This document shows positions 1 to 27,936 of a stretch of DNA of 27,936 nt, piece by piece. The position numbers and the translations under genes were made by a program. A model generated the notes under the pieces. The model had not been told where the DNA came from. It made no database searches and saw nothing but the letters and a program-made list of their open reading frames with translations. How positions within the stretch are numbered: the stretch's first letter is position 1; every line of letters begins with the position of its first letter. This stretch comes from a virus: the IMG/VR virus record IMGVR_UViG_3300025889_000743, positions 1 through 27,936 of that record, one strand, 5' to 3'.

Positions 1-271
1 TTGCATTCTTAGCAAAAACGCCTTTTGTTCCAACAAAAAATTTATCATTCTCCGGATTAATGCCACAAAAAATAGCAGGGGCGCCATCCCATTTGGTTGT
101 AATATTAATTTTTGTCTCTGAATGGCCGGCAAGCATGTTTCTCAGAGATTCTAGGAATCTGATAGACTGTTTGACACCCACAACACCACGATTCAACACT
201 TCATCCTCTAAATGTTCTAGATGAAGATTTTTACCTTCATTTGATTCTGTGAGAAATTCTTTGAAGTTCAT
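1..271 (-). CDS. Conserved phage protein with KWDG nucleotidyltransferase-like motif (3' truncated by window edge)
   Basis: The frame starts at an ATG at 271 and stays open to the left edge, giving about 90 residues that begin MNFKEFLTES. It resembles a conserved protein of marine T4-like phages that I remember as the DUF6267 type. The visible part has a HLEHLEDEVLNRG segment, a helical segment, and then TTKWDGAPAIF at about residues 58-68, followed by FFVGTKGVF. KxDG is the lysine motif (motif I) of the covalent nucleotidyltransferase family (DNA and RNA ligases, capping enzymes), so an adenylyl-transfer role is possible. This is inference, because the later motifs lie outside the window. 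Its ATG overlaps the stop of the upstream gene (ATGA at 268-271), so the two are translationally coupled. Confidence 0.8.
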   Translation of the reverse strand, partial: MNFKEFLTESNEGKNLHLEHLEDEVLNRGVVGVKQSIRFLESLRNMLAGHSETKINITTKWDGAPAIFCGINPENDKFFVGTKGVFAKNA

Positions 272-1386
272 TTGTTTAATAATCCGAACATTAAAGGGCC
301 TGCTTCAACATAATTTCTCATATAAGGTCTATACACTTTTCCCGCTTTCGTTTGTGTTGACGCCGCTTCAACCTTAACTCTAATCTGTAGTATTAAATTT
401 TGTTTGCTTTCCGTTCCAGCATATAATTGAACTAGAGGATCACCAGTTTCTCTGAATTTTGCTATTAAATTACTTTTTTTTAATTGATCAGAATAAATTT
501 TTACAAAGTCTTTATTAAACTGTAAGCGTTTAAATTTTCCACCTTCTAGTTTAACAAGTTCAATGGTTGTATCTCCGCTCGTGGCACCTTCAAAAACCAA
601 CTTTGCTAAATTGTTAAAAAACTTATCATTTTTTGTTCTAATTTTTTGTTGAATTTGTTTAGCCGCATCTTCATAAACTATAGATGATGCGGCCTTGATC
701 ATATTTTTAAATGAATTTAATTTTTCATTGTCGCGACTAGAAAAAACTTCTTTTTTATCATAATTTTCAATTTCTTTTAGATATTTTTCTTTTAAAGAAA
801 CTATATCTAACATTAAAATATCTTCCCATATTTTTTGTTGCTTCTCAAATTCATCACCAGACACTTGAGCGAACTGCTCACCGCCAGAAACTTTCAATGA
901 AATTTGTTTCTCGTATGGCTTACCATTAATTGTTATTTTAATATCAGCTTTTGTGCCCTTTTGATCGCCGACACCATCTGATAAAATAGTAATCGTGTCC
1001 ATTTGTCCATTCAAGGCAAATTCCATAACATCGTCAGCCCAAGTTTCTTCTACATATTTTATAGCAGAATCATATAAATCAATTACAACATCACGATTTT
1101 TCTTTATGCTCAATAAGTCGGCGGCAGCCTCAGGTAAGGATATAGAAAAATTCACATTATCTACAATACCAGAAACAGCTTTTGCAGCAATATCTTTTGC
1201 TTTAAAGGTAATCATTTTATTTTTTTTAAAAAATTTATCGAGAATGTCATCTATCATTTTTTTTGTGATCGGTTTATTTTTCTCTTTAATAGATTTTGGA
1301 CGATTTACAAATTTTGCGGTCAGTGCGGCACCCAAAATTCCTTCGGCAACATCACCTCGATTAAATTTTTTAATTTCATTTACCAT
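268..1386 (-). CDS. Conserved hypothetical protein, possible PD-(D/E)XK-like fold
   Basis: A 372-residue protein of a type seen beside the KWDG-motif protein in marine T4-like phages; no function is established to my knowledge. Visible elements are AEGILGAAL near residue 14, an Asp in the GTKADIKI stretch (about D148), and QISLKVSGG with Lys165. An early helical Glu, then Asp, then (S/E)xK after a beta hairpin is the layout of PD-(D/E)XK nucleases, so a nuclease-like fold is conceivable but unproven. The rest is Lys/Glu-rich and helical. There is no signal peptide or membrane segment. It lies 24 bp after the deaminase gene, and its stop overlaps the next start by 4 bp. Identity as a gene is secure; function is unknown. 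Confidence 0.85.
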   Translation of the reverse strand: MVNEIKKFNRGDVAEGILGAALTAKFVNRPKSIKEKNKPITKKMIDDILDKFFKKNKMITFKAKDIAAKAVSGIVDNVNFSISLPEAAADLLSIKKNRDVVIDLYDSAIKYVEETWADDVMEFALNGQMDTITILSDGVGDQKGTKADIKITINGKPYEKQISLKVSGGEQFAQVSGDEFEKQQKIWEDILMLDIVSLKEKYLKEIENYDKKEVFSSRDNEKLNSFKNMIKAASSIVYEDAAKQIQQKIRTKNDKFFNNLAKLVFEGATSGDTTIELVKLEGGKFKRLQFNKDFVKIYSDQLKKSNLIAKFRETGDPLVQLYAGTESKQNLILQIRVKVEAASTQTKAGKVYRPYMRNYVEAGPLMFGLLNK

Positions 1387-1410
1387 AAATGTACCAATTA
1401 AGTGAATTTA

Positions 1411-1800
1411 TTATAACTCTATAAATTCTCCATCTTCATCAGTATAAAACACTTTTTTGATATCAAATTCTGCGATTGCCCGCATACATCCATCACAAGG
1501 TTTCGAATAGGAGAAATAGTTTTTATTATCAGTATTTATACGAACCCGACACACATACATTGTAGCTTTCGAAAGATCCTTTAATGAAACTTTCTTTAGC
1601 GCATTATGTATCGCAGAGACTTCCGCGTGAAGAAATATAGCTTCATTTGCTTTACTATATCGTTTTTGAAATGGATGCGACTTGATTTTATTACAGGCGA
1701 GCGAAATTACCTCGTTTTTGTAAACGAGAACGGCAGCGTGCTTTGAGCGATGATGGTCGGAATTCATCGCCATGGAAGACAAAATGTTTTGTATCCTCAT
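1411..1800 (-). CDS. Zinc-dependent cytidine/deoxycytidylate-deaminase-family protein
   Basis: A 129-residue protein with the two zinc motifs of the cytidine deaminase superfamily: HAE at residues 58-60 (zinc His and proton-shuttling Glu) and PCDGC at 101-105 (two zinc Cys). It would hydrolytically deaminate a cytosine- or adenine-type base, nucleoside or nucleotide; the substrate cannot be read from the sequence. It differs from the second deaminase of the window (8487-8957), which looks like the standard dCMP enzyme: this one is shorter and lacks the long insert between the motifs. Its ATG overlaps the helicase stop (ATGA at 1797-1800), so it sits in the same transcript as gp41. A TATAAATA octamer at 1533-1540 lies inside the gene and is probably chance. 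Confidence 0.85.
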   Translation of the reverse strand: MRIQNILSSMAMNSDHHRSKHAAVLVYKNEVISLACNKIKSHPFQKRYSKANEAIFLHAEVSAIHNALKKVSLKDLSKATMYVCRVRINTDNKNYFSYSKPCDGCMRAIAEFDIKKVFYTDEDGEFIEL

Positions 1801-3179
1801 ACTTTAAGTGTATCATACTTCTTTCTGAATTTAGAGGAATAGTCTATCATATCTTGTTGTCCGCTGTCAACTATATCCATCTGTGCTGAGTTTTCCACAT
1901 CATATAGTTTCATCTTTCCACGATCAATTCCTACAACAAATCTCTTGTTTTTATTAGGATCGGAATATCTATTCTTCAACTGCTTGACTTGAATCTGGTT
2001 CAACTTCTCCAATTCTTCCGTAGACACGAGCGCAAACATGAAGTCGGCTGTAGCTGGAAGACCAAAGGATTCTGAAGTATCTTCCAACCCAGGATCTGAA
2101 CTTGTGAATCCACTTCTTGTTGTTTGTGTCGCTGAGAAAATTGGAACTCCTGTTTCTACAGCAAGACCACGAAGCTCTTCAGCTATAGCCTTGACATACA
2201 AATAGGTATTAACATTTGCACCATACTTCAATCGAGAAGAACAACAGATATTAAGATAATCAACAAAGATAATATCTGGCTTGAACTTTCTCTTGAGATA
2301 TAATTCATTCAACAAAGTCTTAAAGTGAAGTACACTTGCAGACGCGGTTGGATATTCTTTAATAATCAACTTACCATTTGTCTTGCTTTTGAGATTAGAT
2401 ATTTTCTTTGCATAGTCTTGCCTAGAAAGATTACTCAATTCATCCAAGTTGATATTCAAAAGATTCGCATCAATTCTTTCGGCGATTCTTTCTTCTGCCA
2501 TTTCCATTGTAATGTACAAAACATTCTTACCTTGATTCAAGGAAGATGCTGCAACGTGACACATGAACAAACTTTTTCCAACACCAGTCCCAGCCAATAT
2601 GATATTCAGCGTCTTGTGTGAGACACCACCTTTGGTTATCTTGTTGAAGAATTCAAGATCAAAAGGAATCTTTTCTTCTTTTCTATGATAGAAGTCATAC
2701 CGACTTTCATAATCTTCGGTATAATCATGCCCGACATGTTCATCAAATGAAACAGCTAGGGCATCAGAAAGAATACTGGGTATAGAACCTTTATCCTTAG
2801 ATGACTTATTTTTTTCATCTAGAATTTGAATAGATTCAAGCAAAGCATTATGAATAGCTTTCTCTTGACAAAACTTCTCTGTTTGTTCGATTAACCAATT
2901 CTCATCGGCTCGCTCATCCTTTTCTTTTCGAAAATCATCAATCTGTTCTATTGTTTCTTTTAACTCTTGTTCAGATAGCTTAGAATTCTTTAATTGAATT
3001 ACAAGAGATTCGAATGAAGGTAGGTTTTCATACTTGAGAATGAATTCATTGATATTTTTATACAGAATTTTTTCTGCATGTTGATCAAAATATTCTGGCT
3101 TTAGAAATGGCAATACTCTCTTTACATATTCATCATTATATACCAAATTCTTCAGGATAATCTGTTCTATTCGATTCAT
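1797..3179 (-). CDS. 41: DnaB-like replicative DNA helicase (T4 gp41)
   Basis: A 460-residue hexameric 5'-3' helicase that would unwind the replication fork together with primase. The N-terminal helical domain spans about residues 1-150. The RecA-type motor has Walker A GTGVGKS at 197-203, a TMEMAEERIAERI helicase segment near 224-236 and Walker B PDIIFVDYLN at 301-310. Its length is close to T4 gp41 (475 aa). The start overlaps the end of the small upstream gene by 44 bp and the stop overlaps the deaminase ATG. The order uvsX, small gene, 41 matches T4 (uvsX-40-41). No primase gene is in the window. Confidence 0.95.
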   Translation of the reverse strand: MNRIEQIILKNLVYNDEYVKRVLPFLKPEYFDQHAEKILYKNINEFILKYENLPSFESLVIQLKNSKLSEQELKETIEQIDDFRKEKDERADENWLIEQTEKFCQEKAIHNALLESIQILDEKNKSSKDKGSIPSILSDALAVSFDEHVGHDYTEDYESRYDFYHRKEEKIPFDLEFFNKITKGGVSHKTLNIILAGTGVGKSLFMCHVAASSLNQGKNVLYITMEMAEERIAERIDANLLNINLDELSNLSRQDYAKKISNLKSKTNGKLIIKEYPTASASVLHFKTLLNELYLKRKFKPDIIFVDYLNICCSSRLKYGANVNTYLYVKAIAEELRGLAVETGVPIFSATQTTRSGFTSSDPGLEDTSESFGLPATADFMFALVSTEELEKLNQIQVKQLKNRYSDPNKNKRFVVGIDRGKMKLYDVENSAQMDIVDSGQQDMIDYSSKFRKKYDTLKV

Positions 3180-3501
3180 TTATCTCTCTTTCAACTGAGT
3201 TGGTTGTCATCAAATCTACTATAATATCACCAATCATAGTATGAAATTCAGTGTTATCACGCAATTCTTGCTCACTAAATTTTCCATTCTCATGAATGGT
3301 ATAGTGAAATGATAGAACAGGAATTTCCCAATGAGTTTCTTTTATTGAAACGGAGTCATATTGATATATGACCCCTTTATATTTTCCTTTTATAATTCTT
3401 ATTCCAGTAAAATTTTCACCGGGATAAACTTCATAGTCACGATTTTCTTTAAGTGTCCTTTTCTGAAATAGACTCATCATCCATCTGAAGAATCGACCCA
3501 T
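3136..3501 (-). CDS. Small protein between uvsX and 41 (position of T4 gene 40)
   Basis: A 121-residue protein, mixed beta, with basic N-terminus MGRFFRWMMSLFQKR and a central GIRIIKGKYKGVIYQY stretch. It sits exactly where T4 carries gene 40 (head-vertex assembly chaperone) and is similar in size (T4 gp40 is about 114 aa), but I cannot confirm homology from motifs. The ATG at 3501 is preceded by a good GAGGTG ribosome-binding site, which supports this start rather than Met8 or Met9, although it puts the first 53 bp inside uvsX. The last 44 bp overlap gp41. These long out-of-phase overlaps on both sides are unusual even for a phage. The gene is well supported; the function is a positional inference. 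Confidence 0.72.
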   Translation of the reverse strand: MGRFFRWMMSLFQKRTLKENRDYEVYPGENFTGIRIIKGKYKGVIYQYDSVSIKETHWEIPVLSFHYTIHENGKFSEQELRDNTEFHTMIGDIIVDLMTTNSVEREINESNRTDYPEEFGI

Positions 3502-4507
3502 AAGCCACCTCGTAAGTTTCCTTAATATAATTTTTAAATTTTACGTTCTTGATAATGTCATCCCAGAATTCTTTGTTCTGAGTCTCTTTCAACCTGTACT
3601 TCTTCTCTTGCACTTCACCAGTTTCTAGATTGACTTTTGAATACCAACCATTGGATGGTTTTACAACAAATTTTCCTTCTAAGGCAACGTCAAGTAACCC
3701 AGAGTATTTCTCAATACCACCCTCGAATGATACCGTGATGGGAATCTTCGACTTCTCTTTTACAAATCTAGACTTTTCTACGTTGATAACAAAGTTATAA
3801 CCAACAACTTCAGTGCCTTCCTTCTCTTGCTGTCTACCAAGAATCCAAATAGTGTCAGCGGAATAAACGACACCAGTACCACCAGAAACAATATCTTTGG
3901 GATATAGACCAATTTCTTTATAAGTATGATTCACTACAACCATAGGAATATCCTTGATTGTCAAATGTGGAGTGACCATACGAAAAAGACTCTTCATCTG
4001 TTTTGCACGAGTCATATCTGCTACAGACTTACCTTCTATTGCATCATCAACTTCTTTCTTTGAAGCAAGATTACCAACAGAGTCGATGATAATCATTACA
4101 CGCTCACCGGGGTCAATGTTCTGAAGCTGATTCATAATGTCATGCTTCAACTGTTCAATATCGGTGATTGGTGTATGAATAACTCGATCCATATCAATAT
4201 CAAATGTTTCAAAGTATGATTGTGGAGAACCAAACTCTGAATCATAGAAAAGAATAACTGATTCAGGATACTTCTTTTGATATGAAGATGCAAACAATAG
4301 CGCAAATGCAGTCTTGAAATGCTTGGATGGACCCGCAAGCACAGTCAAACCCGGGACTAATCCACCATCAAGATTGCCAGATAAAGCAACATTAATCATA
4401 GGCACTTCTGTTGTAATCAAATCTTTCTTATTGAAGAACTTTGATTTAGATAGAATAGAAGATTCCTTGATTGTAGAATTCTTCTTGATTTTTTCTAATA
4501 ATGACAT
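3449..4507 (-). CDS. uvsX: RecA-like recombinase (T4 UvsX)
   Basis: A 352-residue strand-exchange recombinase that would form filaments on ssDNA and drive recombination-dependent replication and repair with UvsY, UvsW and gp46/47. Walker A reads GPSKHFKTA at residues 59-67, the UvsX variant of the RecA P-loop, and VMIIIDSVGNL near 137-147 is Walker B. VVVNHTYKE and SGGTGVVYSADTIW follow as the RecA-like L1/L2 region. The size is slightly below T4 UvsX (391 aa). It lies 9 bp after DNA polymerase on the same strand. Its final 53 bp overlap the small gene ahead of gp41. Confidence 0.96.
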   Translation of the reverse strand: MSLLEKIKKNSTIKESSILSKSKFFNKKDLITTEVPMINVALSGNLDGGLVPGLTVLAGPSKHFKTAFALLFASSYQKKYPESVILFYDSEFGSPQSYFETFDIDMDRVIHTPITDIEQLKHDIMNQLQNIDPGERVMIIIDSVGNLASKKEVDDAIEGKSVADMTRAKQMKSLFRMVTPHLTIKDIPMVVVNHTYKEIGLYPKDIVSGGTGVVYSADTIWILGRQQEKEGTEVVGYNFVINVEKSRFVKEKSKIPITVSFEGGIEKYSGLLDVALEGKFVVKPSNGWYSKVNLETGEVQEKKYRLKETQNKEFWDDIIKNVKFKNYIKETYEVAYGSILQMDDESISEKDT

Positions 4508-4516
4508 ATATTTTCC

Positions 4517-7060
4517 TTAGTTAAAGAAATCTTCGAGTGTACTGATCTTCTCGACTTTCCAATTAATCTTGTCCAAGACAAGTTTTAGAGGCTCTACGAA
4601 AGACTTTTCAAATTGAGTATTATAATCTACATATGATTGTATGTCAAACTCTTTTGGTACGGAATTTAAAAAGCTCATCACATGGGAACCGAATCTATTT
4701 GGTTCCTTCAAATACACAAATTTAATCTTCTCACCTTCGCGTATTTTCTGATATTTCTTTTCTAGCTTGAGTCTTTCCAATGTGTGATTGAAAATCAATG
4801 AACCGCGAACATGAATTGGAGTACCTTTCTTAAAAATATCCTTTGTGTCGGAATACTGATTTACACCATTCACGCTTCTAGGAAAAGAAATATCTTCAAT
4901 TGGCAAAGTCTTGAATTCATTCCTAAAATTCTCGATAAACTGCTGCACTTCACTTTCCGTAGAACGCAGAATAAGATTCAACGCTTCAATAATTTTTGTT
5001 CTGCAAGAAGCTGGAGTTGAAGATTTGATTGCTTCAATGCCCATAATCTTTAGCTTGGGTTTATCATACTGAACACCTTCATTATTATATACGTTTAGAA
5101 TGTATCGCTTCTTCGCAACCCAGATTCCTTTATCTGCAAGTGCTTCTCGCTTCATAATCATTTTTTGAGAAAAACAATTAATATATTCTCCCAATTCATT
5201 ATACGCAGAATCAATGAATGGCTGAATCTTTTCTTCACAGACTTTATCCATAAAACGAATCTTTGCAGAGGTGTCTGCATTTTTATTTTTATAGACAAGA
5301 TTCACGATACCAGACATGTTCAGATAAATTGAATCTGTATCTGATGCAATCACATAATCTTTATTTTCTGTTTTCAAAAGAGTATTCATATACTCATTGA
5401 TTTTCTTTTCAATCCATCGAATGGCTAACTGCCCAGCAGAAGTAATACCTTCTGCTTGACGAACATCAAATAAAAAAAAGTATGGAGAACCGATTGCACC
5501 ATAACCAGAATTCAAACTGACTTTCTTTGCAATCTGAAGATTGTTGAAACGAGATATTTTATTCGTCAACAATTTCTTTTCTTCTTCTTTTCCGGGTTGA
5601 CTCTTGATAGCTTCATATTCTTTCTGAGCGGAAAGCATTTCCTTCTTATATTTCTGTCTATCAATGAACATGCTTTCCATAATCTCAGCAAGAAAACCTT
5701 TCTTTTCTAGACTGAAAAACTGATTATTAGGAGTTAGACATGCCATTTGTGTCTTTAGAAACGAAGTGTCAATTTCTCTTGACAGTAGTTTATCAACATT
5801 AACAGAGCATTGTCGCATCTCATCAGACTTACTTTCAATGATTGTGTCTGGTGAAATATTATACATCATAATCAGACTGGGATACAGACTTGTCAAATCG
5901 AATGATGCAACCCACTCATGCATTCCAATAATAGGTTCCTTTACAAACGCGCCTTCGAATGCAGTTCGATTAACATCTTTTCTTTTTGCTTCCAAAAATA
6001 TATTCTTGGAACGAAGATGATTCTGAATAATCTCAGTCCACATTCTCACTTGCATGAAAACATCAGGATAATTCGTCTTTGAATCATAAGCAAGAGTCAA
6101 TGCAAGATCTAGCAACTTGAGTTTTTCATCAAGTCTTTCGACAAGCTCAACGTCTTTCTGATTGTATTCAATAAACTTTTGAAAATCTAGTCGATACAAT
6201 TCATGCAGATTATCGTACTCAGAATAAGATAGTTTTCGTTCGCCGAGTTCGATGTTAGCGATGTGATCCAATCTAAAAGATTCTGCCGTACCGTTTGTGT
6301 TGAACTTTCGATACATTTCGAGATAATCAAGTATAGATATTCCAATGAGTTCATAATATTTTATCTCCCTCGTCATTATTGTCGTGGTTTTATCAGAAAC
6401 CATACCCCAAGGCGACAGACCTTTTGCCTTGCTATCATCAAACAAACGCCTAATTCGATTGACAAGATAAGGAATATCGAATGTTTTAACATTCCAACCT
6501 GTGACAATATCTGGAGACTTTTCATTCCATATTTGTAAAAATTTTTCAATCAAATCATATTCGTCTTTACACTTAAAATAGATTACATCATCACGATGCT
6601 TTTTATAGTCACCGCAACCAAATATGTAATATTCTTTTGACTGAGAAAATTTGCAAGCGATAGCTGTCACAGGTTCAGATGCAGAATCTGGATTTGGAAA
6701 TCCATTCTCCGAACCCACCTCAATATCGATATTTACTACATGAATCTTTTCGCGATCCCATTCAATAATGTTTGGGAATACTTCCGAGATAAATGCATAA
6801 TCGTAGCGAGAATTGCCGTAGATTTTGAAATTTTCAATATCTTTGTATTGTTCAATAAAATCTCTAGCATCTCTAATAGAGTCGAAGGGTATTTGCTCTA
6901 GGCAATACCCTTCTAGATTTTGGAATTGAGTTTTTTTATTTGACTTAACGTAGAGTTTAGGTTTATAAGGTATTTTTACCTTGACTTTTTTACCACCCTT
7001 TACGCCTTTAAATAAAATATTGTTACCGATACATACCGCATTAATATAAAAATCACTCAT
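4517..7060 (-). CDS. 43: Family B DNA polymerase with 3'-5' exonuclease (T4 gp43)
   Basis: An 847-residue replicative polymerase (T4 gp43 has 898). The exonuclease domain shows Exo I DIEVGSENG with D112 and E114, Exo II around GWNVKTFD (188-195) and Exo III YNQKDVEL with D303. The polymerase domain shows motif A SFDLTSLYPSLI (386-397, catalytic D388), motif B KKVSLNSGYGAIG (about 512-524) and motif C SDTDSIY (573-579, catalytic Asp pair). The C-terminus ends STLEDFFN, like the sliding-clamp-binding tail of T4-type polymerases, so it should bind a gp45 clamp encoded outside the window. All catalytic residues are present. The ATG overlaps the end of the 93-aa gene by 8 bp. Confidence 0.98.
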   Translation of the reverse strand: MSDFYINAVCIGNNILFKGVKGGKKVKVKIPYKPKLYVKSNKKTQFQNLEGYCLEQIPFDSIRDARDFIEQYKDIENFKIYGNSRYDYAFISEVFPNIIEWDREKIHVVNIDIEVGSENGFPNPDSASEPVTAIACKFSQSKEYYIFGCGDYKKHRDDVIYFKCKDEYDLIEKFLQIWNEKSPDIVTGWNVKTFDIPYLVNRIRRLFDDSKAKGLSPWGMVSDKTTTIMTREIKYYELIGISILDYLEMYRKFNTNGTAESFRLDHIANIELGERKLSYSEYDNLHELYRLDFQKFIEYNQKDVELVERLDEKLKLLDLALTLAYDSKTNYPDVFMQVRMWTEIIQNHLRSKNIFLEAKRKDVNRTAFEGAFVKEPIIGMHEWVASFDLTSLYPSLIMMYNISPDTIIESKSDEMRQCSVNVDKLLSREIDTSFLKTQMACLTPNNQFFSLEKKGFLAEIMESMFIDRQKYKKEMLSAQKEYEAIKSQPGKEEEKKLLTNKISRFNNLQIAKKVSLNSGYGAIGSPYFFLFDVRQAEGITSAGQLAIRWIEKKINEYMNTLLKTENKDYVIASDTDSIYLNMSGIVNLVYKNKNADTSAKIRFMDKVCEEKIQPFIDSAYNELGEYINCFSQKMIMKREALADKGIWVAKKRYILNVYNNEGVQYDKPKLKIMGIEAIKSSTPASCRTKIIEALNLILRSTESEVQQFIENFRNEFKTLPIEDISFPRSVNGVNQYSDTKDIFKKGTPIHVRGSLIFNHTLERLKLEKKYQKIREGEKIKFVYLKEPNRFGSHVMSFLNSVPKEFDIQSYVDYNTQFEKSFVEPLKLVLDKINWKVEKISTLEDFFN

Positions 7061-7334
7061 TTTCTATTGTATTAGTATAAGCAGTTGAATATCTATCTAG
7101 AAGTTCATCGACAGGAGTTGTTACGCAAAGAACTTCACTTTTTGGTATTTCAATACCAGTAGCATTTTCTACACAAAAATGCAAAAATGGTAGAAATGCA
7201 ACATAAAAACCCTCTTCTTCACTTTGTCGAACTACAATTTCTACAGGCTTTTTTATCAAATAAAAATCTTCATGTTCTTCAACATTTGCCATGATGGTCC
7301 CGGGACCCTTAAATACAATTATCTTAATTTCCAT
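7053..7334 (-). CDS. Small Sm-like-looking conserved phage protein
   Basis: A 93-residue all-beta-looking protein. The pattern is a short strand starting MEIKIIVF, then a turn, FYLIKKPVEIVV, a gap, VAFLPFL, then ISP-like small strands and VTTPVDELLDRY at the C-terminus. It resembles a small protein of marine T4-like phages for which an Sm/Hfq-like barrel has been suggested (from memory, not checked). A longer relative is encoded at 20356-20802, with the same PVEI, PF/PW and P-x5-7-Y landmarks. It is wedged between the 79-aa gene (11-bp overlap) and DNA polymerase (8-bp overlap), so it is co-translated with gp43. RNA binding would be inference. Confidence 0.78.
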   Translation of the reverse strand: MEIKIIVFKGPGTIMANVEEHEDFYLIKKPVEIVVRQSEEEGFYVAFLPFLHFCVENATGIEIPKSEVLCVTTPVDELLDRYSTAYTNTIENE

Positions 7335-7563
7335 TCAATTCCTCCAAACTAATAGTATTAAGAGTCACCCATTTCTTAGGGAAGAGAATTTCTCGTCCTC
7401 TAAAATCATTAGGATCAACAGTGGGATCTGAAACAAGACCTAGAATTTCAAATACATTATCATATTCACGAAAGTAAATACTAGTATCTGTAATACTATA
7501 TCCTGAATACTTTGACTTAGCAGAATCAATAAGATTAGCAGCAATTTCCTGCACGTTCATCAT
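7324..7563 (-). CDS. Hypothetical protein, 79 aa
   Basis: I do not recognise this protein. It starts with two Met codons (MMNVQEIAANLIDSA) after a good GGAG ribosome-binding site, has no membrane segment or cysteine motif, and appears mixed alpha/beta, with a central IYFREYDNVFEILGLVSDP stretch. It is the first gene after the 301-bp non-coding region, so any promoter or processing site there would set its level. It overlaps the next gene by 11 bp, consistent with an operon leading into DNA polymerase. Coding is supported by tight packing, RBS and strand; function is unknown. Confidence 0.7.
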   Translation of the reverse strand: MMNVQEIAANLIDSAKSKYSGYSITDTSIYFREYDNVFEILGLVSDPTVDPNDFRGREILFPKKWVTLNTISLEELNGN

Positions 7564-7864
7564 TTACACTCCAACAATAAAATAATTAGATGAGGTACTG
7601 TTACATGTTTAAAAGTCTTGACAACGACTTTCCTGATGACGAGATAACGAACCACCATTAATTATCAGGATGGCGTTTACCTTAACAGTTAGGCTGCTGG
7701 TTAGGCACTTTCTCTCACACCTCGGTTTACTGGGTACGAAATCCAGTAGCATCGTTTCGTCATGCTCGCTCTATCTTTCACGCCTTCTTTTATTTTACTT
7801 CGTTTTAGGTCCCGAAGGTCCGTCACTTTTGGTGACGATTTATTCATGTGATTATGATAACAAT
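7564..7864 (-). ncRNA. Non-coding region rich in inverted repeats; candidate structured RNA
   Basis: A 301-bp gap between endolysin and the 79-aa gene in an otherwise gene-tight genome. It contains: hairpin CGTCAC/GTGACG (7821-7826 with 7832-7837, 5-nt loop); GGTCC-CGAA-GGTCC (7808-7821), which on the minus strand reads GGACC-UUCG-GGACC, a C(UUCG)G tetraloop stem with one A-A mismatch; hairpin AGCAT/ATGCT (7748-7752 with 7762-7766); hairpin TACTGG/CCAGTA (7728-7733 with 7743-7748); a 7-bp stem TCCTGAT/ATCAGGA (7631-7637 with 7664-7670); and GGCGT/ACGCC (7672-7676 with 7780-7784), which could close a roughly 110-nt domain around the two middle hairpins. GTTAGGC occurs twice, 5 nt apart, near 7688-7706. 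No known RNA family is recognised. Strand is assumed from the neighbouring genes. Confidence 0.4.
7612..7631. repeat. Inverted repeat AAAGTC-N8-GACTTT
   Basis: AAAGTC at 7612-7617 and GACTTT at 7626-7631 are separated by TTGACAAC. The half-site AAGTC recurs as AAGTC-GTTA-GACTT at 22746-22759, in the uvsY promoter. Both copies are intergenic or at a gene boundary. It could be a protein-binding operator or a small hairpin; function is not known. Confidence 0.45.
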
Positions 7865-8497
7865 TTATTTTATTTCTGTCAACTCTTTTTTGAATGCTTC
7901 GTAATATTTTTTACGGTCTTCCAATCCTAGTTTTCCTCCTTGAACTAGTCTTGTCATCCAAACTATGTCATCCGTGTCACATGCTCTATTTATATTATTT
8001 TTATCCCAAAACCAGATAGAAGTTAATACTGCAATTTCTGGCATTAAAACCATGTCTGGGTTTTCTAGTATATCTAAATTCATATCTTTTGCGCAAGAGG
8101 AATAGTTATTTTTTCCTGTAAGTTGAATTAATCCTCTTCCTCTATACTTCCATCCATCACCGGTTTCCTCAGAGCCATTACCCAATCTTCCACCATAAAC
8201 TCTACTTGCAATAGCTCTTTTGTCACGAGCATATTTCTTAGCTAACTCCTCGGTTGGAAAATATTTCTTGAAGACAACTTGTAATCTTTCTGCGGAATAA
8301 TTTAAGTTTTCTTCTATTCTATTAAATTGCCCAGATTCATGTGCAGTCTGTGCTAGAAAACCTGCGATCCTATTTACCGTATTAAATTCAAAATTTTTCA
8401 TCGCCTCAGCCATAGTCATAGCATACTTTGAAATGCCATTATTTCTTGGCATAACTTTTTTCGAAATAGAAATTAATTGTTCGTAATTAATCATCAT
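7865..8497 (-). CDS. Endolysin, glycoside hydrolase family 19 type
   Basis: A 210-residue GH19 (chitinase-like/lysozyme) domain that would cleave peptidoglycan glycan strands at lysis. Diagnostic motifs are FLAQTAHESGQF (47-58), with catalytic acid Glu54, IEENLNYS (61-68), with a likely second Glu, ASRVYGGRLGNG (97-108), and the signature YRGRGLIQLTGKNNY (118-132). There is no signal peptide or transmembrane segment, so it would need a holin to reach the wall. No classical holin gene is obvious nearby, but a 47-aa membrane protein is encoded just upstream at 8944-9087. Two adjacent start Met codons (8497, 8494) overlap the end of the dCMP deaminase gene. T4 uses a different lysozyme (gp e), so this is a non-homologous replacement. 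Confidence 0.93.
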   Translation of the reverse strand: MMINYEQLISISKKVMPRNNGISKYAMTMAEAMKNFEFNTVNRIAGFLAQTAHESGQFNRIEENLNYSAERLQVVFKKYFPTEELAKKYARDKRAIASRVYGGRLGNGSEETGDGWKYRGRGLIQLTGKNNYSSCAKDMNLDILENPDMVLMPEIAVLTSIWFWDKNNINRACDTDDIVWMTRLVQGGKLGLEDRKKYYEAFKKELTEIK

Positions 8498-8957
8498 ATT
8501 TTATTATTTCTATTCCACAGTGAGATAGAAAGTTTAAACCATCTTTCGAACGATAAAGATGACTGTAAACCACCCTTATAATTCCAGCTTGATGAATTAA
8601 TTTGGCACAATCTATACAAGGAGAATGTGTAATATACATTGTACCTTTATCTGAAGATTCTGTTGAGCGCGCCACTTTCATCAAACAATTTGATTCTGCG
8701 TGTAGCACTTCGGGCTTCGTGACCAGTAATGGCGGAACAGGAGAGGGAGGATATCTCAGCGGAGCCTCTATCATTTCATATTCACAATCGTTGTCCCAAC
8801 CTATCGGCATACCATTCCAACCATAACTCAAAATTCTATCATCCTTGACAAGGACTGCGCCAACATTAAGTCTCTTGGCATAACTCATTTGAGACACACG
8901 TTTTGCTATATCAGAGTATAGCGAATCATACCTATTTTTTTTATCAGAGTTTAGCAT
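8487..8957 (-). CDS. cd: Deoxycytidylate (dCMP) deaminase
   Basis: A 156-residue zinc enzyme that would convert dCMP to dUMP, feeding thymidylate synthesis. It has GAVLVKDDRILSYGWNGMP (33-51), typical of dCMP deaminases, then HAE at 86-88 (zinc His, catalytic Glu) and SPCIDCAKL (112-120) with zinc Cys114 and Cys117. The size fits the bacterial and phage family (T4 Cd, 193 aa, is longer). With the dUTPase at 9706-10221 it makes dUMP from both C and U deoxynucleotides. The gene overlaps the endolysin start by 11 bp and its own ATG lies inside the end of the 47-aa membrane protein gene (14-bp overlap). Confidence 0.93.
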   Translation of the reverse strand: MLNSDKKNRYDSLYSDIAKRVSQMSYAKRLNVGAVLVKDDRILSYGWNGMPIGWDNDCEYEMIEAPLRYPPSPVPPLLVTKPEVLHAESNCLMKVARSTESSDKGTMYITHSPCIDCAKLIHQAGIIRVVYSHLYRSKDGLNFLSHCGIEIIKYDD

Positions 8958-9087
8958 CTTTTATCAGAACCTTCTTTTGCTTTTCTAAAAAAATACCGTC
9001 AGTCATTTCACACATCAAGGAGAAAACTAAAACTATACCAAATATAATTAGTAGAAGTTCTAGAAACACACTAGAATCATTTTTCAT
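8944..9087 (-). CDS. 47-aa single-pass membrane protein
   Basis: A short gene starting at the ATG at 9087, with ribosome-binding site AGGA about 8 nt upstream, and ending TGA at 8944-8946. The protein begins MKNDSSVF, has one hydrophobic segment LELLLIIFGIVLVFSLM (about residues 9-25) and then a charged tail rich in Lys (EKQKKVLIKDAKL). The predicted topology is a short N-terminus, one transmembrane helix and a cytoplasmic or periplasmic basic tail. It overlaps the dCMP deaminase start by 14 bp in another frame and lies two genes before the endolysin, so a lysis role (pinholin, spanin-like or antiholin) is possible but is inference from position only. It is preceded by a hairpin at 9102-9126. 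Confidence 0.65.
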   Translation of the reverse strand: MKNDSSVFLELLLIIFGIVLVFSLMCEMTDGIFLEKQKKVLIKDAKL

Positions 9088-9101
9088 AATATATCCTTTT
9101 A

Positions 9102-9126
9102 AGAAGGGGTGGAATCCACCCCTTCT
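9102..9126. terminator. Strong hairpin between hsp20 and the membrane-protein gene
   Basis: The repeat AGAAGGGGTGGA / TCCACCCCTTCT is a perfect 12-base inverted repeat around one central base, giving a stem of about 10 bp with a 5-nt loop. It follows hsp20 by 12 bp. There is no clear U-tract on either strand (the minus strand continues TAAAAGG), so it may be a weak terminator, an RNA stabiliser or a processing site. The outer stem AGAAGGGG/CCCCTTCT is the same as in the terminator after gp23. Confidence 0.55.
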
Positions 9127-9138
9127 ATTATTTCACAA

Positions 9139-9615
9139 TCACTCAATCAATAGTTGACTAGATTCTAGTTTTGGTGGTGAATCAGTGATTGCTATCTTCT
9201 TAGGTTTATGCGCCTCTGGAATACTATTTTTGAGATAGACTCTGAGTATTCCGTCTTTAAGAGATGCCCCCTCTACAAGAATTGTATCCATTAAAGTAAA
9301 CACTTTATTGAATGTTCGGGATGCAATACCTCTATAAAGATATTCGGGCTCCTCTTTATTTTTAATTTCACCCGTAATTATCATCTTGTTTTTTTCCACG
9401 GTAATATCAATTTCATCTTCTTTAAAACCAGCTACGGCTAGTTCCAATTCATACTGAAAATCCGAAGTCTTGATGATATTGTGTGGTGGAAACGATGGAG
9501 ATTTATTATATTCGGGTGTGTCCAATAATTCAAAAAAATCAACCCATCTATCAAATCCTATGTGCCTAGATGGAAAGTTGGATGTGTTAAATTTAAACGT
9601 TTTACTTAGTGTCAT
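9139..9615 (-). CDS. hsp20: Small heat-shock protein (Hsp20/alpha-crystallin)
   Basis: A 158-residue ATP-independent chaperone (holdase) of the IbpA type, a common accessory gene in marine T4-like phages. The alpha-crystallin domain covers about residues 45-137: YELELAVAGFKEDEIDI, then KMIITGE, then the conserved YRGIASRTFNKVFTL and DGILRVYLKNSIPE with the terminal strand. A short C-terminal tail follows, SSQLLIE, resembling the I-x-I-type tail motif used for oligomerisation. The start has a purine-rich AAGGGGGA ribosome site. A late-promoter octamer at 9703-9710 lies about 90 bp upstream, with a stable hairpin in the putative leader, so late expression is likely. Confidence 0.92.
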   Translation of the reverse strand: MTLSKTFKFNTSNFPSRHIGFDRWVDFFELLDTPEYNKSPSFPPHNIIKTSDFQYELELAVAGFKEDEIDITVEKNKMIITGEIKNKEEPEYLYRGIASRTFNKVFTLMDTILVEGASLKDGILRVYLKNSIPEAHKPKKIAITDSPPKLESSQLLIE

Positions 9616-9670
9616 TTTTCCCCCTTATAAAGCAAGGTTTAAGTTGACTGTTTTTCGATACAGACAAACG

Positions 9671-9691
9671 GTTCGCCCCGAAGGCACGAAC
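9671..9691 (-). promoter_or_regulatory. C(UUCG)G hairpin in the presumed hsp20 leader
   Basis: On the minus strand the sequence GTTCGTGCC-TTCG-GGGCGAAC pairs as a stem of 8 bp with one bulged G, capped by a C(UUCG)G tetraloop, an exceptionally stable loop frequent between T4 genes. No U-run follows. It lies between the dUTPase stop and hsp20, downstream of a late promoter. Likely roles are mRNA stabilisation, weak termination of dut transcripts or control of hsp20 translation. Confidence 0.6.
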
Positions 9692-9702
9692 AATTACATT
9701 TT

Positions 9703-9710
9703 TATTTATA
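9703..9710 (-). promoter_or_regulatory. T4-type late promoter TATAAATA (hsp20)
   Basis: An exact TATAAATA on the minus strand, overlapping the dUTPase stop codon; predicted +1 near 9697, about 82 nt before the hsp20 ATG. This is the octamer recognised by gp55-type late sigma factors, and gp55 is encoded in the window. The octamer also occurs by chance in AT-rich DNA, so its intergenic position is the main support. Confidence 0.55.
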
Positions 9711-10221
9711 ATCCAGTTGAACCAAATCCACCGGTTCTTTCACCTTTTTTTGGTAAAGTTGAATATGTGTCATCATTAATTTCTTCTATTTGACAATTAA
9801 TGTATGGACACAATTCACCCTGCGCGATTCTCATGTCCGTTTTTATCAGTACCTCAGTTGCAGTAACGTTTGTTAAAGACACAAATATTTCATCCGTATA
9901 ATCTGAATCGATTATACCCACACCATTTGTTAAAATTAACCCGTTTTTCACAGACACGCCTGATCTAGAATAAATTTTTATACAATATCCATCTGGTATA
10001 TCTGAACATATTCCTGTTGGAATTAATATTCTATCACCAGGTTCAACTATAACAAAATTATATTGTACTTTTATTTCTTCCTCGTCATTATCGAGATTAT
10101 AAACTTTTACCGCCTTAAATGGATAAAGGCAGGCATGAAAATCAAAACATGCTGATCCGGGAGTTGCATAAGATGGAACAATTGCAGTTTCGTGTAATCT
10201 TTTAAATTTAACGTTAATCAC
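9706..10221 (-). CDS. dut: dUTPase (dUTP pyrophosphatase)
   Basis: A 171-residue trimeric dUTPase that would hydrolyse dUTP to dUMP and PPi, keeping uracil out of phage DNA and supplying dUMP. The five family motifs are visible: ATPGSACFDFHA (motif 1), YSRSGVSV (2), NGVGIIDSDYTDEI (3, catalytic Asp in GIIDSDY), RIAQGELCPY (4) and RTGGFGSTG (5, the mobile C-terminal arm that closes on the substrate). It is slightly longer than usual because of an acidic insert with NLDNDEEEIKVQY near residue 45. The start is a GTG at 10219-10221, sharing one base with the preceding stop (TAGTG), which indicates translational coupling to the 63-aa gene. Confidence 0.95.
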   Translation of the reverse strand: MINVKFKRLHETAIVPSYATPGSACFDFHACLYPFKAVKVYNLDNDEEEIKVQYNFVIVEPGDRILIPTGICSDIPDGYCIKIYSRSGVSVKNGLILTNGVGIIDSDYTDEIFVSLTNVTATEVLIKTDMRIAQGELCPYINCQIEEINDDTYSTLPKKGERTGGFGSTGL

Positions 10222-10412
10222 TAAACTTTAATCACTTCAAAAGCATCTTTATTCATATAAGAGACTTTTCTATTTTCTAGGCTAGAAAAAATGGCAATAA
10301 AGGATTTACCATCTATTATTTTAGATGGGTACGTATCCGAAGTAAAAGCAATATCTTGTGAATACTTATTTTTCAGCTTAACTATCTTCTCTTTTTTTTG
10401 CCGATTTTTCAT
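10221..10412 (-). CDS. Hypothetical protein, 63 aa
   Basis: I do not recognise this protein. It has a strongly basic N-terminus (MKNRQKKEKIVKLKNKY) and then a beta-looking segment with SDTYPSKIIDGKSFIAIF, ending DAFEVIKV. It is placed 14 bp after regA and its TAG stop shares one base with the GTG start of dut, a coupling arrangement that supports it being translated. The size and pattern suit a small nucleic-acid-associated or regulatory protein, but that is only an impression. Confidence 0.6.
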   Translation of the reverse strand: MKNRQKKEKIVKLKNKYSQDIAFTSDTYPSKIIDGKSFIAIFSSLENRKVSYMNKDAFEVIKV

Positions 10413-10426
10413 TTTTATAATTCCTA

Positions 10427-10855
10427 TTATGATAATTTTTTCTTTCCAATGTTATATTTGGCAACTAGTTCCCACTCATCTTTTTCCTTAAAGGAAAGAA
10501 TTTTAATTTCTTGAATTGGAACAAACTTATCAATACCCCAATTATTGAAATCATTTTCAAGAATTTTAACTAATCCCCAATCCTCTAATAATTTGGCGAT
10601 AGTGTTTCTTCGAGATAAATCCTTATCTGTTAAATCGGTTCCTTTTCCATCAAGTTTGAATAATTCTTTGAAGTGTACTATAGCATATTGACCCTGCTTG
10701 TGCAATATGTGACACGATTGATATAGAATTTTATCTTTTCTGGATGAAATCCCAATTCTTGTGAGAGTTTCTTTTATTTTTAAAAAATCGTCTGGTGATT
10801 GGAGGGCGACTAATATTCCAACACCTTTAAATAGATCAGTATCATCAGTTTTCAC
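10427..10855 (-). CDS. regA: RegA translational repressor
   Basis: A 142-residue homologue of T4 RegA, which binds early mRNAs near their start codons and blocks translation. Conserved runs close to T4 RegA are SPDDFLKIKETLTRIGI (about 20-36), KDKILYQSCHILHKQGQY (about 40-57), IVHFKELFKLDGK and LLEDWGLVKI, and the end WELVAKYNIGKKKLS matches the T4 terminus. It has about 14 extra N-terminal residues compared with T4 (122 aa). The start is GTG at 10855, backed by an AAAGGTGA ribosome-binding site; no ATG is available before the conserved core. It lies after gp62 and before dut rather than before gene 43 as in T4. Confidence 0.95.
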   Translation of the reverse strand: MKTDDTDLFKGVGILVALQSPDDFLKIKETLTRIGISSRKDKILYQSCHILHKQGQYAIVHFKELFKLDGKGTDLTDKDLSRRNTIAKLLEDWGLVKILENDFNNWGIDKFVPIQEIKILSFKEKDEWELVAKYNIGKKKLS

Positions 10856-10898
10856 GATTATTCACCTTTCTTATTTTTATGTGGTTTATCCACTTATT

Positions 10899-11276
10899 TT
10901 ATTTAGTAATTCCTCCTTTCTGGTTTTTCCGTTGAATATTCGTGATATTTTCATCGGTTAAAAGTGGAAATATTTCTTTCGCTTTAGATGACGATACTCT
11001 ATAGTATTCTTTTATCAAAAGTATAATTTCATCTTCTTTACTTTTCTTTTCCCATTTTCTGAAAGGACGCTTTTGCTTGCGAATTGAATTAAATAAGAAA
11101 TCATATTGCATATTCTTATCCAATCCGCTTCTCATATTCATTTCATTCGACTGCATAATACAATCGTAATGATAAGAAAGTGCCCGATTTGTGATATAAG
11201 GCACAAATTCACTTAAATCTTCAAGGGGTTCCTTACCTTGAAGAATATTGTTTACTATTTCAAATGGATTTGACAT
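10899..11276 (-). CDS. 62: Clamp loader small subunit (T4 gp62)
   Basis: A 125-residue protein placed directly after gp44 with a one-base stop/start overlap (TAATG), as in T4, and starting MSNPFEIVNNI. With gp44 it would load the gp45 sliding clamp onto primer-template junctions. The protein is shorter than T4 gp62 (187 aa), as in marine T4-like phages, has no ATPase motif, and is largely helical with a basic central segment (SIRKQKRPFRKWEKK). The family assignment rests on position, size and general pattern more than on a signature motif. Confidence 0.85.
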   Translation of the reverse strand: MSNPFEIVNNILQGKEPLEDLSEFVPYITNRALSYHYDCIMQSNEMNMRSGLDKNMQYDFLFNSIRKQKRPFRKWEKKSKEDEIILLIKEYYRVSSSKAKEIFPLLTDENITNIQRKNQKGGITK

Positions 11277-12220
11277 TAAATAAATTCACATTCAATCATC
11301 AGTTCTGTCAAACACGCCATTAAATTAATTTCTTGATCAACGACAAACGCAGATTTATACTGATAATCAGCTAGAATCAATACTGCTTTGGGTATACTAT
11401 TCTTATCAACACAATCATAAAGATTGTCGTAAATTTCTTTATATACGACAGTTGGATCTGAATCACAACTGCTCACCCATTTTCTTGCATTCGTGAAATC
11501 TTTTTCCTTCAGAAAAGAGACAAGTTCGCTCAAACTAACATTCTTTACCTGCGCAAGAATACCAACATCGATTTTGCCAAATCGAGAATAGCGCTGAAGT
11601 TCATTAATGATTCTTCTAAAATCAGGAAAATGCTTCTTGATTATCTCAGCAAGAACCGCATTATCATACTCGATATTCTCTTTTTCTAGAATAGTCTGAA
11701 CTCTTTTAAAGATTGCGGATGCCATCTTCGACTTTTCTGACTTTTTTAAAGAAAAATCAATAACAGCACACCGTGAATGAAGTGGGTCAATTATTCTATT
11801 CTTGAAATTACATGTGAAGATAAAAGAACAGTTGTCAGAAAATTCTTCAATCGCATTTCTCAAAGCTGGCTGAGTTGAATTAGGATTGAGATAATCAGCT
11901 TCATCGATGATGATGACTTTTCTCCCACCAAGAAAACTCAGAGATGATGCATATCCCTTGATTTTGTTTCTGAATGTATCAATACCAGATTCATCAGAAC
12001 CATTGATCATCATATTATCACAACCAACTTCAGCACAAAGTGCTTTAGCAACAGTCGTCTTTCCAACGCCTGCTGTCCCAGCAAGAAGAAGATTGGGTAT
12101 TTTCTTGTCTTTTACATACTCAAGAAAAGGCGTCTTGAGCCTGTCAGGAAGAATACAATCCTCGATTGTACGAGGACGGTAACGTTCCACCCACAATATG
12201 TCATCATTATCACTAAGCAT
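11276..12220 (-). CDS. 44: Clamp loader AAA+ ATPase (T4 gp44)
   Basis: A 314-residue AAA+ protein of the RFC/gp44 family. ILWVERYRPRTIEDC (8-22) is the typical N-terminal box, Walker A GTAGVGKTT is at 48-56, Walker B IIIDEAD is at 103-109, TCN (sensor 1) is near 136-138, and the SRC motif at 149-151 carries the arginine finger used in trans by the neighbouring subunit. It is close to T4 gp44 (319 aa). Its ATP hydrolysis would drive loading of the gp45 clamp, which is encoded outside the window. It lies immediately after tRNA-Thr on the minus strand. Confidence 0.97.
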   Translation of the reverse strand: MLSDNDDILWVERYRPRTIEDCILPDRLKTPFLEYVKDKKIPNLLLAGTAGVGKTTVAKALCAEVGCDNMMINGSDESGIDTFRNKIKGYASSLSFLGGRKVIIIDEADYLNPNSTQPALRNAIEEFSDNCSFIFTCNFKNRIIDPLHSRCAVIDFSLKKSEKSKMASAIFKRVQTILEKENIEYDNAVLAEIIKKHFPDFRRIINELQRYSRFGKIDVGILAQVKNVSLSELVSFLKEKDFTNARKWVSSCDSDPTVVYKEIYDNLYDCVDKNSIPKAVLILADYQYKSAFVVDQEINLMACLTELMIECEFI

Positions 12221-12242
12221 ATATGTTTCTCATTATAAAAAT

Positions 12243-12317
12243 TGGTGCCCCCGGAGAGATTTGAACTCCCGACCTTCGGTTTACAAAACCGCTGCACTAC
12301 CACTGTGCTACAGGGGC
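12243..12317 (-). tRNA. tRNA-Thr (anticodon UGU)
   Basis: On the minus strand this 75-nt sequence folds as a complete cloverleaf: acceptor GCCCCTG with CGGGGGC (one T-G pair), U8-A9, D arm GCAC-AGTGGTA-GTGC, anticodon loop TTTGTAA giving anticodon TGU, and T arm GGGAG-TTCAAAT-CTCTC. The 3' CCA is encoded. The anticodon stem has a mismatch at its outermost pair (27-43). It would read ACA and other ACN codons, helpful for an AT-rich phage. The 5' 10 nt overlap the end of the methyltransferase gene. Confidence 0.95.
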
Positions 12318-13882
12318 TTATAGAAGATAAGCACTGGCTCATACTTCAGCCATATGCCATTTACTTTACAGAAATTTTTTGCTTTAGGCAAGCCTGTTTC
12401 TTCATCTATTCTATTACCTCCAGGCATTTGTGCGAGACTCATCTTTAACTTTCCTAGATAATGCATTCCAAGATCAGTTAAAATATCAATGGAGTCTTTT
12501 TCCAGAGGTAACATTTCACCATCGAATACTGCATCAGCAATATTCCATAAAAGATAACGATCATTATTTAGCCATTCTACACAAGTTTCTAGAGTCTTTT
12601 TGAGAAAGCCTTCTCTCCAAGAATCATACTGTGAAAACTTCTTGTATGATTGTTCTTCATCTTCGGAATATGCTTCCTTGGCAAAATATGGTGGTGAAGT
12701 AAAGATTAAGTCTAACTTACCACGATAACTTTGAAACTTTTTGTCTTCATGAATTACTTCAGAACCCTGCTGAAAAATTTCATAAGAGTGTGTTTTAGGA
12801 AACAATCCATAAGACCTATTTGTTTGTGTATTGAAAAAGTCTGCAAATTCATGATACTTGGTTCTACCATTTTCGGTACTATGATCGGTATTAGGATCTG
12901 TACCAATATAATGAATATTCATTTCATCATTGATTGACATAGCACCTAAGAGCCTTCCTCCCCATCCAGCAGAAGGATCATATATGAGTATTCGCTCTTG
13001 ATTTCGAATGTGTTTAGTGAACTTTTCATATAGATATTTTGCTGTCAGGGGAGGAAAGTTAACCGCATATTGGCAAAAAGAAACCCTGAATGCTTTTAGC
13101 CCAACAGGAAATAATTTTTGCCCCAACTTAAAGACACGAATTCTGCACGTTTCACTTTTCTCAAAATTTACATTTGTTTTACAATTGTCAGGTATCTGTA
13201 GTTTTTCTATCTGATCCTTAGTCAAAAATAGGTATTTCTGATTCTTCAGCTTTTCATTATAACCAGTATACTCTTTACCTTCTTCAGTAGACTCTAACCA
13301 ATAGTCATATTCACCACGCTGTCTATAGTTTTTCTCAAACAAATGAATCCATTCTTCCGCTTCATTTGTTACGGGAAGTTTTTCTACATGACTTCTATCA
13401 AAAACTTTTACTGGATTTGAATAATGATAAAAAGAATCTCGCTTAAAATGACGCGATGCATAAGTTACAAAGGTTTCATACAATTCATCTTTTGCAAAAT
13501 AATCATAGATTGATTTGCCTTTGTTCACATCCTTTGTATAATTTATGCGTGTCTTCATCATCGTAGGAAAAAATTGATTGACGGCATTACCAATCACACT
13601 GGTGTTTCGAATAACGTCTTTTTCACCAGTCAACTCATCAACCTGCTCAAATTCGTGAACAGGAAATGAAGTCATCTTATTGAACTGATCAACAATTTCT
13701 TCTTCATTATAACCGACACGAGGTGGTATGCCTAGATTGTCCCAAGCAAAAACAACAACTTCTCTAAGGTCTTTAACCCACTGACGAAACTCATCAGTGG
13801 TCATCCACAAGACCTCTTCAAAAGTTTTATTTACTTTATGTTCAAGTAAATAAACGTTTTTCTCATAGAACCATTTAGTCAT
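12308..13882 (-). CDS. Amino-methyltransferase (N4-cytosine/N6-adenine type) with large N-terminal extension
   Basis: A 524-residue SAM-dependent methyltransferase. The catalytic domain is C-terminal: motif I YDPSAGWGGRLLGA (about 301-314, SAM binding), an acidic-loop motif GTDPN (327-331), and motif IV FTSPPYF (394-400), the SPPY signature of exocyclic-amino DNA methyltransferases. The first 250 residues or so match nothing I know and could be a target-recognition or partner domain. An upstream TTG (13897) also opens the frame, but the ATG at 13882 overlapping the preceding stop (ATGA) is preferred. The stop TAG at 12308-12310 is nucleotides 8-10 of the tRNA. No restriction endonuclease is adjacent. 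The substrate may be DNA, but a modified base or another amine is possible given the PLP and hydroxylase neighbours. Confidence 0.85.
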   Translation of the reverse strand: MTKWFYEKNVYLLEHKVNKTFEEVLWMTTDEFRQWVKDLREVVVFAWDNLGIPPRVGYNEEEIVDQFNKMTSFPVHEFEQVDELTGEKDVIRNTSVIGNAVNQFFPTMMKTRINYTKDVNKGKSIYDYFAKDELYETFVTYASRHFKRDSFYHYSNPVKVFDRSHVEKLPVTNEAEEWIHLFEKNYRQRGEYDYWLESTEEGKEYTGYNEKLKNQKYLFLTKDQIEKLQIPDNCKTNVNFEKSETCRIRVFKLGQKLFPVGLKAFRVSFCQYAVNFPPLTAKYLYEKFTKHIRNQERILIYDPSAGWGGRLLGAMSINDEMNIHYIGTDPNTDHSTENGRTKYHEFADFFNTQTNRSYGLFPKTHSYEIFQQGSEVIHEDKKFQSYRGKLDLIFTSPPYFAKEAYSEDEEQSYKKFSQYDSWREGFLKKTLETCVEWLNNDRYLLWNIADAVFDGEMLPLEKDSIDILTDLGMHYLGKLKMSLAQMPGGNRIDEETGLPKAKNFCKVNGIWLKYEPVLIFYKPL

Positions 13883-14685
13883 GCGCCAACATTCCAAAAT
13901 AATACTGAATCGGGTTTTTGATAAAGTTCATAGTGTTCCATCATTGGTTGCCATCCCTTTGCATCATAAGTTGGTGCAGAAGGAAAAGGCGGAGCTTCAC
14001 TTTCTTTGACGGGTTTGTCAAATTTATATGGTGTACGATGACATATCGCTCTACCAATTTCTCGCTCACTCATGGTATGCCCAACAGATACGACATGTAT
14101 TATAGCATCTGGCCATGCTAATTGCAATGATCTATTGAGGGTTCCACTGGAACCGACAGTCCAAACTTCCTTCGGTTTGATTGGTAGATTTCTTGCAACT
14201 TTTATGAAAGAGCCTATGACAGAAGGATGCTCTAATCCTAGAGGAAGAACTTTTCTTTCTTCTGATTTTTCAGCAGCATAATCTCTTGCTCGCTTTTGTG
14301 TAACTGGAAGCATACCATTATCAACCCAGTGATAAACGGTACCTAATTCCATACCTCTCTTTTGATATGGATGCAATTTGTCCATGCTTCTCTTTGCCAT
14401 AAAGAGAACAGCTTTCTTACCATACTTTTCACAAACATGTGGAAGACTTATCTGTGCGTATCCTGTAGCTGGGCATGAACCAAACACCCATTCTTTAATA
14501 TTTTTATTTGCAGGATCGTGCCCTATCAAATAGTCTACACCACGAATCTTGGAACCATATTGTAGAAGATCATCTCGAACAACTGTTATTCCATTATACA
14601 TTTCTAATACAGGTGCAGGATTAGGATCTTCCCAATCTATCACATGATTTAAATAAAATTCCGCTTCATGTTCTAAGCCGTACAT
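13879..14685 (-). CDS. PLP-dependent fold-type-II-like enzyme (ACC deaminase/cysteine-desulfhydrase-like)
   Basis: A 268-residue protein that reads like a compact fold-type-II PLP enzyme. YGSKIRGVDYLIG (43-55) matches the PLP-lysine box of ACC deaminase and D-cysteine desulfhydrase (Lys46 would bind PLP). VFGSCPATGYAQISLPHVCEK (67-87) and AVLFMAKRS correspond to the substrate loop and following strand, WTVGSSGTLNRS (175-186) is the phosphate-binding loop, and the C-terminus FWNVGA resembles the family's terminal glycine tail. It is shorter than usual (about 320-340 aa). Substrate and reaction are unknown; family chemistry would be amino-acid deamination, beta-elimination or replacement. It overlaps its upstream neighbour by 13 bp and the methyltransferase by 4 bp, a tight coupling suggesting a shared pathway. 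Confidence 0.72.
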   Translation of the reverse strand: MYGLEHEAEFYLNHVIDWEDPNPAPVLEMYNGITVVRDDLLQYGSKIRGVDYLIGHDPANKNIKEWVFGSCPATGYAQISLPHVCEKYGKKAVLFMAKRSMDKLHPYQKRGMELGTVYHWVDNGMLPVTQKRARDYAAEKSEERKVLPLGLEHPSVIGSFIKVARNLPIKPKEVWTVGSSGTLNRSLQLAWPDAIIHVVSVGHTMSEREIGRAICHRTPYKFDKPVKESEAPPFPSAPTYDAKGWQPMMEHYELYQKPDSVLFWNVGA

Positions 14686-15770
14686 AATAATTCCTGTATT
14701 CTTTCATTAACTAAAACATCAACAACTAAATGTATTCGCTCTTCGAAACCACCATTTATCGCTCTGTGTGGTTTTCTAGTGTCAAGAAACCAGCACTCTC
14801 CTTCTTTCATATTAACACATTGTTCTTGACCATCGCAATCCCAAACAGTAAATAAAACTTTATCATTTGTTTTTATTGGAAAATGCAATCGCGCAAGTTT
14901 ACCTAACGATCCACCGGAGTCATCATCAACCTGATCGGTATGTCGAGTAAGCTCTCCATTATTTGGAGTCAATTTCATAAATCTAATGCGATGAATCTCC
15001 GTGTCATCAAACATGCTCAATAACATTCTTACTTCAGGAAAATTATTATAAAGTGGTGTGTCTTGCATCTCAAAATGAAAGTCTTTGTGTTCTTCTTTCC
15101 ATTTATCATTCATTTCACTTGGTTTGGTAATAAAAGAAGGATCAGATGAGTACCCCCTCAATGAAATGGCTGACCAAGATTTTCCTTTATTATAGTTACT
15201 ATAATGATTAGTAAATTCTGGAATTAGGTAAAGAGCATCATTTATTATTCGAATCAGATTAGTATTAACATCTCCAATTTTTTTAATACTCAAAAGTTCA
15301 GCAGGATTGACTTTAGGAAATTCTCTATTTTCACCGCGATAGTAAATAGCATGTATTTCTCCAAACGTAGTTATTTTAGAACCAACTCTTGTAAATCCAC
15401 AATCTTCAGCAAGTTTCTTGTGCTTCAAATCTTCTGCCCAAACATATAACCAAGCATTTTCTTTTACTGAATTAATGTGATTAGCCAAATTATTAATGCT
15501 TCCAGACAATTTTGAAATGGTAACATCACCCTTCTGCTTAGTCGCAATCAAAGTTTTTCCATGCAAAATAATGGGAGTGTTAACTTTTACTGGAGCAATA
15601 TCAATAAACGAATCATCAAATATTTTTAGCGTTCCTTTATGAAGCATTTCTGCGATATTATTCTTTTTAACTTCCGCAAATGGTGACAGCGCAAAAGCAT
15701 TATATTCAGAATACTTACTTGAAAGTGACTTCAAATAATCTAATTCATATCCATGCTGCCATGGTTTCAT
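14673..15770 (-). CDS. Possible GNAT-like domain fused to an aspartyl/asparaginyl beta-hydroxylase-type dioxygenase
   Basis: A 365-residue two-part protein. The N-terminal part (1-145) ends LYVWAEDLKHKKLAEDCGFTRVG, a pattern like the last strands of GNAT acyltransferases, but no clear acyl-CoA loop (Q/RxxGxG/A) is visible, so it may be degenerate. The C-terminal part (about 200-355) has the metal-binding set of Asp/Asn beta-hydroxylases: HTD at 277-279, RLHFPI with His296, CWFLDTRKPHRAIN with His335, and ERIHLVVDV with Arg345, which would bind 2-oxoglutarate. It would hydroxylate an unknown protein, nucleic acid or small-molecule substrate. ATGA overlap with peptide deformylase upstream and a 13-bp overlap with the PLP gene downstream place it in the accessory cassette. 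Confidence 0.75.
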   Translation of the reverse strand: MKPWQHGYELDYLKSLSSKYSEYNAFALSPFAEVKKNNIAEMLHKGTLKIFDDSFIDIAPVKVNTPIILHGKTLIATKQKGDVTISKLSGSINNLANHINSVKENAWLYVWAEDLKHKKLAEDCGFTRVGSKITTFGEIHAIYYRGENREFPKVNPAELLSIKKIGDVNTNLIRIINDALYLIPEFTNHYSNYNKGKSWSAISLRGYSSDPSFITKPSEMNDKWKEEHKDFHFEMQDTPLYNNFPEVRMLLSMFDDTEIHRIRFMKLTPNNGELTRHTDQVDDDSGGSLGKLARLHFPIKTNDKVLFTVWDCDGQEQCVNMKEGECWFLDTRKPHRAINGGFEERIHLVVDVLVNERIQELLCTA

Positions 15771-16360
15771 CGAGCATGTCCTCTCGCAAACTTTTTGATT
15801 AATTTTTCTTGCTTCTTTTTAGCTACTATATAAGAAGTTTTTCCAACATGTTTTGTGAATTTAATTCCATTTAAATGATCAAGTTCATGCTGAAAACACC
15901 TAGCGGTGAGTCCAGAAAAGGTATCAGTCTTCATCATTCCAGTTTCATCACAATATTCAACGGTAATACTTTCATTACGATTAATTTTCAAATACATTCC
16001 AGGAAAACTTAGACAACCTTCATTACCCAAGTTATTTTTTTCTGACCTAGAAATGATTTTAGGGTTGAAACAAACCATTACATCATCTTCATTACCAATA
16101 ACAAATACTCTCGCTTTTATTCCACACTGATTTGCTGCCAAACCTATGCCACCATATGCTTTCATTGTAGCCTTTAAACATCCGGCTAAATTTTTTGCAT
16201 CTATTTGTTTATTAGAAAAATCAAAGTCAGGCATTACTTCATTTAGTAATGGATTTAGATCATTAAAGACCCTAAGAATGTCGTATGTTTTTGCTTCTTG
16301 AAGGTTGGTGTTGATATTCAACACTTGTGATTCAGCATCAAAATTTATTTTTGTACTCAT
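15767..16360 (-). CDS. def: Peptide deformylase
   Basis: A 197-residue metalloenzyme that would remove the N-formyl group from nascent proteins at the ribosome exit. The three hallmark motifs are intact: GIGLAANQ (71-78), EGCLSFPG (114-121, metal Cys116) and QHELDH (157-162, metal His158 and His162, catalytic Glu159). The basic C-terminal extension KKKQEKLIKKFARGHAR resembles the ribosome-binding helix of bacterial PDFs, which many phage versions lack. It is a common accessory gene in marine phages. It lies one base after gp46 and overlaps the next gene (ATGA). Confidence 0.96.
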   Translation of the reverse strand: MSTKINFDAESQVLNINTNLQEAKTYDILRVFNDLNPLLNEVMPDFDFSNKQIDAKNLAGCLKATMKAYGGIGLAANQCGIKARVFVIGNEDDVMVCFNPKIISRSEKNNLGNEGCLSFPGMYLKINRNESITVEYCDETGMMKTDTFSGLTARCFQHELDHLNGIKFTKHVGKTSYIVAKKKQEKLIKKFARGHAR

Positions 16361-16361
16361 A

Positions 16362-18074
16362 TTATGTTTGCATCCTAGAAAAATTTTTTATTTTAGAAAA
16401 TCTTAGCGTTTGATCAAATTTTTCAATTAATTGATCTGATTTATGGCTTATAACAAATAGATTTGTATTTTCTAAATCATGTAAAATTTGAATCAATTCT
16501 TCAGTGCCGTTTGCGTCAAGAGATGAATCAAATATTTCATCCAATATTAAAAGATTGGTGTTAACACTGCTTTTCAACTTAGCCACTGATCTCCAAGTTA
16601 ACATAAGAGCCATATCAATCCTTTGCTTTTCGCCTTCGGAAAAAGATTCATAACTAAACTCATCTCTATGTCTTGATTTTATACTTTCCTTAAACGACTC
16701 GTCAAGATTAAAGTTAACAAAAAAATCAAGAGCGGAAAGATACTTATTAACTAACTTGTTTATTATTGGAAGATATTGTTTTATTATTTTTGTTTTTATA
16801 CCGGAATCTTTTAACAGAATTGCAGCAGCTTCATAATATGCTCGCTCCTCAATTTCCGTTTTATTTTCCTTTTCCATTTTTAGTAATTTTTCACTCAAAT
16901 CATTTAACGTATTAATTTCATCAGTGACGTTTTCTTGAGTCATTGATAGTTTTTCTATCTCCGCCAATCTTTTTTCTATTTCAACATTCAAGTTAACTAT
17001 GTTCTGATTCCAAAAATTGACGCTTACCGCAAATTTCTTGCATTCTGATATAGCTGAATCCAAGTCTATGATTTTATTATCAATTTTACTAAGTCTAGAT
17101 TCCAATTCTAATATAGCATTATCATATTCTTGTGTTTTCTTTTCTAGTGTGTCCTGTTGCTCTTCCTTAAATTTTTGATCAATAGATTGCAGGCAAGTTG
17201 GACAGTTATCATTCTCATGATAAAAGGAACTCATCTTTTTATTCTTTTTTAAATTTGAATCAATAGATCCTTCTAGGGAAAGTAATTTTTTCTTTTTATC
17301 TTCCTGCTCTTTTTTATTCTGTAAAAGTTTCTCTAAATTATCAACCTCATGTTCTGTTTCTTTTATTTTGTTTTTATAATCTTCAATTTTAGCACGATCA
17401 TTCTCATTATCTATTTTATAGATCTCAATTTTTTCATTATTATTTTGCTTGAGGGTATCAATGTGCCGCTTTTGCATCACTATCTTTTCGGATAGTAAAT
17501 CTATTTTAAATTTGTTTTTTTGTATGGCATCTTTAATTTCAGCTAGTCTAGTTTTAGCTAATGCGTTCATTGAAGAAAAAACTTGAATATCCAGTAGATC
17601 CTCAATGATCAATCTTCTATCTGAAGCCGATAATTGCATAAAAGGAACGAACGATGCACTACCGAGAATTACTATTTGAGTAAATGATTTAAAATTAATT
17701 TTTAGAATATTTCTTTCCAAATATTCTTGATAGTCAATAGACTTAGCTTCCTGATTAAGAAGCGTATTGTCACAATATATTTCAAAAACGGTTGGCTTTA
17801 AGCCACGAACAATTTTATATTTTTTCTTTCCAATATCAAATTCCAATTCAACCAGAGCATCCTTTTGATTGATACTATTAATGATATTCGGTTTATTAAT
17901 TTTACGAAATGGTTTTCCAAATAAAGCAAAACACAATGCATCAAGCACTGTAGATTTACCCGAGCCGTTTTCACCGACAACTAAAGTATTTTTGTACTTG
18001 TTTAATTGTATCTCAGTAAACAGATTTCCTGTCGAGAGAATATTTTTCCAACGAATAGTTTTAAATAAAATCAT
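16362..18074 (-). CDS. 46: Rad50/SbcC-like recombination nuclease ATPase subunit (T4 gp46)
   Basis: A 570-residue SMC-type ATPase that partners gp47 to resect double-strand ends for recombination-dependent replication and host DNA breakdown. Walker A GENGSGKS is at 34-41. Two coiled-coil arms flank a zinc hook, CPTC (291-294), which would dimerise through Zn. The ABC signature FSEGEKQR lies at 478-485 and Walker B LLILDEIFD at 508-516. It is similar to T4 gp46 (560 aa). It overlaps the end of the 2OG oxygenase gene by 14 bp. Gene order here is 47, an inserted oxygenase, then 46. Confidence 0.97.
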   Translation of the reverse strand: MILFKTIRWKNILSTGNLFTEIQLNKYKNTLVVGENGSGKSTVLDALCFALFGKPFRKINKPNIINSINQKDALVELEFDIGKKKYKIVRGLKPTVFEIYCDNTLLNQEAKSIDYQEYLERNILKINFKSFTQIVILGSASFVPFMQLSASDRRLIIEDLLDIQVFSSMNALAKTRLAEIKDAIQKNKFKIDLLSEKIVMQKRHIDTLKQNNNEKIEIYKIDNENDRAKIEDYKNKIKETEHEVDNLEKLLQNKKEQEDKKKKLLSLEGSIDSNLKKNKKMSSFYHENDNCPTCLQSIDQKFKEEQQDTLEKKTQEYDNAILELESRLSKIDNKIIDLDSAISECKKFAVSVNFWNQNIVNLNVEIEKRLAEIEKLSMTQENVTDEINTLNDLSEKLLKMEKENKTEIEERAYYEAAAILLKDSGIKTKIIKQYLPIINKLVNKYLSALDFFVNFNLDESFKESIKSRHRDEFSYESFSEGEKQRIDMALMLTWRSVAKLKSSVNTNLLILDEIFDSSLDANGTEELIQILHDLENTNLFVISHKSDQLIEKFDQTLRFSKIKNFSRMQT

Positions 18075-18669
18075 TATTTGTCAACGCAATATTAAAGGCT
18101 ATACTAATTCTATCTTTTTTTGATTTATTTGGTTCCACCACATGTTCTAACCAAGATGGAAAAATAACCAATTTATTCTCTTTAGGTTCCACAAAAACTG
18201 TAGGATGACTCTCATGAGATAAGGTTTTTGTGTACTGCTGATACCAAAATTTCATCAACGGATTAGGATGATGAAATATAATATTACCGCTATTTTTTGG
18301 AACCTTTACATAGTAAACCCCAGAAAGAAATGAACAGGGATGATTATGTATAGCATTATAATTTTCTTGATTATTAATGTTTATCCAAAATTGCAGAGTA
18401 TTTTCATTTAATTTATAATGTTCAAGTAGATTCAATTTATCCGCAACGTTTTTTAATTCCAACCATATTAAATTAAATAGAGGTTTTAATTTATTATCAG
18501 TTTTCTCATGAAAATATAAATCATCACTTTGCCATCCACCTACATTAGATAAAACTCTACCTTTACTTTTCTCAGCTAATTTTTTGCAAAATTTTTCTAC
18601 TGGTTTATTATCTACATTAAGTTCCGAAAACCACAGAGGTGTTGGAAACCAATACTCCACATCAGCCAT
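18061..18669 (-). CDS. Putative 2-oxoglutarate/Fe(II) oxygenase (TIGR02466-like)
   Basis: A 202-residue protein of the phage and bacterial 2OG-Fe(II) oxygenase type I remember as TIGR02466. Key segments are YNAIHNHPCSFLSGVYYV (metal His near 108-110), NIIFHHP, and then LVIFPSWLEHVVEPN (distal metal His176), followed by RISIAFN, whose Arg187 would bind 2-oxoglutarate. The target is unknown. A GTG at 18681 also opens the frame, but the ATG at 18669, giving MADVEYWFPTPLW, is the better start. It overlaps the end of gp47 by 8 bp and the start of gp46 by 14 bp, so it is embedded inside the recombination-nuclease operon. Confidence 0.82.
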   Translation of the reverse strand: MADVEYWFPTPLWFSELNVDNKPVEKFCKKLAEKSKGRVLSNVGGWQSDDLYFHEKTDNKLKPLFNLIWLELKNVADKLNLLEHYKLNENTLQFWININNQENYNAIHNHPCSFLSGVYYVKVPKNSGNIIFHHPNPLMKFWYQQYTKTLSHESHPTVFVEPKENKLVIFPSWLEHVVEPNKSKKDRISIAFNIALTNNDFI

Positions 18670-19729
18670 TTGTTTCCACACTTAAACATTCTAAATAAAG
18701 ATCTCTCATAACATTCTTCAATTTATCTTTATCAACGTTCAAACTCAACTGATCAATATATTTTGATAGAATCGTAACTGTGTCCTCAGCCTGATCTATA
18801 GATTCATCATCTATTGCGTCCAATTCTTCAAAATTTTCAACTACACAAATATCGATAGGATTCTCTTTGATTAAATGTTCCAAAACTAAATCAAAACAAT
18901 ATGGATTATTTTTATTTTCAATTGTTACTTTAACATATTTCTCAAAGAATTGCAAATAGTCAAACTTTTTCCAATACTCAAATGTTTGAGTCGTGTCATC
19001 ATAGTTTATCTTATAGAACATTCTATGAGGGTTTTGAATAAATTGTAATTCCCTAGTTTCTGTGTCAAAAACATGAAATCCTCTCGGATCATCATAATCA
19101 GCCCATGTCATTTCTCCAGGAGTACCGACATAATATATTTGCCCATCAGTTGACTTGTGATGAAAGTGACCACTGAGAACAATATCATAACGATGAAGAG
19201 TGCTTTTATCCATTCCTTCATGACAGACATTACCTCTGTCCATTTCAAATCCTGCAATTTCAAAGTGACCAAAGCATATTTCTGATTTAGATTTTTCAAT
19301 AAATTTTTTAATTTGCTCTTCATTTTCTGCACATATCCAAGGAATAAAATCTATCGTTACACCTTCAAAATCTAATGTAGTAGGCTCATCAATTACTTCA
19401 ATATTATCGTATTCCTTAAGAAGTAGCTGTGAAGAATTAACTTGCAAAGTATTTTTGTATGAAATGTCGTGGTTACCCAACAACGTAACCATTTTCAAAT
19501 TGTGCTTTTTCAGTGCATCGAAAAAATATTTTTTGGACAGATATAGTGAATTAAAATTTATATACTTTCTTCTATCAAAAAGATCACCTAATTGATAAAT
19601 CTCAGTAATATTGTTTTCTTTCAGATAGGGAAAGAAAACTTCGCTATAAAATTTTTGATAATATTTGTGGAAATGAATCGAGTCATTTCTCATTCCGAAA
19701 TGTGTATCACCTAATATCGCTATCTTCAT
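18662..19729 (-). CDS. 47: Mre11/SbcD-like recombination nuclease (T4 gp47)
   Basis: A 355-residue metallophosphoesterase nuclease, partner of gp46. The family motifs are intact: GDTHFG (7-12, Asp8 and His10), GDLFDRR (48-54), LGNHD (84-88, catalytic His87), CFGHFEI and LSGHFHHK, giving the di-metal (Mn) site. It is close to T4 gp47 (339 aa). Its start overlaps the end of gp55 by 23 bp, so late sigma and nuclease share a transcript. Confidence 0.97.
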   Translation of the reverse strand: MKIAILGDTHFGMRNDSIHFHKYYQKFYSEVFFPYLKENNITEIYQLGDLFDRRKYINFNSLYLSKKYFFDALKKHNLKMVTLLGNHDISYKNTLQVNSSQLLLKEYDNIEVIDEPTTLDFEGVTIDFIPWICAENEEQIKKFIEKSKSEICFGHFEIAGFEMDRGNVCHEGMDKSTLHRYDIVLSGHFHHKSTDGQIYYVGTPGEMTWADYDDPRGFHVFDTETRELQFIQNPHRMFYKINYDDTTQTFEYWKKFDYLQFFEKYVKVTIENKNNPYCFDLVLEHLIKENPIDICVVENFEELDAIDDESIDQAEDTVTILSKYIDQLSLNVDKDKLKNVMRDLYLECLSVETNG

Positions 19730-20291
19730 TAAGACCCTCTATATCATCAATAATTGGTGACTCACTATTATCTACTTCTTCTATGAATTTTTCAATACCT
19801 TTTGGCTTCTTTTTCTTTTTCATTCCTTGTTCGAATTTTTCTATGTATTCCAAAATATTTGTATATGTCTCGAACTGAGAATTGTTGTCGTCACCATGTT
19901 CAAAAACTTCCGTGGCTTCTAATATACCAAATTGTTCAGTTGCTTTATATTTAACATATAACTGTTTTTTTTCTTTAATAATCCGTCTTAGAAAAGCATA
20001 GTATATTATTTGGGTAAAATAAGAAAAAGGGTTTTTTGATTTATCAGGATCAAAATTCCTATAATACATTATGCAATTTTCAACTCCATCACTTATCATT
20101 TCCTCTTTAAAAGTATACATGGTGAAATTTGGTTTTCTAGAAAGTCTTTCTGCAATCTTTAAGAAACAATCACCTATGTAATTAGAAACGGGTGGTTCTT
20201 TTGATCCTGCTATTTTCGCTTCTTTGCACAAAGTTTTGTGTGCAATGAGTGCTGATAAGAAATCAGCATTGTTTATATAATGATCTGACAT
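19707..20291 (-). CDS. 55: Late-transcription sigma factor (T4 gp55)
   Basis: A 194-residue sigma-like protein that would guide host RNA polymerase to TATAAATA late promoters, normally activated by the gp45 clamp through gp33. The core segment GVENCIMYYRNFDPDKSKN and PFSYFTQIIYYAFLRRIIKE (about 72-110) matches sigma region 2, the part that melts and reads the -10 element. The C-terminus has a basic KKKKKPKG run and an acidic hydrophobic tail that could carry the clamp contact. It is similar to T4 gp55 (185 aa). A sigma70-type promoter lies just upstream (20331-20359), and AAGGA provides a good ribosome site. Confidence 0.94.
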   Translation of the reverse strand: MSDHYINNADFLSALIAHKTLCKEAKIAGSKEPPVSNYIGDCFLKIAERLSRKPNFTMYTFKEEMISDGVENCIMYYRNFDPDKSKNPFSYFTQIIYYAFLRRIIKEKKQLYVKYKATEQFGILEATEVFEHGDDNNSQFETYTNILEYIEKFEQGMKKKKKPKGIEKFIEEVDNSESPIIDDIEGLNEDSDIR

Positions 20292-20330
20292 TGGTATTCC
20301 TTGTTATAAGGGTTGACAGGATTGACATAT

Positions 20331-20359
20331 AGTATATAATAGGTGTGTCACCCTTTCAA
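20331..20359 (-). promoter_or_regulatory. Sigma70-like promoter for gp55 operon
   Basis: On the minus strand TTGAAA (20354-20359) is separated by 17 bp from TATACT (20331-20336), a good host-type promoter. The predicted start is near 20324, about 33 nt before the gp55 ATG. It sits in the 64-bp gap after the preceding gene and would drive gp55, 47, the oxygenase and 46. Confidence 0.6.
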
Positions 20360-20802
20360 TGAAGTTTTTTATCTTTCTTTGTTTTAATTTTCATTGGTTT
20401 AATTTCTTCTATCTCATCATCTAGAAGATGATCATCATAGTCTTCTGTAAATGAATCATCTTTATATGACTTAATAATCGAATCGAGTTGTTTTTCAGCT
20501 TGTTCTTTTGAGCTATTCTTTTCATAATATTCAATCATTGCTTGATAGTATTCAATGAATTTTTCAGTAGGATGACTACATGTCATAACTTTAGATTCTT
20601 CTAGAACAGAAGAATTGATCTGAATAATTTCAGTAATTAACCAAGGATATAATCCTATCATTGATCCACCATTTACTAATCTTTTGAAGTAAATTTCAAC
20701 GGGCCATATAAGGTGGTATGTTTTATCTTTACTGTTATAATTTGATTGTGCTGCTATAATCTCGTTGGAGACTAATCTAAATATTAATACATTACTTGGC
20801 AT
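20356..20802 (-). CDS. Sm-like-looking conserved protein with acidic/basic C-terminal tail
   Basis: A 148-residue protein. The first 90 residues or so share landmarks with the 93-aa protein at 7053-7334: a starting strand NVLIFRLV, then WPVEIYF, GLYPWLI, INSSVLEESKV and a P-x5-7-YY end, so the two look like paralogues of an Sm/Hfq-like barrel. Beyond this is a helical linker (EYYEKNSSKEQAEKQL), an acidic patch (EDYDDHLLDDEIEE) and a Lys-rich end. The barrel suggestion is inference. It overlaps the end of uvsW by 11 bp. Confidence 0.78.
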   Translation of the reverse strand: MPSNVLIFRLVSNEIIAAQSNYNSKDKTYHLIWPVEIYFKRLVNGGSMIGLYPWLITEIIQINSSVLEESKVMTCSHPTEKFIEYYQAMIEYYEKNSSKEQAEKQLDSIIKSYKDDSFTEDYDDHLLDDEIEEIKPMKIKTKKDKKLH

Positions 20803-22276
20803 TTTTTAGCTCCACGTTAAATATTTTGTAATCGAATTTTTCTTCATCATACATTGTAATCCTTTCTCGGAAATGATTCAAGGTATAATTGGTATGTTTT
20901 CCTATTCTAAAATCGTCCGCAATATCGTAGAGACAGGCTCTTTCTTTATTATCTCCAAGTCGCAAGCCTCTTCCAATAGACTGCAAGTTTCGTATACGAG
21001 ACTTCGAAGGAGATGCAAATATAATATTATGCAAATTACGAATATTAATTCCGGTAGAAAAGGTACCAAACGACGCCACAATGATTGCATCATTTTCCTT
21101 TTCTGTGATTTTTCTAACATCTTCTCTCACTTCCACTTCTGTCGATCCTGACACAAAAAAGACTTTTCTGTTTCTAGAAGACTCCATTATCATCTTATGA
21201 AGGTTTTTTCCATGCTTCTCAACTAGCTGAAAAAGTATGAGGGTATTTCCTTTTAAAGAGAGTGCTAATTTTTTTATATACTGATTGCGAGTTTCACATG
21301 AAACAATATAATCTATTTCGCTTTGATAATTTCCATCTCTAAGTCTTCTACACACTTCTTCCGGATACTTTAACAAAATACACTTAATATCGAACTGAGC
21401 GAGTTGCTTTTTCTCTATAAGTTCCTTTGTAGTTACTGAATTGTATACTGGTCCAAAAAGCCCTTCTAGTACTAGTTTATGAGTTTTTGTTCCATCTAAA
21501 GTTCCTGTGCACCCTACTCTATAGTCTGCATTCTTGAGATTCGTCATGATTGCAGTAAGTGATTTGGCTTTGAAATTATGAGCTTCATCTCCTAGCACAA
21601 AATTATAATCTTCAAACCACTCTTCTGGTTGATTAAAGATTGACTGCCATGTCGTAATTGTTAATTTCTTTTTAGTATCTTTTTCTTTACCGCCATAAAT
21701 TTTGTGTGCAACTTTTTCCACATCGAAATCATCATCTCTTGCGTAGTCCACGAAATCACTATACATTTGTTCCACAAGGCTGATTGTTGGAACGACAAGA
21801 AGCCCACGAGAATTATTCCTATTAAGGAGATAACGAATGAGAATATAAAGAATAAGAGACTTGCCAGAGGCAGTAGGAGAAACGATAAGGCATCTTTTAT
21901 TGAGAATTGATTGATAGACCGCATCTAATTGATAATCTCTTGGTTGTAAATGTAAGTTGAGTGATTTAACAAATTTAACATATTCTTCTCTTGATAGAGT
22001 TTCTTTTTCTTCTACATCATTTTCATAAAGTGCGGTGAGCTTTTCTTTCTCACAAAAAATTTTTAGGTGTTTTAATAGACCGTGGTAAAGGCGCTGTGTT
22101 CTAAAGTCAAAAAGGTATATCTTGCCATTCCAAAGACGTTTCTTGAATAGCGGAGTGAATTGATAGCCTGGAACATAAAAGGAAAAAAACTCAGTGAGAA
22201 GTTTTGCGATATGTTTCTCGCATGAGATTTTTAAATATGCTTCATTTTCTTTTTGAACAATTAAATCAATTTGCAC
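20792..22276 (-). CDS. uvsW: RNA/DNA helicase (T4 UvsW)
   Basis: A 494-residue superfamily 2 helicase, 3'-5', that would unwind R-loops and branched DNA (fork regression, Holliday junctions) and shift replication from origin- to recombination-dependent initiation. An N-terminal domain precedes the motor (about 1-105), followed by Q-motif LQPRDYQLDAV, Walker A SPTASGKS (133-140), DEAH (230-233), TGT (258-260, motif III-like) and motif VI QSIGRGLR (432-439). The length equals T4 UvsW (about 503 aa). It overlaps uvsY by 11 bp. Confidence 0.96.
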   Translation of the reverse strand: MQIDLIVQKENEAYLKISCEKHIAKLLTEFFSFYVPGYQFTPLFKKRLWNGKIYLFDFRTQRLYHGLLKHLKIFCEKEKLTALYENDVEEKETLSREEYVKFVKSLNLHLQPRDYQLDAVYQSILNKRCLIVSPTASGKSLILYILIRYLLNRNNSRGLLVVPTISLVEQMYSDFVDYARDDDFDVEKVAHKIYGGKEKDTKKKLTITTWQSIFNQPEEWFEDYNFVLGDEAHNFKAKSLTAIMTNLKNADYRVGCTGTLDGTKTHKLVLEGLFGPVYNSVTTKELIEKKQLAQFDIKCILLKYPEEVCRRLRDGNYQSEIDYIVSCETRNQYIKKLALSLKGNTLILFQLVEKHGKNLHKMIMESSRNRKVFFVSGSTEVEVREDVRKITEKENDAIIVASFGTFSTGINIRNLHNIIFASPSKSRIRNLQSIGRGLRLGDNKERACLYDIADDFRIGKHTNYTLNHFRERITMYDEEKFDYKIFNVELKNAK

Positions 22277-22709
22277 CCTGTACTAATCGCTCCCATGTTA
22301 TTATATCTCTCAGTTGAAATGTTCTAGCTTTTAATTCACCCAATACTTTGTCACAAAAATCTATCATCTGCTCATAGACAAAAATGGATGATTTTATTTT
22401 TTGCAAATCATCATCTGCATCAATGTATATAGCAATATCGGATTTCAACTTCATAGCAAAAGGTTCCCAACCATATTCCTTCATAGTTTCTTCATCTAAC
22501 TTACCAGTATAATATTCCCACTTCAACTTCTTCATTTTATGATACTTATCTTGCTGCTTCTTATGCATTAACCGACTATGAATCAAAATATCAAGATATT
22601 TACTATGTAATTTAGGTACGCGAGAAAATTCTTCTTTGATTTCGGTAAGCGAAAGATCCATGGCTGAATCTTTTTTCCACATTTCCATTAAACCTTCAAT
22701 ATTCAACAT
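22266..22709 (-). CDS. uvsY: Recombination mediator (T4 UvsY)
   Basis: A 147-residue homologue of UvsY (137 aa in T4), which loads UvsX on gp32-coated ssDNA. It is almost entirely helical and highly charged. The segments KLKWEYYTGKLDE (about 63-75) and IDADDDLQKIKSSIFVYEQM, and then IDFCDKVLGELKARTFQLRDI near the end, align in order with T4 UvsY's DYYSG, DVSLQYW-type and FCSGALDAIKSRGFAI segments. A sigma70-like promoter lies just upstream (22736-22765), with a GGAG ribosome site about 10 nt before the ATG. Confidence 0.9.
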   Translation of the reverse strand: MLNIEGLMEMWKKDSAMDLSLTEIKEEFSRVPKLHSKYLDILIHSRLMHKKQQDKYHKMKKLKWEYYTGKLDEETMKEYGWEPFAMKLKSDIAIYIDADDDLQKIKSSIFVYEQMIDFCDKVLGELKARTFQLRDIITWERLVQGAN

Positions 22710-22735
22710 AATAAAAACTCCGATTAATTTCGGTA

Positions 22736-22765
22736 ATTATACAACAAGTCGTTAGACTTTTTCAA
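22736..22765 (-). promoter_or_regulatory. Sigma70-like promoter for uvsY, containing an inverted repeat
   Basis: On the minus strand TTGAAA (22760-22765) is 18 bp from TATAAT (22736-22741). The spacer holds a perfect AAGTC-N4-GACTT repeat (22746-22759), which also spans the stop of the preceding tail gene. The same -35 box, TTGAAA, is used in the gp55 promoter. The repeat could be an operator site or a small transcript-end hairpin. Confidence 0.6.
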
Positions 22766-23279
22766 TATCGTAATAGGCAAATCTAAAAGTTGCGTCTGCT
22801 GTTAATACATTCTCGGGGGAATCAGAAGAACTGAAAATTATGGAAGAGAGGGCTATTGGAAAACAATCATAAAATTTTATTTTATAATTGTGATTATAAC
22901 TTGAAGTTAGAAGACTCAATGTCGCATCAGCAAATTGTGGAAATGGTTTTTTTGCAAATCGATTAAGATTTGGAAGATCTCTATATTCTTTAAAATCTGT
23001 GGGAAAGGTCATGGCTCTCATCCAATCATGCAATTCTTTCCAAGATTTTAAATCTTCATCTACCATGAAAGTAAAGGTTAATGAGTCGTATATTAATTTA
23101 TCACCAGGTGAATAAAGATCAATAAACGGGGTGGGCTTAATAGCCTCACCTATTGTTAGACCTGGTAAAGTTGCTGACTGGCAGAAATAAGTTGTATTAG
23201 GTAATCTTGTGAAAGATACCTGAAACTTATTTGCTACTAAAGAATTGGTATTTTGTGGATTTCTAGATATTGCTGCCAT
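22752..23279 (-). CDS. 19: Tail-tube-fold protein (T4 gp19-like)
   Basis: A 175-residue beta-rich protein. The segments NKFQVSFTRLPNTTYFCQSATLPG, GDKLIYDSLTFTFMVDEDLKSW and DLNWMRAMTFPTDF read like the tail-tube fold shared by T4 gp19 and tube-initiator proteins (gp48, gp54). Its size fits gp19 (163 aa). It could instead be a tube-like baseplate or connector protein, because the classical gp18-gp19 pair is not here. It lies alone between the gp23 terminator and uvsY, with its own late promoter directly at the start codon. No in-frame ATG or ribosome-binding site is seen before its ATG. Confidence 0.65.
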   Translation of the reverse strand: MAAISRNPQNTNSLVANKFQVSFTRLPNTTYFCQSATLPGLTIGEAIKPTPFIDLYSPGDKLIYDSLTFTFMVDEDLKSWKELHDWMRAMTFPTDFKEYRDLPNLNRFAKKPFPQFADATLSLLTSSYNHNYKIKFYDCFPIALSSIIFSSSDSPENVLTADATFRFAYYDIEKV

Positions 23280-23284
23280 ATCTT

Positions 23285-23292
23285 TATTTATA
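23285..23292 (-). promoter_or_regulatory. Late promoter TATAAATA abutting the tail-tube start codon
   Basis: An exact TATAAATA on the minus strand, followed by AAGAT and then ATG. If the octamer spans -13 to -6 as in T4, +1 is the A of the start codon, predicting a leaderless mRNA. It lies directly downstream of the gp23 terminator. Confidence 0.6.
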
Positions 23293-23297
23293 TGATT

Positions 23298-23325
23298 AAA
23301 AAAGAAGGGGCACTAGGCCCCTTCT
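23298..23325 (-). terminator. Rho-independent terminator after gp23
   Basis: On the minus strand AGAAGGGGC (23317-23325) pairs with GCCCCTTCT (23303-23311), a 9-bp GC-rich stem with a 5-nt loop, followed by a run of six T. It is placed 33 bp after the gp23 stop and ends the head-gene transcript. Confidence 0.85.
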
Positions 23326-23357
23326 AAAAGTTACTATCTTTTTTTATATTGGATACA

Positions 23358-24686
23358 TTACATGAGGTTTGCTACTTTGAATGCACGATAGTAGTTATTG
23401 GAAAGTGCATCTAGAGCGCCATAACCTTGATCGGTGCCACCAGCAAATGGGTTAGCAACAAGACCATAACGTGTCTTGAAACCAATCTTTGGCTGGAATG
23501 TTCCGGTATCAACTGCACGAACCATCTGTAGTGGAACGTATGGGCAGTAGAAAATACCAGCGTCATAAGCATTAGCACCCTTGTAACCAACAACAGCAAA
23601 CTCTTGTGTGGCGCTTGTTGGGGCATATGGGTCAATGTAGACCTTGATGCGACCAAACATTGTACCAGCAAAAGTGTTACCTGTGTCATCAACTGTTAGA
23701 TTGACGGCATCCTTAAGGGCGGATTGATAGTCAAGAATACCAGCCATGGCTAGTGCAGAGGCTACATCAGAAGATGTAATTAGAACGTTGCCCTTCCCTC
23801 TACGAGTCGTCTTGGCAATGGTGTTAGCTTCGCGCTCGATTTGGAAAGCAAGACCCTTAACCTTTTCAACCATCCAACGTCCATTTGAATCAACGTCTAG
23901 GTCAAACTTACCAGTAGTTGTTGTTCCAGATTGGCAACCAGTCTTAGCAACCTTGTAGATTGTGCGAACAACTTCACGGTTGATTTCGGCTAGAATTTCA
24001 GCAGAAAGAATATTGCTGAGTTCTGTTTCGGCATCAAGTCCATGAACAGCCTTTAGATCTTGAGCAAGTTCCATCGTGTACTCAGCCTTTAGAGCACGAG
24101 TAGCAGCGGTGACGGTTACTTTTTCAATTGCAAAAGCCATTTCTTGGAATGTTGTGCTATCACCAAGTCCTTCAGCGGTAGCAGTAGCCATTGCAGCTTG
24201 TGCAGCAGCATTTCCAACAAAGGTATTAGCAGCGGCCGCACCAACAGCTAGTGTTGTCTGAGCTCCTGCGGCACCACCAAATCCTGTATTAGCTTCATTA
24301 AAGAATGCTTCAGCATTTGTATTGGCCTGGCCAGTATAGCGTGAACGCATTGCAAAGATAAGACCTGTAGGACCTGTCATTGGCTGAACACCGCAAACGT
24401 CATATGCAATGAGGTTTGGTAGTGAACGGCGAACTAGGCTGATTAGAATTGGGTCAAAACCAGCAACTGGACCACCAGAATTAGCTAGACCACTAAAACC
24501 ACCGGTGCCGGCGGCATTGGCGTGTGTAGCTTCGTTTAGTTGACGATGCTCTTCCATAACAGCACGTTCTTGGTTTTCAAGAACCATTGCTGTGACGGCT
24601 CTACGATAGGGATCCTTAATTACAGGAAGTTCTGGGTGCTCAAGAATAGGAGCCCACTTTTTTTGAAGTTCTTCTGAAAGATACAT
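23358..24686 (-). CDS. 23: Major capsid protein (T4 gp23)
   Basis: A 442-residue HK97-fold major capsid protein. MYLSEELQKKWAPILEHP resembles the T4 start; RRSLPNLIAYDVCGVQPMTGPTGLIFAMRSRYTG (near 94-127) is the family's core segment, and LKAEYTMELAQDLKAVHGLDAE is the conserved helix matching T4. The propeptide likely ends in the LxE site QLNE-A (cleavage after about Glu52, matching T4 LAE-A), to be cut by gp21. It is shorter than T4 gp23 (521 aa), with shorter insertions. AAGGAG is the ribosome site. The gene is noticeably GC-richer than its neighbours, consistent with high expression. Confidence 0.97.
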   Translation of the reverse strand: MYLSEELQKKWAPILEHPELPVIKDPYRRAVTAMVLENQERAVMEEHRQLNEATHANAAGTGGFSGLANSGGPVAGFDPILISLVRRSLPNLIAYDVCGVQPMTGPTGLIFAMRSRYTGQANTNAEAFFNEANTGFGGAAGAQTTLAVGAAAANTFVGNAAAQAAMATATAEGLGDSTTFQEMAFAIEKVTVTAATRALKAEYTMELAQDLKAVHGLDAETELSNILSAEILAEINREVVRTIYKVAKTGCQSGTTTTGKFDLDVDSNGRWMVEKVKGLAFQIEREANTIAKTTRRGKGNVLITSSDVASALAMAGILDYQSALKDAVNLTVDDTGNTFAGTMFGRIKVYIDPYAPTSATQEFAVVGYKGANAYDAGIFYCPYVPLQMVRAVDTGTFQPKIGFKTRYGLVANPFAGGTDQGYGALDALSNNYYRAFKVANLM

Positions 24687-24711
24687 TTCTCTTTTCTCCT
24701 TGGTTTTTAAA

Positions 24712-25752
24712 TTATCTTGGTAAAGTTCTGGAAATTACTGAAGCATAAGCAGCCATTCTGGGATCTGCGATCTTAACGTTATTAACGGTGTCTGGATCCT
24801 CGACTGACTCATGCAATGAAGATTCATTCGCACGCTTTACATCAGATGGAAAATAATTTTCCTTAATTGTTTCAAGTTTTTCTTTGAATTCTTCCTCTGT
24901 GGTGAATTCGACGCTCTCTACGAGGGACTTGAGTTTTTCAACTTGTGTCTGTGTAAGACCTTCAGTTACGGAATGAAATACTTCAATTTTCTTTGATTCA
25001 TTGAGTTCTTTGGCTAGGCCAATAGCAACATCAATTTGTTCGTTTAGTTGGGTTTCAAGTTCTTCGACTTTGGAAGAAAGTTCTTCAACAAGGTCGACTT
25101 TTTCATCAGGAATATCGATATAGTTTTCCACGAAAAGGTTGCGAAGACCAACGATAAAATCTTCTGTTAGTTCGGTACGAAGTCCTTTTTCGATAGCGAT
25201 TGCATTTTCTTCCATCCACTGTTCAACGACATAGTTTAGATAATCGTTAACTTTCTCAGAGATGGTTTCTGTCACATCAGCAATGGCTTCTTCCAATGAC
25301 TGTGTGTACTGAGCTTCGAGTTCTTCTTGAATTTGTGAAACGCGATCATGAACGCGGGCTTCAAAGATTGTTGAAACCTTAGACTTAAAGTCTTCAGAAA
25401 TTGTTTCGCCTTCGAACATGGAATCGATATCTTCCTTCATTTTGCCATAAGATTCTTTTTTCATTTTATCTTCTTCGTCTTCCATTTTCTCTTTATCTTC
25501 ATCTTCATCTTCATCTTTTTCTTCTTTTAGCTTCTCTGCTGGCATAGCACCAACGCGAGGAGCAGCACCGGGGGGTGTGGCCTTCTTAATAGGCTTGGTG
25601 TAATCAATCTCGGTATCTTGTGTCTTGGTTGGTGTTGCTCCACCAAGATCTTCTACGTCTGCTTCAGCCATTTTGTGCATTTCTTCTGCTGGAGCAGAAG
25701 TCTTGCTCTTGTTTAGAATTTCTGAGGCAGCTTCAAGTAAATTGCTTTTCAT
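24712..25752 (-). CDS. 22: Prohead scaffolding core protein (T4 gp22)
   Basis: A 346-residue highly charged protein, largely helical and coiled coil. A low-complexity acidic stretch (EDEDEDKEKMEDEEDK, about 78-95) and long Glu-rich repeats follow, with many L/I-x-E sites suited to cleavage by gp21. T4 gp22 (269 aa) plays this role: it fills the prohead core and is destroyed at maturation. Its position, between gp21 and gp23, fits. A late promoter (25779-25786) and an AGGAG ribosome site lie before it. Confidence 0.88.
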   Translation of the reverse strand: MKSNLLEAASEILNKSKTSAPAEEMHKMAEADVEDLGGATPTKTQDTEIDYTKPIKKATPPGAAPRVGAMPAEKLKEEKDEDEDEDKEKMEDEEDKMKKESYGKMKEDIDSMFEGETISEDFKSKVSTIFEARVHDRVSQIQEELEAQYTQSLEEAIADVTETISEKVNDYLNYVVEQWMEENAIAIEKGLRTELTEDFIVGLRNLFVENYIDIPDEKVDLVEELSSKVEELETQLNEQIDVAIGLAKELNESKKIEVFHSVTEGLTQTQVEKLKSLVESVEFTTEEEFKEKLETIKENYFPSDVKRANESSLHESVEDPDTVNNVKIADPRMAAYASVISRTLPR

Positions 25753-25778
25753 TTGAAAGTTCTCCTAATTTATTACTT

Positions 25779-25786
25779 TATTTATA
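25779..25786 (-). promoter_or_regulatory. Late promoter TATAAATA for gp22-gp23
   Basis: An exact TATAAATA on the minus strand in the 37-bp gap after gp21, followed by AAGTA; predicted +1 near 25773, about 20 nt before the gp22 ATG, with AGGAG between them. This would be the main late promoter for scaffold and capsid. Confidence 0.7.
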
Positions 25787-25789
25787 AAA

Positions 25790-26440
25790 TTAAAGTTTTC
25801 GTAAAAAGTTTTCAAAGAGCTTTAACGCAACGGACTCTATATCCTTCCTTGAAGCCTTTTGAATTTGTTTTTTAGCGGTCTCGATATCTTGCTCCATAAA
25901 AACACCATTAACAAAAACCCACTCTTTACCTTCACGAATACCATTCACGAACGCATCTGGGGCAGAGGGATCAGCAACAATGTCTGCTGCTGTAGCAAGA
26001 TAAAAATCGTCCTGAACTAAATTTATTCCGTTTGGACCGGGTTTGATTGTGCCCATACCTCTAGATGAAACACCTAATTTTGCGCCTTCGTCAATCAAGT
26101 TTTTCACTATGTTTCCGTATGGTGTATCCATGACCTTTGCACTACCATAGAAATTGTTTCCATCCAAATCTAATGATTTGATCATGTGCGAAACACGGTC
26201 TAAGTTGATGGTTGGGCTATCTGGATGCCCTAATTCACCAAACGCTCTGTTTTGTTTAATATAATTTTCATTATAACGATCAACTTCTTTAGAGAGAACG
26301 TCTTTTGAGTACATTCTCTTATTTCTGTTTGGTAACTCTGATTGAAGAAAGACCCCGCGAATGTAATAATCTTTTTTATTACCTTCTTTTTTTTCGGTGA
26401 GGTATTGCACTTCCTCAAAAACTTCTTTGATTAGTTTCAT
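25790..26440 (-). CDS. 21: Prohead core protease (T4 gp21)
   Basis: A 216-residue serine protease of the U9/herpesvirus-assemblin-like fold that would cleave core and capsid proteins after L/I-x-E during prohead maturation. The catalytic His is in FGELGHPDSP (about His72) and the catalytic Ser in LGVSSRGMG (about Ser125/126). An ATG-equivalent codon at 26482 also opens the frame, but the start MKLIKEVFEE at 26440 is chosen: it has AGGA at good spacing and follows the preceding stop with no overlap. T4 gp21 is similar in size (212 aa). Confidence 0.95.
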   Translation of the reverse strand: MKLIKEVFEEVQYLTEKKEGNKKDYYIRGVFLQSELPNRNKRMYSKDVLSKEVDRYNENYIKQNRAFGELGHPDSPTINLDRVSHMIKSLDLDGNNFYGSAKVMDTPYGNIVKNLIDEGAKLGVSSRGMGTIKPGPNGINLVQDDFYLATAADIVADPSAPDAFVNGIREGKEWVFVNGVFMEQDIETAKKQIQKASRKDIESVALKLFENFLRKL

Positions 26441-26441
26441 C

Positions 26442-26831
26442 TTAGTATCCTGGAGCTGGTGAATATGTTGCTTCTTTGGCAAACTCTATAACTAATGTTC
26501 CGTTTGTGGTTCCAACCAAATCAATACCCACATTTCCTGTAGAAGTATTTGCAACTGCCATTCCGGCTTCTACTAAATTCCAAAAACCCGAACCACCTAA
26601 TTCAACAACACTTGTTGCGTCTCTAGAAATTTTCCAATAACCAGTATTTGCCGTTGCCCAAAAAACTCGTGAAATTGTTAAATCTGTTACAGTCTCTTCA
26701 GAGACTGCACCTGTTGTTGCCACTGTAGTATTAGCTGCAAAATCACTTAAGTTAAGCGTTAAAGCAGATGTTGCTCCCGTAACTCTCAACATAACTCTAC
26801 TTTTTGGACCTTTTACTATTTCGTAAGCCAT
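26442..26831 (-). CDS. Small putative structural protein, 129 aa
   Basis: I do not recognise a specific family. The protein is Thr/Ala/Gly/Val-rich, low in charge, and looks all-beta, with no cysteine or membrane segment. It begins MAYEIVKGPKSRVMLRVTG and has repeated strand-turn patterns, resembling phage decoration or head-associated proteins. Its place within the head cluster, next to gp21, supports a virion or prohead role, but this is inference. It has an AAGGA ribosome site and lies 11 bp after the upstream gene. Confidence 0.65.
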   Translation of the reverse strand: MAYEIVKGPKSRVMLRVTGATSALTLNLSDFAANTTVATTGAVSEETVTDLTISRVFWATANTGYWKISRDATSVVELGGSGFWNLVEAGMAVANTSTGNVGIDLVGTTNGTLVIEFAKEATYSPAPGY

Positions 26832-26842
26832 TTTTTTATTCC

Positions 26843-27253
26843 TTATCTAACGCCTAGAGCCTTTAATTTACGAAGTGAACGCTTTCTTTTCATTAAAGAT
26901 CTAGACATTTTTGCTTTTCTTTTTATTGCAGCACGCTTTTGTATTCTTTTCATTTTTATTTTTTGAATAGCGGTAATTCTTTTTAATTTACCACTACGCA
27001 ATGTAAAACCTTTTACGGCAGATTTTTTAACTCTTCTCTGAACTTTTCCGCCTCTAATTCTAACTCTAATTAACTTAACTCTTCCCTGTTTTATAACATT
27101 AGCTTCTTCAATTGTTTCATCTTCTTCTATAAGATTTTCTGCGACAATTTTTTTAAGCGCAAATAATTTCTTTTCTAATAAGCTATTCATTTTAGCAAAA
27201 ACTTCCATTTTTGCTTCGGCATAGTTATTATTTAGAATGTTTTCTATGTTCAT
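26843..27253 (-). CDS. Basic prohead-core-like protein (T4 gp67/gp68 position)
   Basis: A 136-residue protein with an acidic, helical N-terminal half (ENLIEEDETIEEANVI, about 40-55) and an extremely Lys/Arg-rich C-terminal half including RGGKVQRR and MKRKRSLRKLKALG. T4 carries the prohead core proteins gp67 and gp68 just before gene 21, and marine T4-like phages have basic proteins of this kind, often labelled gp68. TIEE-A is a candidate L/I-x-E cleavage site for gp21. The basic tail could bind DNA or the acidic scaffold gp22. The gene starts with an ATGA overlap. Assignment is by position and composition. Confidence 0.62.
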   Translation of the reverse strand: MNIENILNNNYAEAKMEVFAKMNSLLEKKLFALKKIVAENLIEEDETIEEANVIKQGRVKLIRVRIRGGKVQRRVKKSAVKGFTLRSGKLKRITAIQKIKMKRIQKRAAIKRKAKMSRSLMKRKRSLRKLKALGVR

Positions 27254-27936
27254 TTTTTTGCTTTTGAAAATGCGTAATCTGCAACTTTAATAAAACCATT
27301 TCTATCTTTATTCATAAGTTGATCTAACTTAGTCTTATTATCAGCATCAACTGCATCGTATAGAGCTAATACAGCCTTTGCGGTATACATATCAACTTTC
27401 ATTTTTTTATCATCTTTAAACTTAACTGTGTTTGCGGCTTTTCCTTTAACTATCTCTCGCAATGTTTTAATTATTCCGGCTTGAATAGTTGTTTGCACTT
27501 CTTCTGTAACACTACCCATAGACAAATCATTCATAGGAAGAGTGAATGTTCTGTTTAGTTTATCACTGTAATATGTCGCGACTTTTAAACCATTTGGGAA
27601 TAATCTGATAGCCTTTCTTTTTAAGACTAAGATTGGTGGCAAATTTTTAAACTCACTTGAATGACTCTCATCAAGAGCTTCAGAGTCAAATTCTTCCCCA
27701 ACAACTTGTCTGGTCTTTTGAAAAAGACCTTTGTTTGTTGTCATCAAACCTAACATTCTGTTAGACAAATTTACCAACAGCATTCTTTCCTGTCGATTTA
27801 GATTTGGATTTTCCGTATTTTCAATCTTCTTTAATACGATATGTAACCGTTGAAGATCTTTTCTATTGGACAATCCAGTTCTAACCAATGTATCAAATTT
27901 TTTTACATCAACCTCGTTTAGTTGATCCTCTTCATT
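27250..27936 (-). CDS. Conserved T4-like phage protein, 5' end beyond window
   Basis: The frame ends at 27250 and is open to the right edge with no ATG; residues before position 27888 read NEEDQLNEVDVKKFDTL, so the true start lies outside. At least 228 codons are visible. Mostly helical N-terminal half; the segment LVLKRKAIRLFPNGLKVATYYSDKL looks conserved in marine T4-like phages as far as I recall. No known function; it sits at the upstream end of the head-gene cluster and overlaps the next gene by 4 bp. Confidence 0.8.
   Translation of the reverse strand, partial: NEEDQLNEVDVKKFDTLVRTGLSNRKDLQRLHIVLKKIENTENPNLNRQERMLLVNLSNRMLGLMTTNKGLFQKTRQVVGEEFDSEALDESHSSEFKNLPPILVLKRKAIRLFPNGLKVATYYSDKLNRTFTLPMNDLSMGSVTEEVQTTIQAGIIKTLREIVKGKAANTVKFKDDKKMKVDMYTAKAVLALYDAVDADNKTKLDQLMNKDRNGFIKVADYAFSKAKK

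Follow-up and report, generated by a model that had tools for sequence, protein, structure and literature searches.

The locus and its three genes

The window, the whole stretch of DNA that was analysed (27,936 nucleotides), is a 28-kb fragment of a T4-like virus. Its cassette of three genes, HYD, PLP and MT, and the adjoining gene showed the following features.

14673..15770, minus strand: HYD, GNAT-like domain (about residues 1-165) and Asp/Asn beta-hydroxylase-type 2OG oxygenase (about residues 185-365)
14934..14942, minus strand: HYD iron-binding motif H277-T-D279, invariant in 17 homologues including LilMcDreamy gp4
14766..14768, minus strand: HYD third iron ligand H335, invariant in the homologue alignment
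14736-14738, minus strand: HYD R345, invariant in the homologue alignment
13879..14685, minus strand: PLP, compact fold-type-II PLP enzyme of 268 aa, relative of phage M6 gp52
14548..14550, minus strand: PLP Schiff-base lysine K46, motif RDDL..GSK-R, 100% conserved in 98 sequences
13957..13968, minus strand: PLP Y240-D-A-K243 motif, K243 invariant, Y and D at least 90% conserved, aligned with YDLK of M6 gp52
12308..13897, minus strand: MT, SPPY amino-methyltransferase-fold enzyme, 529 aa counted from TTG, likely ATG start at 13882
12953..12979, minus strand: MT SAM-binding motif I DPSAGWGGR, nearly invariant (DPS-x-GWGGR)
12686..12697, minus strand: MT catalytic motif IV SPPY, followed by F-x-x-E-x-YS-x-D, invariant as SPPYF..E.Y
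15767..16360, minus strand: peptide deformylase gene (PF01327, E 3e-37), overlapping HYD by 4 bp

The initial annotation had described three reading frames overlapping by 13 and 4 bp, and these were present as described. HYD and PLP overlapped by 13 bp, and PLP and MT by 4 bp when MT was started at ATG 13882 or by 19 bp when it was started at TTG 13897. The ATG is the preferred start because the homologues indicate it. The neighbours of the cassette in the window were a clamp loader gene, the deformylase gene and an SbcC-like replication/recombination gene. None of them was a nuclease, in agreement with the earlier description, and the adjacent nuclease of a restriction-modification pair was therefore not found among them. 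The deformylase was a frequent but not constant upstream neighbour of the cassette and probably stands outside its mechanism.

The L010 homologues of PLP and MT showed 86-91% identity and that of the HYD part about 90%, and homologues of the cassette down to 35-45% identity were found in hundreds of viral contigs. Judged by this conservation, HYD, PLP and MT are real, conserved genes.

Active sites and predicted folds

The AlphaFold model of PLP (pLDDT 96) matched 1j0a with a VIA Z of 24.2 over 259 residues (rmsd 2.9), and Foldseek gave an E-value of 5e-12. The nearest structures were an ACC deaminase homologue and D-cysteine desulfhydrase (Z 23-24), which share the fold and the Schiff-base lysine motif. 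However, PLP was only 13-17% identical to these enzymes and about 60 residues shorter, and it is phage-borne and linked to a DNA enzyme. Besides the lysine, PLP carried the phosphate-binding loop, in which G181 of S-S-G-T was invariant. Comparison with M6 gp52 by hhalign (probability 98.5, E 3e-15) aligned the lysine, the YDxK motif and FWN, placing PLP in the gp52 family. The model and the lysine pocket, which the initial annotation had singled out for checking, indicate a complete fold-type-II PLP enzyme that is predicted to bind the cofactor.

The hydroxylase part of HYD matched PF05118 (E 1.7e-12) and contained the complete HxD...H iron site of an Asp/Asn beta-hydroxylase (H277, D279 and H335); R345 is likely the 2OG-binding arginine. 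The N-terminus of the HYD in the window had no match in Pfam. A profile of HYD N-termini matched GNAT genes that stand alone (E 6e-6). Two of these genes reached the PF00583 cut-off of 20.7 bits, one with precisely this score, and GNAT and hydroxylase were separate genes in L143, L144 and L147. The fusion of the two domains, proposed earlier as a possibility, was thus upheld on both sides, with the GNAT part recognised through the profile and the split genes.

MT matched PF01555 with 27.4 bits (cut-off 26.7) and showed both motif I and the (S/D/N)PPY motif IV of N6/N4 amino-methyltransferases, and divergent partner proteins carried a related (S/T)(S/C)PPYxxxExY motif. The N-terminal region of about 250 aa, which had been noted with the SPPY motif, was conserved. 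The model of MT (pLDDT 89) showed a class I MTase fold closest to the RNA methyltransferases Trm11, TrmN and Trm14 (VIA Z 15). A branched-chain polyamine synthase was also among the fold matches (Z 13.1), tied with many methyltransferases, and the sequence and modelled fold of MT cannot tell methyl transfer from transfer of a 3-amino-3-carboxypropyl (acp) or aminopropyl group. MT resembles the N6-adenine and N4-cytosine DNA methyltransferases of PF01555 in its motif I, SPPY motif IV and class I fold, but unlike them it has the conserved N-terminal region, stands beside a PLP enzyme or forms one protein with it, and lacks a restriction partner. Active-site residues were conserved in HYD, PLP and MT alike.

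Gene linkage and the partners of ADDT

PLP and MT were neighbours in 29 of the 36 PLP clusters that had enough flank to be counted, although the loci are redundant and the counts are not independent. This linkage was seen in T4-like viruses, other phages, siphophages and bacterial contigs, and the PLP clusters without MT were distant bacterial homologues. HYD was found in 11 PLP clusters. The genes lying between PLP and MT, considered as possible additional components, differed from locus to locus.

PLP-MT fusions of at least two different kinds were found. The two enzymes were joined end to end in one protein in L026, while in the Erythrobacter phages R6L and ZS04 PLP was inserted between motif I and motif IV of MT. 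The N-terminal region of the R6L/ZS04 fusion resembled a ParB/sulfiredoxin gene of a related phage, which points to DNA.

The combinations seen were PLP-MT, HYD-PLP-MT, HYD-MT, HYD-GNAT-MT, GNAT-MT and MT alone. MT had no PLP, hydroxylase or GNAT gene within 3-5 kb, and at most a deformylase neighbour, at 13 loci. MT is the constant part, to which PLP, hydroxylase and GNAT are added as modules. The expectation that the three genes stay together therefore stood for PLP and MT but not for a fixed trio. The genes do occur independently in relatives in part, which the initial annotation had named as grounds for rejection, yet the pattern is combinatorial around MT and strengthens rather than weakens a tailoring role for the other enzymes.

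Pseudomonas phage M6 hypermodifies thymidine to 5-(2-aminoethyl)deoxyuridine (PMC9476957, PMC6449724). In M6 and its relatives the PLP family adjoined the amino acid:DNA transferase (Pfam ADDT), and a family member was nearby in 17 of 39 M6-type ADDT loci. The whole GNAT-hydroxylase protein lay close downstream of ADDT in all eight loci of another ADDT clade, the LilMcDreamy type (8/8); LilMcDreamy HYD used as an IMG/VR query matched LilMcDreamy itself alone. A search for ADDT (PF18724) in 13 MT-PLP virus records, each 73-176 kb long, gave no match while the M6 and LilMcDreamy controls were positive, and MT was absent from 15 ADDT records. PF18746 (alpha-glutamyl/putrescinyl thymine pyrophosphorylase clade 3) had no match in 15 MT records, a search in which M6 and LilMcDreamy also fell below the cut-off.

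The cassette thus resembles the M6 system in placing a gp52-family PLP enzyme beside an amino-acid-attaching enzyme, within a modular tailoring set. The M6 system works through hydroxymethyluracil and includes a kinase, a radical SAM enzyme and enzymes of the aGPT-PPlase/ADDT group, whereas the MT-PLP records searched had the SPPY MTase-fold enzyme in place of ADDT. The M6-type PLP enzyme acts on a C5-linked amino acid, in contrast to the N-linked one envisaged for MT, and this weighs against the route proposed below. The ADDT module of Mycobacterium phage LilMcDreamy (gp01-gp04) shares the GNAT-hydroxylase family of HYD and a nearby ParB. However, its amino acid transferase is an ADDT that adjoins a DpdA-like enzyme. 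We detected no MT in its record, and the stretch searched for the PLP family contained no member.

A proposed route to amino-acid-bearing DNA

The linkage, the fusions and the independent pairing of PLP and HYD with ADDT elsewhere support the view that the genes work as a unit to make a DNA modification derived from an amino acid, and a role of the cassette in DNA modification is fairly well supported by these sequence comparisons. This part of the earlier proposal held, while its picture of a set trio did not. MT and ADDT were absent from each other's searched records, which suggests that MT replaces ADDT. Our main reading, to which we give a probability of roughly 45%, is that the cassette hypermodifies phage DNA, with MT acting as a SAM acp transferase in place of ADDT and the other enzymes tailoring its product.

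MT would recognise phage DNA and attach the acp group of SAM, instead of or besides methyl, to adenine or cytosine at the exocyclic amine, so that the base would carry an alpha-amino acid. With SAM as its source, it would take the role that ADDT, an unrelated enzyme, has in M6-type phages. We infer that the substrate is DNA, that this amine is the target and that SAM donates acp, and likewise the reaction of each tailoring enzyme; acp is most simply the group, because a SAM-dependent transferase could supply no other amino acid. PLP would then most likely decarboxylate the base-linked amino acid to an aminopropyl base, the hydroxylase of HYD may hydroxylate the amino acid and the GNAT domain may acylate its free amine. 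The modified base would shield phage DNA from host nucleases. TYW2 is a class I MTase-fold acp transferase that acts on tRNA, and wybutosine synthesis by TYW2 and the hydroxylase TYW5 is generally known to follow the same chemical logic, acp from SAM onto a base and then hydroxylation, although on a tRNA substrate and with other enzyme families. The broader statement, that phages make N-linked amino-acid hypermodifications of adenine or cytosine by SPPY MTase-fold acp transfer followed by decarboxylation, hydroxylation or acylation, is more tentative.

The 13 loci with MT and no tailoring genes are explained as well by a plain methyltransferase. MT may be an ordinary N6-adenine or N4-cytosine DNA methyltransferase throughout, with PLP as a structural or recognition subunit and HYD as a separate accessory gene. 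The SPPY motif, the PF01555 match and the occurrence of MT by itself agree with this, as does the insertion of PLP in R6L and ZS04 at the place of the target-recognition domain of some amino-methyltransferases. We consider it unlikely, since the lysine and other active-site positions of PLP were fully conserved across the 98 sequences, and HYD keeps an intact iron site and belongs, like PLP, to a family that pairs with ADDT elsewhere. Rather less likely still is that PLP makes a donor from SAM or a free amino acid (e.g., decarboxylated SAM) and that MT as an aminopropyltransferase moves the group to the base. The polyamine synthase among the tied fold matches of MT shows that MTase-fold aminopropyltransferases exist, and the PLP-MT fusions are compatible with channelling of such a donor. 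However, the homologous M6 enzyme is reportedly a decarboxylase in a cluster whose enzymes elaborate amino acids already linked to DNA, and the HYD-MT and GNAT-MT cassettes without PLP suggest that the product of MT itself carries an amino acid.

An RNA target, with acp and hydroxylation on tRNA as in wybutosine, appears improbable. It would fit the nearness of the MT fold to tRNA methyltransferases, and a tRNA-Thr gene overlapped the 3' end of MT in the window and in L010. We set RNA modification aside because this overlap was not conserved: 18 of 20 tested loci had no tRNA, and another tRNA was nearby in L009 only. The ParB-like region of the siphophage fusions and the ADDT association of the partners also indicate DNA. 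That three unrelated accessory genes were packed together by genome compaction, the alternative offered by the initial annotation, is very improbable; the T4-like genome is compact, HYD and PLP are optional and variable genes may lie between PLP and MT, but PLP-MT linkage recurs in unrelated phage contexts, both HYD and PLP are partners of ADDT elsewhere, and the fusions largely refute it.

The literature searched described neither an SPPY methyltransferase accompanied by a PLP enzyme nor acp on phage DNA, and an earlier prediction is possible. If the proposed module is real, amino acids would reach DNA by a second route with no homology to the first, and MT would be a DNA acp transferase, a kind absent from that literature. 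The base made by the phage 'DNA methyltransferases' annotated in hundreds of viral contigs would then be chemically new to DNA, and the view of SPPY enzymes as transferring methyl alone would have to be revised. The cassette is directly testable in cultured phages, namely Staphylococcus phage Alsa_1, Erythrobacter phages R6L and ZS04 and Microcystis phage Mae-JY30. Two unrelated routes from amino acid to DNA would then use one common set of tailoring enzymes.

Gene layout and condition of the cassette enzymes

The window record is 27,936 bases of virus DNA with T4-like gene content, including DNA polymerase, UvsX, clamp loader, SbcC/SbcD-type gp46/47 homologues, major head protein and head protease. 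The three cassette genes lie where the initial annotation placed them, together with the following features:

14673-15770 (-), HYD, GNAT-like domain fused to an Asp/Asn beta-hydroxylase
13879-14685 (-), PLP, fold-type-II PLP enzyme
12308-13897 (-), MT, enzyme with an SPPY amino-methyltransferase signature; probable start at ATG 13882
12243-12317 (-), tRNA-Thr (TGT)
18061-18681 (-), second 2OG-Fe(II) oxygenase (PF13759, phrog_81)
1411-1800 and 8487-8957 (-), two separate deaminase-like genes, the first a dCMP deaminase by PHROG
9706-10221, dUTPase-like gene (by eye)

The overlaps were also as annotated, with 13 bp between HYD and PLP and 4 bp between PLP and MT counted from ATG 13882, a start backed by homologues (consensus xxCxxMKxFYERN). 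A deformylase gene upstream of HYD overlaps it by 4 bp. The tRNA-Thr gene shares the final 10 bp of MT, an overlap that recurs in the window's closest relative (L010); the other tested loci showed no tRNA, except a tRNA-Ser right behind MT in L009. The second oxygenase, about 2.3 kb upstream of HYD, belongs to a different family from the cassette hydroxylase. Since the window carries two deaminase-like genes and a dUTPase-like gene, nucleotide pools are probably managed.

The PLP protein matched no family in the Pfam search. Its predicted structure (pLDDT 96) bore out the fold-type-II assignment proposed for it: the model is a complete PLP enzyme of that type, and the closest structures are D-cysteine desulfhydrase and an ACC deaminase homologue (Z ~24 across 250-260 residues; Foldseek 5e-12). 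A dead fold is unlikely, because lysine K46, the R-D-D motif, a phosphate-loop glycine and the YDAK lysine are invariant or nearly so in 98 homologues. The suspected GNAT-hydroxylase fusion was likewise recovered: the hydroxylase domain of HYD matched Asp/Asn hydroxylase (E 1.7e-12; PDB match, L-proline cis-4-hydroxylase) with its HxD...H and R invariant, the N-terminus was GNAT-like by profile (E 6e-6), and the two domains are separate genes in L143, L144 and L147. MT carried the amino-methyltransferase signature, with DPS-x-GWGGR and SPPY invariant, and modelled as a class I MTase fold; the fold search barely covered its first 250 residues, and this N-terminal region, noted from the start, is conserved and well predicted. 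Two MT genes in tandem, 41-44% identical to the window MT, follow a single PLP gene in two loci (L072:5746-8918, L078:5746-8918), perhaps reflecting two target specificities.

Linkage of PLP and MT

Profile searches with PLP gave 503 relatives among IMG/VR pattern matches, of which the best 80 were retained; bacterial genomes yielded another 25. When these were grouped at 80% identity, an MT-family gene lay near PLP in 29 of the 36 clusters with enough flank; the remainder were distant bacterial homologues. PLP precedes MT in T4-like viruses and, with MT some 1.8 kb further on, in another phage type (L014-L025). In siphophages (L002, L013) ParB/MT comes first and PLP follows. Bacterial contigs have MT ahead of PLP, and some of them also carry tail-type genes next to the pair (L030, L033; by eye). 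In R6L and ZS04, two Erythrobacter phages, PLP is inserted into MT between its motifs I and IV, and L026 encodes one fused MT-PLP protein. In Staphylococcus phage Alsa_1 a PLP homologue (E 3e-17) is ~1 kb from an MT relative. Conservation across these contexts, together with two different fusions, makes a chance association unlikely.

In R6L/ZS04 the gene for the ParB-MT-PLP fusion has a phosphoadenosine phosphosulfate reductase-like gene close by (L003:2413-3456, L004:1-939). Distant bacterial PLP homologues at 25-30% had no MT nearby (L037, L040-L044, L048-L050; surroundings inspected for L041 and L045 only).

Architectures read upstream of MT (contigs redundant, some only fragments; because loci are redundant, counts are not frequencies)
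PLP-MT, 45 loci
[deformylase-]HYD-PLP-MT, 40 loci
deformylase-PLP-MT, 9 loci
HYD-MT, 3 loci
HYD-GNAT-MT as separate genes, 3 loci
GNAT-MT, 5 loci
MT and deformylase only, 7 loci
MT alone, 6 loci

On the question whether all three genes stay together, PLP and MT proved linked and in places fused, but HYD, PLP and GNAT were each absent from some MT loci; MT is the constant member, and its partners vary. Nine MT records of 44-168 kb in which PLP does not adjoin MT were searched over their whole length, and no PLP gene was found.

Comparison with ADDT loci and proposed role

A homologue of PLP is gp52 of Pseudomonas phage M6 (hhalign probability 98.5, E 3e-15), with lysine, YDxK and FWN motifs aligned; gp51, immediately before gp52, is a Pfam amino acid:DNA transferase (ADDT, E 1e-46). 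In the hypermodification pathway of M6-like phages a free amino acid is reportedly attached to the base and then sculpted by enzymes including PLP-dependent decarboxylases and acetyltransferases. The thymidine-hypermodification cassette of M6-like phages includes the gp52-family enzyme (PMC9476957), and its product in M6 is 5-(2-aminoethyl)deoxyuridine (PMC6449724). Mycobacterium phage LilMcDreamy gp4 is a full-length homologue of HYD and adjoins a second ADDT (gp3, E 3e-12). The start of that genome (L131:1-3759) encodes ParB, a DpdA-like queuine transferase, ADDT and GNAT-hydroxylase, which suggests a further modification system joining deazaguanine-type and amino-acid enzymes.

The locus scan placed the PLP family near ADDT in 17 of 39 M6-type loci and the HYD family close downstream of ADDT in 8/8 LilMcDreamy-type loci, LilMcDreamy included; MT occurred in none of either set. 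ADDT was not found in 13 PLP-MT virus records, nor MT in 15 ADDT records, the latter search having no internal positive control. Two ADDT-associated tailoring enzymes therefore accompany MT here.

The simplest inference is that MT would take the place of ADDT and leave an amino acid on DNA; a SAM-dependent enzyme can achieve this by passing on the 3-amino-3-carboxypropyl group of SAM. The likely target, judged from the SPPY motif, is an exocyclic amine (adenine N6 or cytosine N4). Tailoring would follow, with PLP removing the carboxyl group of the side chain, HYD hydroxylating the side chain and GNAT acylating the amine. The genes, their folds and intact motifs, the linkage, the fusions and the exchange of partners are observed; DNA as substrate, the donor, the target atom and the sequence of steps are deduced. 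We regard this scheme as tentative, slightly short of an even chance, and 3-amino-3-carboxypropyl transfer to DNA in full form as rather doubtful. The literature searched gave no account of a PLP-MT cassette; key papers lay outside that search, so novelty is provisional. In general terms, the cassette probably serves DNA hypermodification (probability roughly 0.65-0.7).
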